A stretch of 64,000 nucleotides of DNA from Hymenobacter nitidus (lineage in GTDB: Bacteria > Bacteroidota > Bacteroidia > Cytophagales > Hymenobacteraceae): NCBI RefSeq assembly GCF_020447315.1, contig NZ_JAJADQ010000001.1, positions 62,001 to 126,000 of the forward strand, given 5' to 3'. The notes below the pieces were generated by a model. It was given only the letters and a program-made list of their open reading frames with translations. It searched no databases and was not told the origin of the DNA. Shown here piece after piece: positions 1-64,000 of this stretch (its first letter is position 1; each line of letters starts with the position of its first letter). Position numbers and translations under genes: made by a program.

Positions 1-3000
1 GGCTGGAAGAGCTGCCCGAGCCGCGCCAGGTGTTTACTGACCTGGCCGCCGATTCGGTGTTCAAGTACCACCAGGTGTTTGGCTACACCCGCGAGGATAT
101 CGACACGATTATCACGCCTATGGCCCTGGAAGGCAAGGAGCCCATCGGCTCGATGGGCGTGGACGTGCCCCTGGCCGTGCTTTCCGACCAGCCCCAGCAC
201 CTGAGCAGCTATTTCAAGCAGTTCTTTGCCCAGGTCACCAACCCGCCGATTGACCCGATTCGAGAGCGGCTGGTGATGAGTCTGGCCACCTTTATCGGCA
301 ACAACGGCAACATCCTCGACGAGGACAAGATGCACTGCCACTGCGTGGCCCTGCGGCAGCCCATTCTGACCAACCACGAGCTGGAGAAGCTGCGCAGCAT
401 CGATACGGGCATGTTCAACGCCAAGACGCTGCTCTCCTACTTCAAGGCCGACGGCAAGCCCGGCTCCCTGCAGGATGGTATTGCCCGGCTGTGCCGCTAC
501 GCCGAAGACGCGGTAAAGGACGGCTTCGAAGTGCTGATCTTGTCGGACCGGGGCCTGGACTCCAAGCACGCCCCAATTCCGTCGCTCCTGGCCGTATCGG
601 CGGTGCACCACCACCTGATCCGCAAGGGCTACCGGGGCTCAGTGGGCCTCGTGGTAGAAGCCGGCGACGTGTGGGAAGTGCACCATTTTGCCTGTTTGCT
701 GTCGTTTGGGGCCACGGCCATCAACCCGTATCTGGCGCTGGCCACCATCCAGACCATGCAGCAGGAAGGCGACTTCAGCACGAGCCAGGACGCGCCCCAG
801 CTGGTGAAGAACTACGTGAAGGCCGTGTGCGACGGGCTGCTGAAAATCTTCTCCAAAATGGGCATCAGCACACTGCAGAGCTACCACGGCGCGCAGGTAT
901 TCGAGATTCTGGGGCTAAACCAGGAGGTAGTAGACAGCTACTTCACCGGCGCCGTAACCCGTATTGGCGGGCTGGGCCTCGACGAAATTGCCCGCGAAAC
1001 GCTTTACAAGCACTTTCAGGGTTTCAAAAGCACCACGCCCGAAGAGCAGCAGCTCCTGCCCGACGGCGGCATCTACCAGTGGCGGCGGCGGGGCGAGGCG
1101 CACATGTTCAACCCCGAAACCGTGCATCTGCTGCAGCTGGCCACCCGCACCGGCAACTACGAAACCTACCGCCGCTACGCCAAGTTGGTGAATGAGCAGC
1201 CCGAGCGGATGTTCACGTTGCGCGGCCTGCTGGATTTTGCCCGCCATCGGCCTGCTATTTCTATTGAGGAAGTGGAGCCGGCCGAAAATATCATGAAGCG
1301 CTTTGCCACCGGCGCCATGTCGTTTGGCTCGATTTCGCATGAGGCCCACAGCACCCTGGCCATTGCCATGAACCGCATCGGGGGCAAAAGCAATACGGGC
1401 GAAGGCGGCGAGGACCCGATGCGCTACGAGCGGCTACCCAACGGTGACTCGATGCGCTCGGCCATCAAGCAGATTGCCTCGGCCCGCTTCGGCGTCACGG
1501 CCCACTACCTGACCAACGCCGACGAGCTGCAAATCAAGATGGCCCAGGGCGCCAAGCCGGGCGAAGGCGGGCAGTTGCCGGGTCACAAGGTGGACGCCTG
1601 GATTGCCAAAACGCGCCACGCCACGCCCGGCGTGGGCCTGATTTCGCCCCCGCCCCACCACGACATCTACTCCATCGAGGATCTGGCCCAACTCATCTTC
1701 GACCTCAAAAACGCCAACCGCGCCGCTCGTATCAACGTGAAGCTGGTGAGCAAAGCCGGTGTGGGCACTATTGCGGCGGGCGTCGCCAAGGCCCACGCCG
1801 ACGTGATTCTGATTGCCGGCTACGACGGCGGCACGGGCGCCTCGCCTATCAGCTCCATCAAGCACGCCGGTCTGCCCTGGGAACTGGGCCTGGCCGAAGC
1901 CCACCAGACATTATTGCGCAACCAGCTCCGCAGCCGGGTAGTGCTGCAGGCCGACGGGCAGATGAAAACCGGCCGCGACTTGGCCGTAGCGGCACTTTTG
2001 GGCGCCGAGGAATGGGGCGTAGCCACGGCGGCCCTGGTAGCGGGTGGCTGCGTAATGATGCGCAAATGCCACCTGAACACCTGCCCCGTGGGCGTGGCTA
2101 CCCAGGACCCGGAGCTGCGCAAGCTCTTCAGCGGGCAGCCCGAGCACATCGTGAACCTGTTCCGCTTTCTGGCCGAGGAGCTGCGTGAAATCATGGCCGA
2201 GCTGGGCTTCCGCACCATCCACGAAATGGTGGGCCGCACGCAGTTTCTGAAAGTGCGCGAAGGAATAACCCACTGGAAAGCCCGTAAGCTCGACCTGAAC
2301 GGCATTCTGTATCCCGGTGCGAATCCGTCGGGCGGTACCTTGCACCACAGCGAAGCTCAGGACCACGGCCTCGACAACATCCTGGACTGGCAGCTGCTGG
2401 CCCACGCCGAGCCCGCCCTGAAAGAGCGGATTCCCGTTTTTGCGGAATTCGCAGTGCACAACACCGACCGCACCATTGGCACGCTGCTGTCAAACGAAAT
2501 AGCCAAGCGCTACCACGCCGCGGGGCTGCCCGAAAACACAGTGAACTTCCGCTTCCACGGCTCGGCGGGGCAAAGCTTCGGGGCCTTCAGCGTGAAAGGC
2601 CTGTCGTTTGCCCTCGAAGGGGAAGCCAACGACTACGTCGGCAAAGGCCTTTCGGGGGCGCAGCTCGCCATTTTCCCGGCCGTTGATGGCAAATTCGTGC
2701 CCGAGCACAACATTATCATCGGCAACGTGGCCCTCTACGGCGCTACGTCCGGCGAGCTGTTTGTGCGCGGGCAGGCTGGGGAGCGGTTTGCGGTGCGCAA
2801 CTCCGGGGCCACGGCCGTGGTGGAGGGCGTGGGCGACCATGGCTGTGAGTACATGACCGGCGGCCGGGCCCTGGTGCTGGGTGCCACAGGCCGCAACTTC
2901 GCGGCCGGCATGAGCGGGGGCATTGCCTGGGTATACGACCCGCACGGCAGCTTCCCCGACAACTGCAACCAGGAAATGGTGGAGCTCGACCCGCTCGACG

Positions 3001-3176
3001 CCGACGACGAAGCCCAGATTCAGGCCCTGCTGCGCAAGCACCAGCAGCTTACCGGCAGCCAATTGGCGGCCTACCTGCTCGGCAACTGGCCGGAGGAAGC
3101 CGGCCGTTTCGTCAAGGTTTTTCCCTCCGAATACAAAAAAGTGCTGCAGCAGGCCCACTACGCCACCGCCAGCTAA
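1..3176 (+). CDS. gltB: Glutamate synthase large subunit, 5'-truncated by window edge
   Basis: This is the large (GOGAT) subunit, which makes two glutamates from glutamine and 2-oxoglutarate; GltD supplies the electrons. The reading frame is already open at base 3, so the N-terminal glutaminase domain lies outside the window. What remains is the central domain, the FMN-binding synthase domain (from about base 1260), the 3Fe-4S cluster loop with cysteine codons at 2049, 2067 and 2082 (C-x5-C-x4-C), and the C-terminal GXGXG beta-helix domain to the TAA at 3174. The sequence is highly conserved and has no frameshift. gltD follows on the same strand after a 138-bp gap that holds a palindromic repeat. 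The identification is secure; only the start is unseen. Confidence 0.97.
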   Translation, partial: LEELPEPRQVFTDLAADSVFKYHQVFGYTREDIDTIITPMALEGKEPIGSMGVDVPLAVLSDQPQHLSSYFKQFFAQVTNPPIDPIRERLVMSLATFIGNNGNILDEDKMHCHCVALRQPILTNHELEKLRSIDTGMFNAKTLLSYFKADGKPGSLQDGIARLCRYAEDAVKDGFEVLILSDRGLDSKHAPIPSLLAVSAVHHHLIRKGYRGSVGLVVEAGDVWEVHHFACLLSFGATAINPYLALATIQTMQQEGDFSTSQDAPQLVKNYVKAVCDGLLKIFSKMGISTLQSYHGAQVFEILGLNQEVVDSYFTGAVTRIGGLGLDEIARETLYKHFQGFKSTTPEEQQLLPDGGIYQWRRRGEAHMFNPETVHLLQLATRTGNYETYRRYAKLVNEQPERMFTLRGLLDFARHRPAISIEEVEPAENIMKRFATGAMSFGSISHEAHSTLAIAMNRIGGKSNTGEGGEDPMRYERLPNGDSMRSAIKQIASARFGVTAHYLTNADELQIKMAQGAKPGEGGQLPGHKVDAWIAKTRHATPGVGLISPPPHHDIYSIEDLAQLIFDLKNANRAARINVKLVSKAGVGTIAAGVAKAHADVILIAGYDGGTGASPISSIKHAGLPWELGLAEAHQTLLRNQLRSRVVLQADGQMKTGRDLAVAALLGAEEWGVATAALVAGGCVMMRKCHLNTCPVGVATQDPELRKLFSGQPEHIVNLFRFLAEELREIMAELGFRTIHEMVGRTQFLKVREGITHWKARKLDLNGILYPGANPSGGTLHHSEAQDHGLDNILDWQLLAHAEPALKERIPVFAEFAVHNTDRTIGTLLSNEIAKRYHAAGLPENTVNFRFHGSAGQSFGAFSVKGLSFALEGEANDYVGKGLSGAQLAIFPAVDGKFVPEHNIIIGNVALYGATSGELFVRGQAGERFAVRNSGATAVVEGVGDHGCEYMTGGRALVLGATGRNFAAGMSGGIAWVYDPHGSFPDNCNQEMVELDPLDADDEAQIQALLRKHQQLTGSQLAAYLLGNWPEEAGRFVKVFPSEYKKVLQQAHYATAS

Positions 3177-3201
3177 CACGCTTATCCAATTAGAAAAGTA
3201 C

Positions 3202-3295
3202 GTCATGTTGAGCGCAGCCGGAGTGCCCCTTGGGCGAAGCTGAGCGTCGGTTGCTGCAACAACTGACCACGGGCGCTCCGCTGCTCTCACATGAC
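3202..3295. repeat. Imperfect 94-bp palindromic element between gltB and gltD
   Basis: The left arm begins GTCATGTTGAGCGCAGCCGG and the right arm ends CCGCTGCTCTCACATGAC; they pair over about 25 positions with a few gaps or wobbles. A smaller palindrome GTTGC-T-GCAAC sits inside (3250-3260). The layout resembles REP or MITE-like intergenic repeats. I see no second copy in this window, so the class is inferred. It lies inside what should be one transcript, where it could form a processing or attenuation hairpin. Confidence 0.55.
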
Positions 3296-3314
3296 TGACA
3301 CGATATAACAGCAT

Positions 3315-4784
3315 ATGGGACATGTCACCGGTTTCAAGGAATTTAGCCGCGAATTGCCGCCCAAAGCGGCCCCGCAGGAGCGGATTCAGCACAATAACGA
3401 GTTTGTGGGCACCTACTCCGAGCCCCAGCTCAACGAGCAGGCGGCCCGCTGCATGGACTGCGGCATTCCATTCTGCCACGCCGGCTGTCCGCTGGGCAAC
3501 ATCATTCCCGAGTTCAACGACGCGGTGCACCAGCAGAACTGGCTCGAAGCCTACCAGATTCTGTCGTCGACCAACAACTTCCCCGAGTTTACCGGCCGCA
3601 TCTGCCCCGCCCCCTGCGAGTCGGCCTGCGTGCTGAGCATCCACTCGGCCCCAGTGGCCATTGAGGAAATTGAGAAGCACATCATCGAAATTGCCTTCGC
3701 CAAAGGCTACGTGCAGCCCACGGCCCCGGTGCTTAAGTCGGGCAAGACGGTGGCCGTAGTCGGCTCGGGGCCGGCGGGCTTGGCGGCGGCGGCCCAGCTC
3801 ACCAAAGCGGGCCACAGCGTCACGGTGTTTGAGCGCGACGACAAGCCCGGCGGCCTGCTGCGCTACGGCATTCCCGATTTCAAGCTCGACAAGTGGGTTA
3901 TTGACCGGCGGATTCAGCTGCTGGAAGATGACGGCGTAATATTCCGCTGCAATACCGAAATCGGCCGGGACCTGCCCGCCGAGGAGCTGACCCGCACCTT
4001 CGACGCGGTGGTGCTGGCCGGCGGGGCCACCATCCCGCGCGACCTGACTATTCCGGGCCGGGAGCTGCCGGGCATTCACTTCGCCATGGACTACCTTACC
4101 CAGCACAACCGCCGCGTGAGCAGCCTACCCCTTGAAGCGGCCCCGCTCTGGGCCGAAGGACGGGATGTGGTGGTCATTGGCAGCGGCGATACGGGCTCCG
4201 ACTGCGTGGGCACGGCCAACCGCCAGCAGGCCCGCTCGGTTACGCAGTTTGCCCTGATGCACCAGCCCGGCACCGAACGGCCCGCCCACACGCCCTGGCC
4301 CCAGGAGCCGGCCATTTTCCGGACCAGCACCTCCCACGAGGAAGGCTGCCAGCGCTACTGGGGCATCAATACCAAAGCCTTTCTGGGCGACGAGAACGGG
4401 CAGCTGCGGGCTTTGCTGGTGACGGACATCACCTGGGAAACCGACGTGCTGGGCCGCCGCCTGCAGTTCACCGAAATCGAGGGCTCGGCGCGCGAAATTC
4501 CCTGCACGATGGTCTTGCTGGCGTTGGGCTTTGCCGCCCCGCAGTACGAGGGCATGCTCCAGCAGCTGGGCGTGGCGCTGGACGACCGGGGCAACGTGCG
4601 GGCCCAGGAAGGCGCGTATTCGACTAACCTCCCCAAGGTTTTCGTAGCCGGCGACATGCGCCGGGGTCAGTCGTTGGTAGTCTGGGCTATTTCGGAAGGC
4701 CGCGAAGTAGCGCGTGAGGTAGACGCGCTGCTGACGGGCAAAACCGCGCTGCCCAGCAAGGACGCCGTGGGAATGTTTGCCTGA
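3315..4784 (+). CDS. gltD: Glutamate synthase small subunit (NADPH-dependent)
   Basis: The 489-residue beta subunit oxidises NADPH and passes electrons through FAD and 4Fe-4S clusters to GltB. The N-terminal cluster-binding domain shows Cys46, 49, 54, 58 and a second group Cys97, 101, 105. An FAD dinucleotide-binding motif GSGPAG is at residues 150-155 and a second Rossmann motif (GSGDTGSD), for NADPH, lies near residue 290. The length is normal for the family. It follows gltB on the same strand and is probably co-transcribed with it. The ATG at 3315 gives the full conserved N-terminus. Very secure. Confidence 0.97.
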   Translation: MGHVTGFKEFSRELPPKAAPQERIQHNNEFVGTYSEPQLNEQAARCMDCGIPFCHAGCPLGNIIPEFNDAVHQQNWLEAYQILSSTNNFPEFTGRICPAPCESACVLSIHSAPVAIEEIEKHIIEIAFAKGYVQPTAPVLKSGKTVAVVGSGPAGLAAAAQLTKAGHSVTVFERDDKPGGLLRYGIPDFKLDKWVIDRRIQLLEDDGVIFRCNTEIGRDLPAEELTRTFDAVVLAGGATIPRDLTIPGRELPGIHFAMDYLTQHNRRVSSLPLEAAPLWAEGRDVVVIGSGDTGSDCVGTANRQQARSVTQFALMHQPGTERPAHTPWPQEPAIFRTSTSHEEGCQRYWGINTKAFLGDENGQLRALLVTDITWETDVLGRRLQFTEIEGSAREIPCTMVLLALGFAAPQYEGMLQQLGVALDDRGNVRAQEGAYSTNLPKVFVAGDMRRGQSLVVWAISEGREVAREVDALLTGKTALPSKDAVGMFA

Positions 4785-4806
4785 GACGTAGCTGGCCCTG
4801 ACCCGG

Positions 4807-5463
4807 CTATTTGCGGAACATGGCTATGCGGCTGGCATCAATGGCGCGGGGCTTGGTGGCCGGGGCCGAAAACACGGCATTGTCGGCCGTAGAGCGGGTA
4901 ACCAAGCATCCCGACCCAATGATGTTGTTGCTCCCGACAACCAGGTTTTCATTGATGACCGTGCCCATGCCAATGAACGTGCCGTAGCCAATGGTAGCGC
5001 CGCCGCCGATGGTGCAGGCCGAAATAGTGGAGTGGCTACCAATGTAGTTGTGATGCCCAACTATTACCCCCAGCAGCATAGCATTGTCGCCAATGGTCAC
5101 GTATGGGTGGATAAAGCAGATGGGGTCGATGAACACATGCTCGCCCACCACGAGGTCGGGCCAGGTCTGGGCTTTGGAGGAAATGTAGCTAGCAAAGGAA
5201 TAGCTCCGCGCTTTGGCCGCTTCGTACACGCGCCGCCGCCCCTTGACCTGGCCGATGGCAATGTGTAGCACGTAGTCGGCCGGGGCGTAGTGGTCCTCCA
5301 GACTCTCAAAGCTGACGACCGGCAATCCCATAAATAACCCGTTATCCGCCGGCAGATAGGCCGCATCGACGCAAAAGGCTACTACTTCGTCGGGGCTGTC
5401 GTGGGTGAAGAGGTAATGCGTCATTTGGGCCTGCTTACCAATTCCGTAAATAACAATCTGCAT
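4807..5463 (-). CDS. NeuD-family sugar O-acyltransferase, left-handed beta-helix
   Basis: The 218-residue protein looks like the NeuD/PglD type of acetyltransferase: an N-terminal Rossmann-like part (QIVIYGIGKQAQ at the start) followed by hexapeptide repeats of a left-handed beta-helix, visible as turns such as IGDNAMLLG, IGSHSTISA, IGGGATIGYG and VGSNNIIGSG. Such enzymes acetylate amino-sugars for capsule, O-antigen or glycan synthesis; the substrate here cannot be read. An upstream in-frame codon (5493) would add ten residues, but the ATG at 5463 places the Rossmann strand at the N-terminus and is preferred. It is convergent with gltD (22 bp apart) and has no sugar-biosynthesis genes beside it. 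Confidence 0.85.
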   Translation of the reverse strand: MQIVIYGIGKQAQMTHYLFTHDSPDEVVAFCVDAAYLPADNGLFMGLPVVSFESLEDHYAPADYVLHIAIGQVKGRRRVYEAAKARSYSFASYISSKAQTWPDLVVGEHVFIDPICFIHPYVTIGDNAMLLGVIVGHHNYIGSHSTISACTIGGGATIGYGTFIGMGTVINENLVVGSNNIIGSGCLVTRSTADNAVFSAPATKPRAIDASRIAMFRK

Positions 5464-5844
5464 AGGAAGAAGCGACGAAAAGCGTAAGGCCAAGAGGCCT
5501 TTTTATGCTCCTGGGGTGAAAAAACACGTGTATGCCTATAGAATAGCTTAACAAAAACCTACCAGCAGCATTTTCCTGTCGTTTGATAACAAGTCATTAA
5601 AGGTACGGCTATTCCAGAGGTTATTGCCGATTCAAATAGGTATAGCGCTAAAATATCTTTCGATACTACCAGGTTTTCAGCGCTGTAGTATCTCACTCCA
5701 AGCTTACTGGCTGCCTTTGCTATACTACAGTTGAAGCCCTATCAGCAAGCAACTTACTTCGCTTAGCCGCACTAGATCCACCAGAAAACCGCCTACGGCC
5801 AGATTCTCCGTTGAACATGCCGGCTGGTATCGTTTCTTTACGCC
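5464..5844. other. Divergent intergenic region with an inverted repeat
   Basis: These 381 bp separate two divergent genes and are more AT-rich than the flanks. They contain a perfect 8-bp inverted repeat GATACTAC / GTAGTATC (5662-5669 and 5685-5692) and a further ATACTAC copy near 5732. A TATCTTTC box near 5655 is one base off the Bacteroidota -7 consensus. I see no coding potential. Confidence 0.5.
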
Positions 5845-6258
5845 ATGCTTCACCCCGCTCCCGCGTCCAGCTATTTCCGCAATGCCCTGTGCACTATTTC
5901 CTACCACGGTGCTGGGTACGTACAGCTGGCCTGGACCGAGGCAGCAACTAATGAAAACGAGCTGCAGGCGCTATATGCCCACGCGCTGCAGGCCCTGAAG
6001 CACCACCGCACCGGCCGCCTGCTCACCGACCACCGCCGCCGCCAGCCCCTGCCTCTGGGCGCCCAGCAGTGGATAGCCCAGCACTGGGTTCCGCAGGCCG
6101 TGCGCGAAGCTGGCTACAGCCACTGCGCCATCGTGGAGAACCAGACACCCCTAGGCCGGCTGGCCGCCCGTGCCATCGGCGACGAAATAGCCGCGCCCCT
6201 GAAGTTCCGCTTTTTCAGTGAGATGCCGGAGGCCGTGGCCTGGCTAACCAAAGCGTAA
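5845..6258 (+). CDS. STAS/SEC14-like hypothetical protein
   Basis: A 137-residue soluble protein without a signal peptide. Its pattern (strand YVQLAWTEAA, helix, central HHRTGRLLTDHRR, strand HCAIVENQTPLG, C-terminal helix ending MPEAVAWLTK) resembles the small STAS/SEC14-like (SpoIIAA-like fold) proteins common in Bacteroidota. These are mostly uncharacterised and are thought to be regulatory binding domains. No phosphorylatable serine motif is obvious. The ATG at 5845 follows a long AT-rich upstream region. It stands alone and is followed by the structured leader of the ferredoxin reductase. The family assignment is tentative. Confidence 0.6.
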   Translation: MLHPAPASSYFRNALCTISYHGAGYVQLAWTEAATNENELQALYAHALQALKHHRTGRLLTDHRRRQPLPLGAQQWIAQHWVPQAVREAGYSHCAIVENQTPLGRLAARAIGDEIAAPLKFRFFSEMPEAVAWLTKA

Positions 6259-6288
6259 GGAAGGCTACGCAAACGCCCGTCTTGTTTG

Positions 6289-6296
6289 TATCTTTG
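6289..6296 (+). promoter_or_regulatory. -7 promoter box TATCTTTG for the reductase leader
   Basis: The box matches the Bacteroidota consensus TAnnTTTG exactly. A -33 TTG at the usual distance is not evident. Transcription from it would start near 6302 and give a leader of about 148 nt before the ATG at 6450. Confidence 0.5.
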
Positions 6297-6299
6297 CGG

Positions 6300-6420
6300 C
6301 CCGTTAGGCTTTTGCACGGAGCAGAAGGCCACCACGGTCAGTGACGTTTAGCACGGGTTTCCAGGGCTAAACGGGCGTCTACGCCAACGATTTCAGAGGT
6401 TTAGCTGTTAAGCCTCTGGC
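6300..6420 (+). promoter_or_regulatory. Candidate structured 5' leader (riboswitch-like) of ferredoxin reductase
   Basis: Three pairings can be seen. CCCGTT at about 6300-6305 can close with AACGGG at about 6370-6375. GTTTAGC (about 6346) pairs with GCTAAAC (about 6366). AGAGG and CCTCT (about 6395-6417) form a downstream hairpin with extra inner pairs. A short GGCGT-CT-ACGCC hairpin also sits between them. The fold begins almost at the predicted transcript start. I do not recognise a known riboswitch core, so function is unknown. Confidence 0.4.
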
Positions 6421-6449
6421 CGTGGGCCGCTCATTTTATTGCTTTGTTC

Positions 6450-7466
6450 ATGACCAATTCCATTTCTACCGATATCTGCATTATCGGAGCGGGCCCAGTG
6501 GGCTTATTCGCGGTGTTTGAGGCTGGCTTGCTGAAGTTGCGCTGCCACGTGGTCGACGCCCTGCCCCAGGTGGGCGGGCAGTTGTCCGAGATTTATCCCA
6601 AGAAGCCGATTTACGACATTCCCGGCTTTCCCGACATTCTGGCCGGCGACCTGGTCCAGAACCTGATGCGCCAGATCGAGCCTTTCCACCCCACCTTCAC
6701 GCTCGGCGAGCGGGTGGAGCGCCTGGCCAAGCTCGACGACGGCTCCTTTCAGCTCTTTACCACCGACGGCACCGAAATCTTCTGCAAGGCCATTGCCATT
6801 GCCGGCGGCCTGGGTTCATTCGAGCCCCGCAAGCCTGCCATTGAGAGCCTGGAAAGCTACGAAGGCGGCCGCGGCGTATACTATATGGTGCGCGACCCCG
6901 AAACCTTCCGCGACCAGCGCATCGTCATTGCCGGCGGCGGCGACTCGGCCCTCGACTGGACCGTGTTCTTGGCCGATGTGGCTAAGGAAGTAACCCTGGT
7001 ACACCGCGGCACCACCTTCCGCGGGGCTGCCGACTCGGCCGAGAAAGTAAAGAACCTGCACGAAGCCGGCCGTGCCCGCCTGGTGCTGTCGTCGAACGTG
7101 ACGCACGTGCACGGCCAGGATGGCTTGGAGGCCGTGACCATAACCGGCAACGACGGCACAGCCGAAACCCTGCCCGTCGACTCGTTCATTCCCCTTTTCG
7201 GCCTCACTCCCAAGCTCGGCCCGATTGGCGACTGGGGTCTGGAGCTGGAAGACGACGCGGTGAAGGTGAACACGCTCGATTATTCGACTTCGGTGCCCGG
7301 CATTTTCGCCATCGGCGACATCAATACGTATCCGGGCAAGCTCAAGCTTATTCTCTGCGGCTTCCACGAGGCCGCGCTGATGGCACAGGGCGCGTTCAAA
7401 TACATCAACCCCGATAAGAAGTACGTGTTGAAATACACGACCGTAAACGGGGTGCCCACTCTGTAG
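6450..7466 (+). CDS. Ferredoxin--NADP(+) reductase, thioredoxin-reductase-like type
   Basis: A 338-residue FAD/NADPH oxidoreductase. The FAD motif GAGPVG is at residues 13-18, the NADPH motif GGGDSALD is in the middle, and AIGDINTYPG is near the C-terminus. The redox CxxC of thioredoxin reductases is absent, which together with the family pattern marks it as the TrxR-like ferredoxin-NADP reductase class. A TTG codon two codons upstream is in frame, but the ATG at 6450 is preferred. A 2Fe-2S ferredoxin gene follows 85 bp later, very likely its redox partner. A structured leader lies in front. Confidence 0.93.
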   Translation: MTNSISTDICIIGAGPVGLFAVFEAGLLKLRCHVVDALPQVGGQLSEIYPKKPIYDIPGFPDILAGDLVQNLMRQIEPFHPTFTLGERVERLAKLDDGSFQLFTTDGTEIFCKAIAIAGGLGSFEPRKPAIESLESYEGGRGVYYMVRDPETFRDQRIVIAGGGDSALDWTVFLADVAKEVTLVHRGTTFRGAADSAEKVKNLHEAGRARLVLSSNVTHVHGQDGLEAVTITGNDGTAETLPVDSFIPLFGLTPKLGPIGDWGLELEDDAVKVNTLDYSTSVPGIFAIGDINTYPGKLKLILCGFHEAALMAQGAFKYINPDKKYVLKYTTVNGVPTL

Positions 7467-7551
7467 TTTTTGGTTTTTGGTTTTTGGCTTTTGGACAGAC
7501 GCTCTGCGCCAGAAGCCAAAAGCTAAAAACAAGAAACCATAAACCAAGAAT
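7467..7551. repeat. Heptamer-periodic inverted repeat
   Basis: The left half is 7-base units TTTTTGG x3 plus CTTTTGG. The right half is five A/C-rich heptamers that are approximate complements (CCAAAAG, CTAAAAA, CAAGAAA, CCATAAA, CCAAGAA). The inner 14-bp arms (7481-7494 and 7516-7529) pair with a single G-T wobble. It fills nearly the whole gap between reductase and ferredoxin genes and resembles short tandemly repeated repetitive (heptamer) elements. Confidence 0.6.
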
Positions 7552-7878
7552 ATGACCGACGAAGTACGCGTATATGTAGAGGAAGCGCCCAGCCAGCGGC
7601 GTGAGGTGGTAGCCCCCACCGACATGGCCCTGAGCCTGATGGAAGTGCTCAAGGCCAGCGGCTACGATATTCAGGCTACCTGCGGCGGTATGGCCCTCTG
7701 CGGCACCTGCCACGTGGAAGTACTGGCCGGCCCCGCCCTCGACGAGCCCAGCGACGACGAGCTGGCCATGCTCGAAAGCCTGCCCATCATGACCCAGGGT
7801 AGCCGCCTGTCCTGCCAGATCCGCATCACCAACCGCCTCGATGGCCTGGTCGTGCGCCTCATGCCCCAGAATACGTAG
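7552..7878 (+). CDS. 2Fe-2S ferredoxin, adrenodoxin/ISC type
   Basis: A 108-residue electron carrier. The cluster ligands are Cys44, Cys50, Cys53 and Cys88 (C-x5-C-x2-C...C), typical of adrenodoxin-like ferredoxins. Its position directly behind a ferredoxin-NADP reductase suggests that the two form an electron-transfer pair supplying reductant to an unknown acceptor. The length is normal and the protein is soluble. Transcription probably ends at the long hairpin immediately after the stop. Confidence 0.92.
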   Translation: MTDEVRVYVEEAPSQRREVVAPTDMALSLMEVLKASGYDIQATCGGMALCGTCHVEVLAGPALDEPSDDELAMLESLPIMTQGSRLSCQIRITNRLDGLVVRLMPQNT

Positions 7879-7879
7879 G

Positions 7880-7946
7880 GCAGCCGATTGACTAATAAAA
7901 AAGGAGAACCGGGCTGGTTCTCCTTTTTTATTAGTCAATCGGCTGC
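7880..7946. terminator. Bidirectional terminator, perfect 31-bp stem
   Basis: The arms 7880-7910 and 7916-7946 are exact reverse complements, with a 5-base loop GGGCT. The inner part (A6 GGAGAACC / GGTTCTCC T6) is a normal bidirectional terminator between convergent genes. The outer 16 bp (GCAGCCGATTGACTAAT) extend the palindrome beyond the U-tract. Confidence 0.9.
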
Positions 7947-7956
7947 GGCCGGTGGC

Positions 7957-8436
7957 TTAGCGGCGGCGCTTTTTGGAGCTGCTCTTTTTCCTGGTGGTAC
8001 TGCTTTTCTTCTTGGTGGTGTGCTTGCGGGCCGAGCTGCTGGAGCGGCGGTGCGACGAAGAGCTGTGCCGGTGCGTGGCGCGCGGGCGGGCGGCGGGCTT
8101 GGCGGCCGGCGCGGCGGCTTCTTCGGGCTTGGCTTCTTCCGGGCCAATAAAGTTGCGGGCTGAAGCCTCGTTGGTGGCCGTGGTAGCCTGGCTGGCGGCT
8201 TCTTCCTGCGCGGCAGCTTTCAGGGCGGCGGCCTGCTTGCGGCGCACGGGCATCAGAAAGTCGCGCTCGGCCCGCTCCCGGGACGAGAGCTTTTCCTCGC
8301 CGGGCAGCGGCGCCGTAACGGGCAAGGCTACCTGGCCCCTGTGGTCGGTCGAAACGGCTTTTTTTCCTCCTTGAGCGAAGGCCGACACACTGCAAACCAG
8401 TAGGCCAGCCAGAACAGATAAGGTACGCATAGGCAT
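7957..8436 (-). CDS. Secreted basic hypothetical protein
   Basis: A 159-residue protein with a clear Sec signal peptide (MRTLSVLAGLLVCSVSAFAQ). An Ala/Glu-rich middle follows, and the C-terminal third is very rich in Ser, Lys, Arg and Thr and ends in KKRRR, resembling histone-H1-like tails. No catalytic motif is visible. Two ATGs (8436 and 8430) are possible; both keep the signal peptide. It is convergent with the ferredoxin gene and shares its terminator. A role in binding polyanions at the cell surface is only a guess. Confidence 0.65.
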   Translation of the reverse strand: MPMRTLSVLAGLLVCSVSAFAQGGKKAVSTDHRGQVALPVTAPLPGEEKLSSRERAERDFLMPVRRKQAAALKAAAQEEAASQATTATNEASARNFIGPEEAKPEEAAAPAAKPAARPRATHRHSSSSHRRSSSSARKHTTKKKSSTTRKKSSSKKRRR

Positions 8437-8571
8437 TATTGCAAAAGACTAGGAAATGGCAAAATTACTATTGCCGTTTCCTAATAACAAACCACTAAGG
8501 AGTTTAGACCGAGTCAAAGCCCTTTTCAGCTACCCCAGGCAGGGTTTGGTCCTGAAAAATGCAATTTCTTT

Positions 8572-11500
8572 CTACCTCCTTCCAAGTGGCTCGACCTGCA
8601 CCCGGGCCCCGGCCGCGTGGCTGGTAAACTCGGGCGCGTACAGGCATTGAATCTGGCTGAGCCCGCCGGAGAAATTTCCGCTTTGGGCCGCGCGCAGGCG
8701 GTATTCGAAGGTGTGCGTGCCCTTGGGGAAGCTGCTCAGAAAGAAGCTCGTGGCCGCGTCGCGGGGGCTTTCGTAGTAGCCCAGCCCGCCCTGGTAGCGG
8801 TAGCCGCTGGTTTGGCCGATTAGTTCCAGCCCCGCCGCCCTTTGGTCCTTTAGGTGCACGTACTCCAGGTCGCGGTCGGAGCGCAGCACGAGGCGCACTA
8901 CCAGTACGTCGCCAACCCGCAGCGGCGTGCTGGAAGTAAGCGGCTCGAGCACCGGGCCGCCCGCCGTGCGCTGCTCCCGAAACAGCTGCCGCTCCAGGCT
9001 CAGGGGCGTGGCAGCGGGCGTCACCTTATCCAGCTGCTCGAAGTACTGCCAGTACAAGGCTCCCCAGGCCACGCCGGCATCCGGCTTCTGTACCGTCACG
9101 GTGCCCTGGGCAGCCTTAACATCAGCCGCCGGCCAGGTGGTTTTGAAATAGCCGGTGCCGGCCTGCTGGGAAGTGGGCTTCACCGTTTCCGGGCCCACTT
9201 GTATCCGGAGCGGAGCGGCGGGCTGCAGCCAGTCGGAGCCGCGCAGCAGCAGGGCGTAGCAGGCATCGGCCGTGGCGCGGGTGCTTTCCCAGCTTTGCGT
9301 CTGCTTGCGCTTGAGCAGCCACAGCTTCATTTCATCCACGGCTTTCTGGTCGTTGCTGATTTCGTCGTAGGCCTCAATGAGCGTGGCCTGGGTTTCGGTG
9401 GGTGCCTCGCGCCAATAGTAGCCGCCGCGCACTTCTTTCCAGTACATGCCCAGTTCGGGCGAGTGCAGGGCATTTTCGGAAAGCCCGCGCATAATATCCT
9501 TGACCACCGCTGGCTGGCTTTTGCCGCGGTGCAGCGCCAGGGCCGTCAGGGCCTGGAGGTAGCGCGTCTGGCCGGCCCAGTGAGTGGCGACCTGCTGCTG
9601 GTAATACGCCAAGGCTGGCTGGGCCGCTTTGACTACGGTCGGCTGGGGCCAGAAGCTGCGCGCGTACAGGGCCTGAATGTGCAGATCTTGGAGGTGGTTT
9701 TGCTTCAGGTCCACGTTCTTCTGCCGGCGCAGCTCCGTGTAGTCTTGCTGCAGCTGCTCGTCGAGGTAGCGCAGAGCGTTGTCCAGCAGGGGCCGAGCCA
9801 GCGCGTCCTGCTGAGCATCGAAGGCCCCCAGCTGGCGCAGCTTGCCAAACCCGGCCACGATCAGCTGAGTGATGTAGCGGTCATCGGGCATCTTCTCAAA
9901 CCACGGGAAGGCGCCGGTGGGCTGCTGCATACGGGCCAGCTTGGTCAGAGCCTGGGTTGTTTCGCGCTGCAGCCGGGCCCCGTCGAATAGCTCCGTGAGA
10001 CGGCGCATCCGCTCGGTTTCGGTTTGGGCCTCACGCACCCAAGGCGTTTCCTGGAGCAGCAGCGTTTTCAGCTCCTGGTTTTGCTCCAGCTTGCTGGCAA
10101 GGGCTGCTTGGTTGCCGGCCTGGGCGGCGCGCTTCCACTCGGCCAGCACGGGCTGCAACTTCGGGTTCTGGCTCAGAATACGGGCGGCAATCAGGTTGGC
10201 ATAGAGGCGGCCGAATACCTGCTCGGAGGTTTCGTAGTGCGGCTCCAGCAGGTAGGGCAAGGCCTGTACAGCGTACCAGGCCGGGTTGGCCGTCATTTCC
10301 AGCGTCAGGGAATAGTTGCGGCGGGTAGCCGACGTGGTGCTGGCCAGCTTCGGCAGCACGAATTCGCGGGTGGCCGGGCCCACGATGGGCAGCGGCAGAC
10401 TTTCGGTAATGAGCACCCGGTTGGTCAGCACCGGCAGGGTATTTTCCTCGCCGTCGGAGAAGGTGGCGGGCGGCTCGTTTCTGGCTTGGCGCTTTTCGCC
10501 TTTCGTCTTTTTTCCGGCTTTCTGCTCCCCACCGGCTACCTGCCCCTGCGCTACCACGCGGTAGGTTATGGCTTCCAGCGGCACTTGTCCCTCGGCCGTC
10601 TCCGGAATCGTCAGCTCCCACTCCACCGCGCTGCTTTGGTTGGCGGCCAGGGCAAAGTTCTGCTGGGCGGCGCCTTTCAGCAGGCGGCTTTCCAGGGGCT
10701 GCTGGGTGCGGGCATCAAGCAAAAACAGCTGGGCTGTGCCGTTCAGGGGCTGGGCGGTGAGGTTACTGAGCTTGGCGGAGAAGCGCAGCTGGTCGCCTTC
10801 CCGGAAAAAGCGCGGGGCGTTGGGCGTCACCTGCAGCGGTTTCTGGGTGAGCAGCTCACGGCGCAGCAGCCCCGTGTGCAGCTGCTGGTCGTGGGCCAGG
10901 GCCAGCAGCTGCCAGCGCGTCACGGCCTCGGGCATCTGAAACTCCAGCACCATTTCACCCTGGGCATTGGTACGCAGCGCCGGCAGCCAGAGGGCCGTTT
11001 CGCGGAAGTCCTTACGCGCCTGCACGCCTGATAAGTCGGGGCGCGGCTGGCTGTCGTTCATTCCGGCTTGCTGCTCCTCTGCCACCCCGCCAAGTGCCGC
11101 GGCATTGCCTTGCACGCTCATAGCTTTGGCCATCCGGCTTGCGCGGGCTCCAGCGGGAGCCGGCGCGGCCATGGCATCACTAACTACCATGGCCTCGTAC
11201 AGCATGCCGCCCCCATTTCGGTCGAAAGCACCCCAGGTATTTAGCGCTGGATACACTAAGGCGGCGGGCTCCGGACTCAGCTTGGTCAGGAACAGCACAC
11301 GCGAGTTCAGCTGCGCAAATTCACCCTGCCAGGCAAAGCGGATGGGATAATAGTTGTCCTGAAACACCAGGGGGGCGAAAGAGTGCGGCTGAAATACGTC
11401 CAGCGACTGGTCGTAGAGCGTGGCCAGCAGCTCACCGTCGGCGGGCTTGCCATCTGCCTGCCGAATCGTAACGCGCCAGGTTTCCTTCTGGCCCGGCTGC

Positions 11501-14500
11501 AGTTTGTCGCGGAAAGTGGCAATACCCAGGCTCAGGGGCGCGGGCGGCAGCACCACGCGCACCACAGCCGTGTGGCGGTAGAGGCGGTTGTCGCGCACCT
11601 GGGTGATATGAATGTAGAGCGGCCGGCCCTGCAGGCTCGGGTCGGCGGGTACCAGCACGCGGCGCTGCTCGTTGGCGGCCAGCGTCAGCCATTCCTTGCG
11701 CAGCAGCTGGCCCCCACCCTCCACTTCGAGCAGCACGCGGGTATCAGCGTTGCGGCTGCCCAGCAGCAGCGTGGCCGTCTGGCCGGCCGCTACCGTATCC
11801 TGCAGGCTCACGACCCAATCGGGGGTGGCGTACGGAATAGTAGCGGCCTGCGAATCGTAGAGCGTAAACCGCTGCCGCGCCTGGGCCGAGTCGGCGGTAG
11901 TGGCCCGGGCCTCCAGCTCGTAGCGGCCCGTGGGCAGGGCACTCAGCACGGCATTCAGGTCCAGCACGGAGGTTTTCTCGGTCGAGAACGGCAGCTCCCG
12001 CACCAGCTTCTGGTCGAAGGGCTGGTTGTCTTCGGAAACCGGGATGAACTCCGGCAGGCCGGCGGGCCGGGCTTGGGGCGTCAGGGCGTAGAGCCGGAGC
12101 GTGCCTGCCACGGGCCGGGGCTGACCGGTAGCGCCCATACTATATAGGTGCAGCGCGGGCAGGCGTTGCCGGTCGAGCAGGGCGGGCATTTCCAGGCGCA
12201 GCTGCACCGGCTGGTTGCCAACCAACACCGTTTCTTTGCCCGTGCGGGTTTCGCCGGCGGCATCCGTCACGTCGGCCGTTACCTCAAACAGGTGGCCCGG
12301 CTGCCAGCGCAGGCCCGCGGGCACGTCGCTTGGCGCCGCTACAAAGCTCACCGTGAAGTTGCCGTCCGCATCGGTTTGAGCGGTACCTTGGGCTATTTCA
12401 GTTGTTCCTTCCCGGCCCGGCAGGCCGCGCCCGTCGTAGCTGAACAGGGGCAGCAGCACGCGCCGCACTACCCGGTAGCTTACCGTGGCGCCATCCACGG
12501 GCTGGCCGGCGTAGGCCGCAGCCTGCCCGCGCAGGGTTATTTCCTTGCCCAGCGCTGGTGTGCCGGTTATGGGTTGAAAGGTGACGGCAAAAGTGGGCCG
12601 CTTGTAGTCTTCCACCCCGAAACCAACGCTGCCGTGCTCGGTCTGCAGGCTCATCTGCCCGTTCAGCAGGCCCGTGGGCAATACCAGGGAGCCATGGAAG
12701 CTGCCAAAAACCGAGCTGGTAAAAGGCATTGTTTGAACTGTCTGCCCGTTCACATCCACCAGGCGCACCGTCACAGCCTCATTTACCAACAGCCGGGCCT
12801 TGCCGCCGGTGTTTTCCGCGACGATACCCTTGAAATACAGCGTCTGGCCCGGCCGGTAGATGCTGCGGTCGGTGTAGAGAAAGGTTTGGCGCTGGGTATG
12901 GGCCTCGCTCGGCTCGTAATAAGCTGGGTGGTAGCCGGCAAAGCCGCCGATTTCGAGCGTGTCGGCGCCGCGTACTACCTGCACGCCATCGAGGTATTCC
13001 TGGCCGGCGGCTACAGTTTGCGGCTCGGTAGCCGGAAAGCGCAGCTCACCGGTGGCATCAGGCTGCTGCGCGGGGCCGGACCGGTAGCTGGTCTGGCGGG
13101 TTTTGGAATTATAACGCGCCAGCACGGGAATCACCCGCGCCTCGGGCAGCAGGGTTCCGCTGCGACGGTGCAGCAGCAGGACGCTGGTTTCGCGCTGCTT
13201 ATCATCAAAGCGCGTGAGGGCACTCAGCTCGCTCACCGACAGCACCGCGTAGCTGGTTGTGCCGCCAGGCCGGGCCTTGCTGGGTTCAGAGGCTTGGTTG
13301 CTGAGCAGAATCAGGTAGTGGCCCAGGGGCAGGGCGGCCCCGGCCCCGGTGATTTCCTGGGGGGCGTAGCGCGTGGGCGCGGCGAGTACGGGCACCGTCC
13401 AGGCTGCCGCAGGCGCAGTAGCCAGGGCGCGGGCGTAGCGTTTGGCAAACAGCACTTCCCGCCGCTGCTGGTAGCGTTGGTAGCTTTTCCATTCGTCCAG
13501 AGTAATGCGGTAGGCCCAGGCGTGCAGCTCCCGTACGTTGCGCCCCGAGGCGGCCAGGGCCCAGGGCTGGCCCGGCAGCACTACCTCGTCTGTGCTGAAG
13601 CTCAGCGTGGGCTGCTCGATTTCCTCCCGAATCCGCCGGGCCATTTTGGCGCCCCGCGAAGTCGGAAACCGCTCTTCCGCCGTACGGGCCGCGGCTACGG
13701 CCTGCTCGGGCTGACCGGCACGGTACTCCTGCGCCTGCCGGGCCAGAAACTCGGTGCTGATGGGCAACGCCCGGTACTCATCGGCCAGCCGCACCAGAGC
13801 CGCCAGATAGGCTGCCGACAACTGCGGGCTACTCAACCGCAGGAAATCAATGCGCTTGAGGTCCACGCTGGCCAGGGCGGCGCGGTTGCCGGCCTGTTGC
13901 AGCCGAAAGGCCGTCAGCTCCTGCAACACCCGCAACGCATGCAGGCGCCCATTCAGCGAATCGGCGGCGGGACCCGCCAGCGGCAGGCGGGCAAATTCCG
14001 GCGCGGGACCAAACAGGGCCGGGTCGGTGGGCTGAAACTGCTCGGCGGGCCGGGTGATATAGTATTCCTCGTTGCCCAGGGCATCGATGGCACGGTGAGC
14101 CAGCACGTCGTAGAGCGTGGGGCGCAGGCTGCGGGTTTCGGCCGTGCCGCCTTCTATGGCGTAGCCCAGGCTTTTGAGCAGTACCTGCTGCTGGCGCCCG
14201 GGCTCATCGGCTACCGACGCCCGGTAGTGGCGCACCACGGCGCTGCCGAGGCGGGCCGCATCCCAGGTTTGGATATCGGCGGTGCTGGCCGCGCCGCCCG
14301 CCGTGCGGTTATAGAGCTGGTAGCGGTGCTGCTGGTAGTAGGCGGCGTACAACTGGCCCAGCAGGCTGTGCAGAACCGGCCGGGCCGGAAACCGGGCGAC
14401 TTTCAAGTCGGCTTCGAGCAGGGCAATGGCTTTCTCATCGGCCTCTTCTTCCTTTGCCTCAAGCAGGCGCAGCTTGTAGAGCAGGGCCCGCAGGTACTCG

Positions 14501-14694
14501 GGCGTATCCTGCTGCTGCCGGGCCTGCCGGTAGAGCTCCTCCACCAGCGTGGCGGCCGACGCGGTTTGATTCTTGGCGAGCAGCGCATCTATCTGCTTCC
14601 ACTTGCGCGGGTCGGGAGCCGCGGGCAGCAAGGGGGCTGAAGAACCAATGAGCATAGCCAAACTAAACAGTACAAACAGGAGAAAAGAGCGCAT
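8572..14694 (-). CDS. Alpha-2-macroglobulin family protein, thioester-less
   Basis: A 2040-residue exported giant with an N-terminal hydrophobic signal segment (about residues 1-25). It has a Bacteroidota-type N-terminal helical part, repeated macroglobulin beta-domains (for example the MG segment near YTDRSIYRPGQTLYFKG), a flexible bait-like stretch, the conserved GVQARKDFRETALWLP segment of the A2M domain, and an alpha/alpha-toroid (complement-like) C-terminal region. Where thioester members carry C-x-E-Q, it has T-S-E-Q (Thr1489-Gln1492; codons 10219-10230), so no thioester can form. Bacterial homologues trap proteases in the periplasm or at the surface, often beside penicillin-binding protein PbpC; no such partner is present here. 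Large opposite-strand open frames across it are codon-bias shadows. Confidence 0.92.
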   Translation of the reverse strand: MRSFLLFVLFSLAMLIGSSAPLLPAAPDPRKWKQIDALLAKNQTASAATLVEELYRQARQQQDTPEYLRALLYKLRLLEAKEEEADEKAIALLEADLKVARFPARPVLHSLLGQLYAAYYQQHRYQLYNRTAGGAASTADIQTWDAARLGSAVVRHYRASVADEPGRQQQVLLKSLGYAIEGGTAETRSLRPTLYDVLAHRAIDALGNEEYYITRPAEQFQPTDPALFGPAPEFARLPLAGPAADSLNGRLHALRVLQELTAFRLQQAGNRAALASVDLKRIDFLRLSSPQLSAAYLAALVRLADEYRALPISTEFLARQAQEYRAGQPEQAVAAARTAEERFPTSRGAKMARRIREEIEQPTLSFSTDEVVLPGQPWALAASGRNVRELHAWAYRITLDEWKSYQRYQQRREVLFAKRYARALATAPAAAWTVPVLAAPTRYAPQEITGAGAALPLGHYLILLSNQASEPSKARPGGTTSYAVLSVSELSALTRFDDKQRETSVLLLHRRSGTLLPEARVIPVLARYNSKTRQTSYRSGPAQQPDATGELRFPATEPQTVAAGQEYLDGVQVVRGADTLEIGGFAGYHPAYYEPSEAHTQRQTFLYTDRSIYRPGQTLYFKGIVAENTGGKARLLVNEAVTVRLVDVNGQTVQTMPFTSSVFGSFHGSLVLPTGLLNGQMSLQTEHGSVGFGVEDYKRPTFAVTFQPITGTPALGKEITLRGQAAAYAGQPVDGATVSYRVVRRVLLPLFSYDGRGLPGREGTTEIAQGTAQTDADGNFTVSFVAAPSDVPAGLRWQPGHLFEVTADVTDAAGETRTGKETVLVGNQPVQLRLEMPALLDRQRLPALHLYSMGATGQPRPVAGTLRLYALTPQARPAGLPEFIPVSEDNQPFDQKLVRELPFSTEKTSVLDLNAVLSALPTGRYELEARATTADSAQARQRFTLYDSQAATIPYATPDWVVSLQDTVAAGQTATLLLGSRNADTRVLLEVEGGGQLLRKEWLTLAANEQRRVLVPADPSLQGRPLYIHITQVRDNRLYRHTAVVRVVLPPAPLSLGIATFRDKLQPGQKETWRVTIRQADGKPADGELLATLYDQSLDVFQPHSFAPLVFQDNYYPIRFAWQGEFAQLNSRVLFLTKLSPEPAALVYPALNTWGAFDRNGGGMLYEAMVVSDAMAAPAPAGARASRMAKAMSVQGNAAALGGVAEEQQAGMNDSQPRPDLSGVQARKDFRETALWLPALRTNAQGEMVLEFQMPEAVTRWQLLALAHDQQLHTGLLRRELLTQKPLQVTPNAPRFFREGDQLRFSAKLSNLTAQPLNGTAQLFLLDARTQQPLESRLLKGAAQQNFALAANQSSAVEWELTIPETAEGQVPLEAITYRVVAQGQVAGGEQKAGKKTKGEKRQARNEPPATFSDGEENTLPVLTNRVLITESLPLPIVGPATREFVLPKLASTTSATRRNYSLTLEMTANPAWYAVQALPYLLEPHYETSEQVFGRLYANLIAARILSQNPKLQPVLAEWKRAAQAGNQAALASKLEQNQELKTLLLQETPWVREAQTETERMRRLTELFDGARLQRETTQALTKLARMQQPTGAFPWFEKMPDDRYITQLIVAGFGKLRQLGAFDAQQDALARPLLDNALRYLDEQLQQDYTELRRQKNVDLKQNHLQDLHIQALYARSFWPQPTVVKAAQPALAYYQQQVATHWAGQTRYLQALTALALHRGKSQPAVVKDIMRGLSENALHSPELGMYWKEVRGGYYWREAPTETQATLIEAYDEISNDQKAVDEMKLWLLKRKQTQSWESTRATADACYALLLRGSDWLQPAAPLRIQVGPETVKPTSQQAGTGYFKTTWPAADVKAAQGTVTVQKPDAGVAWGALYWQYFEQLDKVTPAATPLSLERQLFREQRTAGGPVLEPLTSSTPLRVGDVLVVRLVLRSDRDLEYVHLKDQRAAGLELIGQTSGYRYQGGLGYYESPRDAATSFFLSSFPKGTHTFEYRLRAAQSGNFSGGLSQIQCLYAPEFTSHAAGARVQVEPLGRR

Positions 14695-14844
14695 ACGGCA
14701 GAAACGAAGGGGTTTGCAAGTTATGATGCCCCGGCTACCTCATTTCCACAACCACTGCCTTGTAGTAACAAGCATCTGATTATAAGCATTTTGTGATATT
14801 TCTCTAATTATTTTATAATATTTCAACTAAGTAATACTGCCATA

Positions 14845-14878
14845 TTGAAATAAAATCCTTCTCATAGTCCTATATTTG
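14845..14878 (+). promoter_or_regulatory. Promoter of the outer-membrane barrel gene
   Basis: TATATTTG at 14871-14878 fits the Bacteroidota -7 consensus. A TTG at 14845-14847 lies 23 bp upstream, a little farther than usual. The surrounding 240 bp (14695-14932) are markedly AT-rich and contain no gene. Confidence 0.55.
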
Positions 14879-14932
14879 AGCGCTCAATCACACAATTTTC
14901 ACCTATTCTTCATCTTCTCTCCCTAGAGCATT

Positions 14933-15616
14933 ATGAAAAAGCAATTACAACACGGCCTGCTGGCCGCCGCCCTGATGGTAGCCGGTGCTACTTCGGCCCA
15001 AGCCCAGGTTACCTTCGGCCCCCGCGTAGGCCTGAACGTAGCTAACATTGCTACCGATTTGCCCGGCAGCATCGAAATTGACACGAAGACCATCTTTGCT
15101 CCCCAGGTTGGCTTGACGCTGAATGCTCAGTTTGGCAACTTGTCGGTTCAGCCTTCCTTGCTGTTCTCGCAGAAGGGCTACAAGCTCGAAGAGGAGGAAG
15201 ATGATTATTCTTTCAAGGCAACTACTCGCCTGAGCTACGCTGAAATTCCAGTAAACTTGGTGTATACCACCGGTGGCACTGAAGGCTTCCAGGTATTTGC
15301 TGGTCCTTATGTAGGTTTTGGCATTGGTGGCAAATCGAAGTTCGAAGAGGATGATAACGGCGAAAAGTCGAGCGGCGAAGCCGACATCAAGTTTGCCAGC
15401 AAGGAAGGCGACGCCGAAAAAACCGAATACGTTCGCGCCCTTGATTTTGGCCTGAATGCTGGTGTTGGCTACAAAGCCGGCCCTATCCAGGCACAGTTGG
15501 GCTACGGCCTGGGCCTGTCGAACTTAGTTCCTAACGACGAGGACGACAAAGATCCTGAGTTCGAGTTCAAGAACCGTGTGTTCACCCTGAGCATCTCGTA
15601 TTTCTTCGGCGAATAG
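14933..15616 (+). CDS. PorT-like outer-membrane beta-barrel protein
   Basis: A 227-residue protein with a Sec signal peptide ending in SAQAQ, followed by alternating hydrophobic strands and acidic loops (EEEEDDYSF, EEDDNGEKSSGE). It ends in an aromatic strand (VFTLSISYFFGE), as expected for insertion by the BAM complex. It resembles the small 'porin family / outer membrane beta-barrel' proteins abundant in Bacteroidota. The specific role is unknown. Codon use suggests good expression, and it has its own promoter and a strong terminator. Confidence 0.8.
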   Translation: MKKQLQHGLLAAALMVAGATSAQAQVTFGPRVGLNVANIATDLPGSIEIDTKTIFAPQVGLTLNAQFGNLSVQPSLLFSQKGYKLEEEEDDYSFKATTRLSYAEIPVNLVYTTGGTEGFQVFAGPYVGFGIGGKSKFEEDDNGEKSSGEADIKFASKEGDAEKTEYVRALDFGLNAGVGYKAGPIQAQLGYGLGLSNLVPNDEDDKDPEFEFKNRVFTLSISYFFGE

Positions 15617-15635
15617 TTTATTCGACTGTCAGAAT

Positions 15636-15673
15636 AAAAAAAGCCTCTCCTGACCAGGAGAGGCTTTTTTTGT
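15636..15673. terminator. Bidirectional terminator
   Basis: A7 GCCTCTCCTG pairs perfectly with CAGGAGAGGC T7 (17-bp arms, 2-base spacer) between the convergent barrel and DinB genes. Confidence 0.9.
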
Positions 15674-15692
15674 GGAGTAAAGATTCCCGGGC

Positions 15693-16271
15693 TTAGGGCC
15701 GGTTGGTGCTGTCGAGCACCCGCTCGGCCTGGGCCACGTGGCGCTGCACGTGCGCGACGATGAACTCCAGTTGATCGGTCAGGCGCAGGTAGAGCAGCGG
15801 AATAATTGGGTTGGGAATGCGCACCGCGTTGGCATTGATGGAGCGGGCCTGCTGCACGATGTTGAGCAGCTCATCGAGCTGGCGCCCGAACACCTCTACC
15901 ACCGTGCGGGGCAGGCGGCTGCCGCTGGGCGCGTACTGCTGCGGCGACTTGAGCGGCTTCTCGCTGGCCGGCACCCGCATGGCGTCGATGAGCTTGCGGC
16001 CAAAAAAGCCGGATTTCACTGTTTCGGCCGGGCGGCTGCCCCGTTCCTGGGCCTGCTTCAGCTTGCGCAGAATGGTGGGCAAGTAGTGGCCGCCCACAAT
16101 ATTGAGGTGCTCCAGGCACTGACCCACGCTCCACTTATCGGTCGCCGGCCGGCGGTTTAGCTGGTCGTCGGAGAGCGGGCGGAAGCGGCGGGCAGTAATA
16201 TTCCGCACGGCTTGAAGCTCGGTGGCGAGTTGGTCAAGGAAGTCGGTAGTACGCAGGGCAGACTTACTCAT
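15693..16271 (-). CDS. DinB family protein
   Basis: A 192-residue four-helix-bundle protein of the DinB/YfiT superfamily. Conserved features are the N-terminal helix, RPLSDDQLNRRP, KWSVGQCLEHLNIVGGHYL with a likely metal-binding histidine, and the C-terminal LTDQLEFIVAHVQRHVAQAERV with two further histidines. This matches the three-histidine metal site of the superfamily, some members of which are thiol transferases; the function here is unknown. An upstream in-frame codon at 16343 would add 24 residues that look non-conserved, so the ATG at 16271 is chosen. Confidence 0.85.
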   Translation of the reverse strand: MSKSALRTTDFLDQLATELQAVRNITARRFRPLSDDQLNRRPATDKWSVGQCLEHLNIVGGHYLPTILRKLKQAQERGSRPAETVKSGFFGRKLIDAMRVPASEKPLKSPQQYAPSGSRLPRTVVEVFGRQLDELLNIVQQARSINANAVRIPNPIIPLLYLRLTDQLEFIVAHVQRHVAQAERVLDSTNRP

Positions 16272-16466
16272 GGCGGGCAGGATGAAATACGGGTAGCGGG
16301 CAACGGGCTGTAATATTACGCGCTGGCGCCGGTTTATTGGCAATTACGCACGCTCCGGCATTTCAGATATGCGCGGAGCGGGCAACAGCCAAGCCGGAAA
16401 GCGGCGTGTTGTGTAGAAGCTCTGCGCCAAATTTCCTATTATGCAGGGCTTATTACGCTATTCTAC

Positions 16467-17465
16467 GTGAAACATAAAATTATCAATTCGGCTGCCGCCC
16501 CGGGCTGGCAGCTTTGGGTGCGCCGCTATTTCAAGTTCTCGCGCCGCGAAACGTCCGGCATGGTGGTCTTGCTGCTGCTCATGCAGGGGCTGCTGTTTGC
16601 GCCTCAACTACTGCTGCCTGCCCTACCCCACTACGACCCGGCCCCCGACCAGGCGCAGCTCAACCTGCTGGCTGCCGAGCTGGCCGCTCAGCGTCAGCCC
16701 CGCGTGTACGCCGCGCGCTACCCCCGGCATACCTACCCGCGCCGGACCGTGGTGCCGCAGGTGCGGCTGGCTCCCTTCGACCCCAACACCCTGACGGCTA
16801 CCGATTGGGAAGCCCGGGGCGTGGCACACTTTCTGGCCCAGCGCCTCGTGCATTTCCGCGACGTTATCGGAGGCTTCAGGGCCAAGGAACAAATTAAGCG
16901 GACATATGGCCTGCCCGATTCGGTGTACGCCCGCCTGGCGCCGTATATCCAGCTGCCCGACCAATTGCCGCCCCGGGAAAAGCGCACGGCGCGGCAGTAT
17001 GCCAATACTGCCTACGAGCCGCACCCGGCCGGCAACTACGTGCGCAAGCCCAAAAACCTGGCGCCCTTCGACCTGAACGGCGCCGACACAACGCAGCTCA
17101 TGCAGATTCGGGGTATCGGGCGTGGCCTGTCGCGCCGCGTTATCGATTACCGCACCCAGCTGGGCGGCTTTCTGCGGGAAGAGCAGCTAACCGAAATCTA
17201 CAGCCTGCGCGATGCCCCCGACTTGGTAGACAGCCTGCGCAAATACACGTTTGTGACGCCCAGCTTCGCGCCGGCTATGCTGGACATCAACACAGCGCCC
17301 TTCGAAATCTTGCAGGCGCATCCCTACGTGGGCAAGCGGCTGGCCCGGGTGCTGGTGGCTTTCCGTCAGCAGCACCCACCCTTCAAGCAAGCCGACGACC
17401 TGCGGCAGATCCGGATTCTGGACGCCGAAACCCTGGATAAACTGCGGCCCTACCTGCGGTTTTAA
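16467..17465 (+). CDS. Membrane-anchored protein with three ComEA-like helix-hairpin-helix units
   Basis: A 332-residue protein. An N-terminal basic stretch and one hydrophobic segment (VVLLLLMQGLLFAPQLLL, about residues 32-50) anchor it. Three tandem ComEA-like units follow, starting LAPFDPNTLTATDWEARG, LAPFDLNGADTTQLMQIRGIG and LDINTAPFEILQAHPYVG. Such units bind DNA backbones non-specifically, and ComEA serves in DNA uptake. No ATG fits the frame before codon 32, so GTG at 16467 is taken as start. A role in DNA uptake or binding at the envelope is inferred; no other competence gene is nearby. Confidence 0.8.
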   Translation: MKHKIINSAAAPGWQLWVRRYFKFSRRETSGMVVLLLLMQGLLFAPQLLLPALPHYDPAPDQAQLNLLAAELAAQRQPRVYAARYPRHTYPRRTVVPQVRLAPFDPNTLTATDWEARGVAHFLAQRLVHFRDVIGGFRAKEQIKRTYGLPDSVYARLAPYIQLPDQLPPREKRTARQYANTAYEPHPAGNYVRKPKNLAPFDLNGADTTQLMQIRGIGRGLSRRVIDYRTQLGGFLREEQLTEIYSLRDAPDLVDSLRKYTFVTPSFAPAMLDINTAPFEILQAHPYVGKRLARVLVAFRQQHPPFKQADDLRQIRILDAETLDKLRPYLRF

Positions 17466-17483
17466 GCCGGAAATATCAGCCGC

Positions 17484-18308
17484 TTAGTTGCGAATGGCCA
17501 ATGCCACGCCCATCACGCCACCGGGCGCGTACGTGGGCACAAGCAGCAGCTTCTGGGCTACTTTGGTAGGCAACAGGCGCGTCAGAGCCGGATACACGCG
17601 CCACACCGCTTCCGCCGACAAGAACCCGATGCCGGCACCGGCTACCACGTCGGTTACCCAGTGGCGGTTGTGCAGCACGCGCATAGTGCCCGTGGCCGTT
17701 GCTACGGCATAGCCGCCCACGCTGATCCAGGGGTTTACCTTGCCGTACTGCTCATGCAGCAGCGTGGCCGTCATGAATGCCTCACTGGTGTGCGCCGAGG
17801 GAAAGGAGCTGTAGTCGGTCGGAATGTCGGGGCGCTGCTCGCGGCACAGGCGTTTCAGGTTGCTGGTCAGGCCCATGTTTACCTGGTGGGCCAGCAGGTA
17901 GATGAGCGTGAACGGTACTACGCCCCGCTCCCCTTTCACGCCGGCCAGCTGCAAGGCGTAGGCAGCAGCTACCGGCACGTGGCGGGTGTAGTCGTCGAGC
18001 CGCGTGTCGAAGGTGGGAAACGCCTCCTTGGTTTCTTTCTGAATTTCAATTTTGGTACGCCGCAGGATGTTGTCCTGACTGCTTAGCCAGGCCACGCCAA
18101 CCAGGCTGAGCGGCACGGCTACCCGTAGTGCAGCAGGCCGGCTCAGCAGGTGCAAGGGCCGCAGACGAGCGGGCGACACTGCCGGCATAAGCACCGGGGC
18201 GGGAGAGACAAAATTGGAATCTGGCGCACTAGGAGCGGTGGCAAACTGCGCCGTAGCCCGCAGGCTGAGCAGGCTGCCCACCAGCAGCAAAACGTAGCTA
18301 AAACCCAT
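17484..18308 (-). CDS. PAP2-family phosphatase
   Basis: A 274-residue, signal-peptide-bearing type 2 phosphatidic acid phosphatase-like protein. The three catalytic blocks are visible: KRLCREQRP (KxxxxxxRP type), SSFPSAHT (PSxH) and RHWVTDVVAG (catalytic His with Asp). Family members dephosphorylate lipid phosphates such as undecaprenyl pyrophosphate or phosphatidic acid, or act as acid phosphatases; the substrate cannot be told. The stop lies 18 bp from the convergent helix-hairpin-helix gene, with no terminator hairpin between them. Confidence 0.88.
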   Translation of the reverse strand: MGFSYVLLLVGSLLSLRATAQFATAPSAPDSNFVSPAPVLMPAVSPARLRPLHLLSRPAALRVAVPLSLVGVAWLSSQDNILRRTKIEIQKETKEAFPTFDTRLDDYTRHVPVAAAYALQLAGVKGERGVVPFTLIYLLAHQVNMGLTSNLKRLCREQRPDIPTDYSSFPSAHTSEAFMTATLLHEQYGKVNPWISVGGYAVATATGTMRVLHNRHWVTDVVAGAGIGFLSAEAVWRVYPALTRLLPTKVAQKLLLVPTYAPGGVMGVALAIRN

Positions 18309-18497
18309 TAAGCAAGCTGAAGCGTGAAAGGATAATTATAGCAATATACTGCTAACCTGCGGTTTAAAAAACCTTTTCCCGGCTCCTGACTTCTATTTTC
18401 GGCGGGAAGCTGGCCCTTTTCACGCCGGGCTGCGTATGGACGCTGGGTAGCCGCCTACTGGTGCAGCCCCTGGTTTTTCCGTTAACCCCTGTTTAAA

Positions 18498-19364
18498 ATG
18501 CTGTTATTACTGCGCGACAAGCTGTTTCCGGTTTTGGTATTTATCCAGTCCGTACTCTGTGGCTGCGCCAAGGATAAAGACCGCGGCAATTTTGACAAGG
18601 TGACGCAGGCGTATGAGGTGAAGCAGGTCGGCCGCCTCAACAAAAGCGAGGTGGCCGAAAGCTCGGGCTTGGAAATAGCCAATTCGACTGGCGACCTATG
18701 GACCCACGCCGACGGTGGTAATACGGCCAAGCTCTACAAAATCACCCAGCAGGGCGACCTGCTGCAAACCCTTGAACTGGAGCCCCTACTCAACATCGAC
18801 TGGGAAGACCTGACTCGCGACGACGACAACCACATGTTCATCGGCGACTTTGGCAACAACCAGAACAAGCGCCGCAACCTAGCCATCTACCGGCTCGGCG
18901 GGCCTACGCTGCAGGATATTGATACTATCCGGTTCAAGTACGCTGACCAGCGCCTGTTTCCGCCGAAAAAGCCCCAGCGCAACTTCGACTGCGAAGCCTT
19001 TTTCTACCACCAGGACAGCCTGCATCTGTTCACCAAAAACCGGGGCGAGGGCAACTGGTTAAAGCAGTACGTGCTGCCGGCCCGGCCCGGCACCCATACG
19101 GCCCGCCTGGTCGACAGCGTGCAGATCAACACCTGGATAACGGCCGCCGACATCAGCCCCAACGGCCGCACGGTGGCATTGCTGGGCTACGGCCACGTGT
19201 ACCTGATAGACGTGGCGCCCGGCCGCAAGCTTTTCGACGGAGCCAAGAGTTGCCTGCCCATTCCCTCCAGCGGGCAGGCCGAGGCCCTGGTATTCGTGAA
19301 CGACCATGATTTCGTGTTCAGCAACGAGAAGGGCAAGATTTTTCGCGCCACCTACCGCCTCTAA
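18498..19364 (+). CDS. Propeller-like lipoprotein of unknown function
   Basis: A 288-residue protein with a short signal and lipobox LCGC (Cys23), so probably a lipoprotein. The mature part has repeated strand motifs (ESSGLEIANSTGDLWTHADGG, DNHMFIGDFGNN, LALFTKNRG-like segments), suggesting a beta-propeller as in SdiA-regulated or NHL-like proteins. No catalytic residues are evident. It is preceded by 190 bp of non-coding DNA and followed 54 bp later by the NmrA-like gene, with which it may be co-transcribed. Confidence 0.65.
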   Translation: MLLLLRDKLFPVLVFIQSVLCGCAKDKDRGNFDKVTQAYEVKQVGRLNKSEVAESSGLEIANSTGDLWTHADGGNTAKLYKITQQGDLLQTLELEPLLNIDWEDLTRDDDNHMFIGDFGNNQNKRRNLAIYRLGGPTLQDIDTIRFKYADQRLFPPKKPQRNFDCEAFFYHQDSLHLFTKNRGEGNWLKQYVLPARPGTHTARLVDSVQINTWITAADISPNGRTVALLGYGHVYLIDVAPGRKLFDGAKSCLPIPSSGQAEALVFVNDHDFVFSNEKGKIFRATYRL

Positions 19365-19418
19365 GCAGCTGGCACCATTGCTGGCCGCAGCATTTCCGTT
19401 CTCCTAATTCCTTTTCCT

Positions 19419-20297
19419 ATGGCTACTATTCTGGTTACCGGCGCCACGGGCACTGTGGGCACCGAGCTGATTTCGGCTTTGGCCAACCGCGGCCTGACGG
19501 TACGCGCCGGCGTGCATTCCCTCATCAAAGGCGACCGGCTCCGGCAGATGCACCCCGAGCTGCAACTGGTCGAAATAGAGTACAGCAAGCCCCAGACCCT
19601 GCACGTGGCCCTCACGGGCGTCGACCGGCTCTGCTTGATTACGCCCTTCAGCGAAGACCAGGTCGAGATAGGCAAGCGCGTCATCGATGCCGCCAAGCTG
19701 GCCGGTGTGCAGCACATCGTGCGGTTGTCGGCAGCCGGCGCCGATGCCGAGCCGGGCATTCAGCTGGGCCGCTGGCACCGGGAAGTGGAGCGGCACCTGG
19801 AGCAGAGCGGCATTCCCTACACCATTCTGCGGCCGGGCAGCTTCATGCAGAACTTCGTCAACTACAACGCCGAGTCTATCTGCCACGAGGGCAAGCTCTA
19901 CATGCCGCTGGGCAACGGGAAAGTCAGCTACATCGATGCCCGCGACATTGCTCTCACGGCCGCCCACATTCTCAGTGCCGAGGGCAGCACCCACCACGGC
20001 CAAGCCTACGAGCTAACGGGTCCGCAGGCCCTAGGCCTGGATGAGGTAGCGGCCGCCATCAGTCAGGCCACCGGCCAGCCCGTCACCTACGTCGACGTAC
20101 CTGAAGAAACCGCCCGCCAGGCCATGGGCCAGGCGCCAGCCTGGATGAGCGAGGCCATGCTGGAGCTGTACGGCTTATCCAAAGCCGGCTACGCAGCGGG
20201 CGTTACCAACACGGTGGAGGCTATTACGGGCTGCCCACCCCACACCATTGAGCAGTTTGCCCACCACAACTGCCACCGGTTTAAAGCCAGCAGCTAG
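19419..20297 (+). CDS. NmrA/SDR-type NAD(P)-binding oxidoreductase
   Basis: A 292-residue atypical short-chain dehydrogenase. The N-terminal Rossmann motif is VTGATGTVG (residues 6-14), followed by NmrA-like features (RLSAAGADAEPG, LRPGSFMQNF, YIDARDIA) and a C-terminal substrate lid. The YxxxK catalytic pair of classical SDRs is not apparent. Relatives include NAD(P)H:quinone oxidoreductases (QdoR/YtfG type) and redox sensors. It ends at a strong terminator. The precise substrate is unknown. Confidence 0.82.
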   Translation: MATILVTGATGTVGTELISALANRGLTVRAGVHSLIKGDRLRQMHPELQLVEIEYSKPQTLHVALTGVDRLCLITPFSEDQVEIGKRVIDAAKLAGVQHIVRLSAAGADAEPGIQLGRWHREVERHLEQSGIPYTILRPGSFMQNFVNYNAESICHEGKLYMPLGNGKVSYIDARDIALTAAHILSAEGSTHHGQAYELTGPQALGLDEVAAAISQATGQPVTYVDVPEETARQAMGQAPAWMSEAMLELYGLSKAGYAAGVTNTVEAITGCPPHTIEQFAHHNCHRFKASS

Positions 20298-20322
20298 CAG
20301 CGGCAGCGCCTTTACTATAACG

Positions 20323-20358
20323 AAAAAGGTCTTCTGCCGGGCAGAAGACCTTTTTTTT
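20323..20358 (+). terminator. Rho-independent terminator
   Basis: AAAAAGGTCTTCTGCC pairs with GGCAGAAGACC followed by T8, 25 bp after the NmrA-like gene. Confidence 0.9.
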
Positions 20359-20689
20359 AAGCCGGCGCTCCGGCAGCCCGGTCCCTGCTGGCTTATGGGC
20401 TTCGTGCTACTGCCAGTGGCTTTACTTCGGGAGTAAAACATGACTGAGCTTTACTTCTGCCAGTTTAGCTTGTCCGCTGAATACCAGGAAGCAGATAGCC
20501 CGAATGCAGGCCGATGGCGAAAGATAAGTTGCAGCGTTTCTTGCCGCCAGGGCCGATTTATGACGTGTTATAGCTCCGGTCTGGGGCGAGTTTATTCTGT
20601 AAACAAGCGATGCTACAATTAAAAATTCCCCTTAGTTTTACTGCATTCTTCAGTAATCAACCTTTTACCTCCACAACCAAGCCGTAGTT
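20359..20689. other. Non-coding region before the first cold-shock gene
   Basis: A small hairpin TTTACT-TCGGG-AGTAAA lies near 20421-20437. The 60-codon open frame at 20440-20622 has no recognisable features and poor codon use, so I do not call it. The end of the stretch holds the csp promoter. Confidence 0.5.
20631..20650 (+). promoter_or_regulatory. Promoter/leader block of first csp gene
   Basis: CTTAGTTTTAC followed after two bases by CATTCTT. The same arrangement (CTTAnnTTTAC-nn-CATTCTT) occurs in front of the second csp gene at 21069-21088. TAGTTTTA is a near match to the -7 box. Confidence 0.5.
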
Positions 20690-20881
20690 ATGAAAACTGG
20701 CAAAGTGAAATTTTTCAACGAATCCAAAGGCTTTGGGTTCATCGTTCAGGACGACACCAACCAGGATATTTTTGTCCACCAAACCGGTCTTGTCCACGAA
20801 ATCCGGGAGAATGACCGGGTTTCCTTCGATGTTATCGAAGGCAAAAAAGGCCTGAACGCCGTTAAAGTCGAGCGTATCTAG
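20690..20881 (+). CDS. Cold-shock protein, CspA family
   Basis: A 63-residue single OB-fold nucleic-acid-binding protein. RNP-1 (KGFGFI) is at residues 13-18 and RNP-2 (DIFVHQ) at 26-31. It melts RNA secondary structure as an RNA chaperone. A long leader (about 45 nt from the proposed start) precedes it, as is usual for csp genes. A paralogue follows 227 bp downstream. Length and motifs are typical. Confidence 0.95.
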   Translation: MKTGKVKFFNESKGFGFIVQDDTNQDIFVHQTGLVHEIRENDRVSFDVIEGKKGLNAVKVERI

Positions 20882-20918
20882 CTCTTTCCCCCTGATTCGC
20901 GCTGATTTGGACTACTAC

Positions 20919-20955
20919 CACCCTGCCCTGTCAATCACCGGAGCGGGGTGGTATT
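20919..20955 (+). terminator. Weak hairpin after first csp gene
   Basis: CCACCCTGCCC and GCGGGGTGG pair imperfectly around an approximately 14-base loop, followed by TATTTTT. It could act as a leaky terminator between the two csp genes. Confidence 0.45.
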
Positions 20956-21048
20956 TTTCTATCCAGCCCAGCCGGTTTCGGGGCGCGTAGCTGACTCCAC
21001 CAGAAGTGGCAGCGGCTGCACGGGTCGTAGCGTTCCAGAAAAGCGCTA

Positions 21049-21088
21049 TTTGAATCGAAAAAAATCCTCTTACATTTACCTCATTCTT
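21049..21088 (+). promoter_or_regulatory. Promoter of second csp gene
   Basis: TTTG at 21049-21052, an 18-bp spacer, then TACATTTA at 21071-21078. This is close to the Bacteroidota vegetative consensus. The following CATTCTT at 21082-21088 is shared with the other csp gene. Confidence 0.65.
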
Positions 21089-21108
21089 TCATCTCACCAT
21101 TTCCAGCA

Positions 21109-21303
21109 ATGAGTACCGGTATCATCAAATTTTTCAATGAAGCCAAGGGCTTTGGCTTCATCACGCCGGACGGCGGTGGTGAGGACATCTTCGTACACGC
21201 CACGGGTCTGAAGCAGCCCGTACGTGATGCAGACCGCGTAGAATTCGAAGTTCAGCAGGGCAAAAAAGGCCTGAACGCCGTTAGCGTGCGTCTGGTTGAC
21301 TAA
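21109..21303 (+). CDS. Cold-shock protein, CspA family (second copy)
   Basis: A 64-residue OB-fold protein with RNP-1 (KGFGFI) and RNP-2 (DIFVHA), about 60% identical by eye to the upstream copy and ending in the same KKGLNAV stretch. The two genes are probably a tandem duplication with separate promoters. It ends at a very stable bidirectional terminator. Confidence 0.95.
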   Translation: MSTGIIKFFNEAKGFGFITPDGGGEDIFVHATGLKQPVRDADRVEFEVQQGKKGLNAVSVRLVD

Positions 21304-21334
21304 ATGACTTTCTGCGGATAGCCCGAGGGCTATT

Positions 21335-21380
21335 GCAAAAAAAGACCTCCCGGGCTGCGGCCCGGGAGGTCTTTTTTTGC
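21335..21380. terminator. Bidirectional terminator, perfect 21-bp stem
   Basis: Arms 21335-21355 and 21360-21380 are exact complements (GCA7GACCTCCCGGGC) with a TGCG loop. It serves the csp gene on one strand and gldH on the other. Confidence 0.92.
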
Positions 21381-21398
21381 AAGTAAATCAGAGTGCGC

Positions 21399-21878
21399 CT
21401 ACTGGGCCGCTTTTACTACCCGTACGCCCACCGCCATAATACCGGGCAGCTGATCCTGGCGCATATACTGCTCCAGCACGACCTTGTAGGTGCCCGGCTG
21501 GCGAAACTGCTGCCCCCGCAACGCCAGAAACTGGTGGTCGAAGATGTCGCCGGAGCCCTGCCCCCGGGGTTCCCCGGTCTGGGGGTCCATGAGCAGCATC
21601 TGGTGCAGCAGCTGGGAGACGCGCTTGTTACTGGGGTCCAGCAGCGTGTGCTTCACGTAGAGGTTGTAGTACCCATACATGGATTCGTTACGGACGTTAA
21701 AGTAAATGTCGTAGCGCTGCGTGGTGTCCGCAATTTCGAACTCGAAGGTGGGCTTTTCCTGAACGGTCCATACCGCTTTGTCGAGCTCCTGGTTTTTATC
21801 ATACACTTGGTTGTCGTCGCAGGCGGCCAAGCCGAGCAGCAAGCCCAGGCTCAGGACCCATGTGGTGGCCTTACGCAT
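21399..21878 (-). CDS. gldH: Gliding motility lipoprotein GldH
   Basis: A 159-residue lipoprotein with lipobox LAAC (Cys20). The mature sequence (VYDKNQELDKAVW, RYDIYFNVRNE, YYNLYVKHTLLDP, FDHQFLALRGQQF, YMRQDQLPGI) follows the GldH family, which supports gliding motility and T9SS function in Bacteroidota. It begins 3 bp after the stop of ricT, so the two form an operon, an arrangement known in this phylum. The other gld genes are elsewhere. Confidence 0.9.
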   Translation of the reverse strand: MRKATTWVLSLGLLLGLAACDDNQVYDKNQELDKAVWTVQEKPTFEFEIADTTQRYDIYFNVRNESMYGYYNLYVKHTLLDPSNKRVSQLLHQMLLMDPQTGEPRGQGSGDIFDHQFLALRGQQFRQPGTYKVVLEQYMRQDQLPGIMAVGVRVVKAAQ

Positions 21879-21881
21879 ACG

Positions 21882-23498
21882 CTAGGAGTTTGCGGGCGCT
21901 GAGCCTGGGTTTCCATTCCCCTCGGCACCACCGGGCCGGGGCGCCCGGCCCCCACGGCGCGACGAGCGGCCGCCACGGCTACTCCGTTCACTGTTTTCGT
22001 CCCGGGGTGGCCGGGCGGCGCTGCCGTCGGCTGGGGGGGTGCTGGCCGAGCGGGGCGGACGGCCCTCGCCACGGGGCGCCCGGGGTTCAACGGCTCCTTC
22101 GGGGCGGGGGGCGTCGGGTCGGCGGCCTTCCCGGCTCTCCGGCTTGGGGGCGGCTTCGCTCCCGCCACGCGGCGTTTCACTGCGGCCCCGGTTGTTGCGC
22201 CGGTTCAGGGGGCGGGCAGCGGCACCGCGCGGACGACGCGTTTCGGCCCCGGTGGCCTCGCCAGTTGTTTCGGTAGGCACCGGAGCCGGCGCTTTGGCGG
22301 CGCCATCGGTGCGCCCGCCATTGCGCGGTGCGGCCGGCGCTGCGGCAGCTGTTGGGGCACTGATTCCTCCCTCCTTCTTCTTTTTGCGCTTGGGCCGCTT
22401 GCTGCCCTTAATCTTATCGTCGAGGCGGTCGAGGTTGCCTTCCACGTGAGTCGACACTTCGGGCTCGCGCTCGGCTTCCAACACAGGGGCCAGCAGGTTT
22501 TCGGGCTTTTCGCCGCGCTTGTTCTGATCCTGAATTTCGCGCACCCGGTCGGTGGAGAGCATCACCCAGTTGTTGTCGCCGCGGAAGGCAAACCACATGC
22601 GCCGCTTGAAAATGTCGGTTTTCTGCAAGAAAGCGTCGCCCTTTTCCGTCTGGAGTGGGCGCGACACCTGGGGAATATCCTTCAGCGCGTCGAGGTAAGT
22701 ATCGAGCTCATAGTTGAGGCAGCACTTGAGGCGGCCGCACTGTCCAGACAGCTTGGCCGGGTTCAGGCTCAGGTTCTGGTAGCGGGCGGCGGTAGTGCTC
22801 ACACTCTTGAAATCGGTGAGCCAGGTAGAGCAGCACAGCTCCCGCCCGCACGAGCCGATACCGCCGAGGCGGCCCGCTTCGTGGCGCAGCGAAATCTGGC
22901 GCATCTCGACCCGCACCCGAAACTCATCGGCCAGCCGCTTAATCAGGTCCCGGAAGTCGACCCGGTCATCGGCCGAGTAGAAAAAGGTCGCGCGGGTGCG
23001 GTCGGCCTGGTATTCCACGTCGGAGAGCTTCATTTTCAGCCGCAGCTCCTCCACTACCGAGCGGGCCCGGAACATGGTGCCCGTTTCCAGGTCGCGCACG
23101 GCTTCCCAACGCTCCACATCCTGGGGCGTGGCAACGCGCAGAATGCCCCGAATCTCCTTGGAGTCGAGGGGCGTTTTCTTTTTGCGCATCTGCAGCCGTA
23201 CCAGCTCACCTTTCAGCGACACGTGGCCCAGGTGCCAGCCGTTGCCGGCGGCCTCGATTACGACGGCGTCGCCGGTAACTAGGGGCAGGCGGTTGGTATT
23301 GCGAAAAAACTCTTTGCGGCCGCCTTTAAAGCGGATTTCAACTATATCAAACTCTTTGAAATCGACGGGCAGGTCGACGTCCTGCAGCCAATCGAATACG
23401 TTCAGGCGCGTGCAGCCGCCAGAGCTACAGCTGCCTTTGGAGCCACAGCCCGTTGCGGACGTAGAGCAGCCGCCAGAGGAACAAGAAGTGCAAGCCAC
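21882..23498 (-). CDS. ricT: RicT/YaaT-like PSP1-domain protein with long basic tail
   Basis: A 538-residue protein. A short cysteine-rich N-terminus (CTSCSSGGCSTSATGCG...GGC) precedes the PSP1/YaaT domain, with the conserved GRELCCSTWLTDF and GQCGRLKCCLNYEL segments near residues 210-260. In Bacillus, RicT with RicA and RicF forms a 4Fe-4S complex that aids RNase Y-dependent RNA maturation. Residues from about 370 on are a low-complexity Ala/Pro/Arg/Gly tail that probably binds RNA or is disordered; such tails are common in Bacteroidota homologues. gldH follows immediately. Confidence 0.88.
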   Translation of the reverse strand: MACTSCSSGGCSTSATGCGSKGSCSSGGCTRLNVFDWLQDVDLPVDFKEFDIVEIRFKGGRKEFFRNTNRLPLVTGDAVVIEAAGNGWHLGHVSLKGELVRLQMRKKKTPLDSKEIRGILRVATPQDVERWEAVRDLETGTMFRARSVVEELRLKMKLSDVEYQADRTRATFFYSADDRVDFRDLIKRLADEFRVRVEMRQISLRHEAGRLGGIGSCGRELCCSTWLTDFKSVSTTAARYQNLSLNPAKLSGQCGRLKCCLNYELDTYLDALKDIPQVSRPLQTEKGDAFLQKTDIFKRRMWFAFRGDNNWVMLSTDRVREIQDQNKRGEKPENLLAPVLEAEREPEVSTHVEGNLDRLDDKIKGSKRPKRKKKKEGGISAPTAAAAPAAPRNGGRTDGAAKAPAPVPTETTGEATGAETRRPRGAAARPLNRRNNRGRSETPRGGSEAAPKPESREGRRPDAPRPEGAVEPRAPRGEGRPPRSASTPPADGSAARPPRDENSERSSRGGRSSRRGGRAPRPGGAEGNGNPGSAPANS

Positions 23499-24050
23499 GG
23501 CTTGGAAGGTTATATCGTGAGGTGAACGAGGAGTTCACACGGATTCGGTTTTCAACAAAGATAAGCATTTCGGTTCCTCTGCCTTGGTTCTGGCAAAAGT
23601 GCCGATTCTTGGCCTGGAAGGCCATTTTTAGGAAAATTGTCACCTCTAACAGCATTTGCCTTGCCAAAGGTTTGCCCCGGAGGCAATTCTCCAACAAGAT
23701 ACTCGCAGCTGGCTAGGCAAGTCTATGGGCCGGCGGTGTGCCTGGTGCCGAACGGTCAAATTAAGAAACTCTGCCTCATTGGTGAGCTTCAAGATCCTGA
23801 ATAAGGCGCTTTGCCGGATACAAGTCTATAGGCTTACGGCTGGCAAAGCACCAATCAGACGGCACACGAATATTAGCAAACTTATATAAAGTAACACGTG
23901 GCTTTCATTAGGAACATGCCTGCGCATACACGCATACTTTGCAATTATTTTAAAGTTTCGTTAAAATACTGTTGACATTAACAATTTTTATCTTCTATTT
24001 GGACGCATCATTCATTCATCCCTCACCAACCCTACCAAACCAAACCTTTT
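23499..24050. other. 552-bp intergenic region between divergent genes
   Basis: On the minus strand a TATCTTTG box (plus-strand 23556-23563) fits the -7 consensus for ricT, giving a leader of about 50 nt. On the plus strand TTGACA (23972-23977) and TATTTG (23996-24001, 18-bp spacer) precede the metalloprotease gene. The short open frames here lack codon bias and start context. No repeat or RNA gene is seen. Confidence 0.5.
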
Positions 24051-24860
24051 ATGAAAATCAACAAAATACTTTCCGCAGTAGCCATTTGCGCAGGCTCGGT
24101 AGTTGCTCTGTCGTCGTGCTCGAAAGAGGCCGAAAAGGTAACCGCCAAGAACGAAATTTCTGCCGATGCTATCAGCAAGATTCAGCAGTTGGGCTTCACT
24201 ACCAAAGACGCTCAGAAAGTTGAAGGCGGCTACCTCGTGGAAGGTGACATTATGCTGACGGAAGAGTCGTTGAACAGCAAGCCTGACTACAAGCTGATGC
24301 GCGTAGCCGAAGGCGAGCAGTACCGCACCAACAACCTGGTAAGCGTAGGCTCGGGCCGCACCGTAACCATCCGCGTTTCGACCAACCTGCCTTCGGCTTA
24401 CGTAACGGCTACCGACGAGCTGATTCGTCGCTATAACGCTCAGGGTCTGCTGATTCGCTTCAGCCGCGTAACCTCGGGTGGCAACATCGTACTGAGCGCT
24501 GCTCCATCCGGCTCAGGCTATTTGGCCTCCGCTGGTTTCCCCTCGGGCGGCAATCCTTACGGCCAAGTATTGGTTAATGCCGGTGCTATCGGCACGGCTA
24601 ACGCCAGCACGTACATTGCTACCATCCTGGCCCACGAAGTTGGTCACTGCATCGGCTTCCGCCACACCGACTATCAGAACCGCGCTTACAGCTGCGGTGG
24701 TGCTTACACCAACGAAGGTGCCAGCACGGTTGGTGCCGTACACATTCCCGGCACGCCCACCACGGCTGATCCAAACTCGTGGATGCTGGCTTGCATCGGC
24801 TCGGGTGCTAACCGTCCGTTCAACACGAACGACGTAACGGCACTGCGCTACGTGTATTAG
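24051..24860 (+). CDS. M57-type zinc metalloprotease lipoprotein
   Basis: A 269-residue protein with signal peptide and lipobox LSSC (Cys23). The zinc site HEVGHCIGFRH (H195, E196, H199, H205) is the extended HExxHxxGxxH metzincin signature. The surrounding pattern matches the M57/'dual-action HEIGH' peptidases found in Bacteroidota and Myxococcota. The lipid anchor predicts an outer-membrane or surface location. It has its own promoter region and terminator. The substrate is unknown. Confidence 0.88.
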   Translation: MKINKILSAVAICAGSVVALSSCSKEAEKVTAKNEISADAISKIQQLGFTTKDAQKVEGGYLVEGDIMLTEESLNSKPDYKLMRVAEGEQYRTNNLVSVGSGRTVTIRVSTNLPSAYVTATDELIRRYNAQGLLIRFSRVTSGGNIVLSAAPSGSGYLASAGFPSGGNPYGQVLVNAGAIGTANASTYIATILAHEVGHCIGFRHTDYQNRAYSCGGAYTNEGASTVGAVHIPGTPTTADPNSWMLACIGSGANRPFNTNDVTALRYVY

Positions 24861-24879
24861 TAGGTCCAGTACCTAGCTC

Positions 24880-24917
24880 AAAAGGCCTGGTTCCCACAAG
24901 GAGCCAGGCCTTTTTTT
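24880..24917 (+). terminator. Rho-independent terminator
   Basis: AAAAGGCCTGGTTCC pairs with GGAGCCAGGCCTTTTTTT (one wobble), 20 bp after the stop of the metalloprotease gene. Confidence 0.9.
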
Positions 24918-25256
24918 GTGACCTATTCTGCGCAAAGCCGGCTTCCAGGAGCGGCAGGCGACACCTCCTCTTTTATTTAAGACTTTACTGGTTAGCCCAC
25001 ACTTACCGGTTTAAGGCGAGTAGGCACGTAACCAACAGATAAGCAACCAGTACTTACGTACATGCTGGCCGCAGATGAAACTGTTGCGGGAGCCGAAAAG
25101 ACCGTTATACCGCTCATCGTTCCACATTCTGCACTTGCTACCCTGACTTTATATAAGCACCGCTGGGCTGAGAACGGTCATTTTCTTTGCATAATCGAAA
25201 GCCCTTGCGCGGAAAGCACAAAGCGGTAATAATGGAAAGCTACGCAGCCAATGCTT
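24918..25256. other. Gene-free convergent region
   Basis: About 340 bp between two convergent genes. I found no open frame, strong hairpin or promoter box that I can defend. Confidence 0.4.
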
Positions 25257-27908
25257 TTACAACACTACCACGCGGGTAGTCAGCACTGCGCCGCTGGCCG
25301 TACTCACCCGCACCAGGTACATGCCCTTGGCCAGGCCGGCCGTAGGTACTTCCTTCACCACTCCCGTCCCCAGGGTTTCGCGCAGCAAACGCCCAGTCAT
25401 ATCGTAAAACTGCACGCGCACATCGGCGCTTTCGGCTACCAGAATCTGTAGCGGCTCGCCAGCCACAATCGGGTTGGGATATACTTGCACCTCGCTGAGC
25501 CGGATAAACTGGACTTCCTCAGTCTGGCTGTATATCACTCGCCCGTCGGCGAGTTCGAGCCGCACCCGGTATTCGTTGCGGCCGGAGGTGGGATTGGCAT
25601 CCACAAAAGTGGTTTGCAGGGTAGCAACCGGCGCTATGGTTTGCACTGCCACGGCCCCAGTAGGCGTCAGGCGCTCCAGCGTCACGGATTTGAGGCGGAA
25701 TATGGTACCAACCTCCAAGTCAAACAAAACCGTATCGGTAACGACAGTGCGTGGCAAAAAGCTTCTGACGTAGCAAGCCGTGCCCTGCTCCGTGAAATCA
25801 ATGGTAGTGCCCCGCTCCCCTAGTATTTTCCCATAAATGGGAGCCACGGCGTAGTAACGAATCGGCATCTGCGCCTTGGTCAGCACTAGGGCTGTATCAG
25901 CGGTTGTCAGGTAGGGCTCCAGAAAGTTCTGCACCAGGCGGTACACTTGGTACTGCTGAACCCCGGGCGTGCGGGGCCATAGCAACAGAGCTTCCTCTTC
26001 GCAGGCATAGCCCACGCTGGGCGTTAATGGACTCGCAATGCTGAAGGTATCGGACAGAAAAGTGGTGTTGCCAACCAGCATCCGAACGCGGGCCAAGGTA
26101 GTGGTATCGGGCACTGCCCAGCTGTAGTTGGTGCTGGCCAGAGGCACATCAGCTTTGAGCAGACGCCATTTCTGCGTACCCAGGGGCTGATATTCCAACC
26201 GCCCCGTACCAGTCTGCCCCGACCAGTGCCAGCGCAGAATGTTGGTAGCAGCGGGCCGTAGATTGGTCGTATTACCGGGGCGCACCCAATCGAAGCCAGC
26301 ACTGTATTCATATGCCAGACTGAAGGGCTGGGCCGCAGCAACTGCCGTTCCGCGCACCCGCACCGTATAGGCTCCGGCTTCCGGCACGTCAATACTGACT
26401 TGCTCTACATTGTTTAGTCGGTCGGCACGGCGCTTTGGCAGTTTCGCCAGGGAGTCGGCGTGCGGAAAAGTGCTCAGCGCCCAGGGTAGCCAGGTTTTCC
26501 CCGAGGCCATATGCACCAGCTCCAGATCCAGGTCGTGGACCAGGGCCTGCGCTGCGGCGGGTGAAGCGGCCGGATCGGCCCAGGCCAGGGTCACTTTCAG
26601 CTGCTGCTGGCCGGCGGGCACGGTAATGTTGAACGTGCGCAGGCTGCTTTGAGTGGCGGAGCCCTGGAAATAGTGCTGGTCGCGCACCGTCTGAATGGCA
26701 CCGGCCACATCGAGCTGCCCAAAGCCGGTTTCGAAATCAACTCCGGGGCGGCCCGTATCATCGGCGCTGTTGAGCAATACGGCTTTTACCAGCGCAGCGG
26801 ATGGTGTCGTGCCCGCATTCTGGGCCTGGTAGGCCTGTTGTACGAGTAAGCTGGCCCCCGAAACCAACGCCGCCGACTCGGAAGTACCGCCGGCGCCGTA
26901 GGCCACCAGCTCGGGCTTGATGCGCCCGTCGTAGGCGGGGCCGCGGGAGCTGAGCGGAGCTACCTGGCCCAGCTGGTCGGTGGCTCCCACGCTAAGAGTA
27001 TTCTTGGAGGTCTTGAACTGGCCGGTCAGGTTGGCTACCGCCGGAATGCCTTTGTAACGGCCTTCGGTGCTGGTTTGCGTGCCCACATTGCCCGACGAGA
27101 ATACGTGCACCAGCGTCGGATACTGCTGCACCTGCTGGTCATAGGCCTGCGACTCCAGCCCGTAGTAGTTCTCGATGGCCGCCACGCCGTAGGAATGGTT
27201 TTGCACGGTTATGCCCGCCGGTACCAGCGTATTTGCCTCATCCGGCAGCAAATTCTGGTAGCTGGAGGTGGCCAGCTTTGCCTGCCAGGCTACACCTTTG
27301 CCGGCCGGCGCCGAGTTGCCGGCACCGCCCACCAACGTGGCAATAGCAGTGGCGTGGGGCGAAGAGCTGGCAGTAAACAGGCTACTGGCGACAACCCGGC
27401 CCTTGAAATCAATATCGGTCGGGTCGAAGGAGTCTTCTTTGACGGATACGGTCAGGCCTTGCCCGGCCAGTTCGGGAAAGCGGGTATGCACCGTCGTAAT
27501 GCGATTCACGCTCAGGTCAGACTGATTCAGCTGCCGCTCATCGTAGGCCCGGCGGTTGGGCTTATCTACGAAATCGACCAACGGCGAGGCACTCAGCTGC
27601 TGCACTTGCGCTGGGGTAAGCTTTTCCAGCAGGAGCACTGGCGTGCCCGCCTCACGCACCACCCGAATTTGGCTGGCGGGCAGATTCAGCTTGGCCCAGG
27701 CCAGAAACTCGGCCTTGCGCCCGACGCTTACCCGCACGGCTTGGCGGGTGCCTGCGGTGAGCGGACAAGTTAGGCCCGGCGCTATTTTGGAACTGGTCTG
27801 CTTATGCTCCTGGGCCGCAGCCTGACCAGATAATCCCAGCAAGACACCGGTTAGAAGAACTCCCTGAAATACCGATAACTGGTGAAATATGCTGGCAATA
27901 TAGCGCAT
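25257..27908 (-). CDS. Subtilisin-like S8 peptidase with T9SS sorting domain
   Basis: An 883-residue secreted protease. A signal peptide ending in GQAAAQ leads into a propeptide-like region and the S8 domain. The likely triad is Asp near residue 159 (VKEDSFD), His near 185 (SSPHATAIA) and Ser near 343 (GGTSESAALVSG). The Asp motif departs from the canonical DTG. Fibronectin-like beta domains follow. The C-terminal 75 residues (VYPNPIVAGEPL...GMYLVRV) are a type A T9SS sorting domain, so the enzyme should cross the outer membrane and be surface-bound or released. The first ATG in good context is at 27908. Confidence 0.9.
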   Translation of the reverse strand: MRYIASIFHQLSVFQGVLLTGVLLGLSGQAAAQEHKQTSSKIAPGLTCPLTAGTRQAVRVSVGRKAEFLAWAKLNLPASQIRVVREAGTPVLLLEKLTPAQVQQLSASPLVDFVDKPNRRAYDERQLNQSDLSVNRITTVHTRFPELAGQGLTVSVKEDSFDPTDIDFKGRVVASSLFTASSSPHATAIATLVGGAGNSAPAGKGVAWQAKLATSSYQNLLPDEANTLVPAGITVQNHSYGVAAIENYYGLESQAYDQQVQQYPTLVHVFSSGNVGTQTSTEGRYKGIPAVANLTGQFKTSKNTLSVGATDQLGQVAPLSSRGPAYDGRIKPELVAYGAGGTSESAALVSGASLLVQQAYQAQNAGTTPSAALVKAVLLNSADDTGRPGVDFETGFGQLDVAGAIQTVRDQHYFQGSATQSSLRTFNITVPAGQQQLKVTLAWADPAASPAAAQALVHDLDLELVHMASGKTWLPWALSTFPHADSLAKLPKRRADRLNNVEQVSIDVPEAGAYTVRVRGTAVAAAQPFSLAYEYSAGFDWVRPGNTTNLRPAATNILRWHWSGQTGTGRLEYQPLGTQKWRLLKADVPLASTNYSWAVPDTTTLARVRMLVGNTTFLSDTFSIASPLTPSVGYACEEEALLLWPRTPGVQQYQVYRLVQNFLEPYLTTADTALVLTKAQMPIRYYAVAPIYGKILGERGTTIDFTEQGTACYVRSFLPRTVVTDTVLFDLEVGTIFRLKSVTLERLTPTGAVAVQTIAPVATLQTTFVDANPTSGRNEYRVRLELADGRVIYSQTEEVQFIRLSEVQVYPNPIVAGEPLQILVAESADVRVQFYDMTGRLLRETLGTGVVKEVPTAGLAKGMYLVRVSTASGAVLTTRVVVL

Positions 27909-28084
27909 CAACGAAAGCGGAAGGGTGGGAAGTAAGCTGCCCGACCTTACGCCGCCGGGACTGTTAAAGATAGGAAAAACACCGGCAGCAAGCCGGCAAA
28001 GCCTCTATTACTTCCAATAATCGAGGCATTATTTTATGAATATTATAAATCCGCGCTTCACTTGGCTTATGGAATACGGACACC

Positions 28085-29008
28085 TTACAGCTTATAGACT
28101 CCAATGCCGGCCACGGTAATTATGTAAGCGTACTGCTCGCCTAACACGATCTGCTGGATTTCTGTCGGGCTGACGGGCAGTGGCAGGGTGCGCTCCGTGA
28201 GGCTGTACAAATGAAACAGATGCACCGCCTTGTCGGTGAGATAGTACAACTCGTCGCCCCGGAAGCCGATGCTGCTCAGACCCGTAATAGGCAGCTTTTT
28301 GCGGTAATTTCCCAAGTTGTCGAACACATAGATGCCACTGGTACGGTCCACCAAATAGAGGTTGTTCTGGTATTGGCGCATAAACCGAAAGTCCGGTCTG
28401 GTGCGCCCGATAAGAATATCCAGGGGCGTATTCAGAGCAATGCGCTGCCCGGTAGGGTCATACTGGCGCAGGGTCAGGCTGCTTTCGTCGAGCAGCCAGA
28501 GTCGGTCGTCGGGAGCCAGCGTGGCGGCTCGTACCATCCCATCGAGCAAATCGGGCAGCCGAACCTGGCTGAGGGGAGCCATGAACCGGTCGAGCAGCAG
28601 AATTTCCTGCCGGTCATCGTAAAACACCAACACTTTAGATGTATTCCAGGCCTCGAGCTGGGCCGTGTGGCCGGGCTGGGGCGGCGAGTACGTGTTCAGC
28701 GGCTGCCCGTCGGGACCGTACTGGCGCACGTTGTTCTGCGAATCGCTCAGGTAGAGGTTGCCACGGCGGTCCAGAGAAGCCGGGCCGGGCTTGGGCAGGG
28801 CGATGGTACGCACCAGCGTCCAGCCATTCGTCTCAACCGGGGCCGTCTGAGCCGCCGCATTGATAATCGGGGCCGGGGCCGTAGCAGCGGGCTTTGCGGC
28901 TGGCACTACTGAAGCGGCTGAAGGCACTGTCGTTTGGGCCAACGCAGTTCCCAGACTTTGCAGAGAGAGCAGTACGCAAACGGCAAAGCTCTTAGCCCAA
29001 CAGCACAC
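28085..29008 (-). CDS. Exported propeller-like protein of unknown function
   Basis: About 307 residues with a signal peptide (LLSLQSLGTALAQ) and, after a Pro/Ala linker, repeated NHL/YncE-like strand sets (GPASLDRRGNLYLSDSQNNVRQYGP, APDDRLWLLDESSLTLRQYDP, IYVFDNLGNYRK), suggesting a beta-propeller. An ATG at 29050 or 29044 would overlap the preceding gene by 35-41 bp and add non-signal residues. GTG at 29008, which begins one base after the upstream TAA, gives a proper signal peptide and is preferred. Its translation is probably coupled to the LpxH-like gene. Confidence 0.65.
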   Translation of the reverse strand: MCCWAKSFAVCVLLSLQSLGTALAQTTVPSAASVVPAAKPAATAPAPIINAAAQTAPVETNGWTLVRTIALPKPGPASLDRRGNLYLSDSQNNVRQYGPDGQPLNTYSPPQPGHTAQLEAWNTSKVLVFYDDRQEILLLDRFMAPLSQVRLPDLLDGMVRAATLAPDDRLWLLDESSLTLRQYDPTGQRIALNTPLDILIGRTRPDFRFMRQYQNNLYLVDRTSGIYVFDNLGNYRKKLPITGLSSIGFRGDELYYLTDKAVHLFHLYSLTERTLPLPVSPTEIQQIVLGEQYAYIITVAGIGVYKL

Positions 29009-29009
29009 C

Positions 29010-29795
29010 TTACTTCTGCTCAAAATGCCGTAGTGCCAGTTCATGCCCATCGTATACGGCGTAGGAACAATAATTGACCCACTCCCCCAGATTCACGTAG
29101 CGACTCTGAGCTGTCACGGGCACGTCGAGCGGCAGGTGGCGGTGCCCAAACACATAGTAATCGTGGTGGTGCAGCCGCTCCAACTCCCGGCAATACACCA
29201 GCAGCCACTCATCGTCGCCAAAGTATTTCTCGTCGGCAGCGCCGTTCTGAATGCGGCTGCGCTGGCTCCATTTGTTGGCCAGCCCGATACCGAAGTTGGG
29301 ATGCAGGCGCGCAAACAGCCACTGGGCCACCGGGCTGGCAAAAATTCGCTTCAGCACCTTATAGGTGTGGTCCTTCGGCCCCAGCCCGTCGCCGTGCCCA
29401 ATGTGAAACTCCTGGTTACCGATGCGCTGGCTCATCGGATGACGCATAATGGGAATGTTCAGCTCCTTGGTAAAGTAGTCGAACATCCACATGTCATGGT
29501 TGCCGGTAAAGAAAGTGACGGGAATTCCGGCATCGGTCAGCTCGGCCAGCTTGCCCTGCAACCGGATAAAACCGCGCGGAATAGCATGCCGATACTCAAA
29601 CCAGAAGTCGAAAATATCCCCAACCAGGTAAATAGCGGCGGCATTGGGCGCAATCTGGTCGAGCCAGCGCACGATTTTCCGTTCCCGCTCGGCGGAGCGC
29701 ACCGCGTCGGGGGCTCCCAGGTGGAAGTCGGAGGCGAAGTATACGTTGCGGCCGGGCGGCAGAACAAGATCAGGCAGTTGCTTCGGGCGCGTCAT
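29010..29795 (-). CDS. lpxH: UDP-2,3-diacylglucosamine diphosphatase-like metallophosphoesterase
   Basis: A 261-residue calcineurin-like hydrolase. The metal-binding blocks are all present: SDFHLGAP, GDIFDFWFEY, GNHDMW, HIGHGDGLG and FGHRHLP. These match LpxH, which cleaves UDP-diacylglucosamine to lipid X in lipid A synthesis. An upstream start at 29855 would overlap the LUD gene by 86 bp; the ATG at 29795 leaves a 26-bp overlap and starts just before the conserved domain. Bacteroidota may carry several LpxH-like paralogues, so the exact substrate is inferred. Confidence 0.85.
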   Translation of the reverse strand: MTRPKQLPDLVLPPGRNVYFASDFHLGAPDAVRSAERERKIVRWLDQIAPNAAAIYLVGDIFDFWFEYRHAIPRGFIRLQGKLAELTDAGIPVTFFTGNHDMWMFDYFTKELNIPIMRHPMSQRIGNQEFHIGHGDGLGPKDHTYKVLKRIFASPVAQWLFARLHPNFGIGLANKWSQRSRIQNGAADEKYFGDDEWLLVYCRELERLHHHDYYVFGHRHLPLDVPVTAQSRYVNLGEWVNYCSYAVYDGHELALRHFEQK

Positions 29796-30423
29796 CCAGT
29801 AAAAACAACACGATGCTGCGCGGGCCATGAGCTCCGAGCACCAACGTTTTTTCAATATCAGCCGTACGGCTGGGGCCCGTTGTGAGCGAAATCATGGAGG
29901 GCAATTTATCGTCGTATTCCCCCTGCACCCGTTTGAGCGCGTCGCCAATATCGGGTACAATCTGGGAGGCGCGGGCCAGTACCAGATGCTGGTCGGGGTA
30001 GATGCTGAGGCGGCGGCCACTGGCCGAGGCGCCACTCACCAGCACGCTGCCGGTGCGGGCTACCAGCGCCTCGCAGGTCGTCAGGCCGGCATCAGCCTTC
30101 TGCAGCCAGTCGGCTTCATCCCCGATAAACCCAATGCCGCCGCTATGGAGCAGCTTTTTCAGTTCCGGCTCCCACACGTACAGGTTGTCGAGCGCCTTCT
30201 CCTTTTTGTAGGTAAACAGCTGGTCATAGAAGTGCTCTTCCGACACGCAGTAGTAGAACACGCCACCGGCCCGCACGAAGCTTTCGGCAAACGTCACGGC
30301 CAGGTCATCGTGGGGCGCCGGGTGCAGCGGCAGCGTAAAATCGGGAGCGGCCGGCTGCGGGGCCGGCTGCTGCAACGACTCCCGAATGCGGCGCAGAATG
30401 ATGTCGCGGGAAGTTTCGGACAT
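29770..30423 (-). CDS. LUD-domain protein (LutC/YkgG-like)
   Basis: A 217-residue protein of the LUD family. Typical features are the N-terminal helix SRDIILRRIRESL, the block TCEALVARTGSVLVSG, and the C-terminal LTTGPSRTADIEKTLVLGAHGPRSI. LutC belongs to the LutABC lactate oxidase complex, but lutA and lutB are not beside it; in Bacteroidota a solitary LUD gene near ftsH is frequent. It overlaps the LpxH-like gene by 26 bp, so the two are likely co-translated. Confidence 0.85.
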   Translation of the reverse strand: MSETSRDIILRRIRESLQQPAPQPAAPDFTLPLHPAPHDDLAVTFAESFVRAGGVFYYCVSEEHFYDQLFTYKKEKALDNLYVWEPELKKLLHSGGIGFIGDEADWLQKADAGLTTCEALVARTGSVLVSGASASGRRLSIYPDQHLVLARASQIVPDIGDALKRVQGEYDDKLPSMISLTTGPSRTADIEKTLVLGAHGPRSIVLFLLDDAPEATA

Positions 30424-30517
30424 AGGAACTACTTAAGGAAACGAGGAAAGAGGTAATCAAAGATAGAAAGACCCGCCAATAGCTACTCGTAGGCCGCACT
30501 TGAAATGCCCCCAGCAG

Positions 30518-30550
30518 AAAAAAAGCCAGCCTGAAGCAGGCTGGCTTTTT
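30518..30550 (-). terminator. Terminator downstream of ftsH
   Basis: AAAAAGCCAGCCTG and CAGGCTGGCTTTTT pair perfectly around an AAG loop, 20 bp after the ftsH stop on the minus strand. Confidence 0.9.
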
Positions 30551-30569
30551 AGATGGCATTAAATACTAT

Positions 30570-32687
30570 TTAGACATCAAACGAGACAGTACTACCCGTT
30601 GGTACATCGTTGCTCGAATTTGTGTCGCGCGGCCGGCTGTCGAGGCCGGGCAGGTCACTTTCCGGCAGATCGTTGCTCAGGGGCACCGGGTGCTCCTGCT
30701 TCCGCTCGCTGAGCGTCTCACTGCGGTCAGTGCCAGCCATATGCGCCTGGTACGAGGTCTGGTTATCGTAGGGGCGCTTGCCAACAAGGCGCTCCAGATC
30801 TTCCTGCAGCAGCACTTCTTTTTCCAGCAGTTCCTTGGCAATAACTTCCAGTTCGTGGCGCCGCTCGGTCAGCAGCTCCTTGGTACGGGTGTAGGCATTT
30901 TCCACGATAGTGCGCACCTCTTCGTCGATGAGCTGCGAAGTTGCCTCAGAGTAAGGCTTCGAGAAACCGTACTCATTCTGCCCTTTTGAGTCATAATACG
31001 AGATGTTGCCCAGCTTAGCGTTCATACCATACATGGTCACGATGCTGTAGGCCATTTTGGTAATCCGCTCCAGATCGGACAGAGCTCCGGTCGAGATTTT
31101 GCCGAACACCAGTTCCTCGGCGGCGCGGCCACCTAAGGCCATGCACATCTCGTCGGTCAGCTGCTCCGTGTTGTATAGGAACTGCTCACGGGGCAGATAC
31201 TGGGCATAACCCAATGCCGCTACTCCGCGGGGCACAATGCTCACTTTCACCAACGGGTCGGCGTGCTCCAGGAACCAGCCAGCAATGGCATGACCGGCTT
31301 CGTGGTAAGCCACAATGCGCTTCTCGTTGGGCGAAATGATCTTGTTTTTCTTCTCTAAGCCACCAATCACGCGGTCAACGGCATCGGTAAAGTCCTGCAT
31401 GGTCACCATCTTTTTGTCGCGGCGGGCGGCAATCAGGGCGGCTTCGTTGCAGACGTTGGCAATTTCGGCACCGGCAAAGCCAGGCGTTTGTGCGGCCAGC
31501 TTACGGGCGTTTACATCGGGGCCCAACGTCAGGGGCTTCAGGTGCACGTCGAAAATCTGAGTGCGGCCGTTAATGTCGGGCTTGTCGATGCTGATCTGCC
31601 GGTCGAAACGGCCGGGGCGTAGCAACGCGGAGTCGAGCGTATCGGGGCGGTTGGTAGCGGCTAGGATGATAACCCCGGAGTCGGTACCGAAACCGTCCAT
31701 TTCTACCAGCAGCGAGTTGAGCGTGTTTTCCCGCTCATCATTGCCGCCGGGTACGTTGCCACGGCTACGGCTACGGCCAATGGCGTCAATTTCGTCGATG
31801 AAGATGATGCAAGGCGCCTTGGCTTTGGCTTGCTTAAACAAGTCGCGCACCCGGGCCGCACCTACGCCGACAAACATTTCCACGAAGTCGGAACCCGACA
31901 ACGAGAAGAACGGAACGTCGGCTTCACCAGCTACCGCCTTAGCCATCAGGGTCTTACCCGTGCCGGGAGGACCCACCAACAAAGCACCTTTGGGAATCTT
32001 ACCGCCGAGAACCGTGAACTTCGAAGGGTTCTTCAGAAACTCTACGATTTCCTCGACTTCCTCTTTGGCTTCTTCCAGACCGGCAACGTCCTTGAAGGTA
32101 ATCTTCACCTTGTCGCCGCCTTCGAAAAGAGCCGCGCGACTTTTGCCGATATTAAAAATCTGCCCGCCGGGTCCGCCAGCTCCGCTCATGCGGCGCATCA
32201 GGAACCAGAAGCCGACAAACAGAATCAGGATCAGGCCCCAGCTGCTCAGCAGGTCGCCGTAGCCTTGCTTGGTTTCGATGTTCAGACCTACCTGCTGGGT
32301 ATCCGGCAGCGCGGCCTGCATCTTGTCGAGGTCTTCCTTGAAGGTTTTGCCGTCTACGACGCGGAAACTGTACTGCGGGCCGGCATCCAGCGACAAAGGT
32401 CCACGCTGGCTGAGCTCCTTGTTATATTTAGCGTTGCGGGCAGCTTCCGGCTTTAGCGTCACCTCCACCGTCCGGTCGTTTACCAGGGTCACGTCACGCA
32501 CGTCACCGGCCAGCAGCATCTGCTTAAACTTCTGCTGGTTTATATCAATGGTTGAGCTGCTACGATTGATGAAGAGCATCCCGAAGATGAACACCACCAA
32601 CCCAGCCAGCACCCACATCTGCATGCTCGGCCGGGGAGCCGGCGAGGGCAGTATTGGCTTTTTCTTTTTGGGGGTTGTATCTGGCAT
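30570..32687 (-). CDS. ftsH: ATP-dependent zinc metalloprotease FtsH
   Basis: The 705-residue inner-membrane AAA+ protease degrades membrane and regulatory proteins. Transmembrane segments are at about 24-41 and 148-164 with a periplasmic domain between. Walker A GPPGTGKT is at 239-246, the AAA second region of homology follows, and the zinc site HEAGH is near 462-466. The C-terminal tail after about 640 is polar and low in conservation. It is downstream of rsfS (80 bp) in the same direction. Confidence 0.97.
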
Positions 32688-32767
32688 GAAAAGGGTTTCT
32701 AAACGAAGAACAAAGGCGGAACCGCCGCCCGCGCTAATTGTTAAGACGCACTCGGGCCGGTTTTACT

Positions 32768-33154
32768 TTAAACGGCTTCGGCCTCTTCCGTAATATATTT
32801 TATTTCGGCATCACCCCACAGCTCCTCCAGCGCGTAGAACTGCCGACGGTCGCGCAGGAAAATATGCACTACCACGTCGACGTAGTCGAGCAGTACCCAT
32901 TCCCGGTTCATGCGGCCTTCAGTTTGCCAGGGGTTCTGGCCGGTAAGCTTCTCAACTTCTTCTTCCACGGAACGCGCAATGGCGTCCAGTTGGGTATCGG
33001 AGGAAGCAGAGCAGATAATGAAATAATCCGCTACTGCATTTTTTAGGTCCTTCAGATTGAGCACAACGATATCAGCCGCTTTTTTCTCCTGCATGCCGCG
33101 TACTACGACGTCTGCCAATCTGTCTGAATCCTGCCGAACCAGGGTACTTTTCAT
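32768..33154 (-). CDS. rsfS: Ribosome silencing factor RsfS
   Basis: A 128-residue protein that binds uL14 on the large ribosomal subunit and blocks subunit joining in starvation. The family signature (DIVVLNLKDLKNAVADYFIICS, then WVLLDYVDVVVHIFLRDRRQFYALEELWGDA) is complete. It is divergent from birA (41 bp) and heads the rsfS-ftsH unit, a common order in Bacteroidota. Confidence 0.95.
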   Translation of the reverse strand: MKSTLVRQDSDRLADVVVRGMQEKKAADIVVLNLKDLKNAVADYFIICSASSDTQLDAIARSVEEEVEKLTGQNPWQTEGRMNREWVLLDYVDVVVHIFLRDRRQFYALEELWGDAEIKYITEEAEAV

Positions 33155-33164
33155 AGGGTATTGT

Positions 33165-33172
33165 TAGGTTTG
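33165..33172 (+). promoter_or_regulatory. -7 box of birA
   Basis: TAGGTTTG fits TAnnTTTG and would give a leader of roughly 15-18 nt before the GTG at 33196. No clear -33 TTG is seen. Confidence 0.45.
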
Positions 33173-33195
33173 AACGCACAAAGTAAGAAATTCAG

Positions 33196-33963
33196 GTGGA
33201 GGCACTATTCCCCCAAACCCTATTCACGGGCCAACAAATTGTTTGGTTGCCCGAATGCGCCTCGACAAACAGCGAGGCACAGGCTCTTATTGTCAAAAAC
33301 AGCGCCACCGATGGTTGTACGGTCATAACCGACAAACAGACCGCTGGCCGGGGCCAACGTGGCAACCGCTGGGAAGCCAGCCCGGGCGAAAACCTGACAC
33401 TATCGGTTATCTGGCAGCCCACCTTCCTGGCTCCCACCGACCAGTTTCAGCTAAGCCAGGCCGTGGCGCTGGGCGTGCTGGACTGGGCACGTAGCCTGCT
33501 GGGTCCCGATGCCGCCCTGCGCCTGAAGTGGCCCAACGACATTTACTACGGTGCCCAGAAGCTGGGGGGTATCCTGATTGAAAACACCATAAGCGGCGCC
33601 AAGATTCAATATAGCATCGTCGGAATTGGGATAAATGTCAATCAGCGCGAGTTCGGCATGCCCACGGCCACCTCCCTGGCTTGGCTTACCGGCCGGGCCT
33701 ACACCCTGAAAACGCTGATTACGCGCCTGCTGGAGTTTCTGGAGAGGCGCTACCTGATGCTGCGGGCCGGCCGGGTGGCAGCCCTGCGCTTCGACTACCT
33801 GCAGGCTCTGTACCGCTACCAGGAAATCCACGATTATGAGGTGGACGGGCAGCCCGTGCAGGGGCAGATTGTGGGCGTAGACGAAACCGGCCGCCTGATG
33901 GTGGAAATCGAGCGGGAGCTCAGAAGTTTCGCGCTGCAGGAAATTAAATATATACATAAGTAG
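33196..33963 (+). CDS. birA: Biotin--[acetyl-CoA-carboxylase] ligase
   Basis: A 255-residue biotin protein ligase that activates biotin to biotinyl-AMP and attaches it to carrier lysines. The conserved blocks are CASTNSEAQ, the biotinyl-AMP loop GRGQRG (residues 51-56), LKWPNDIYYGAQKLGGILIE and a small C-terminal SH3-like domain. It lacks an N-terminal DNA-binding domain, so it is a class I enzyme without repressor function. The start is GTG; no ATG lies in frame upstream of the conserved core. Confidence 0.94.
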   Translation: MEALFPQTLFTGQQIVWLPECASTNSEAQALIVKNSATDGCTVITDKQTAGRGQRGNRWEASPGENLTLSVIWQPTFLAPTDQFQLSQAVALGVLDWARSLLGPDAALRLKWPNDIYYGAQKLGGILIENTISGAKIQYSIVGIGINVNQREFGMPTATSLAWLTGRAYTLKTLITRLLEFLERRYLMLRAGRVAALRFDYLQALYRYQEIHDYEVDGQPVQGQIVGVDETGRLMVEIERELRSFALQEIKYIHK

Positions 33964-34164
33964 TTGTTGGTCGTGCCGGGGCTTGCTGTGTCAGCGAGGA
34001 ACGTGGTGCCCCGTGAATAAACCTTTGCCTATCGTCATGCTCTAACCGGCTGGCTGGCAACCCTTGGGCAGCAAACTGTGTCAGTCTGGAAAATAAGGCA
34101 CGGTGCTTGTCTTTATAACTCGACTGCAAACGTCCGCTACCTTACCGCTCTGAACCTACCCAAC

Positions 34165-34566
34165 ATGAAAACTTCTACGCGTCTTTTTTTACTTCTGGCT
34201 CTGGTGCTGGCTCAGCTCTCGTCTTTGGCCGCCACCGTTGGGCTTTCCCTGCGGCACCAGATGATGACCAGCCAGACTACTCCGGCCCGGCCCGCAACAG
34301 CGGTAGCCACACCTTTGCTTAGCCTGTATCCCAACCCCAGCAAGGGCCTGGTGATGGTGTCATTAGAGCAGAAAGCCTCCGAAAACTACAAGCTGCGCTT
34401 CAGCAACATCATTGGCCGGGAAGTACGGACCATTGCCCTGCGGCCCGAAATTGGAATGGAAGGCACGCCCGTTAATCTGTCGGATCTGCCCGCCGGCGTG
34501 TACTTCTACAGCCTGCTGGTCAACGATAAGGTAGTAAGCACCAAGCGGTTAATTCTACAGAATTAA
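34165..34566 (+). CDS. Small T9SS sorting-domain protein
   Basis: A 133-residue protein consisting of a signal peptide (MKTSTRLFLLLALVLAQLSSLA), a short linker and a T9SS type A sorting domain (LYPNPSKGLVMVSL...LPAGVYFYSLLVNDKVVSTKRLIL). There is essentially no cargo domain. The frame is open upstream to 34078, but the ATG at 34165 gives the signal peptide. It may be a remnant of a larger secreted protein or a genuine stand-alone tail. Confidence 0.8.
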   Translation: MKTSTRLFLLLALVLAQLSSLAATVGLSLRHQMMTSQTTPARPATAVATPLLSLYPNPSKGLVMVSLEQKASENYKLRFSNIIGREVRTIALRPEIGMEGTPVNLSDLPAGVYFYSLLVNDKVVSTKRLILQN

Positions 34567-34593
34567 GCAATTCAGTTCCTGACCATCTTCCTG

Positions 34594-34623
34594 AAAGCAG
34601 CCAGCATCCTGGCTGCTTTTTTT
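34594..34623 (+). terminator. Rho-independent terminator
   Basis: AAAGCAGCCAG-CATC-CTGGCTGCTTTTTTT, 28 bp after the preceding stop. Confidence 0.9.
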
Positions 34624-34693
34624 ATGCATTCCCCGGAATATAGCCGCCGGCAGGTGTCTGTATTCGGGGTGCGGCATGGCCAGATTTATTGCC

Positions 34694-34701
34694 TACTTTT
34701 G
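34694..34701 (+). promoter_or_regulatory. -7 box of the DUF2723 gene
   Basis: TACTTTTG fits TAnnTTTG, 22 bp before the ATG at 34724. The -33 element is not clear. Confidence 0.45.
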
Positions 34702-34723
34702 GCCCTTCTCTGATTAAACCAGT

Positions 34724-37711
34724 ATGCGGAGTTACAAAAGCCTGAATAACCTAGTCGGCTGGCTCGTTTTTGCCATCGCCACCCTTACCTATCTGCTCAC
34801 GCTAGAGCCCACGGCCAGCTTCTGGGACTGCGGCGAGTTTATTGCCTGCTCCTACAAGCTGCTGGTGCCGCACCCGCCCGGAGCCCCCACCTTCCTGCTG
34901 CTGGGCCGCCTGTTCTCGCTCTTCTCCTTCGGCGACGTCACCAAAGTGTCGGTGCTGGTCAACTTCCTGTCGGCCCTGAGCAGTTCGTTTACGGTGCTGT
35001 TCCTGTTCTGGACCATCACGATGCTGGCCAAGAAGCTGGTCGTGCCCCAGTCCGGTCTGCACGACAACCGCCGCCTGGAGCCCACCAGCGGCCAGACTCT
35101 GCTGATTCTGGGTGCAGGCGTTGTTGGCTCCCTGGCCTTTGCCTTCTCCGATTCGTTCTGGTTTAATGCCGTGGAAGCGGAGGTATACGCCATGTCGGCC
35201 CTCTGCACCGCGGCCGTCGTCTGGATTATGCTGAAGTGGGAAAACCGCGCCGACGAGGCCGATTCCGACAAGTGGCTGATTCTGATTGCCTACGTCATCG
35301 GCCTGAGCATCGGCGTCCATTTGCTGAACCTGCTGGCTATTCCGGCCTTGGGCTTCATCTACTACTACCGTCGCACTGCCAACCCGACCACTAAGGGCGG
35401 CATTTTCACGTTGGTTATCAGCAGCGTGATTGTGGGCCTGATTCTGGCCGGCATCATACCCGGTCTGCCCACGCTGGCCGGTGCTTTCGAGGTGTTTTTC
35501 GTGAACAGTATCGGTTTGCCCTTCAACTCGGGCCTGGTGTTCTTCCTGCTGCTGTTCGTGGCCCTGATCTGGTTTGGCTTCCGCTACTCCTTCCGCCACC
35601 ACAACCGCCTGATCAACACGGCAATGCTGAGCTTCGTGTTCATTCTGATCGGCTACTCGTCGTATCTGATTGTCCCGATTCGTTCGAGCTACCACCCTAC
35701 TATCAACGAAAACGCGCCCGAGGATGTGCTGTCCTTCGTGAGCTACCTCAAGCGTGAGCAGTACGGCGACCGGCCCCTGCTCTATGGTCCGCAGTTCAAT
35801 GCCGAGCCCGTAGACCAGAAGGAAGGCGCGCCGCGCTACGTGCGCCGCGGCGACAAGTACGTTATTGCCGAGCGTCGCCTGGAAACCATCTACCGCGACG
35901 AGGACAAGATGCTGATTCCGCGCATCTACAGCCCCGCCCCCGAGCACATCTACAACTACAAGAAGTGGGTCGACATTCAGGAGCAGACCAAGCCCACCAT
36001 GGGCCAGAACCTGAGCTTTTTGTTCCGTTACCAGATGGGCCACATGTACTGGCGCTATTTCATGTGGAACTACGTGGGCCGCGAAAGTGACATTCAGCAG
36101 GCCGGCGTGGTGTGGCCCACGAGTGCGGGCCAGAACGGCTTGCCCGAGCGGATTGCCAACAGCCCCGCCCGTAACAACTTCTTCGCCATTCCGCTCATCA
36201 TGGGCCTGATTGGCTTGTTCTTCCACGTCCGGCGCGACGGCCGCAACGCCTTGGTTATTGGCTTGCTGTTCGTCTTTACGGGCCTAGCCATCGTGTTCTA
36301 CCTCAACCAGCCCCCGATTGAGCCCCGGGAGCGGGACTACACCTTCACCGGTGCCACCTACGCCTTTGCCATCTGGATTGGCCTGGGTGTGCTGGGCTTG
36401 GCCGACTTGCTGAAAGCTGTTCTCAAAGCTGATGGTGCCCGTGCTGCCGTTGCCACGCTGGTGGGCTTGCTGGCCCCGGCGCTGATGGTAGCGCAGGGCT
36501 GGGACGACCATGACCGTTCGGACCGCTATAACTCCGTGGACTCAGCTAAAAACCTGCTGAATTCCTGCGCCCCGAATGCCATTCTGTTTACCAACGGCGA
36601 CAACGATACCTTCCCCCTCTGGTATGCCCAGGAAGTGGAAGGCGTGCGGACCGACGTGCGCGTAGCCGTACTGAGCTACCTGAACACCGACTGGTACATC
36701 GAGCAGATGAAGCGCCGCTCGTACCTGTCGCAGCCGTTGCCCATCTCCATGAAGAGCGACAACTACGCGCAGGGCACCAACGACTATCTGCCCTTCGTGG
36801 AAAATCCGGCGGTGCAGGAAGTAAACCTGCGCGAGTTTATCGGCCTCGTGGATCAGGGCAGCCCGCTGCTGCAGGTGCAGACCCAGAGCGGCCGGCCCCT
36901 GCTCTCGTTCCCCACGCGCAAGTTCTACCTGCCCATCGATACTACCGCGGTGCTTGCCTCGGGCGTTATTCCGCAGGAGCGCCGCAAGCAGCTGGTATCC
37001 CGCATGGAGTGGGACATGGGCAAAGGCGCCATCGAGAAGAAAAATCTGGTGATTCTGGACATGCTGGCCACCAACAACTGGAAGCGGCCGATTTACTTCT
37101 CCAGCACCGTGAATTCCTCGGACTTCATGAACCTGCAGCCCTACTTCCAGCTCGAAGGCATGGCCTACCGCGTGCTGCCGGCCAAGGACCCCAACTACGA
37201 CCCGCGCGGCAACGAGGGCTACGTGGTGAAGGACCTCATGTTTGAGAACATGATGAAGAAGTTTGCCTACCGCAACCTCGACCGGGCCGACATCTTCTAC
37301 GACGAAAACAACCTGCGCTTCCCGGCCAACTACCGCGACAAGTTCTCGCGCCTGGCCGAGGCCTATCTGGCTGCCGGCGACAAAGCCAAGGCCAAGGAAG
37401 TGCTCGACAAGTGCTTCGCGGTGATGCCCGACAAGTCAATTCGCTACGACTACTACGTGCCGCAGTTTGTGGTGCCGCTGGTAAAAGTGGGTGAGCAGCA
37501 GCGCGCCAACGAAATCATGGATACCATGACCAACCGTGCCCAGCAGTCGTTGGCGTATTACAGCACCAACAACAATGCGCTGTTCGACATGGAAGTGCAA
37601 ACCAACCTGCTGGCGCTGCAAAGCGTGTACCGGGCCGCCGAGGAAATCGGGGACCAGGCCCGGGCCAAAAAGGCGCTGGATCTGCTGAACCAGTATTATC
37701 CCCGTCAGTAG
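34724..37711 (+). CDS. DUF2723 membrane protein, glycosyltransferase (GT117)-like
   Basis: A 995-residue polytopic membrane protein. The N-terminal half has about ten or more hydrophobic helices and the DUF2723 signature (TLEPTASFWDCGEFIACSYKLLVPHPPGAP), in which the Asp/Glu pair resembles the catalytic loop of protein O-mannosyltransferases. Members have been linked to O-glycosylation of exported proteins in Bacteroidota; that role here is inferred. A large soluble C-terminal part (about residues 600-995) ends with TPR-like helices. It stands alone between its own promoter and terminator. Confidence 0.88.
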   Translation: MRSYKSLNNLVGWLVFAIATLTYLLTLEPTASFWDCGEFIACSYKLLVPHPPGAPTFLLLGRLFSLFSFGDVTKVSVLVNFLSALSSSFTVLFLFWTITMLAKKLVVPQSGLHDNRRLEPTSGQTLLILGAGVVGSLAFAFSDSFWFNAVEAEVYAMSALCTAAVVWIMLKWENRADEADSDKWLILIAYVIGLSIGVHLLNLLAIPALGFIYYYRRTANPTTKGGIFTLVISSVIVGLILAGIIPGLPTLAGAFEVFFVNSIGLPFNSGLVFFLLLFVALIWFGFRYSFRHHNRLINTAMLSFVFILIGYSSYLIVPIRSSYHPTINENAPEDVLSFVSYLKREQYGDRPLLYGPQFNAEPVDQKEGAPRYVRRGDKYVIAERRLETIYRDEDKMLIPRIYSPAPEHIYNYKKWVDIQEQTKPTMGQNLSFLFRYQMGHMYWRYFMWNYVGRESDIQQAGVVWPTSAGQNGLPERIANSPARNNFFAIPLIMGLIGLFFHVRRDGRNALVIGLLFVFTGLAIVFYLNQPPIEPRERDYTFTGATYAFAIWIGLGVLGLADLLKAVLKADGARAAVATLVGLLAPALMVAQGWDDHDRSDRYNSVDSAKNLLNSCAPNAILFTNGDNDTFPLWYAQEVEGVRTDVRVAVLSYLNTDWYIEQMKRRSYLSQPLPISMKSDNYAQGTNDYLPFVENPAVQEVNLREFIGLVDQGSPLLQVQTQSGRPLLSFPTRKFYLPIDTTAVLASGVIPQERRKQLVSRMEWDMGKGAIEKKNLVILDMLATNNWKRPIYFSSTVNSSDFMNLQPYFQLEGMAYRVLPAKDPNYDPRGNEGYVVKDLMFENMMKKFAYRNLDRADIFYDENNLRFPANYRDKFSRLAEAYLAAGDKAKAKEVLDKCFAVMPDKSIRYDYYVPQFVVPLVKVGEQQRANEIMDTMTNRAQQSLAYYSTNNNALFDMEVQTNLLALQSVYRAAEEIGDQARAKKALDLLNQYYPRQ

Positions 37712-37736
37712 AGCCATGATTTTGCTCATAGCTACC

Positions 37737-37772
37737 AAAACAGCCGCCCTGCAAAACAGGGTGGCTGTTTTC
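37737..37772 (+). terminator. Rho-independent terminator
   Basis: AAAACAGCCGCCCTG pairs with CAGGGTGGCTGTTTT (one G-T wobble). Confidence 0.88.
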
Positions 37773-37848
37773 GTTGAGCCTCTTCCTACCCTGCCTTCGT
37801 ACTATACACCTTGGCTTATACGTTGCTGAAAGACCACGCTTTTTAGCA

Positions 37849-39102
37849 ATGCTTCCTTTCGCCTCTTTCCCGACTCAGATGCCCGCTCTTATACGCCGTC
37901 TTACGCTCGGATTAGCCCTTTTTCTGAGCCTTGGTGCCGCTACGGTTTCCGCTGACCCGCGCCGCGACTTTGCCGGGCAGTACCAGCCGCTACGCCGCAT
38001 CCTGGCCGATACCCGGCGTGAGGGCGACAGTCTGCGCGTGTACCTGCGCTTTGCCGATGGCAGCGTGCTGCAGCGCGGCAACCCGTTGCGCCTAGCGGCC
38101 TGGACCAGCTACGACGCCAAGCGGCCCCTCTGGCGCGACACCGTGCGGCAGGTAAGCCGCCGGATGCGGCGCGTGCGGACGGCCACCTGGGTGGAGTTCA
38201 GCCTGCCGGCATCGGCGCTGCAGCCGGGTCAGGTGCTGAGCGTAACCTGCGACCCGCCCGACTCGGACGATGCCAGTGAGGCCCTGTGGCTGAGCATTAC
38301 CAAAGAGCGCCTGGGCCGCACCTTCGTACTCACCGATTCGCTGGGCGACCCGCTGCTGCGTCGCTACGTGCGGGTGCAGGAGCCGTTCCTGGTGGATAGC
38401 TACGGCCCGGAGAAACCGCTGGTAGTGAAGCGCTACGACGCCGGTTTCCAGGCGGCTCTGCCCCCCATGGCTAACCCCGGCGCCCAGCCCGTGGCCCGCA
38501 CTCTGCCCGCTCGCGACTCTGTCTTCTTTCGGGCGGGGCAGCAGCTGGGCCTGGCGCAACCCGGGCTGTATATGCTGCGCGTTGCGGAGGCACCGATGGG
38601 CTACGGCCTGCTCGTGGTAGACCAGGACTTTCCCGAGCTGAACACGGCCGACGAGCTGATTCAGCCCCTGATTTACTTGACTACGTCGGCCGAGCGCAAA
38701 AAGCTCACGGACGCCGCCGAGCCCAAGCGCGCCGTCGATGCGTTCTGGCTGAAAGTGGCCGGCGGCAACCAGACCGTGGCCCGCCAGCTGATTCGAACCT
38801 ATTACGAACGGGTGCGGGTAGCCAACCAGTTATTTACCACCCACAAGGCCGGCTGGATGACCGACCGGGGTATGCTCTACATTGCCCTGGGCGCACCCGA
38901 AGTGGTTTATCGGACGGCCACGGAGGAGCGCTGGGTGTACCGCGACACCAACAGCGGCGGCGGCACGTATACGTTCCGGCCCAAACCCAGTACCTTTGCC
39001 CCCGAACACTATGAATTGGTGCGCCGGCCGGAGTACGAAATGCTTTGGTATGCCGCCGTTGAGCAATGGAGAAAAGGACTGACCGCCCGGAGCGGCCGCT
39101 GA
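37849..39102 (+). CDS. GWxTD-domain protein
   Basis: About 417 residues with a signal peptide (LTLGLALFLSLGAATVSA) and the C-terminal GWxTD domain (KAGWMTDRGMLYIALGAPEVVYR). The domain is common in Bacteroidota and its function is unknown. Three starts are in frame: TTG 37774 lies inside the previous terminator and is unlikely, ATG 37849 and ATG 37879 are both possible, and the latter gives the most compact signal peptide. Its last 37 bp overlap the methyltransferase gene, suggesting translational coupling. Confidence 0.85.
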   Translation: MLPFASFPTQMPALIRRLTLGLALFLSLGAATVSADPRRDFAGQYQPLRRILADTRREGDSLRVYLRFADGSVLQRGNPLRLAAWTSYDAKRPLWRDTVRQVSRRMRRVRTATWVEFSLPASALQPGQVLSVTCDPPDSDDASEALWLSITKERLGRTFVLTDSLGDPLLRRYVRVQEPFLVDSYGPEKPLVVKRYDAGFQAALPPMANPGAQPVARTLPARDSVFFRAGQQLGLAQPGLYMLRVAEAPMGYGLLVVDQDFPELNTADELIQPLIYLTTSAERKKLTDAAEPKRAVDAFWLKVAGGNQTVARQLIRTYYERVRVANQLFTTHKAGWMTDRGMLYIALGAPEVVYRTATEERWVYRDTNSGGGTYTFRPKPSTFAPEHYELVRRPEYEMLWYAAVEQWRKGLTARSGR

Positions 39103-40031
39103 ATGAGCGGCGCACATTTTATAACAGCGAAAACCGCCCGGTAAACCGCGACGACCGTAGCGGCGACGACCGGCGCGAGCCTCGCGGGGAAGGCCGCGAC
39201 GACCGTGGTGGCGACGCGCGCGATTCGCGCGGCGGTGGCGGCGACTACAAGCCCCGTTACCCCCACAAGCCCGCCGCCGACCGCAGCATCGACATGCTGT
39301 TTGGCTTGCGCCCGATTCTGGAGGCGCTGGGCGCGGGTCGCACGCTGGAGAAGATTTACCTGCTGCGCGGCACCAAAAACAGCGTAACCCAGGAAATTAC
39401 GGAGTTGGCCAAAGCCGCCAACGTGCCCATGTCGCTGGTGCCGATTGAAAAGCTCAACGACCTGACCCGTAAGAACCACCAAGGCGCCGTTGCCTTCGTG
39501 TCGCCTATTGACTACCAGCCACTCGACAGTATTCTGGCGGGCCTCTACGAGGAAGGCAAAACACCCCTGCTGCTGCTGCTCGACCGGATTACGGATGTGC
39601 GCAACTTCGGCTCTATTGCCCGCAACGCCGAGTGTATGGGCGTGCACGCCATTGTAGTGCCCAGCCGCGGGGCCGCCCAGATCAACGGGGACGCGCTGAA
39701 AACCTCGGCCGGCGCCCTGAACCTGATTCCGGTGTGCCGTGAGCCGAACCTGAAGGAAACCATCAGCTTTTTGCAGCAGTCCGGCGTCACGGTTATTGCC
39801 TGCACCGAGAAGTCGGATGCCAGCCTCGAGGCCGGTACCGTAGACATGACCGGGCCCGTGGCCGTGTTGATGGGCAGCGAGGAAGACGGTATTTCGCCCG
39901 AATACCTGAAGCTGGCCGACTACAAGCTGCGTATTCCCATGGCCGGCCAGATTGGCTCCCTGAACGTGTCGGTAGCCAGCGGTATTATGCTGTTCGAAGT
40001 ACTGCGTCAGCGTCTGAAAAGCGGCCAGTAA
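39066..40031 (+). CDS. rlmB: TrmH/RlmB-family RNA 2'-O-ribose methyltransferase
   Basis: A 321-residue SPOUT methyltransferase. Residues 1-75 are a disordered Arg/Asp/Gly-rich extension. Then come the substrate-binding domain (MLFGLRPILEAL) and the knotted SAM domain with LLLLDRITDVRNFGSIARNAE, MGSEEDGIS and IPMAGQIGSLNVSVASGI. RlmB methylates G2251 of 23S rRNA; the related tRNA enzymes share these motifs. The ATG at 39066 overlaps the GWxTD gene. The charged tail could help RNA binding. Confidence 0.88.
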   Translation: MEKRTDRPERPLNERRTFYNSENRPVNRDDRSGDDRREPRGEGRDDRGGDARDSRGGGGDYKPRYPHKPAADRSIDMLFGLRPILEALGAGRTLEKIYLLRGTKNSVTQEITELAKAANVPMSLVPIEKLNDLTRKNHQGAVAFVSPIDYQPLDSILAGLYEEGKTPLLLLLDRITDVRNFGSIARNAECMGVHAIVVPSRGAAQINGDALKTSAGALNLIPVCREPNLKETISFLQQSGVTVIACTEKSDASLEAGTVDMTGPVAVLMGSEEDGISPEYLKLADYKLRIPMAGQIGSLNVSVASGIMLFEVLRQRLKSGQ

Positions 40032-40058
40032 CGCGTAAGCAAAAACCGCCCTTTACCG

Positions 40059-40096
40059 AAAAGCCCTTTCCCATTGTCACGGGAAGGGGCTTTTTA
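40059..40096 (+). terminator. Bidirectional terminator
   Basis: AAAAGCCCTTTCCC and GGGAAGGGGCTTTTT pair around an 8-base loop between convergent genes (one wobble). Confidence 0.85.
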
Positions 40097-40121
40097 TTGC
40101 CAAAACGCGCCGTATTCTTGC

Positions 40122-41201
40122 CTAGCCCAGCCCTACGGCAGCCACCGGCTTCGGAATTACTACTGCCGTTTTGAGCGACGATTTGCGGATCACCAGCGAA
40201 GGGGCCAGCACAAGGCTCTGGGGAGCAGCCGTGGCCTGGTCGCCGGGCTCCTGCAGCTCGTGCAACAGAATGTCGATGACGTTTTTGGCAATGCTTTCCA
40301 CGGGCTGAGCAATGACGGTAATAGCCGGGGTATAGAGCCGGAATAGGTCGTGGTCATCGTAGGAAATAATAGCCAGATCATCAGGAATACGCAACCCCAG
40401 CCGCGAAATGGCTTCCAGGCCGTAGATGCTCAGGTAGTTGGTCGAGAAGAGAATGGCATCAACTTCGGGGTTGGCCTGCAGGAACTCCTGAATGCCGGCA
40501 ATAATGGGCTCCGTGTCTTTGGTCACTACGACGCGCTGCACTTTCCGGGGCAGATTCTGCTCCTCCAGCACTTGCGTGTAGCCCTGCAGGCGCGCTTCCA
40601 TCTGCGTCTGCACCGAATCGGTGGTGATGAAGGCAATATTAGTGTAGCCCTGCGCCAGCAAATGGCGCGTGGCCTCGGCCGTGCCCTGGGCTCCATCTAC
40701 CACGACGTAGTTGGTGGGCAGATCCGGTAAGTACCGGTCGAACAGCACGATGGGCGTTTGCTCGCGCAGAATGTCGCTTACTTCCTTGTCGATTCCCTCG
40801 GAAGGCACAACGATAAAGCCGTCCACGTGCCGCTCCTGAAACATGGCAATCAGCTCCCGGGCCTTGGCCGGCTCGTTGTTGGTGCTGCAGTAGATAATGC
40901 GGTAGCCCCGCTCGAAAGCCTGGCGCTCAATCAGGGCGGCGACGGTGGCGAAAAACGGGTTGGCAATATCTTCCACGACCAGGCCGATAACGTGGGTTTT
41001 GCCCGTGCGCAGGCTTTTGGCCAGGTGGTTGGGCTTGTAGCCCACTTCTTCCACGTACTTCAATACCCGCTCGGCCACGGCGTCGCTGATGCGGCTTTGC
41101 TTGGCTTTGCCGTTCAGCACCAACGATACGGTGGCAATGGACACTTCCAGGTGGCTGGCTATATCGTTAATCAGCGTCCGTTTCTTCACCTTCGTGCTCA
41201 T
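40122..41201 (-). CDS. LacI-family transcriptional regulator
   Basis: A 359-residue regulator. The N-terminal helix-turn-helix with hinge helix (TLINDIASHLEVSIATVSLVLNG, KPNHLAKSLR) is followed by a periplasmic-binding-protein-like sensor domain (VIGLVVEDIANPFFATVAALIE). It is divergent from the FucP-like sugar transporter, which it probably controls together with itself. A minus-strand -7 box TACCTTTG lies at 41228-41235. The ligand is unknown. Confidence 0.92.
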   Translation of the reverse strand: MSTKVKKRTLINDIASHLEVSIATVSLVLNGKAKQSRISDAVAERVLKYVEEVGYKPNHLAKSLRTGKTHVIGLVVEDIANPFFATVAALIERQAFERGYRIIYCSTNNEPAKARELIAMFQERHVDGFIVVPSEGIDKEVSDILREQTPIVLFDRYLPDLPTNYVVVDGAQGTAEATRHLLAQGYTNIAFITTDSVQTQMEARLQGYTQVLEEQNLPRKVQRVVVTKDTEPIIAGIQEFLQANPEVDAILFSTNYLSIYGLEAISRLGLRIPDDLAIISYDDHDLFRLYTPAITVIAQPVESIAKNVIDILLHELQEPGDQATAAPQSLVLAPSLVIRKSSLKTAVVIPKPVAAVGLG

Positions 41202-41227
41202 ACCGCAATTGTCTAGGAGTTACCCCT

Positions 41228-41235
41228 CAAAGGTA
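41228..41235 (-). promoter_or_regulatory. -7 box of the lacI-type gene
   Basis: Minus-strand TACCTTTG (plus strand CAAAGGTA), 27 bp upstream of the start codon. Confidence 0.5.
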
Positions 41236-41408
41236 GAACAAAGGCTTCAACCCGCCGGCTTTCCTTCACCAGCGGCAATACCACATCTGAAGCCAACCGG
41301 AAATAGCTACTTTACGCTGCGGGCGGCACCCAGTCCGGGCGCTTCCGCTACGCTGATTTCGCGCTTTTATTCCCTGTTTGCCCTCCCCATCCACTTACTG
41401 TTTGCTCT

Positions 41409-42695
41409 ATGGCCTTGCCCTCGCCCAGTCTGGTTAATCCGTCGCCGACTCCCGTTGCTACCGGCCCGGCGCCGCGCTACACCTCGGCCCTGAGCGCCGT
41501 GACGACGCTGTTTTTCCTGTGGGGCTTCATTACCTGTCTCAATGACATTCTGATTCCCTACCTGAAAGCCATTTTTCAGCTCTCCTTTGCCCAGGCCAAC
41601 CTGATCAACCTGTGTTTTTTCGGGGCATACTTCTTTATCAGCGTTCCGGCCGGCATGCTCGTGGCGCGCGTGGGCTACAAGCGGGGCATGCTGCTTGGCT
41701 TTGCGGTGGCGGCGGCCGGCGCGTATCTGTTTTATCCGGCGGCGGAAGCCCGGGTGTACGGGCTCTTTCTGGGGGCCTTGTTCGTGCTGGCCTCCGGCAT
41801 CACCATTCTGCAGGTGGCCGCCAACCCCTACGTTGCCATTCTGGGGCCGCCCGCGTCGGCCTCCTCCCGTCTCACGCTCACCCAGGCCTTCAACTCGCTG
41901 GGCACCACCCTGGCACCTTACGTCGGCAGCGCGCTTATTCTGAGCCACCTGCCTACCTTGGATAATGCCACCAGCGCCATGGCCATCGATGTGAAAGCCG
42001 TGCAGGTACCCTACCTGGTGATTGGCACGGCCCTGCTGCTGATCAGCTTGTTGCTCAGCCGCGTGCATCTGCCCCAGGTGGCGCCGGCTACCGAAACCGG
42101 CCTGGTCGAGCCCGAGTCGACGGCCAGCATTTGGAGCTACCGCCATCTGGTGCTCGGCGTGGTTGGCATCTTTGCCTACGTAGGCGCGGAGGTAGCCATT
42201 GGCTCGCACATTGTGAACTACCTGGCCCTGCCCGATGTGCTGGCCCTTGGCCCCAAAGCCGCCGGCGACCGGGTGCTGTTTTACTGGGGCGCAGCCATGA
42301 TTGGCCGGTTTTCGGGGGCCTACCTGCTCAACAGATTTCCTCCCGGCAAGCTTCTGGCCTTCAACGCCGTGGGCGCTATTGTGCTGGTGCTCATTTCCAT
42401 TAACACCACCGGGGAAGTTGCGACCTGGAGCCTGCTGGCGGTGGGCCTGATGAACTCCCTGATGTTTTCGACCATCTTTACGCTGGCCGTTGCGGGGCTG
42501 GGTTACCGCACCGAGCAAGCCTCGGGGCTGCTGTGCATGGCCATCGTGGGCGGGGCCCTCATTCCCATGCTTTTCGGCTCTATTGCCGACCAGAGCGGCT
42601 TACGCATGGCCCTGCTGCTGCCCGTGCTGTGCTACCTCTATGTGCTCTGGTATGGGCTGCGGGGCAGCCGCCGGGCCGGGGCAGCTTCGTCTTGA
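41409..42695 (+). CDS. Sugar MFS transporter, FucP/GluP-like
   Basis: A 428-residue, twelve-helix major-facilitator protein. The conserved FucP-family features are LFFLWGFITCLNDILIPYLK near residue 37, the NPY-containing LQVAANPYVAILG, and LTLTQAFNSLGTTLAPYVG. Family members are proton symporters for fucose, galactose, glucose or mannose. It lies between two LacI regulators and close to mannose-metabolism genes, which makes a hexose substrate likely. Confidence 0.92.
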   Translation: MALPSPSLVNPSPTPVATGPAPRYTSALSAVTTLFFLWGFITCLNDILIPYLKAIFQLSFAQANLINLCFFGAYFFISVPAGMLVARVGYKRGMLLGFAVAAAGAYLFYPAAEARVYGLFLGALFVLASGITILQVAANPYVAILGPPASASSRLTLTQAFNSLGTTLAPYVGSALILSHLPTLDNATSAMAIDVKAVQVPYLVIGTALLLISLLLSRVHLPQVAPATETGLVEPESTASIWSYRHLVLGVVGIFAYVGAEVAIGSHIVNYLALPDVLALGPKAAGDRVLFYWGAAMIGRFSGAYLLNRFPPGKLLAFNAVGAIVLVLISINTTGEVATWSLLAVGLMNSLMFSTIFTLAVAGLGYRTEQASGLLCMAIVGGALIPMLFGSIADQSGLRMALLLPVLCYLYVLWYGLRGSRRAGAASS

Positions 42696-42800
42696 GGCCG
42701 ATGGTTACGCAACTGTTGTGCAAGTTTTCTTGGGCAATTGCGGTCTGTGTTGTTCCTTGGGTTCGACTGGCAATGCTTCCTGTCTTAACCGCACTGACCT

Positions 42801-43865
42801 ATGGCCGCTAAAAAGCAGCAAATCTCGCTTCGGGATTTAGCAAAAGCCCTCAACCTGTCGACCTCCAGCGTCTCCCGGGCCCTGGCCGACCACCGCGACA
42901 TCAGCGAAACGACTAAGGAGCGGGTGCGCCAGATGGCCCAGGAGCTGAACTACCGGCCCAACCAGCTGGCCGCCGCCCTGCGCCGGGGTCACAGCAAAAC
43001 TATCGGCGTAATTGTGCCCCACATCAAAGGCTATTTCTTTCCGGCTGTGATGAACGGCATCGAGAAAGTAGCCACCCTGGAAGGCTTCAACGTGCTGCTG
43101 TGCCAGTCGAACGAGGAGCTACGGCGCGAGCAAAAAAACATCGAAACCCTGCTGGCCGCGCAGGTCGAGGGCATTCTGGTGTCGGTATCGGCCACCACCT
43201 TTGCCGACATGGACCACTTCGAGCAGGTGCGCCGCCAGGGTACGCCCCTCGTGTTCTTCGACCGGGCCCCGGAGCTGCCGCGCAGCATGGCCGTGGTGCT
43301 CGACGATTTTCAGGGCGCTTACCAGGCCGTGTCGCACCTCATTGCCCAAGGTTGCAAACGTATTGTTCATCTGGCCGGCCCCCAGCACCTGAACACCAGC
43401 CGCAACCGGTTTCTGGGCTACAAAGCGGCCCTGGAAGCCCACGGCCTGCCCTTCGAAGATGACTGGGTGTATGCCCTGCCTTCCCTGACCCACGATGCCG
43501 GCCGCTTGGGCATGCAGCACCTGCTGGCCCTGGAGCCCCCCCTCGACGGTGTTTTTGCCGCCTACGCCATTCCCTCGGTCGGGGCTCTGGAAGTATTGCG
43601 CGAGAAGGGCCTGCGCGTACCCCAGGATATTGCCCTGGCCTGCTTCAGCAACGAGCCTTTCACTACCATGACCCAGCCCCAGATGACGGTGGTTGACCAG
43701 CGGGCCGAGCAGATGGGCGAAACGGCGGTGCGCCTGTTTCTGCAGCTGCTCAAGCGCGGCCCTGCCTACGAGCCGCCCCATCTGGTGCTCAAGCCCGAGC
43801 TGATTATCCGCAGCTCGTCGCTGCACCAGTCGCAGGAGCAGCGCATTCCGGCGGAGAACCGGTAA
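42801..43865 (+). CDS. LacI-family transcriptional regulator
   Basis: A 354-residue regulator with helix-turn-helix (ISLRDLAKALNLSTSSVSRALADHRDISE), hinge (YRPNQLAAALR) and effector domain (TIGVIVPHIKGYFFPAVMNGIE). It reads in the same direction as the transporter, 105 bp downstream, and is about 100 bp upstream of the cupin gene. It is clearly different in sequence from the divergent LacI protein, so the locus has two regulators of one family. Confidence 0.92.
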   Translation: MAAKKQQISLRDLAKALNLSTSSVSRALADHRDISETTKERVRQMAQELNYRPNQLAAALRRGHSKTIGVIVPHIKGYFFPAVMNGIEKVATLEGFNVLLCQSNEELRREQKNIETLLAAQVEGILVSVSATTFADMDHFEQVRRQGTPLVFFDRAPELPRSMAVVLDDFQGAYQAVSHLIAQGCKRIVHLAGPQHLNTSRNRFLGYKAALEAHGLPFEDDWVYALPSLTHDAGRLGMQHLLALEPPLDGVFAAYAIPSVGALEVLREKGLRVPQDIALACFSNEPFTTMTQPQMTVVDQRAEQMGETAVRLFLQLLKRGPAYEPPHLVLKPELIIRSSSLHQSQEQRIPAENR

Positions 43866-43965
43866 GGCTTTTACAGAAATTTTTTCGGGGTGTAAGGCCA
43901 AATCCGCAGTTCTACTTACCTTTTACTGGTCCTGACCTAACCTCTCCCCTCCTCTTCTTCTGCGC

Positions 43966-44469
43966 ATGAGTTCCAGTGTATCCAAGCAGCAGCTATTTCA
44001 GCAAACCCAGCACCAGTTGCAGGCGCAGGGTTTCGGTATCGCCCAGCAAGACCAGTCCCGCCCCTGGGGTGGCTTTTTCGTGCTCGATGAAAACCAGGCC
44101 CAGCAGTTTGCCGATGCCTACTTCGATGGCCTGCCCGTGGATGAGCTGCGCATTTCGGGCAAGCTGAGCCCTAAAGTGCTACTCGTGGCCCCCCATCAGC
44201 GCCTTTCCTGGCAGTACCACCACCGCCGGGCCGAAATCTGGAAGGTGGTGCGCGGCACCGTGGGCGTCATTACCAGCCCCACCGACGAAGAAGGCGAGCT
44301 GCAAACCTACGCACCGGGTCAGACTATCACGCTCCGGCAGGGTGAGCGGCACCGCCTCGTGGGCCTTGACGACTGGGGCATGATAGCCGAAATCTGGCAG
44401 CACACCGACGCCCAGCAGCCTTCCGACGAAGACGACATTGTGCGGGTGCAGGACGACTTTGGCCGCTGA
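43966..44469 (+). CDS. Cupin, mannose-6-phosphate isomerase type II-like
   Basis: A 167-residue protein whose C-terminal two thirds is the single-domain cupin of type II phosphomannose isomerases (RPWGGFFVL, LSPKVLLVAPHQRLSWQYHHRRAEIWKVVRGTVGV, GQTITLRQGERHRLVG). The metal-binding His and Glu residues of both cupin motifs are present. Its partner activity, mannose-1-phosphate guanylyltransferase, is encoded convergently next door, so fructose-6-phosphate to GDP-mannose synthesis is suggested. True isomerase activity is inferred. Confidence 0.8.
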   Translation: MSSSVSKQQLFQQTQHQLQAQGFGIAQQDQSRPWGGFFVLDENQAQQFADAYFDGLPVDELRISGKLSPKVLLVAPHQRLSWQYHHRRAEIWKVVRGTVGVITSPTDEEGELQTYAPGQTITLRQGERHRLVGLDDWGMIAEIWQHTDAQQPSDEDDIVRVQDDFGR

Positions 44470-44491
44470 TTTGAAAACCCGTTGCCACTAA

Positions 44492-44547
44492 AGCATAAAA
44501 AAGCAGGCTGCTACTCCGTCCGGAATAGCAGCCTGCTTTTTTATGCT
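44492..44547. terminator. Bidirectional terminator, 27-bp arms
   Basis: Arms 44492-44518 and 44521-44547 pair with a single mismatch. They include GCATAAAAAAGCAGGCTGCT and extend beyond the A/T tracts on both sides, between convergent cupin and guanylyltransferase genes. Confidence 0.9.
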
Positions 44548-44591
44548 CTGGTCAGCACTGAATGGTAGTCACACTACCTGCGCCATTACGC

Positions 44592-45683
44592 CTAGTTGTA
44601 GCCGTTGCCCTTTTTGGACTTCACGTCGGCCACGAACTCCTTTACCCGTTGCTCTTCCGTGCGCTTACAAATCAGCAGCACGTTGTCGTATTCGGCAATA
44701 ATGTAGCCGTCGAGGCCCTGCACCACGACGAGGCGCTCGGAAGGCGTTTTGATAACACACTCGCGCGTATCGTAGAGCAGCGCATCGCCGTCTACCACGT
44801 TGTTATCGGCATCGTGGTGGCCCATGCGGTGCAGCGAGTCCCAGGTGCCCAGGTCGCTCCAGCCGAAGTCGGCGGGCAGCACGTACACGTTGTCGGCCTT
44901 TTCCATCACGCCGTAGTCGATGCTGATGTTGCGGCAGCGTGTGTAGGCCTGGGTAATAAATTCGGCTTCGTCTTCAGTGCCCAGCTCGCTGATGCCTTCG
45001 TCAAACACTTCGGCAATATCGCCCAGGTACTGGTGAAAGGCGTGGATGATGACATCGGCACGCCACACAAACAGGCCCGAATTCCACAGAAAGTCGCCGC
45101 TATCCACAAACATGCGGGCCAGCTCCAGATTGGGCTTCTCGGTGAAGGTTTTCACCTTCTTCACGTTTTTGGGCAAGCCGCTTTTGCTGTCTTCGTCGAT
45201 GTACTGAATGTAGCCGTAGCCGGTGTCGGGGCGGGAGGGCTGAATGCCCAGCGTGAGCAGCACCTCGTGGTTTTCGGCCACGTCAATGGCCTGCCGAATG
45301 ATGTTGCGAAACTCCTCCTCGTGCAGCACGGCGTGGTCGGCGGGCGTCACCACGATGGTGGCCTGCGGGTTGCGCTTGGCAATGCAGTAGCTGGCGTAGG
45401 CAATGCAGGGCGCGGTGTTGCGCCCGATGGGCTCGCCCAGGATCTGGGAAGCGGGCAGTTCCGGCAGGTGCTGCTGCACCAGCTCGGTGTAGTCGCGGTT
45501 GGTGACAACAAATACGTTTTCGGGCGGGCAGATTTCTTTGAACCGGTCGACGGTGAGCTGCAGCATCGAGCGGCCTACGCCCATCACGTCGTGAAACTGC
45601 TTGGGCAGGTGGGTACGGCTGAAGGGCCAGAAGCGGCTGCCGATACCACCGGCCATCACGACGAGGAACGTGTTCTGATTCAT
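44592..45683 (-). CDS. manC: Mannose-1-phosphate guanylyltransferase
   Basis: A 363-residue nucleotidyltransferase making GDP-mannose. The signature GGIGSRFWPFSR (residues 12-23) with PKQF, the sugar-binding FVVTNRDY and the block GYGYIQY are intact. The C-terminal isomerase domain of bifunctional enzymes is missing and is supplied by the separate cupin on the other strand. The KdsD-like gene lies upstream (84 bp), so both enzymes may be made together for surface polysaccharide synthesis. Confidence 0.94.
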   Translation of the reverse strand: MNQNTFLVVMAGGIGSRFWPFSRTHLPKQFHDVMGVGRSMLQLTVDRFKEICPPENVFVVTNRDYTELVQQHLPELPASQILGEPIGRNTAPCIAYASYCIAKRNPQATIVVTPADHAVLHEEEFRNIIRQAIDVAENHEVLLTLGIQPSRPDTGYGYIQYIDEDSKSGLPKNVKKVKTFTEKPNLELARMFVDSGDFLWNSGLFVWRADVIIHAFHQYLGDIAEVFDEGISELGTEDEAEFITQAYTRCRNISIDYGVMEKADNVYVLPADFGWSDLGTWDSLHRMGHHDADNNVVDGDALLYDTRECVIKTPSERLVVVQGLDGYIIAEYDNVLLICKRTEEQRVKEFVADVKSKKGNGYN

Positions 45684-45766
45684 CAGTAAGAAGACAATTA
45701 AAGGGTGTTACCACGCCCAAAAAAAGCAAACATGGTATTTAAGCGTAAAGTAATGTAACTATTTGA

Positions 45767-46744
45767 CTATACCAAGCCCTCGCGCAGCAAGTCGTGCAAG
45801 TGGATGAACCCGCTGAACCGACCTTGTTCAGTGACAATGAGTTGGGTGATATTACGATTTTGCATCCGGACTAAAGCCTCGGCCGCAAAGTCGTCCACAT
45901 CAATGCTCATCGGCTGGGGCGTCATAATGTCGCGGGCCCGCACGTCGTCCAGATTCGTGAAGTTGGTGAGCATGCGGCGCAGGTCGCCATCGGTGATAAT
46001 GCCCAGCAACTGCTGACCTTCCTGGTCCAGAACGGCCGTGGCCCCGAGGCGTTTGCCCGATATTTCCAGGATGATTTCCTTGAGCGGCGCGTCTTCCGGC
46101 ACCTGGGGCGTCTGGTTCTGCCGGCTCAGGTCGCCTACCTTCAGGTAGAGCTTCTTGCCCAGCGTGCCCCCGGGGTGCAGGCGGGCAAAGTCGGCGGAGG
46201 TAAACTCGCGCGACTCCAGCAAACACACGGCCAGCGCGTCGCCCAGGGCCAGGGCCGCGGTGGTGCTGGTGGTGGGCGCCAGATTGTGCGGGCAAGCCTC
46301 ACGCGTGACGGGAGCATGCAGCACGTAGGTGGCCTGCACGCCCAGGTAGGAGTCGGCGTTGCTGACCAAGGCAGCCAGCGGCACGCCCTTGCGCTTGAGC
46401 AGCGGCACCAGCACTTTTATTTCGGGCGTGTCGCCGCTCTTGCTGATGGCAATGACAAAATCCTCGGGCTGAATCATGCCCAGGTCGCCGTGAATGGCGT
46501 CGGCGGCGTGCATAAACAGCGCGGGGGTGCCCGTGGAGTTCAGTGTGGCCACCATTTTACCCGCAATGTGGGCACTCTTCCCGATGCCGGTGACTACGAC
46601 CCGACCCCGTAAAGAGAGTATGGCGGCTACGCATTGTGCAAAATCCGGCGTTTGGGCAATGGCCTCGGCCACGCCCCGAACGGCGTCAGCTTCTTCGAGA
46701 AGCACTTTTTTTGCAATTGTGATGGTGTCGTTCTGCTGTTTCAA
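45767..46744 (-). CDS. kdsD: KpsF/GutQ sugar-phosphate isomerase (arabinose-5-phosphate isomerase)
   Basis: A 325-residue protein with an SIS domain (RVVVTGIGKSAHIAGKMVATLNSTGTPALFMHAADAIHGDLG, residues about 48-90) and two C-terminal CBS domains (about 205-325). It interconverts ribulose-5-phosphate and arabinose-5-phosphate, the first step toward KDO of lipopolysaccharide. The length is standard. It is divergent from recQ, with an inverted repeat in the 76-bp gap. Confidence 0.92.
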   Translation of the reverse strand: MKQQNDTITIAKKVLLEEADAVRGVAEAIAQTPDFAQCVAAILSLRGRVVVTGIGKSAHIAGKMVATLNSTGTPALFMHAADAIHGDLGMIQPEDFVIAISKSGDTPEIKVLVPLLKRKGVPLAALVSNADSYLGVQATYVLHAPVTREACPHNLAPTTSTTAALALGDALAVCLLESREFTSADFARLHPGGTLGKKLYLKVGDLSRQNQTPQVPEDAPLKEIILEISGKRLGATAVLDQEGQQLLGIITDGDLRRMLTNFTNLDDVRARDIMTPQPMSIDVDDFAAEALVRMQNRNITQLIVTEQGRFSGFIHLHDLLREGLV

Positions 46745-46786
46745 TCTAAATTTGTCTAGATTGAGTAGCCAACACCGAAGTGTTGG
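46741..46786. promoter_or_regulatory. Promoter with two inverted repeats between kdsD and recQ
   Basis: TCAATCTA (46741-46748) and TAGATTGA (46757-46764) form an inverted repeat that overlaps the -7-like box TAAATTTG (46747-46754). A second perfect hairpin CCAACAC-CGAA-GTGTTGG spans 46769-46786. Position and symmetry suggest an operator plus a leader hairpin for recQ. Confidence 0.5.
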
Positions 46787-46820
46787 TGCTCAAGTCTGCA
46801 ACCCAAAAGAGCAAGTGGAA

Positions 46821-49022
46821 ATGTCGATGCCAGCGGTAAAACAAGCAGTCAAGCGTGAGGCTGATCTGAAAGGCAAGTTAAAGGAAGTTTTTGGGTACGG
46901 TCAGTTCCGCGGTACACAGGAAGCCATTATTCAGAACGTCATTGAGGGCAACAATACCTTCGTGATTATGCCTACCGGCGCCGGTAAGTCCTTGTGCTAC
47001 CAGCTGCCCGCCCTCATTCTGCCCGGCACGGCCATCGTCATTTCCCCCCTGATTGCCCTGATGAAAAATCAGGTGGACCAGCTCAACGCTTTCGGCGTGA
47101 ATGCCCAGTTTCTGAACTCGACCCTGTCGAAGTCGGAAATCAACCGGGTGAAAAAGGACGTCATCAGCGGCGAGGTGAAGCTGCTCTACGTGGCGCCCGA
47201 GAGCCTGACCAAGGACGAAACCATCGACTTCCTGCAGAAGGCCACCATCAGCTTCGTGGCTATTGATGAGGCCCACTGTATTTCGGAGTGGGGCCACGAC
47301 TTCCGGCCTGAGTACCGCCGCATCCGGGGCATCATCGACAATATCGGCCAGGTGCCCATTATTGCCCTCACGGCCACGGCCACGCCCAAGGTGCAGCTCG
47401 ACATTCAGAAAAACCTGCAGATGGACGAGGCCTCGGTATTCAAGACCTCATTTAACCGTACCAACCTCTACTACGAAGTACGGCCCAAGCACAACACCAA
47501 GAAGCAGCTGATTCAATACGTGAAGCAGCACAAGGGCAAAGCGGGCATCGTGTATTGCCTGAGCCGCAAGAAAGTGGAGGAAATTGCCGAGCTGCTGCGC
47601 GTGAACGACGTGCGCGCCCTGCCCTACCACGCCGGCCTCGACCCCCACGTACGCATGGCCAACCAGGACGCTTTCCTCAACGAGGATGCCGACGTGATTG
47701 TGGCCACCATTGCCTTCGGCATGGGTATCGACAAGCCCGACGTGCGCTTCGTGATTCACTACGACACGCCCAAGTCCATTGAGGGCTACTATCAGGAAAC
47801 CGGCCGCGGCGGCCGCGACGGTTTGGAAGGCAACTGCCTGATGTTCTACAGCTACGACGACATCGTGAAGCTGGAGAAGTTCAACAAGGACAAGCCCGTG
47901 ACCGAGCGCGATAACTCGAAGCTGCTGCTCCAGGAAATGGCTAACTACGCCGACTCGGCCGTGTGCCGCCGCAAGCAGCTGCTGCACTACTTCGGTGAGC
48001 ATTTCGAGAAGGACTGCGGCTTCTGCGACAACTGCCGCCACCCCAAGGAGCGGTTTGAGGCCAAGGACGAAGTGCTGATGGCCCTCAAAGCCGTGGTGCA
48101 AACCGAGGAGCGCTTCGGCATCGAGCACATCGGCACGGTGCTCATGGGCATGAACAACGCCCACGTGGAAAGCTACGGCCACAATGCGCTGCCGGTGTAC
48201 GGGCTGGGTAAAGACCACGATGCGGCCTTCTGGCACTCGGTACTGCGGCAGGTGCTGCTGAATGGTTTCCTGGAAAAGGATATTGAGAATTTCGGCGTTG
48301 TGAAAATTTGTCCGAAAGGCTTAGATTTCATTGAGAATCCGCATTCAATCAAACTCACCAAGGACCACAACTACGAGGAAGAGGTGAAAGAAGAGCAAGA
48401 AAAAGAGGAAGTCCAGGAAGCCGCTGGCCACGATGCCGCGCTTTTTGAGATGCTGAAATCCTTGCGCAAGAAGATAGCCAAGGAGAAAAACCTGCCCCCC
48501 TACGTGCTGTTTCAGGACCCGAGCCTGAAGGAAATGGCCACGACCTTCCCCACCAAGATTGACGACCTGGCCCACGTGGGCGGCGTCGGGTTGGGCAAGG
48601 CCCAGAAGTTTGGGCAGCCCTTCCTGGCCCTGATTCAGAAGTACGTCGAGGAAAACGACATCGTGACGGCCGCCGACGTAGTGGTGAAATCGGCCGTCAA
48701 CAAGTCGAAAATCAAGATCTACATCATTCAGCAAATCGATAAGAAAATGGACCTGGAGGAAATTGCTTCCTCCAAGGGCATCGACATGCGCGAGCTGATG
48801 GAGGAGATTGAGCACATCTGCTACTCCGGCACTAAGCTCAACCTTGACTACTACATCGACGGCGTGCTGGACCACGACCGCCAGGAGGAAATCACCGACT
48901 ACTTCCTGCAGGCCAGCACCGACAATATTGCCGTGGCCCTCAAGGAGCTCGGTGCCGACGAGTACACCGAGGAAGATCTGCGGCTGATGCGCATCAAGTT
49001 CCTGAGCGAATACGCCAACTAG
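46821..49022 (+). CDS. recQ: ATP-dependent DNA helicase RecQ
   Basis: A 733-residue 3'-5' helicase. Walker A PTGAGKS is at residues 51-57, DEAHCISEWGHDFRPEY follows, and motif VI QETGRGGRDG closes the core. The RecQ-C-terminal zinc domain has CRRKQLLHYF...CGFCDNC, and an HRDC-like domain lies after about residue 540. A longer frame is open upstream across the kdsD gene, but the ATG at 46821 gives the usual N-terminus. It repairs replication forks and recombination intermediates. Confidence 0.95.
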   Translation: MSMPAVKQAVKREADLKGKLKEVFGYGQFRGTQEAIIQNVIEGNNTFVIMPTGAGKSLCYQLPALILPGTAIVISPLIALMKNQVDQLNAFGVNAQFLNSTLSKSEINRVKKDVISGEVKLLYVAPESLTKDETIDFLQKATISFVAIDEAHCISEWGHDFRPEYRRIRGIIDNIGQVPIIALTATATPKVQLDIQKNLQMDEASVFKTSFNRTNLYYEVRPKHNTKKQLIQYVKQHKGKAGIVYCLSRKKVEEIAELLRVNDVRALPYHAGLDPHVRMANQDAFLNEDADVIVATIAFGMGIDKPDVRFVIHYDTPKSIEGYYQETGRGGRDGLEGNCLMFYSYDDIVKLEKFNKDKPVTERDNSKLLLQEMANYADSAVCRRKQLLHYFGEHFEKDCGFCDNCRHPKERFEAKDEVLMALKAVVQTEERFGIEHIGTVLMGMNNAHVESYGHNALPVYGLGKDHDAAFWHSVLRQVLLNGFLEKDIENFGVVKICPKGLDFIENPHSIKLTKDHNYEEEVKEEQEKEEVQEAAGHDAALFEMLKSLRKKIAKEKNLPPYVLFQDPSLKEMATTFPTKIDDLAHVGGVGLGKAQKFGQPFLALIQKYVEENDIVTAADVVVKSAVNKSKIKIYIIQQIDKKMDLEEIASSKGIDMRELMEEIEHICYSGTKLNLDYYIDGVLDHDRQEEITDYFLQASTDNIAVALKELGADEYTEEDLRLMRIKFLSEYAN

Positions 49023-49048
49023 AGCTTCTCGCCCGTCCATGAATTATG

Positions 49049-49078
49049 AAAAGCCACTCCTGCGGGAGTGGCTTTTTT
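49049..49078 (+). terminator. Rho-independent terminator of recQ
   Basis: AAAAGCCACTCC and GGAGTGGCTTTTTT pair perfectly around a 4-base loop. Confidence 0.9.
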
Positions 49079-49170
49079 ATTTCAAACCCAACTAGCCGCA
49101 ACCTGAGAGTAAGCCGAAAGTCTTTAGCAAAAATTTATCTTCGGGTCGCACTCCTAAACCCAATTCCTTT

Positions 49171-51258
49171 ATGCCCACGTTTTCCCCTCCCACAGTCAAG
49201 CAGCTCGGCCTCGCGGTGCTGGCCAGTATGGCCGCGCTGCTCAGCACCGCGGCCGACAAACCGGCTCCGGCACCCAACCCGCTGATGCCCGGCTTCAACC
49301 AGGTTATCGACTTTCGGCGGGCCACCAAGGCCGACGTGAAGCAGGCCACGGATGTGCTTATCAGTAGCACCAAAACCTCGTTGCAGGCCATTTATAAGGT
49401 GCCGGCCACCAAGCGCACCTTCGCCAACACCATGCTGGCGCTGGACAACCTGGGCGACAACATCGGCACCATTGCCGGGCCCATCAGCATCCTGTTCAAC
49501 GCCAGCCCCGACTCGGCCATCCGCAACCAAGCTCAGAAAAGCATTGCCGTCATCAGCAAGTATGGCAACGAGCTGGAGCTGGACGAGCAGCTCTACAAGG
49601 CCGTAAAGGACTATTCGAAAACCAAAGAGGCCCAGAGCCTGACCGGACCGCGCAAAAAGTACCTGACCGAAACGGTGGAGGACTATGAGCGCAACGGCTT
49701 CGCCCTTACGCCCGAAAAGCGCAAGGAGCTGCAGGCCATCAACGACAAAATCGGGGACCTGAGCATTGCCTTCGGGGCCAACATTGCCAAAGACCAGGGC
49801 TTCCTGCTGGTGAATGTAGCCGACATGAAAGGCCTGCCCGAGGACTACATCAAGAGCCGCCCCAAGGCCGGTGACGCCTACCGCATCGGGCTGGACGGCC
49901 CCGCCTACGGCACGTTCATGAAGTATGCCGAGTCGGATGCCATGCGCAAGCAGCTCTACACGCTCTATAACAACCGCGCCGCCGACAAGAACCTGGACGT
50001 GCTAAAGCAGCTGCTGATCGAGCGTCAGAAAAAGGCCACCCTGCTGGGCTACAAGACCTACGCCGCCTACCAGACCAGCAGCCGCATGGCCAAAACGCCC
50101 GAAACCGTCTGGGCTTTCGAAACCAAGCTGGTAGACCGCGTGAAGCAGAAAAGCCAGCAGGACCTAGAGGAGCTGCTCGTCGTGAAGCGCGCCTACACCA
50201 AGGACGCCGGCGCCAAAACCATTAACCCCTGGGAAAGCACCTTCTACAACAACCTGCTGATGAAGGACAAGTACCAGCTCGACGCGGAGAAAATCAAGGA
50301 GTACTTCGAGGTGAGCAAGGTAGTCGACGGCCTCTTTCAGACCACGCAGAGCCTGTTCGCCCTCAAGTTCAACGAGGTGAAAGACCCCTCGGTGTGGCAC
50401 AAGGATGCCCGCATGTTTGAGGTGCAGCGCGACGGTAAGCTCATCGGCCGCTTCTACCTCGACCTGTTTCCGCGCGACAACAAGTACACCCACGCCGCCT
50501 GCTTCGGCGTGAGCAGCGGCAAGGCCACGCCCAAGGGCTACCAGATTCCGACGGCCGTGCTGCTGTGCAACTTCAACGCGCCCACGCCCGGCAAGCCGGC
50601 CCTGATGAGCCACCCGCAGGTGGTGACTTTCTTCCACGAGTTTGGCCACGTGATGCACAACCTGCTGACCACGGCCGAGCTGTCGTCGCAGTCGGGCACC
50701 AGCGTAAAGCGCGACTTCGTGGAGGCACCCTCCCAGATTCTGGAAAACTGGGCCTGGAACTACGACGCCCTGAAGACCTTCGCCAAGCACTACCAGACCG
50801 GCGAGGTGCTGCCCAAGCCGCTCTACGACAAGATGTGGGCCGCCCGCAACGTGGGCTCGGGTTTGGCCGCGTCCCAGCAGATTCTGTACGGCACGCTCGA
50901 CATGACCCTGCACGACAAGTTTGACCCCACTGGCACCGAAACCACTACCGACGTGGTGAAGCGCCTGCAAAACCAGATTACGCCCTTCGCCTACGTGGAT
51001 GGCACCAACATGCAGGCCGCTTTCGGCCACCTCACCGGCTACGGCGCCGGCTACTACGGCTACATGTGGTCGAAAGTATACGCCGAGGATATGTTCTCCG
51101 TGTTCGAGAAGAACGGCATCATGGACCAGAAAACCGGCCTGCGCTACCGCGACATGATCTTGGCCCGCGGCGGCACCGATGAGGAATACAACCTGGTGAA
51201 GGAATTCCTGGGCCGGGAGCCCAACCAAGAGGCTTTCTTCAAGTCGCTGGGCCTATAG
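49171..51258 (+). CDS. M3-family zinc oligopeptidase, exported
   Basis: A 695-residue thimet-oligopeptidase-like enzyme (Dcp/OpdA type). The zinc site HEFGH is at H489-H493, with the downstream Glu in DFVEAPSQILENW. The N-terminus carries a hydrophobic signal-like segment (LGLAVLASMAALLSTAA), so it is probably periplasmic, as in Dcp-like peptidyl-dipeptidases. It degrades short peptides. The gene ends at a long palindrome. Confidence 0.93.
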   Translation: MPTFSPPTVKQLGLAVLASMAALLSTAADKPAPAPNPLMPGFNQVIDFRRATKADVKQATDVLISSTKTSLQAIYKVPATKRTFANTMLALDNLGDNIGTIAGPISILFNASPDSAIRNQAQKSIAVISKYGNELELDEQLYKAVKDYSKTKEAQSLTGPRKKYLTETVEDYERNGFALTPEKRKELQAINDKIGDLSIAFGANIAKDQGFLLVNVADMKGLPEDYIKSRPKAGDAYRIGLDGPAYGTFMKYAESDAMRKQLYTLYNNRAADKNLDVLKQLLIERQKKATLLGYKTYAAYQTSSRMAKTPETVWAFETKLVDRVKQKSQQDLEELLVVKRAYTKDAGAKTINPWESTFYNNLLMKDKYQLDAEKIKEYFEVSKVVDGLFQTTQSLFALKFNEVKDPSVWHKDARMFEVQRDGKLIGRFYLDLFPRDNKYTHAACFGVSSGKATPKGYQIPTAVLLCNFNAPTPGKPALMSHPQVVTFFHEFGHVMHNLLTTAELSSQSGTSVKRDFVEAPSQILENWAWNYDALKTFAKHYQTGEVLPKPLYDKMWAARNVGSGLAASQQILYGTLDMTLHDKFDPTGTETTTDVVKRLQNQITPFAYVDGTNMQAAFGHLTGYGAGYYGYMWSKVYAEDMFSVFEKNGIMDQKTGLRYRDMILARGGTDEEYNLVKEFLGREPNQEAFFKSLGL

Positions 51259-51261
51259 CGG

Positions 51262-51327
51262 GTTCCAGCAACACATAAAAAGGCCCGGTAGCAGCTGCTA
51301 CCGGGCCTTTTTATGTGTTGCTGGAAC
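51262..51327. terminator. 66-bp perfect palindrome, bidirectional terminator
   Basis: Arms 51262-51294 and 51295-51327 are exact reverse complements with no spacer. The centre A5 GGCCCGGTAGCAG / CTGCTACCGGGCC T5 is the terminator. The outer GTTCCAGCAACACAT extends the symmetry into the flanks of the two convergent genes. Confidence 0.92.
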
Positions 51328-51337
51328 GGCTTAAAAC

Positions 51338-51760
51338 CTAGCAGTACTCGTCGAAAGCGCCCTGCAGGTTGTCGACGATGCGCATCAGGTCATTGCCTTC
51401 GATGTGGTGCCGCTCGATTACGTGCACCAGCTCGCCGTCCTTGAAGAGGGCAATGCTGGGCGACGAGGGCGGATAGGGCAGCATATGCTCACGGGCTTTG
51501 GCTACGGCTTCGGTTTCCATGCCAGCAAACACCGTTACGAGCTTGGCGGGCTTCTTCTCCGAGCTCGACACGGCCATTTTCAGGGCCGGGCGGGCTTTGG
51601 CGGCCGCGCAGCCGCATACCGAGTTAACGGCCAACAGCACCGTGCCGCTTTGCGAGTTCAGAACCGAATCAACTTCTTCGGGGGTCATCAGTTGCTCGAA
51701 ACCAGCCGACGTGAGGTCTTGCCGGATGGGAGCTACCATGTATTCAGGATACGTTGCCAT
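51338..51760 (-). CDS. Bacilliredoxin, BrxA/BrxB family
   Basis: A 140-residue thioredoxin-fold protein of the YphP/YqiW family. The active-site C-G-C motif is at Cys49-Cys51 in VNSVCGCAAAKARPAL. Bacilliredoxins remove bacillithiol from S-bacillithiolated proteins, and Bacteroidota relatives probably act likewise. The length is standard. The start ATG at 51760 gives the conserved N-terminus. Confidence 0.92.
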   Translation of the reverse strand: MATYPEYMVAPIRQDLTSAGFEQLMTPEEVDSVLNSQSGTVLLAVNSVCGCAAAKARPALKMAVSSSEKKPAKLVTVFAGMETEAVAKAREHMLPYPPSSPSIALFKDGELVHVIERHHIEGNDLMRIVDNLQGAFDEYC

Positions 51761-51917
51761 TGCTAAAAAATGGGCTGAAAGTGAGAATGAGAGAAATCAG
51801 AAAATAAGGCCCTAAGGCCGGACAAAAATACGCAAACTCCGGCGGCCATGCTTGCATAACCCACCGACCATGCCAATGGTTAGGCCCCTAACACCAGCAG
51901 CTGTATTTCCTGTTCAA

Positions 51918-51925
51918 TATATTTG
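51918..51925 (+). promoter_or_regulatory. -7 box five bases before an ATG
   Basis: TATATTTG fits TAnnTTTG and ends five bases before the ATG at 51931, predicting a leaderless transcript. No clear -33 TTG is seen. Confidence 0.5.
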
Positions 51926-51930
51926 TGGGT

Positions 51931-52230
51931 ATGACCTACGAATCCTTCGTTGCCTGCCTTGCCGAGGCCGAGCCGCCTACCGGTATTTCCTTGGTCCTGC
52001 AGGGTCTCTGGTACGCGGGCCGGCAGCAGTGGGAACAGGCTCACACCCTGGCCCAGGTCACCGACCGGGACCAGCGGCACAACTGGCTGCATGCCTACCT
52101 GCACCGGCAGGAAGGCGACCTGGGCAACGCGGCCTACTGGTACCGGCGGGCCGGCCGCAGCGTTTTTACCGGCTCTTTGACCGAGGAGTGGGAGCAGCTG
52201 GTACGGGCCCAGCCGGAAATTGCGCGCTAG
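51931..52230 (+). CDS. Small helical hypothetical protein
   Basis: A 99-residue soluble, mostly helical protein (SFVACLAEAEPPTGISLVLQG, HNWLHAYLHRQEGDLGNAAYWYRRAG) with a TPR- or Sel1-like single repeat. No function is known. An in-frame GTG two codons upstream lies inside the promoter box, so the ATG at 51931 is the likely start. Confidence 0.65.
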   Translation: MTYESFVACLAEAEPPTGISLVLQGLWYAGRQQWEQAHTLAQVTDRDQRHNWLHAYLHRQEGDLGNAAYWYRRAGRSVFTGSLTEEWEQLVRAQPEIAR

Positions 52231-52286
52231 TCGTTGCGGCAGAATAGTAACGACAAAATGCTATTCAAGAGAAAGAAAAGAGGCAG

Positions 52287-52318
52287 TTGGGCCGTTAGGG
52301 CAAATAAAAGTACATTTA
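52287..52318 (+). promoter_or_regulatory. Candidate promoter of the TPR gene
   Basis: TTG at 52287-52289, a 21-bp spacer, then TACATTTA at 52311-52318 (one base off the -7 consensus), 29 bp before the ATG. Confidence 0.45.
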
Positions 52319-52347
52319 AGGTGTCAGACTACACCACTCCCATCAAC

Positions 52348-53412
52348 ATGCAGAAAGTCTTACTCCTTGCCCTTGGGCTGGGCTTATCGGCCACGACGGC
52401 GCAGGCGCAGGTAGATACCGTGCGGGCTTCTACCCTGCCGCCCGCCCAGCAGGCCGAAAAGCTCTATAACAGCGGCGTAGCCAAGTATAACAGCAAAAGC
52501 TACCGGGCCGCCATTCAGGATTTCGACAAAGCCCTGACCCTGCGGCCCGATTTTGCCAAGGCCTTCTACAACCGCGCCACCACCCGCTACGAGCTGAAGG
52601 AGTACCAGATGGCCGTGCAGGACTACGACCAGGCCATTAAGTTGGAAGCCACGGGCTTCAGCAACTACTTCGGGCGGGCCCAGGCCCAGGAAGCCCTGGG
52701 CAAGCCCGCCGAGGCCGAGCTGGACTACGGCAAAGCCACCGAAATCAAGCCCGACTACGCACCGGCCTGGTACTACCGCGGGGCCCTGCTGTTCGAGAAA
52801 GGCGACTTCAAAGCGGCCAAAGCCGATTTCGACCAGGCTATTAAAGTCGACCCGAACTATGCCTATGCCTACCACGACCGGGCCAGCGCCCAGCGTAAGC
52901 TCAGCAATTTCGACGCGGCTATTCAGGACTACACCAAGGCCCTGAGCTTGCAGCCCGATTTCCTGCCGGCTTTGCTCAACCGCGCTGCCGCCAAGCGCCG
53001 CGCCAACGACCTGAAAGGCGCCCTGGCCGACTATAACGCTTACCTGAGCAAAAAGCAGGACAACGCCACGGCCTTCACCAACCGCGGCAGCACCCGCTAC
53101 GACGCCGGCGACTACAAAGGCGCCGTGGAAGATTTCACCAAGGCCATTGAGCTGGATGGCAGCTACGCCTTTGCCTGGAACAACCGCGCCGCGGCCCGCC
53201 TCAAGCTGGACGACTACAAGAATGCCGCCGCCGACGCCTCCAAGGCCATTGCCCTCAACGCCCAGTACGCCGAGGCTTACATGAACCGCGGCCACGCCCG
53301 CGAGATGCTGCGCGAGGCCGACGGGGCCTGCCAGGACTGGAAAAAAGCCGCCGAGCTGGGCCTGGAAACCGGCTCTAGCTATGCCGCCAACTCCGGCTGC
53401 GGTGCCGAATAA
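52348..53412 (+). CDS. Exported tetratricopeptide-repeat protein
   Basis: A 354-residue protein with a signal peptide (VLLLALGLGLSATTAQAQ) and about eight consecutive 34-residue TPR units, each with the usual A-Y-x-N-R/D pattern (for example AFYNRATTRYELKEYQMAVQDYDQAIKL). TPRs mediate protein-protein contacts in the periplasm. The frame is open upstream to 52234, but that extension lacks a signal peptide. The PorE-like gene follows 50 bp later. Confidence 0.88.
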   Translation: MQKVLLLALGLGLSATTAQAQVDTVRASTLPPAQQAEKLYNSGVAKYNSKSYRAAIQDFDKALTLRPDFAKAFYNRATTRYELKEYQMAVQDYDQAIKLEATGFSNYFGRAQAQEALGKPAEAELDYGKATEIKPDYAPAWYYRGALLFEKGDFKAAKADFDQAIKVDPNYAYAYHDRASAQRKLSNFDAAIQDYTKALSLQPDFLPALLNRAAAKRRANDLKGALADYNAYLSKKQDNATAFTNRGSTRYDAGDYKGAVEDFTKAIELDGSYAFAWNNRAAARLKLDDYKNAAADASKAIALNAQYAEAYMNRGHAREMLREADGACQDWKKAAELGLETGSSYAANSGCGAE

Positions 53413-53461
53413 TGCTTTGCTTTACCCCTACGCCCTCCTACTCTGCAAGAAAGTGGTCCTC

Positions 53462-55498
53462 ATGTCTAGAATTCTGCTCCTAGCTCTACTCCTGCTCACG
53501 CAAGTTGCCGCGGCCCAAAACGTGGAGTTTGACAAAGACAATTTCCGGTCCGACAAAGACGGGCTGAAGGAAGCCCAGCGGGAAATCAAAACCGGCGACG
53601 AGTGGTACGATATGGACCCGCCCCGCTACGAGCAGGCCCTGCCCCACTACCTACTGGCCCAGAAGTTCAACCCCAACAACGCCCGCCTCAACCTGCGCAT
53701 CGGCGACTGTTATCTGCACTCGGGCTACAAGCCCCGCGCCCTGCCCTACCTCCAGAAAGCCTACCAGCTCAATGCCGACATTGACCCGCGCATTCATTAC
53801 CTGCTGGGTCAGGGCCTGCACCTGAATGCGAAGTGGAACGAGGCCATTGCCGAGTACAAAGCCGCTCAGCCTGCCACTGCCGGTAAGAATACCGCCCAGC
53901 TCACGGCGGCTATTACCAAGAAAATAAAGGAGTGCGAAAACGGGCAGAAGCTGGAGAAAAACCCTTCCCGCGTCTTTATCGACAACATCGGCGCCGCCAT
54001 CAACTCGCCTTACGCTGACTATGGCGCCGTCATTTCGGCCGATGAATCCGTGATTCTCTTCACCTCGCGCCGCGACAACTCGACGGGCAAGGAGCGGGAC
54101 CCCGAAACCGGCGGCTTCTTCGAGGATATCTACCAGAGCACGCGCACGGCCAACGGCTGGTCGGCGGCCCGCAACCTGGGCAAGCCCGTCAACAACGAAG
54201 GCCACGACGCCACGGTCGGCCTCGCGCCCGACGGGCAGCGCATGCTGGTGTACGTGGAAGACAACGGCGGCGACCTGCAGGAAGCCGAGCTGCGCGGGGC
54301 CGCCTGGAAGAAGCCCGAGAAAATGGGCCCGCGCATCAACAGCAAGTACCACGAATCGTCGGCGGCCTACACGCCCGACGGCCGCAGCCTGTATTTCGTG
54401 AGCGACAAACAGGGCGGCCTCGGCAACCGCGACATTTACAAAGTGGAGATTGAGGGACGCGGCCCGGCCGTGAATCTGGGTTCCACCATCAACACGCCCT
54501 ACGGCGAGGAAGGCGTGTTTCTGCACCCCGACGGCAAAACGATGTACTTCAGCTCGGAAGGCCACAACTCGATGGGCGGCTACGACATCTTTAAGTCGGT
54601 GTTCGAAAACGGCAAGTGGAGTCAGCCCGAAAACCTGGGCTGGCCCATCAACACCCCCGACGATGATGTGTTCTTCGTGATTTCGGCCTCGGGCCGCCAC
54701 GGCTACTATTCCTCCTTCCGCGACGACGGGCTGGGCAGCAAAGACATCTACCAGATTACGTTCCTGGGAGCTGAAAAGCCGCCGGTATTGTCGCAGGAAG
54801 ACCAGCTGCTGGCTTCCCGCGCCCAGCCGGTGAAAGAAGCGTCGCTGGCGCCACCGGTGCCCATTGCCACGGCCCAGGTAACCATTCTGAAGGGCGTGGT
54901 GACCGATGAGGCCAGCAAGCTTCCCCTGGAGGCTACCATCGATGTGGTCGACAACTCGCGCAACGAGCTGATTGCTTCCTTTCGGGCCAATGCCCAATCG
55001 GGCCGCTACCTGGTGTCGCTGCCTTCGGGCGTGAACTACGGCATCGTGGTGCGGCAGGAAGGCTACCTGTTTCACTCCGAAAACTTCGACCTGCCCGCCG
55101 GTGCGGCTTACTCGGAAGTGGTGAAGGACATTGCCCTGAAGAAGCTGAATGTGGGCGTGAAAGTGGTGCTGAACAATATTTTCTTTGACTTCGACAAGGC
55201 CAGCCTCCGCAAGGAAAGCACCGCCGAGCTGGAGCGTCTGCAGAAGCTGCTGGTCGAAACGCCCGCCCTGCGCCTCGAAATTTCGGGCCACACCGATAAC
55301 GTGGGCAAAGCCGAATACAACAAGGATTTGAGCCAGCGCCGCGCCAAAGCCGTAGTAGACTACCTAGTGGCCAAAGGCGTAGACAAGGGCCGACTGACCT
55401 TCGCCGGTTACGGCGACTCGCAACCGGTAGCCACCAATAACACTAAAGGTGGCCGCCAGCTAAACCGCCGCACCGAATTCAAAGTAATTGGCAAATAA
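53462..55498 (+). CDS. PorE-like OmpA-family protein (TPR, PD40 repeats, OmpA domain)
   Basis: A 678-residue exported protein. A signal peptide (ILLLALLLLTQVAAAQ) is followed by TPR-like helices (to about 170), a WD40/PD40 propeller (about 180-440, repeats such as SSAAYTPDGRSLYFVSDKQGG), a carboxypeptidase-like regulatory domain (about 480-560) and the OmpA peptidoglycan-binding domain (FDFDKASLRKES...SGHTDNVG...LSQRRAKAVVDYL). This domain order matches PorE of the T9SS and related outer-membrane proteins of Bacteroidota. It could anchor secretion machinery to peptidoglycan. The ATG at 53462 is preferred over the longer frame that overlaps the TPR gene. Confidence 0.88.
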   Translation: MSRILLLALLLLTQVAAAQNVEFDKDNFRSDKDGLKEAQREIKTGDEWYDMDPPRYEQALPHYLLAQKFNPNNARLNLRIGDCYLHSGYKPRALPYLQKAYQLNADIDPRIHYLLGQGLHLNAKWNEAIAEYKAAQPATAGKNTAQLTAAITKKIKECENGQKLEKNPSRVFIDNIGAAINSPYADYGAVISADESVILFTSRRDNSTGKERDPETGGFFEDIYQSTRTANGWSAARNLGKPVNNEGHDATVGLAPDGQRMLVYVEDNGGDLQEAELRGAAWKKPEKMGPRINSKYHESSAAYTPDGRSLYFVSDKQGGLGNRDIYKVEIEGRGPAVNLGSTINTPYGEEGVFLHPDGKTMYFSSEGHNSMGGYDIFKSVFENGKWSQPENLGWPINTPDDDVFFVISASGRHGYYSSFRDDGLGSKDIYQITFLGAEKPPVLSQEDQLLASRAQPVKEASLAPPVPIATAQVTILKGVVTDEASKLPLEATIDVVDNSRNELIASFRANAQSGRYLVSLPSGVNYGIVVRQEGYLFHSENFDLPAGAAYSEVVKDIALKKLNVGVKVVLNNIFFDFDKASLRKESTAELERLQKLLVETPALRLEISGHTDNVGKAEYNKDLSQRRAKAVVDYLVAKGVDKGRLTFAGYGDSQPVATNNTKGGRQLNRRTEFKVIGK

Positions 55499-55507
55499 AC
55501 TCGCCAA

Positions 55508-55537
55508 TTGAGGTGCTTCTGGTGCCTGCTACCTTTT
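55508..55537 (+). promoter_or_regulatory. Promoter of the receiver-Hpt gene
   Basis: TTG at 55508-55510, a 19-bp spacer, and TACCTTTT at 55530-55537 (one base off consensus). The ATG begins four bases later, at 55542. Confidence 0.55.
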
Positions 55538-55541
55538 CACT

Positions 55542-56351
55542 ATGCCGTTTTCCACCGACAAACTTCCGCCCTTCGAGCCTGCCTTGCGCGTATTGGTGGC
55601 CGATGACAACGAGCTGAACCAGCTTGTGGTCTGCCGGGCGCTGGAAGACTGGAACGTGGAAGTGGCCCTGGCCGACAATGGGCGCCAGGCCGTTGAGCTA
55701 GCCACGGCCCAGACCTTCGACGCTATTCTGATGGACGTGCAAATGCCGGAAATGGACGGCTACGAGGCTACCCGGCGGCTGCGCAGCTACCCGCCACTGC
55801 TCCGGCTGCCCATCATTGGCCTCACGGCTTCCGCCTCGGCCGAAGATCAGGCTTTGGCCTTAGCCGCCGGTATGAATGCCACGCTGGCCAAGCCTTTCGA
55901 CCCGGCCTTGCTGCACGCCAGCCTGGCTCATTACACCCGTCTTTCGGCGCAAGCCGCCACCCAGCAGCGGGAAACTACTGATCCGGATGCGCCCATCGAT
56001 GGCCGGATTGAGCCCGACTGGAGCATCCTGGAAGAACTAGCCTCCGGCAACGAAGCTTTTATTGCGCAAATAATTACCACCTTTCTGCAGCAGACGCCCG
56101 CGCTCTACCAGGAGCTGGTCCTGTCCTCCACCGATTCCGGCTCAGCTGTTCAGGCCCGGGTGGCCCACAAGCTGAAAGGGCAGGTTGTTTATTTCGGGGT
56201 GCCAGCGCTGCAGGTACAGCTCGAACAGCTCGAAAGGCCAGGCACTTCTCTCAGCGCCGCCAGCTCGCAGCAGTTAGTAGACAGTATTGGAAAGCATCTT
56301 TCATTGTTATATCCTCAGCTCGAGTCTCGTTTACAGCAGCATTCCTCCTAG
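55542..56351 (+). CDS. Response regulator receiver fused to Hpt domain
   Basis: A 269-residue signalling protein. The receiver domain has the acidic pair Asp21-Asp22, phospho-acceptor Asp65 (ILMDVQMPE) and Lys of AKPFD. The C-terminal histidine phosphotransfer domain has His209 in VAHKLKG. Such proteins relay phosphate from hybrid kinases to output regulators; a LytTR regulator follows 58 bp later and is a plausible partner. No kinase is nearby. Confidence 0.9.
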   Translation: MPFSTDKLPPFEPALRVLVADDNELNQLVVCRALEDWNVEVALADNGRQAVELATAQTFDAILMDVQMPEMDGYEATRRLRSYPPLLRLPIIGLTASASAEDQALALAAGMNATLAKPFDPALLHASLAHYTRLSAQAATQQRETTDPDAPIDGRIEPDWSILEELASGNEAFIAQIITTFLQQTPALYQELVLSSTDSGSAVQARVAHKLKGQVVYFGVPALQVQLEQLERPGTSLSAASSQQLVDSIGKHLSLLYPQLESRLQQHSS

Positions 56352-56396
56352 AAAGCTGCCTTAAAAGACATATATTCTAGTTCTCCGGTCTTCTTA

Positions 56397-56404
56397 TACC
56401 TTTG
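56397..56404 (+). promoter_or_regulatory. -7 box five bases before the LytTR start
   Basis: TACCTTTG fits the consensus and ends five bases before the ATG at 56410. TTC at 56375-56377, at the 19-bp spacing, may be a weak -33 element. Confidence 0.55.
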
Positions 56405-56409
56405 GCCTT

Positions 56410-57144
56410 ATGCCAGCACCCACCTCCTCCCTGCGTTGTCTCGTTGTCGACGACGATCCGCTATCCGTTCAGATTGTTACGAACTGCATTGCCAATACTC
56501 CTTTCCTGACGGCGGTCGGCACTTACGATAACGCCCTGGCCGCGTCCGAGCAGCTGCGTGCCCAGCCCGTCGACCTGCTGTTTCTCGACGTTGAGATGCC
56601 GCTCATGTCCGGGCTCGATCTGCTCAGCACCCTGCAGAATCCGCCCCTGGTTATCCTCATTACGAGCAGCAAGGAATACGCCGTTGAAGCTTTCGAGTAC
56701 GACGTAGTCGATTACTTGGTAAAGCCCATCAGCTACGCACGGTTTCTGAAAGCGGCCCAGAAAGCCCTCGAGCTGTTTGAGGATGCTACCGAATCTACTG
56801 CGCCTAGTACCGCCAACGCCGCCAGCACCGACCCCGATTTCACCTTCGTCAAGGTCGATACCAAGCTGGTTAAGGTGCTTTTCAACGATGTTTGCTACGT
56901 GGAAGCCCTTGGCGACTATGTCCACATTGTAATGCCCCACAGCAAGCTCATCGTCTACAGCACCATGAAGGCTGTCGAGGAGAAATTTCCCGGCGCCATG
57001 TTTGTGCGGGCTCACCGCTCTTTTATCGTCAATCTGAAGCGCGTGCAGGCCATCGAGGATAACACCATTACCATTGATAACAAGCAGATTCCCATCGGCC
57101 AGACCTACCTGCGGGAAGTTTTGCAGCGGCTAAACAAGTTTTAG
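56410..57144 (+). CDS. LytTR-family response regulator
   Basis: A 244-residue regulator. The receiver domain carries phospho-acceptor Asp60 (LLFLDVEMPLMSG) and Lys in YLVKPISYARF. The LytTR DNA-binding domain spans about residues 145-244 (FVKVDTKLVKVLFNDVCYVEALGDYVHI, FVRAHRSFIVNLKRVQAI). Cognate kinases of this class are usually membrane histidine kinases; none is in the window. It probably works downstream of the adjacent receiver-Hpt protein. Confidence 0.92.
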   Translation: MPAPTSSLRCLVVDDDPLSVQIVTNCIANTPFLTAVGTYDNALAASEQLRAQPVDLLFLDVEMPLMSGLDLLSTLQNPPLVILITSSKEYAVEAFEYDVVDYLVKPISYARFLKAAQKALELFEDATESTAPSTANAASTDPDFTFVKVDTKLVKVLFNDVCYVEALGDYVHIVMPHSKLIVYSTMKAVEEKFPGAMFVRAHRSFIVNLKRVQAIEDNTITIDNKQIPIGQTYLREVLQRLNKF

Positions 57145-57460
57145 CCCTTGGTATTCGCTCCCGCCGCCTTCTAAAGCGAATCAGTACCCGGTTACTGTGG
57201 GATACCTGGCTCCTGCGGCATCCGTATTATGATCAGCCACTTGTTGCCCTCGCAGCCGTTATCGGCGCTTAGAGGTGATAAGTGGCTGTTTCATTGCTGC
57301 CTATACATCCACACTAGGCAGCAGTCAACATATTACGCAGGAGCTACACTATTCTTTCTTCTGATACTGCAATATTTTTCCAGTCATACTGCATTATATC
57401 AATATTGTTTTGTTTCTTTGTGAGCATACATACACGCCTACTCTTCTGCTCCCCTTCTTC
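57145..57460. other. Gene-free region
   Basis: These 316 bp are AT-rich toward the end. No terminator hairpin with a T-tract follows the LytTR gene. TTTCTTTG near 57413-57420 is one base off the -7 box and may drive the next gene. Nothing else is defensible. Confidence 0.4.
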
Positions 57461-58000
57461 ATGAAGAAACTTTCCTTCTTCTTTGTTGCTGCCGTCTTGG
57501 GTAGCGTCTTATCTGCCACCGCACAACAAGTCCCTGATCTGCGGACTCAGGCCGTCGAAAATACGCGCAAGCTTGCCCAGCAGATTGCCCTCGACGATGC
57601 GCGCACTACTCAAGTAAAACGGGCCACTTACGAACGGCTTGTTCAGGAAAACGACCTCAAGCAGATGTACAGCATCGACCCGGCTATGCTGCAAAGCAAG
57701 ATGGCCGTGGTAGATAAGGAATATGCCGAAAAGCTCAAAGGCATGCTGACTGAGGCGCAGTATCAGCGGTACGTAGCCCTCACGACTGTCTCAGCACCAG
57801 TGCCAGTACCAGCTACTACCGCCGTTGCCGTTGCGCCACCAGCAACTCCCGTAGCGGCTGTGGCAGCCCGGCCAGTATCGGCTCCCAAAGCCCCAGCTAA
57901 GAAGGTAGTCGTACCGAAGCCCAAGACTGTTTCTGGCACGCCGGCCAAAAAAGCATTGCCTAAAGCACACGCCAGCACGGCGGTGGGCAGCCGCTCCTAG
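57461..58000 (+). CDS. Small exported protein with Ala/Pro/Val-rich tail
   Basis: A 179-residue protein with a signal peptide (MKKLSFFFVAAVLGSVLSATAQ). A helical domain follows (residues about 25-105, LAQQIALDDARTTQVKRATYERLVQ...YAEKLKGMLTEAQYQRYVAL), resembling periplasmic Spy/DUF-type small helical proteins of Bacteroidota. The C-terminal third is a low-complexity Ala/Pro/Val/Lys tail. The upstream in-frame start (57410) would hide the signal peptide. Its TAG overlaps the stop of the convergent gene by two bases. Confidence 0.7.
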   Translation: MKKLSFFFVAAVLGSVLSATAQQVPDLRTQAVENTRKLAQQIALDDARTTQVKRATYERLVQENDLKQMYSIDPAMLQSKMAVVDKEYAEKLKGMLTEAQYQRYVALTTVSAPVPVPATTAVAVAPPATPVAAVAARPVSAPKAPAKKVVVPKPKTVSGTPAKKALPKAHASTAVGSRS

Positions 58001-59541
58001 GCCGATATCCGGGCCCGACGCGCTTGTTCTTCGGCTTTGTTGCTGGCCACATTAGCCCGCAGCATATCCAGCGTCATGCCCCATAAGGCCTCGTATGGGA
58101 TAATCTCGATTTCGGCATAGGCCTCCCCCGGCTGAGGGGCATCGTGCAGCCGGTTCAGCAAAGGCTGGCCTTTCTTGCTGCAGGCCTCCGGATCGAAGTT
58201 TTCCTTTACCGTCAGCACCAACAAGCGAAAAAACAGCTGGCTACGCAGCGTAGCCGACTCTCGTAAGTGGCGTTGCTCGTATTTGCGCAGGCTCTCAAGG
58301 CGGGCCAGCAGGTTTTCTACATCCTGGCGCCGCAAGAAGTTTAAGTACTGCAATATCAGAATAGCCACATTATAGCCCTGCTTGTCTCGGCTGTAGTCCG
58401 GTACGGTTTGCACAAACTGGTTGAAGTGCCGCAGCGTTAGGGGCGAATTCTCCGGCTGCAAAAAGTAGATATACGCTTTATATAAGTCCCAGCGCTGCCG
58501 GGCTGCCGCCCGCTGCTTGCGGAAGTAGGGATTTTTGTGGGCCATTTCCAGCAGTTGCTGCGCTTGGCTATACTGCCCGGCGTGCAAGGCCAGTAGTACG
58601 TAGTTTTCCATGAAAAAAAACCAGTTGCCGGAAGAAGGGTGAAAATCCTTCAGATATCCTTCCGACAGCTGTAGACCTTTGCTGGCCTGCTTGCTATGCA
58701 GGTAGGCATACGCCGTCATGTAGTTATTGAAACGGCTGTCAAACCGGCGCCGATTAATTTTTCCTTTTGCCCACAGCTTTTCGGTCGTGGTAGTCACTTT
58801 GATTATCTCCTCGTAATTACCCGTAAACTCCAGCAGGGTAAGCTGCGTCAGGTACAAGTAGTTGAACGTGATGTAGCTCTGGGCTTTTTCATGCAGCTGC
58901 TGCAGTTGCGCCAAGTAGCCCGGCAGTTCGTTCAATAAGGCACGCCTGGCACGCACCGTGTGCGCCTGGGCCATTTTGCTGCTCCAGTATATCTGTCCGG
59001 CTTCATCCTCCAACGCCATCAAATGCTGTAGTTGCTTTAGCTGCTTGCTTACGGATCTGTAGCGGGCGGGCTGGCGCAAATCCACATACAGCTTGCTGAG
59101 CAGGCGGGTGGCCATTACCGCATACTCCGTAAACTCTCCCTCGATAGCCTGCCGCAGGCACTTGCGCAAGAGCTGCTCGGCCAGCATGTACTCTCCTTCG
59201 CGGTACAGAATAGTGACCTGGTGGTATAACCCTATACACTGCAATTCGTATCTTCTCGACACCAAGTGACGCGGATCCGACTGTTCCAGGAAGTACAGAT
59301 GATTCAGAAGCTTTTGCTGCACCCGCGACTTTAGCTTGCGAAAAGACGTGTTGCTTGTGGTCGAAACCTTTCCGTACAGCGCTTTGGTTAGCTGCAACTG
59401 AGTACTATCTGGCTCGTTTTCAAGCAGCCGAATAAGCTTCAGGTCTTTGTTAAATGCCTTTTTAGCGGAAAAATCAAACAACGGTGACTCCTTGACGCGG
59501 CGGTCTGTCACAATTTTGGCCAGATTACTGAGTTTTTCCAT
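57997..59541 (-). CDS. Large helical protein of unknown function
   Basis: About 514 residues, soluble and almost entirely alpha-helical, with TPR-like helical pairs through most of its length (EGEYMLAEQLLRKCLRQAIEGEFTEYA, LLALHAGQYSQAQQLLEMAHKNPY). The N-terminal 100 residues (STQLQLTKALYGKVSTTSNTSFRKLKSRVQQKLLNHLYFLE) could be a DNA- or protein-binding helical module; no known domain is certain. The ATG at 59541 is preferred over 59568. It is divergent from the small-peptide gene and importer, across an AT-rich region with repeated TCACAA words. A sensor or regulator role is speculative. Confidence 0.65.
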   Translation of the reverse strand: MEKLSNLAKIVTDRRVKESPLFDFSAKKAFNKDLKLIRLLENEPDSTQLQLTKALYGKVSTTSNTSFRKLKSRVQQKLLNHLYFLEQSDPRHLVSRRYELQCIGLYHQVTILYREGEYMLAEQLLRKCLRQAIEGEFTEYAVMATRLLSKLYVDLRQPARYRSVSKQLKQLQHLMALEDEAGQIYWSSKMAQAHTVRARRALLNELPGYLAQLQQLHEKAQSYITFNYLYLTQLTLLEFTGNYEEIIKVTTTTEKLWAKGKINRRRFDSRFNNYMTAYAYLHSKQASKGLQLSEGYLKDFHPSSGNWFFFMENYVLLALHAGQYSQAQQLLEMAHKNPYFRKQRAAARQRWDLYKAYIYFLQPENSPLTLRHFNQFVQTVPDYSRDKQGYNVAILILQYLNFLRRQDVENLLARLESLRKYEQRHLRESATLRSQLFFRLLVLTVKENFDPEACSKKGQPLLNRLHDAPQPGEAYAEIEIIPYEALWGMTLDMLRANVASNKAEEQARRARISA

Positions 59542-59912
59542 GTCTAAATCGGCGTTGATACCTTGCACTTAGCATATGCAAGTTGAAAAAAGGAGAATAA
59601 AACCTGTCACAAATTGACAAATTATTTCCTTTATTTCTTGGCTCTAACCGTTGCACCTTTGTGATTGGGTAAATCTATCTTGTGGGAGTTCAAAAAGTCA
59701 CAATTGGAATACATTCACAACGCTTGAGTGCTCACGATATATCACAATGCGCTGCAACAATGATCTAGCGCTTAATCAATAGCTTAAAAATTCAATTTAC
59801 TATAAATTTAATCAAAGTCACTTTTGTCGAATATCTTTCCTTTACGCAGGCTTATATGTGAAGCAACTTTGTGTCATTCCAACTCCCGAACGACTCAACA
59901 TCTCAAAGCGCC
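59542..59912. promoter_or_regulatory. AT-rich divergent region with repeated TCACAA words
   Basis: The stretch is much more AT-rich than its surroundings. TGTCA-CAAAT-TGACA (59605-59619) is a perfect inverted repeat. TCACAA or its complement occurs at 59607, 59659 (complement), 59698, 59715 and 59742. TATCTTTC at 59832-59839 is one base off the -7 box and would give a leader of about 68 nt for the small ORF at 59913. Confidence 0.5.
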
Positions 59913-60065
59913 ATGTTAGAACTCATCGCCATTGCTCTGCTTCAGCTCGCCAGCTTCACAAATGCTCCTGAAGCTAACGACACCCGCGCCAACACCGATA
60001 AAACGGTTATTGTCGCAACACCTTCTGAAGCCGAACAAGGCGGCGGCGGCTGGGGCGGCGACTAA
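59913..60065 (+). CDS. 50-residue peptide with Gly/Trp tail (candidate precursor)
   Basis: The short ORF has a hydrophobic N-terminal segment (LELIAIALLQLASF), a polar middle (EANDTRANTDKT) and a tail ending GGGGWGGD. Its codon use matches the neighbours and it sits 90 bp before the peptide-importer genes. The frame is open back to a GTG at 59871, but the ATG at 59913 gives a better N-terminus. The size, hydrophobic start and glycine-rich end resemble secreted or modified peptide precursors; no modification enzyme is visible. It could also be a chance ORF or regulatory leader peptide. Confidence 0.5.
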   Translation: MLELIAIALLQLASFTNAPEANDTRANTDKTVIVATPSEAEQGGGGWGGD

Positions 60066-60154
60066 GCGACTCGCACCTGCGGCCTGTGGCGTTCGGCTTC
60101 CTGTAGAATGTTAATTAACTTGCCCGGCACGCGTATCCGAGCAGTAACCTCTTC

Positions 60155-61891
60155 ATGAAGCACCTTGTACTTGGAATTCTGGCTGTGATGAGCGGCGCAT
60201 TTTGCGCCTGCTCATCCCGCCAGGAAGTAAATAAGTCGGCCATTCGTATTCGCTGGGAGCGGGACCCCGAAAATCTGGATCCTCTGGTACTGCCCAACGA
60301 AAACGCGCTTGAAGCTGCCAACCTACTCTATTCCAGTCTCCTGTCTGTCGACCCCAGCAAGCAGCAGTTTACTCCCTGCTTAGCTGAAGCGTTGCCCACG
60401 GTAGAGCAAACAGACTCGCTTACTCTGCTTACATACCGCATCCGCCCCGAAGCAGTATGGGATAATGGCCAGCCCGTGCTGGCACAGGATGTGGCATTTA
60501 CCTTGAAGGTGATGAACTGCCCCGGGCTCCCCACGGAGAGCAATCAGGCGCAGTGGGGCTTTATCCGGGATATCCGCCTGGATTCTACTGATTCCCGTCG
60601 CTTCACGCTTGTTTGTTCGGGTCGGTCGCCGGAATACGCATGGTCTTCTGGCGATTATATTATTCTACCAGAATATCCGCTGGATCCTAAGGGCCAACTG
60701 CGCCCTTTCTCACTCACCGCGCTACGCGCCGATACTGCCGCAGATCAACATCATGCGGCTATTGGCGCTTTTGTGCGTCGGTACAAGCAGGCACAGCTTG
60801 ACCACCACCCGGAGCGCCTGCCCGGCTGTGGCCCTTATACCCTAGAAGCCTGGGAAACCAATCGTTTTATTTCCTTTAAGCGCAAGCCCAAGTGGTGGGC
60901 CGATCAGCTTCGGTCGGAATTGTTGCCCCTACAGGCTCACCCGGCAAAGCTGAATTACCAGATTATTCCGGATGCGGCCACGGCTGTGTTGGCTCTGCGT
61001 CGTGGGGATCTGGAAGTGTATCCGGGAATGCCCGCCAAAGAGTTTCAGCGTCTTCGGCAAGACAAGGACAACGGCGCCACGCTGCAGTTCTACACAGCCG
61101 ATTCGTATAAAATGATAACGGCTTGCTTTAACATCAGACGCCCGGCTTTACAGGACAAAATGACGCGGCAGGCTCTATCCCATCTGTTCAACGTTCCGGC
61201 TTTAATCCAAGCCACTCAGCAGGGCTTGGCCTTTCCCAGCGTCGGGTTGATACGGCCAAACTCGGGCCCAGGCTATAATGATAGCCTGCCCCTACCCACC
61301 TATGACCCTAATACGGCCCTTGCCTTGCTGCAAAAAGCGGGTTGGCAACGCCAGACGGATGGCGGATGGCTGCGCCGCGCCGCTACCGGAGCGCCAGAGC
61401 GTCTTCGTCTCACGATTAGCTACCGCACCACCGACCCGGCCTTTGAAACCATAGCCCTGCAACTGCGCAGCGCGGCGGCACAGCTGGGCATTCCAGTGCA
61501 GCCGCAGCCCCTGGAGTCGTCACTGTTTCGGGAAAAGCTACGCGCCGGCACAGTCGACATGTATCTGTTTACGATTACCGGCAACCCGTTTGTCTACAAT
61601 TTTGCCCCCATTCTGCACACCAAAAGCATAGGCACGGGTAACCATACCGGATTTGGAACTGCCGCCAGCGACCAGCTGATTGAGGCCATTGCCGCCGAGA
61701 AGCAGGAGGCACGTCAGGTGCAGCTGCTGCGCCGCTTCCAACGCCTGTTGCACGACGAAAAGCCGCTAACGGTACTGTTCTTTTTACGCTCCCGCGTGGC
61801 GGCTTCTGCTCAGCTTACGAATTTGCAGGTAACTGGGCTGCGGCCAGGCTACATGGCCACGGCTATACAGGCCAAACCAGCCGCGCAGTAG
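60155..61891 (+). CDS. Peptide-type ABC transporter substrate-binding lipoprotein
   Basis: A 578-residue SBP_bac_5 (OppA/DppA) family protein with signal and lipobox ending in Cys19. Typical features are RIRWERDPENLDPLVLPNENALEAANLLYSSLL, WDNGQPVLAQDVAFTLKVM and the C-terminal YLFTITGNPFVYNFAPILHT. It captures short peptides or similar solutes and presents them to the permeases encoded directly downstream (3-bp gap). The ligand is unknown. Confidence 0.9.
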   Translation: MKHLVLGILAVMSGAFCACSSRQEVNKSAIRIRWERDPENLDPLVLPNENALEAANLLYSSLLSVDPSKQQFTPCLAEALPTVEQTDSLTLLTYRIRPEAVWDNGQPVLAQDVAFTLKVMNCPGLPTESNQAQWGFIRDIRLDSTDSRRFTLVCSGRSPEYAWSSGDYIILPEYPLDPKGQLRPFSLTALRADTAADQHHAAIGAFVRRYKQAQLDHHPERLPGCGPYTLEAWETNRFISFKRKPKWWADQLRSELLPLQAHPAKLNYQIIPDAATAVLALRRGDLEVYPGMPAKEFQRLRQDKDNGATLQFYTADSYKMITACFNIRRPALQDKMTRQALSHLFNVPALIQATQQGLAFPSVGLIRPNSGPGYNDSLPLPTYDPNTALALLQKAGWQRQTDGGWLRRAATGAPERLRLTISYRTTDPAFETIALQLRSAAAQLGIPVQPQPLESSLFREKLRAGTVDMYLFTITGNPFVYNFAPILHTKSIGTGNHTGFGTAASDQLIEAIAAEKQEARQVQLLRRFQRLLHDEKPLTVLFFLRSRVAASAQLTNLQVTGLRPGYMATAIQAKPAAQ

Positions 61892-61894
61892 GGC

Positions 61895-62959
61895 ATGAGG
61901 CGGTTTCTGTTAGCTCGTCTGGCCCGCGCAGTACCGGCAGCCTGGGGAATAATTTCCATCATTTTTCTGCTCAGCCGGTCGTTATCGGCCACTCAGACCG
62001 TTTCGGAAGAGCTGCAAAGCAGCATTGCGGGCCATACCGCCACGCCTAAGCAAATCCGAACTACGGAGCGCCTGATTCGCAGACGCCTAGGCCTTGATTT
62101 GCCCCTGTTTTACGTGACGCCGGCCGCGCAGTCTACCTCGGGAGCTTTGGCTTGGCGCTGGCAGTGGCAGGGGTTTCAGAACCAGTACCACCGCTGGCTC
62201 CTTGGCGTGTTGCGGGGCGACTTGGGCTACTCTTTTCGGGATGGGCGGCCCGTGACAACCCAGCTCCGGCTGGCCCTGGGCGCGACCCTGCCACTTACGG
62301 CCGCTGCTTTTCTGGTTACCAGCGTCTTGGCCCGGTGGCTGACTCTGTTTCTTGCCAACCACCGCGGGCTTCGTACGGCCCTGTTATCGGCCTTGCACGT
62401 CCTGCACGCGCTGCCCCTCTTTGTTATTGCCCTGCTGCTGCTGCTGCTGCTGGCCAACCCCGACGCGCTGTCCTGGTTCCCGGCCTATGGTTTAGCTGAC
62501 TTTGGTGATAACACCTCCTGGAGCATACAGGTATTGCAGTATCTGCACCACTTGGCGCTTCCCTTGTTCAGCTTGGTGTTGGTGAGTCTTCCTTCGTTGG
62601 TCGTGCAGCTCGACTATGCTCTTGCCCGCGAGCTGCAAGCCGACTATGTAGTGACTGCCCGTGCCAAGGGTCTTCCCCAGCGGCTGGTTGTCCGCCATCA
62701 TGCGTTGCGCAATGCCCTTTTGCCCGCCATTACTTATTTAACTGATCTGCTGCCCGCGCTGGTAGCTGGTGCTGTTGTGGTGGAGCTGATTTTTGCGCTG
62801 CCGGGCATGGGCCGCCTGCTGGCTGAAGCGGCAGCGGCCCGGGATTTCCCCATTCTGCTGGGGGCGGTACTACTCATTGCCGGAACCCGCTTAGGCGCGC
62901 AAATTCTGGCTGACTGGCTCTATTACCAGGCTGACCCACGAATTCGGCTGGAGGTGTGA
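61895..62959 (+). CDS. ABC transporter permease, OppB/DppB-like
   Basis: A 354-residue inner-membrane permease with an N-terminal helix, a periplasmic loop and five further helices. The EAA-type loop (YVVTARAKGLPQRLVVRHHALRNALLPAITY) contacts the ATPase. It is preceded by the binding protein and overlaps the next permease gene by 4 bp (GTGA), so they form one operon. Confidence 0.92.
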   Translation: MRRFLLARLARAVPAAWGIISIIFLLSRSLSATQTVSEELQSSIAGHTATPKQIRTTERLIRRRLGLDLPLFYVTPAAQSTSGALAWRWQWQGFQNQYHRWLLGVLRGDLGYSFRDGRPVTTQLRLALGATLPLTAAAFLVTSVLARWLTLFLANHRGLRTALLSALHVLHALPLFVIALLLLLLLANPDALSWFPAYGLADFGDNTSWSIQVLQYLHHLALPLFSLVLVSLPSLVVQLDYALARELQADYVVTARAKGLPQRLVVRHHALRNALLPAITYLTDLLPALVAGAVVVELIFALPGMGRLLAEAAAARDFPILLGAVLLIAGTRLGAQILADWLYYQADPRIRLEV

Positions 62960-63930
62960 AGCAGCTAAGCCGATACGTTTCTCTGGTGTGGCTGTTGGTG
63001 CTACTGCTGCTAAGTGTATGCGCGGAAATCCTGCCCCTACCCTACGCCCCCGATACACCTGACCTGGACGCCATTGCTGCTGCTCCCTTTTCCGGCGCGC
63101 ATTGGCTGGGCACCGACTCGGCGGGCCGTGACGTATTGGCCGGGCTGATTTTTGGCGCGCGTACGGCCCTCCTGATTAGTCTGCCGGCTACGATAGTATC
63201 AGCCTTGCTGGGCACATTCCTTGGCAGTATAGCTGGCTACTGGGGCAACCAACGTCTACGGCTGTCAGCTGTAGTCATGGTTACTCTGGGTCTCCTGGGG
63301 CTAGCGGTAGCGGTACTGAATGCCAGCCTGGGAGTATATCTCAGCATAGGCGCCGTGGCATTCGGCGGGCTGGTAGTGGTGAGGCGAATTTCCGGAAAAT
63401 TGTCTACCACCCACCCGGTGCCGCTGGACGCCGCGGTGCTGCTGCTGATTGCCCTGTTGACGGCAATTCCCCGCCTCGTGCTGGTGTTGGCTTTAGCCGC
63501 TGTTCAGCCCCCTTCTGCGCCTATGCTGCTGATAACCTTGGCCCTGATTTACTGGCCCTCGACGGCGCAGCTGGCCCGGGCCGAAATGCAGCGCATCCGC
63601 CAGCTGCCCTACATGGAAGCAGCACGGGCGCTGGGGCTACGCGACTGGCAGCTTATTCTGCGCCATGCACTACCGGCAGTATGGAAGGTCGTAGGGGCGG
63701 CGCTGCCGCTCAGCGTAGCAACACTTATCGGGCTGGAAACCACCCTTTCTTTCTTGGGAGTAGGCCTACCGCCCCAAACGGCCAGCTGGGGACGCACGCT
63801 AGCCAGTGCCCGGCAGGAGCCCACTGCCTGGTGGCTCATTGTGATGCCCGGCACCGTACTCGTGTGTACGATGCTGGCCCTTCGCCAACTTGCCTTGACT
63901 TCAATCAAAAAAGAGAAACGCGGCGAATAG
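62956..63930 (+). CDS. ABC transporter permease, OppC/DppC-like
   Basis: A 324-residue permease with the second-subunit pattern: N-terminal helix, HWLGTDSAGRDVLAGLIFGARTALLISLPATI, and the EAA loop YMEAARALGLRDWQLILRHALPAV followed by LETTLSFLGVGLPPQTASWGRTLASAR. The GTG start overlaps the previous stop as GTGA. The ATP-binding subunit is not in the window; either it lies beyond the right edge or the system uses an ATPase encoded elsewhere. Confidence 0.92.
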   Translation: MKQLSRYVSLVWLLVLLLLSVCAEILPLPYAPDTPDLDAIAAAPFSGAHWLGTDSAGRDVLAGLIFGARTALLISLPATIVSALLGTFLGSIAGYWGNQRLRLSAVVMVTLGLLGLAVAVLNASLGVYLSIGAVAFGGLVVVRRISGKLSTTHPVPLDAAVLLLIALLTAIPRLVLVLALAAVQPPSAPMLLITLALIYWPSTAQLARAEMQRIRQLPYMEAARALGLRDWQLILRHALPAVWKVVGAALPLSVATLIGLETTLSFLGVGLPPQTASWGRTLASARQEPTAWWLIVMPGTVLVCTMLALRQLALTSIKKEKRGE

Positions 63931-64000
63931 ATCTGTCACAAATGAGGCACTATTCGGCGCTTATCCTTTTCATTGTGCAGCAGTACCGTACCAGGCCAAC
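63931..64000. other. Window end, non-coding so far
   Basis: CTGTCACAAAT at 63933-63943 repeats exactly the 11 bases at 59604-59614 in the region before the importer. A GTG at 63975 might start another gene, but too little sequence is left to judge. Confidence 0.4.

Follow-up and report, generated by a model that had tools for sequence, protein, structure and literature searches.

RRNPP peptides are taken back into the cell through an oligopeptide permease. Yeast alpha-factor, produced as repeated peptides in one precursor, acts on a membrane receptor. For Bacillota (Firmicutes), the available portions of two sources (PMC10075063, PMC9765709) describe signalling through peptides that are imported and TPR receptors in the cytoplasm. 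Precursors with several pheromone copies are treated in the accessible part of a further study, in which duplicated propeptides of the Phr3T family always have pseudo-repeats and never an identical internal C-terminal pheromone copy, and the Phr105 family has identical repeats in 6 and pseudo-repeats in 33 (Felipe-Ruiz 2024, PMC11343458). Repeated peptides in one precursor are also recorded for fungal Kex2-processed precursors (PMC7329392, available part), and N-acyl-cyclolysine is a chemical signal in Bacteroidota (Linares-Otoya 2025, as cited in the available part of PMC13419125). A preliminary description of the locus analysed here, which proposed peptide signalling of the Firmicutes kind, knew of no equivalent in Bacteroidota, and none was found among the matches listed in searches of an open-access library.

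Layout and conservation of the locus

The window, a 64,000-nt stretch of Hymenobacter nitidus DNA, contains all the parts originally reported: an ORF ending in GGGGWGGD between a divergent helical protein and a binding protein with two permeases. The helical protein, a putative intracellular peptide receptor of 514 aa, is encoded on the reverse strand (57997..59541, with a conserved start at 59541), and all the other features are on the forward strand. The peptide precursor gene (59913..60065, 50 aa) encodes a hydrophobic leader, MLELIAIALLQLASF, a linker and one GGGGWGGD core (60039..60062), the putative mature pheromone region. It is followed by the family-5 binding protein and two permeases of an Opp/Dpp ABC importer, comprising an OppA/DppA-like lipoprotein (60155..61891; SBP_bac_5, E 2e-51) with a putative lipobox recognised by eye at its N-terminus (GAFC/ACSS), an OppB/DppB-type permease (61895..62959; BPD_transp_1, E 7.5e-27) and an OppC/DppC-type permease (62956..63930; BPD_transp_1, E 5.2e-19) that overlaps the preceding gene by 4 bases. 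The Pfam and NCBIfam family matches of the importer are broad, with Opp4B and Opp4C as the best NCBIfam matches of the OppB-type and OppC-type permeases, both below cut-off.

The nine neighbouring proteins scanned against Pfam (E ≤ 0.001) are RmlD-like, cyclophilin, DUF2238, porphobilinogen deaminase, DNA polymerase III delta, sugar nucleotidyltransferase, Ham1 and two response regulators, and include no modification or export gene. No ATPase subunit of the importer operon was found among the locus ORFs and these neighbours, nor was a gene for a processing protease, exporter or ATPase seen at the locus; both oligo_HPY matches of the genome sit in a single 655-aa open frame on contig C5.

Conservation was followed in 78 related loci, obtained by fetching the closest receptor loci and keeping the best 80 of 495 relatives. 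In these loci, whose counts, being those of the closest of 495, are not a sample of all relatives, an adjacent gene for a short pro-peptide is present in 77 of 78. It is a divergent ORF at a distance of 347-383 nt from the start of the receptor, a constancy of position that shows it is not a chance ORF. The binding protein and both permeases adjoin the peptide ORF in 69 of the 74 loci with enough contig. Four loci (L116, L121, L132 and L138) have receptor and peptide with the importer missing from its usual place, and one (L090) has neither peptide nor importer beside the receptor.

The receptor is present in 22 of 24 other genomes of the genus that were sampled, and two genomes of the genus (G004 and G016) lack both the receptor and a binding-protein orthologue in a search with three positive controls. 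Among 291 sampled genomes of the order, 82 have the receptor and 53 the binding protein (E ≤ 1e-30); all 53 fall within the 82, and 29 of the 82 have the receptor with no binding protein detected at this threshold. The preliminary description had suggested a co-occurrence search, and had named a non-conserved ORF, or an importer occurring without the receptor or the peptide, as grounds against its reading; the parts occur together in 69 of 74 loci, the ORF is conserved in 77 of 78, and the binding protein is accompanied by the receptor in 53 of 53 genomes, with both missing from G004 and G016.

In four other genera of Hymenobacteraceae, each of the 12 loci that were fetched contains receptor, peptide and importer, the peptide being recognised by eye and one locus (L180) being the same as L103; four loci of another genus (L170, L171, L173 and L175) have a second receptor without a peptide of its own. 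Beyond the family, eight genomes have both receptor and binding protein, which are adjacent only in G079 and within about 3 kb of each other in G096; the two are mostly not neighbours there. Leader-type ORFs were found in 29 of 71 receptor upstream regions outside the genus, compared with 34 in 1420 shuffled regions and 5 in the 71 opposite strands, at least two of the 29 (L191 and L198) looking like chance matches. The other 42 regions contain no leader-type ORF, and none lies upstream of a plasmid receptor. Receptor-peptide pairs without nearby importer genes were seen in other families, and the peptide gene is present in tandem copies at L226 and L230.

Predicted receptor fold and promoter modules

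The AF2 model of the receptor (pLDDT 87.1) is entirely helical, a TPR-like superhelix preceded by a small helical region at the N-terminus. When this model, the structure prediction proposed in the preliminary description, was compared with the PDB by VIA-align, the top nine rows were all Rap/NprR pheromone receptors (Z 18.0-16.2), led by phi3T Rap with its pheromone (8rst), with alignments falling within model residues 138-502; the ninth row (NprR, 16.2) is tied with the next, proteasome Rpn6 (15.9). Foldseek placed eukaryotic TPR proteins on top, with no RRNPP receptor among the 50 matches listed. The receptor is predicted to be a TPR-like superhelix of the RRNPP kind.

At the level of sequence, the receptor appears to have no detectable homology to the known RRNPP receptor families. 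Searches of Pfam, NCBIfam and PDB sequences returned no family above cut-off for receptor or peptide, Pfam gave the receptor only sub-threshold TPR and other weak matches, and hmmsearch of PDB sequences with a 44-row receptor profile gave 0 matches at E ≤ 10. A separate model of the N-terminal region has helices at 32-42, 48-56 and 61-88, and several HTH proteins are among its weak matches, the best being DesR (Z 5.1). Residues ~32-84 are a possible HTH; given the weak model (pLDDT 72.6) and matches of Z ≤ 5.1, DNA binding by the receptor is putative.

The region between the receptor and peptide genes contains two promoter-like modules, P1 (59606..59661; GTCACAAAT..TTTCCTTT..ACCTTTG), pointing to the peptide gene, and P2 (59817..59871), immediately 5' of it, both on the forward strand. 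The end of P2, AnnTTTG, is a Bacteroidota-type -7 element. The preliminary description had noted repeated TCACAA words here and an 11-base copy after the last permease, and both are present: four of the eight forward-strand TCACAA of the window lie in 59542-59912, a count that none of 2000 mononucleotide shuffles of this interval reached, and CTGTCACAAAT occurs twice, at 59604 and 63933. The inverted repeat that it described also exists (TGTCACAAATTGACA at 59605, with TGTCA/TGACA arms), but TGTCA-N5-TGACA does not recur in the P1 sequences of relatives that were compared, and was rejected as a conserved element. The element that relatives do share is larger and directional, GTCAC-N-CCTTT-N-AnnTTTG, a module the strict form of which is found at the P1 place in 26 and at the P2 place in 34 of the 78 related loci.

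This promoter module is almost confined to the locus. Its two matches in the 5.5 Mb genome both lie there (59606 and 59817; control 0). A second module pattern, applied to 23 genomes, matched 14 times in 9 of them, with 12 matches at the locus and 2 elsewhere (control 7), and had no match in the other 14 genomes. A shorter pattern gave 48 matches over 23 loci versus 7 for its control. No wider regulon was found with the module in this genome or with the second pattern in the 23 genomes.

The peptide precursor and alternative explanations

Each precursor has a hydrophobic leader, which contains hardly any K/R, then a linker and then between 1 and 18 Gly/Trp core units. K/R occurs in the first 18 residues of the leader in only 3 of 77 precursors, the n-region thus being without the positive charge of a usual Sec signal. 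The 77 precursors contain 324 Trp core units, with G at W-4 in 99% and G at W-1 in 98%. The Gly/Trp tail is as conserved as the leader. In most relatives it repeats a single core in tandem, for example in H. norwichensis and H. fodinae, which have multi-unit precursors; the precursor of the window has one copy. These arrays, the lack of conservation of the inverted repeat and the importer-less receptor-peptide pairs elsewhere were not visible to the preliminary description.

The core repeats of relatives are under purifying selection. When the core units of one gene are compared, in the 33 genes that have four or more, pS is 0.470 and pN 0.033, so that the differences are at silent sites and hardly ever change an amino acid; the spacers between units are constrained as well (pN/pS 0.23, one row, L102, being left out of this within-gene comparison). 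The two other forward frames of the core arrays have ratios of 4.9 and 1.5, and the low ratio of the reverse-strand frame rc1 (0.10) is read as a mirror of the true frame rather than as a reverse gene. Residues W-4..W+2 are identical across units in 54 of the 60 precursors with two or more units, and 74 different core octamers are found among the species. Once permease distance is corrected for, the distance between receptors follows that between cores (partial r 0.32 and 0.36; 0/500 permutations each), a correlation that may be partly residual phylogeny, since receptor distance also correlates with the leader (partial r 0.20 and 0.23, 0/500 permutations) and the binding protein with the core (partial r 0.27 and 0.31).

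RiPP precursors commonly contain identical cores in tandem, and Trp-Gly cores resemble substrates of radical-SAM crosslinking. These two traits, with the hydrophobic leader, would fit an antimicrobial peptide from a multi-core RiPP or bacteriocin-like precursor, the receptor being a regulator or immunity protein and the importer recycling the peptide. This explanation is unlikely, as the nine scanned neighbours include no modification or export gene, the closest folds to the receptor model are Rap and NprR, and an importer with a binding protein, encoded next to a peptide that the same cell makes, would better suit signalling. It is improbable that the ORF encodes a small membrane peptide acting inside its producer, for example on the receptor or permeases, and never secreted or re-imported; a leader without positive charge and the pairs in other families with no importer genes nearby agree with this, but up to 18 mostly identical core units per precursor and an importer at 69 of 74 loci would be left unexplained.

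Transporters made of OppA, B and C commonly take up nutrients, and the broad family matches would also allow an ordinary importer of nutrient peptides, next to which lie an unrelated regulator and a small ORF serving only to couple translation. The co-absence of binding protein and receptor, their co-occurrence in 53 of 53 genomes, the selection on core amino acids and cores that are identical within and diverse between species make this very improbable. Least credible is a hydrophobic peptide of the type I toxin kind that is unrelated to its neighbour, which the short hydrophobic N-terminus and the tandem gene copies at L226 and L230 recall, and against which stand the equal conservation of the Gly/Trp tail and leader and the regular link to receptor and importer.

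A proposed pheromone circuit and its relation to known systems

The locus probably encodes an RRNPP-like autocrine or quorum-type peptide-pheromone circuit with multi-copy precursors and its own importer, and the Firmicutes-like interpretation first given to it is supported, signalling itself still being inferred. The basis for this is gene content, synteny, co-absence and coding selection on each core unit, together with species-specific cores, the resemblance of the receptor fold and near locus-specific promoter modules. In the course that we infer, from secretion, processing and import to binding, DNA contact and a controlled phenotype, the precursor would be transcribed from P2 and exported by its own hydrophobic leader, and proteases outside the cytoplasm would free the Gly/Trp core, of which the precursor has one copy here and as many as 18 in relatives. 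The peptide would return to the cell through the linked OppA-OppB-OppC importer, for which a fused OppDF-type ATPase with its gene elsewhere in the genome would supply the energy, and would bind the TPR-like receptor in the cytoplasm. The receptor would control the divergent intergenic region (P1 and P2) and, in many relatives, also a third module located after the last permease, which in relatives is followed by a small gene of ~73 aa. Because many species repeat the candidate signal several times within one gene, the question is directly testable.

The circuit may well belong to a Bacteroidia-wide family of intracellular-receptor pheromone systems, unrelated to RRNPP in detectable sequence, with a charge-poor, hydrophobic leader (approximately M-x-[ED]-LL-x-A-x-LL-x-L) and lineage-specific signals that would form dozens of private peptide dialects within a single Gram-negative genus. 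Under such a reading the tails would be tandem, mostly identical Gly/Trp cores in Hymenobacter, single W cores in most other Hymenobacteraceae sampled, and different tails, or even tandem gene copies, in other orders. If true, a matching circuit in Bacteroidota, with its importer encoded at the locus and species-varying cores, would imply either that such signalling arose much earlier or that two-membrane bacteria invented it convergently.

Among known systems, N-acyl-cyclolysine shares its phylum with Hymenobacter, but is, in the account cited above, a small molecule and not a ribosomal peptide. The alpha-factor and Kex2 repeat precursors, unlike the Hymenobacter locus, are eukaryotic and processed in the secretory pathway. 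The tandem Phr propeptides Phr3T and Phr105 likewise contain several pheromone copies per precursor, read by Rap receptors; compared with these, as far as the available part of their description goes, Hymenobacter is a Gram-negative genus in which 54 of the 60 precursors with two or more units have the same W-4..W+2 in every unit, and in which the number of units reaches 18. The RRNPP(A) systems of Bacillota (Rap-Phr, NprR-NprX, PlcR-PapR, Rgg-SHP/ComR-ComS, PrgX and AimR-AimP) differ in that the Hymenobacter receptor, roughly 514 aa long and with an N-terminal region of its own, has no sequence similarity found to theirs and comes from another phylum with an outer membrane, the importer genes belong to the locus, the leader is nearly K/R-free and the cores are Gly/Trp. 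The parallel to their re-import is known from importer gene linkage only. They likewise have a short precursor gene beside the gene for a TPR-like receptor, and it is to Rap and NprR that the receptor model presented here is closest.

Gene content and distribution of the locus

Two divergently oriented genes and a set of importer genes occupy the right end of the window: an all-helical protein of 514 aa (57997-59541, minus strand), which is the putative peptide receptor; a peptide ORF of 50 aa with the C-terminus GGGGWGGD (59913-60065), the putative precursor; a binding lipoprotein of family 5 (60155-61891); and two permeases (61895-63930). The locus showed no ATPase gene. The genome encodes two SBP_bac_5 proteins and has five BPD_transp_1 matches, while both of its oligo_HPY matches fall inside one 655-aa open frame, which looks like a fused OppDF. 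It is unlikely that the peptide is a RiPP-like antimicrobial, as there is no modification enzyme among nine neighbouring proteins. A receiver-Hpt protein and a LytTR response regulator are located near the receptor (55542-57144), a position kept in many Hymenobacter loci.

The receptor is present in 22 of 24 other genomes of the genus. The two members without it (G004 and G016) have only a binding-protein paralogue of 26% identity, whereas the binding-protein orthologue, which this search covered, is kept in three control genomes. A second search returned 495 receptor relatives, the best 80 of which represent 78 distinct loci; locus counts refer to these closest relatives, and those named belong to Hymenobacter, Solirubrum or a Hymenobacteraceae MAG. 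A short ORF on the strand opposite the receptor, starting 347-383 nt from the receptor start, occurs in 77 of the 78 loci (running past the contig end in four) and is absent only from L090. Where the contig is long enough (74 loci), the ORF is followed by binding protein and both permeases in 69; importer genes are missing at the usual place in L090, L116, L121, L132 and L138. On the L121 contig, a binding protein lies beside a second receptor. L052 (G011 contig 289) also has two receptors, one adjoining a binding protein with no peptide between and the other with a divergent peptide.

Among 291 genomes of the same order, the receptor was found in 82 (E<=1e-10) and the binding protein in 53 (E<=1e-30), all 53 falling within the 82. 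Eight genomes outside the family have both, adjacent only in G079 and no more than about 3 kb apart in G096. In four further genera of the family, every one of the 12 loci retrieved contains receptor, peptide (recognised by eye) and importer, although L180 and L103 are one locus; in four of the 12 there is an additional receptor that lacks a peptide of its own. Across the class, receptor relatives are present in 31 of 395 genomes (E<=1e-20), a count that takes in the genome studied here and three from its genus. Outside the family, both in its order and in further orders of the class, these relatives are frequently accompanied by a divergent ORF whose leader is similar and whose tail differs. 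By a fixed criterion, 29 of the 71 upstream regions from outside the genus (same-family loci included) contain a leader-type ORF, compared with 34 of 1420 dinucleotide shuffles, 5 of 71 opposite strands and 64 of 78 regions in the first locus set; of the 29, at least L191 and L198 look accidental. One family within the class has the peptide gene in tandem, with three copies in L226 and two in L230, and this peptide (MATLLAILLSLNLITS...IIWETNEK) has gene copies instead of internal repeats. A receptor relative of 40% identity on a Hymenobacter sp. BRD128 plasmid (L232; NZ_CP053909.1 62156-63688) adjoins an integrase and is near a TraM-type gene; the 900 bases that precede the receptor relative contain no leader-type ORF.

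Precursor units and regulatory modules

A leader is common to the 77 precursors (most frequent residues M-L-E/N-L-L/I-A-I-A-L-L/F-Q), and only three have K or R within the first 18 residues. They contain 324 Trp-centred units, 1 to 18 per precursor, with Gly at W-4 (relative to the Trp) in 99% and at W-1 in 98%. Draft genomes may understate the number of units because contigs end inside repeat arrays, as in the peptide genes of L083, L100, L104 and L112. Differences between units of the same gene gave pS 0.470 and pN 0.033, a ratio of 0.07 (33 genes, at least four units each), compared with 4.9 and 1.5 in the two other forward frames, 0.23 in the less constrained spacers between units and a leader pN/pS of 0.33 (pairs <25% different). 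Low pN with high pS indicates, at the level of sequence, that selection holds the units of one precursor alike while silent sites drift. Positions W-4..W+2 are identical across units in 54 of 60 precursors with at least two units, and 74 different core octamers occur across species. Such constancy would be expected if all units are released to give one and the same signal; it seems improbable that the ORF encodes a small membrane peptide acting only inside the cell.

Receptor and core distances are correlated across 69 complete loci when either permease is corrected for (partial r 0.32 and 0.36; 0/500 permutations). The corresponding receptor-leader values are lower (0.20 and 0.23; also 0/500), those for binding protein and core are 0.27 and 0.31, and residual phylogeny may account for part of the receptor-core correlation.

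A directional module, GTCAC-N-CCTTT-N-AnnTTTG, occurs twice in the receptor-peptide spacer (P1 at 59606 and P2 at 59817), and these are its only matches in the 5.5 Mb genome; the reversed control has none. Full matches to P1 occur in 26, to P2 in 34 and to either in 49 of 78 related loci, with 67 matches in 1.01 Mb of these loci and 0 when the pattern is reversed. With a second pattern, 14 matches were obtained across nine of 23 genomes, 12 of them at the locus (control, seven). A third module copy follows the last permease, just beyond the window's edge (contig position 126113; L031:10113), with equivalents in L032-L051 and four matches in G009. It lies upstream of a gene for a protein of about 73 aa (FQTIDGELVPY..ALRSGTAVLIGGLLVG) in 10 of 16 loci inspected; in a 29-genome search this protein was present in 12 genomes and not found in the own genome.

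Receptor structure

The AlphaFold2 receptor model (44 sequences) has a mean pLDDT of 87.1 and pTM of 0.80. In VIA-align its top nine chains are all Rap or NprR, including Rap of phi3T with its pheromone (Z 18.0, rmsd 4.3, 299 residues aligned) and NprR with NprX (Z 16.2), followed by proteasome Rpn6 (Z 15.9, tied with the ninth row) and AimR at Z 14.6 and lower. The modelled resemblance to Rap/NprR is good but not conclusive, because helical repeats score high by nature, with a typical best of about 14 on this scale. Foldseek placed eukaryotic TPR proteins first, with low TM-scores, and the receptor profile had no match among PDB sequences at E<=10. Modelled alone, the N-terminal 96 residues were predicted less confidently (pLDDT 72.6); their low-Z matches include several HTH proteins (best DesR, Z 5.1), a lead towards possible DNA binding.

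Proposed circuit and comparison with known systems

Most likely, the leader would export the precursor, which would be cleaved outside the cell or in the periplasm; the linked OppABC, energised by an ATPase encoded elsewhere, would take the peptide up; and the peptide would bind in the TPR groove of the receptor, which would use the modules to control the locus. The observed part of this scheme consists of gene content, linkage, selection, fold resemblance and module specificity. That the importer serves nutrient uptake is very unlikely, and a type I toxin is the least probable identity of the peptide.

N-acyl-cyclolysines are named as a Bacteroidota signal in a 2026 review (PMC13419125), and no comparable peptide system in Bacteroidota was among the matches listed from the open-access literature. 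RRNPP systems, the Gram-positive peptide-pheromone systems with TPR-like receptors, are described for Firmicutes in PMC10075063, whose analysis covered only Firmicutes and viruses, and in PMC9765709. The Hymenobacter locus most likely works like these systems, a likeness claimed for working and not for descent because sequence homology to RRNPP was negative when tested. The closest known design to its multi-unit precursors appears to be the tandem Phr propeptides of Rap receptors, as described in PMC11343458.
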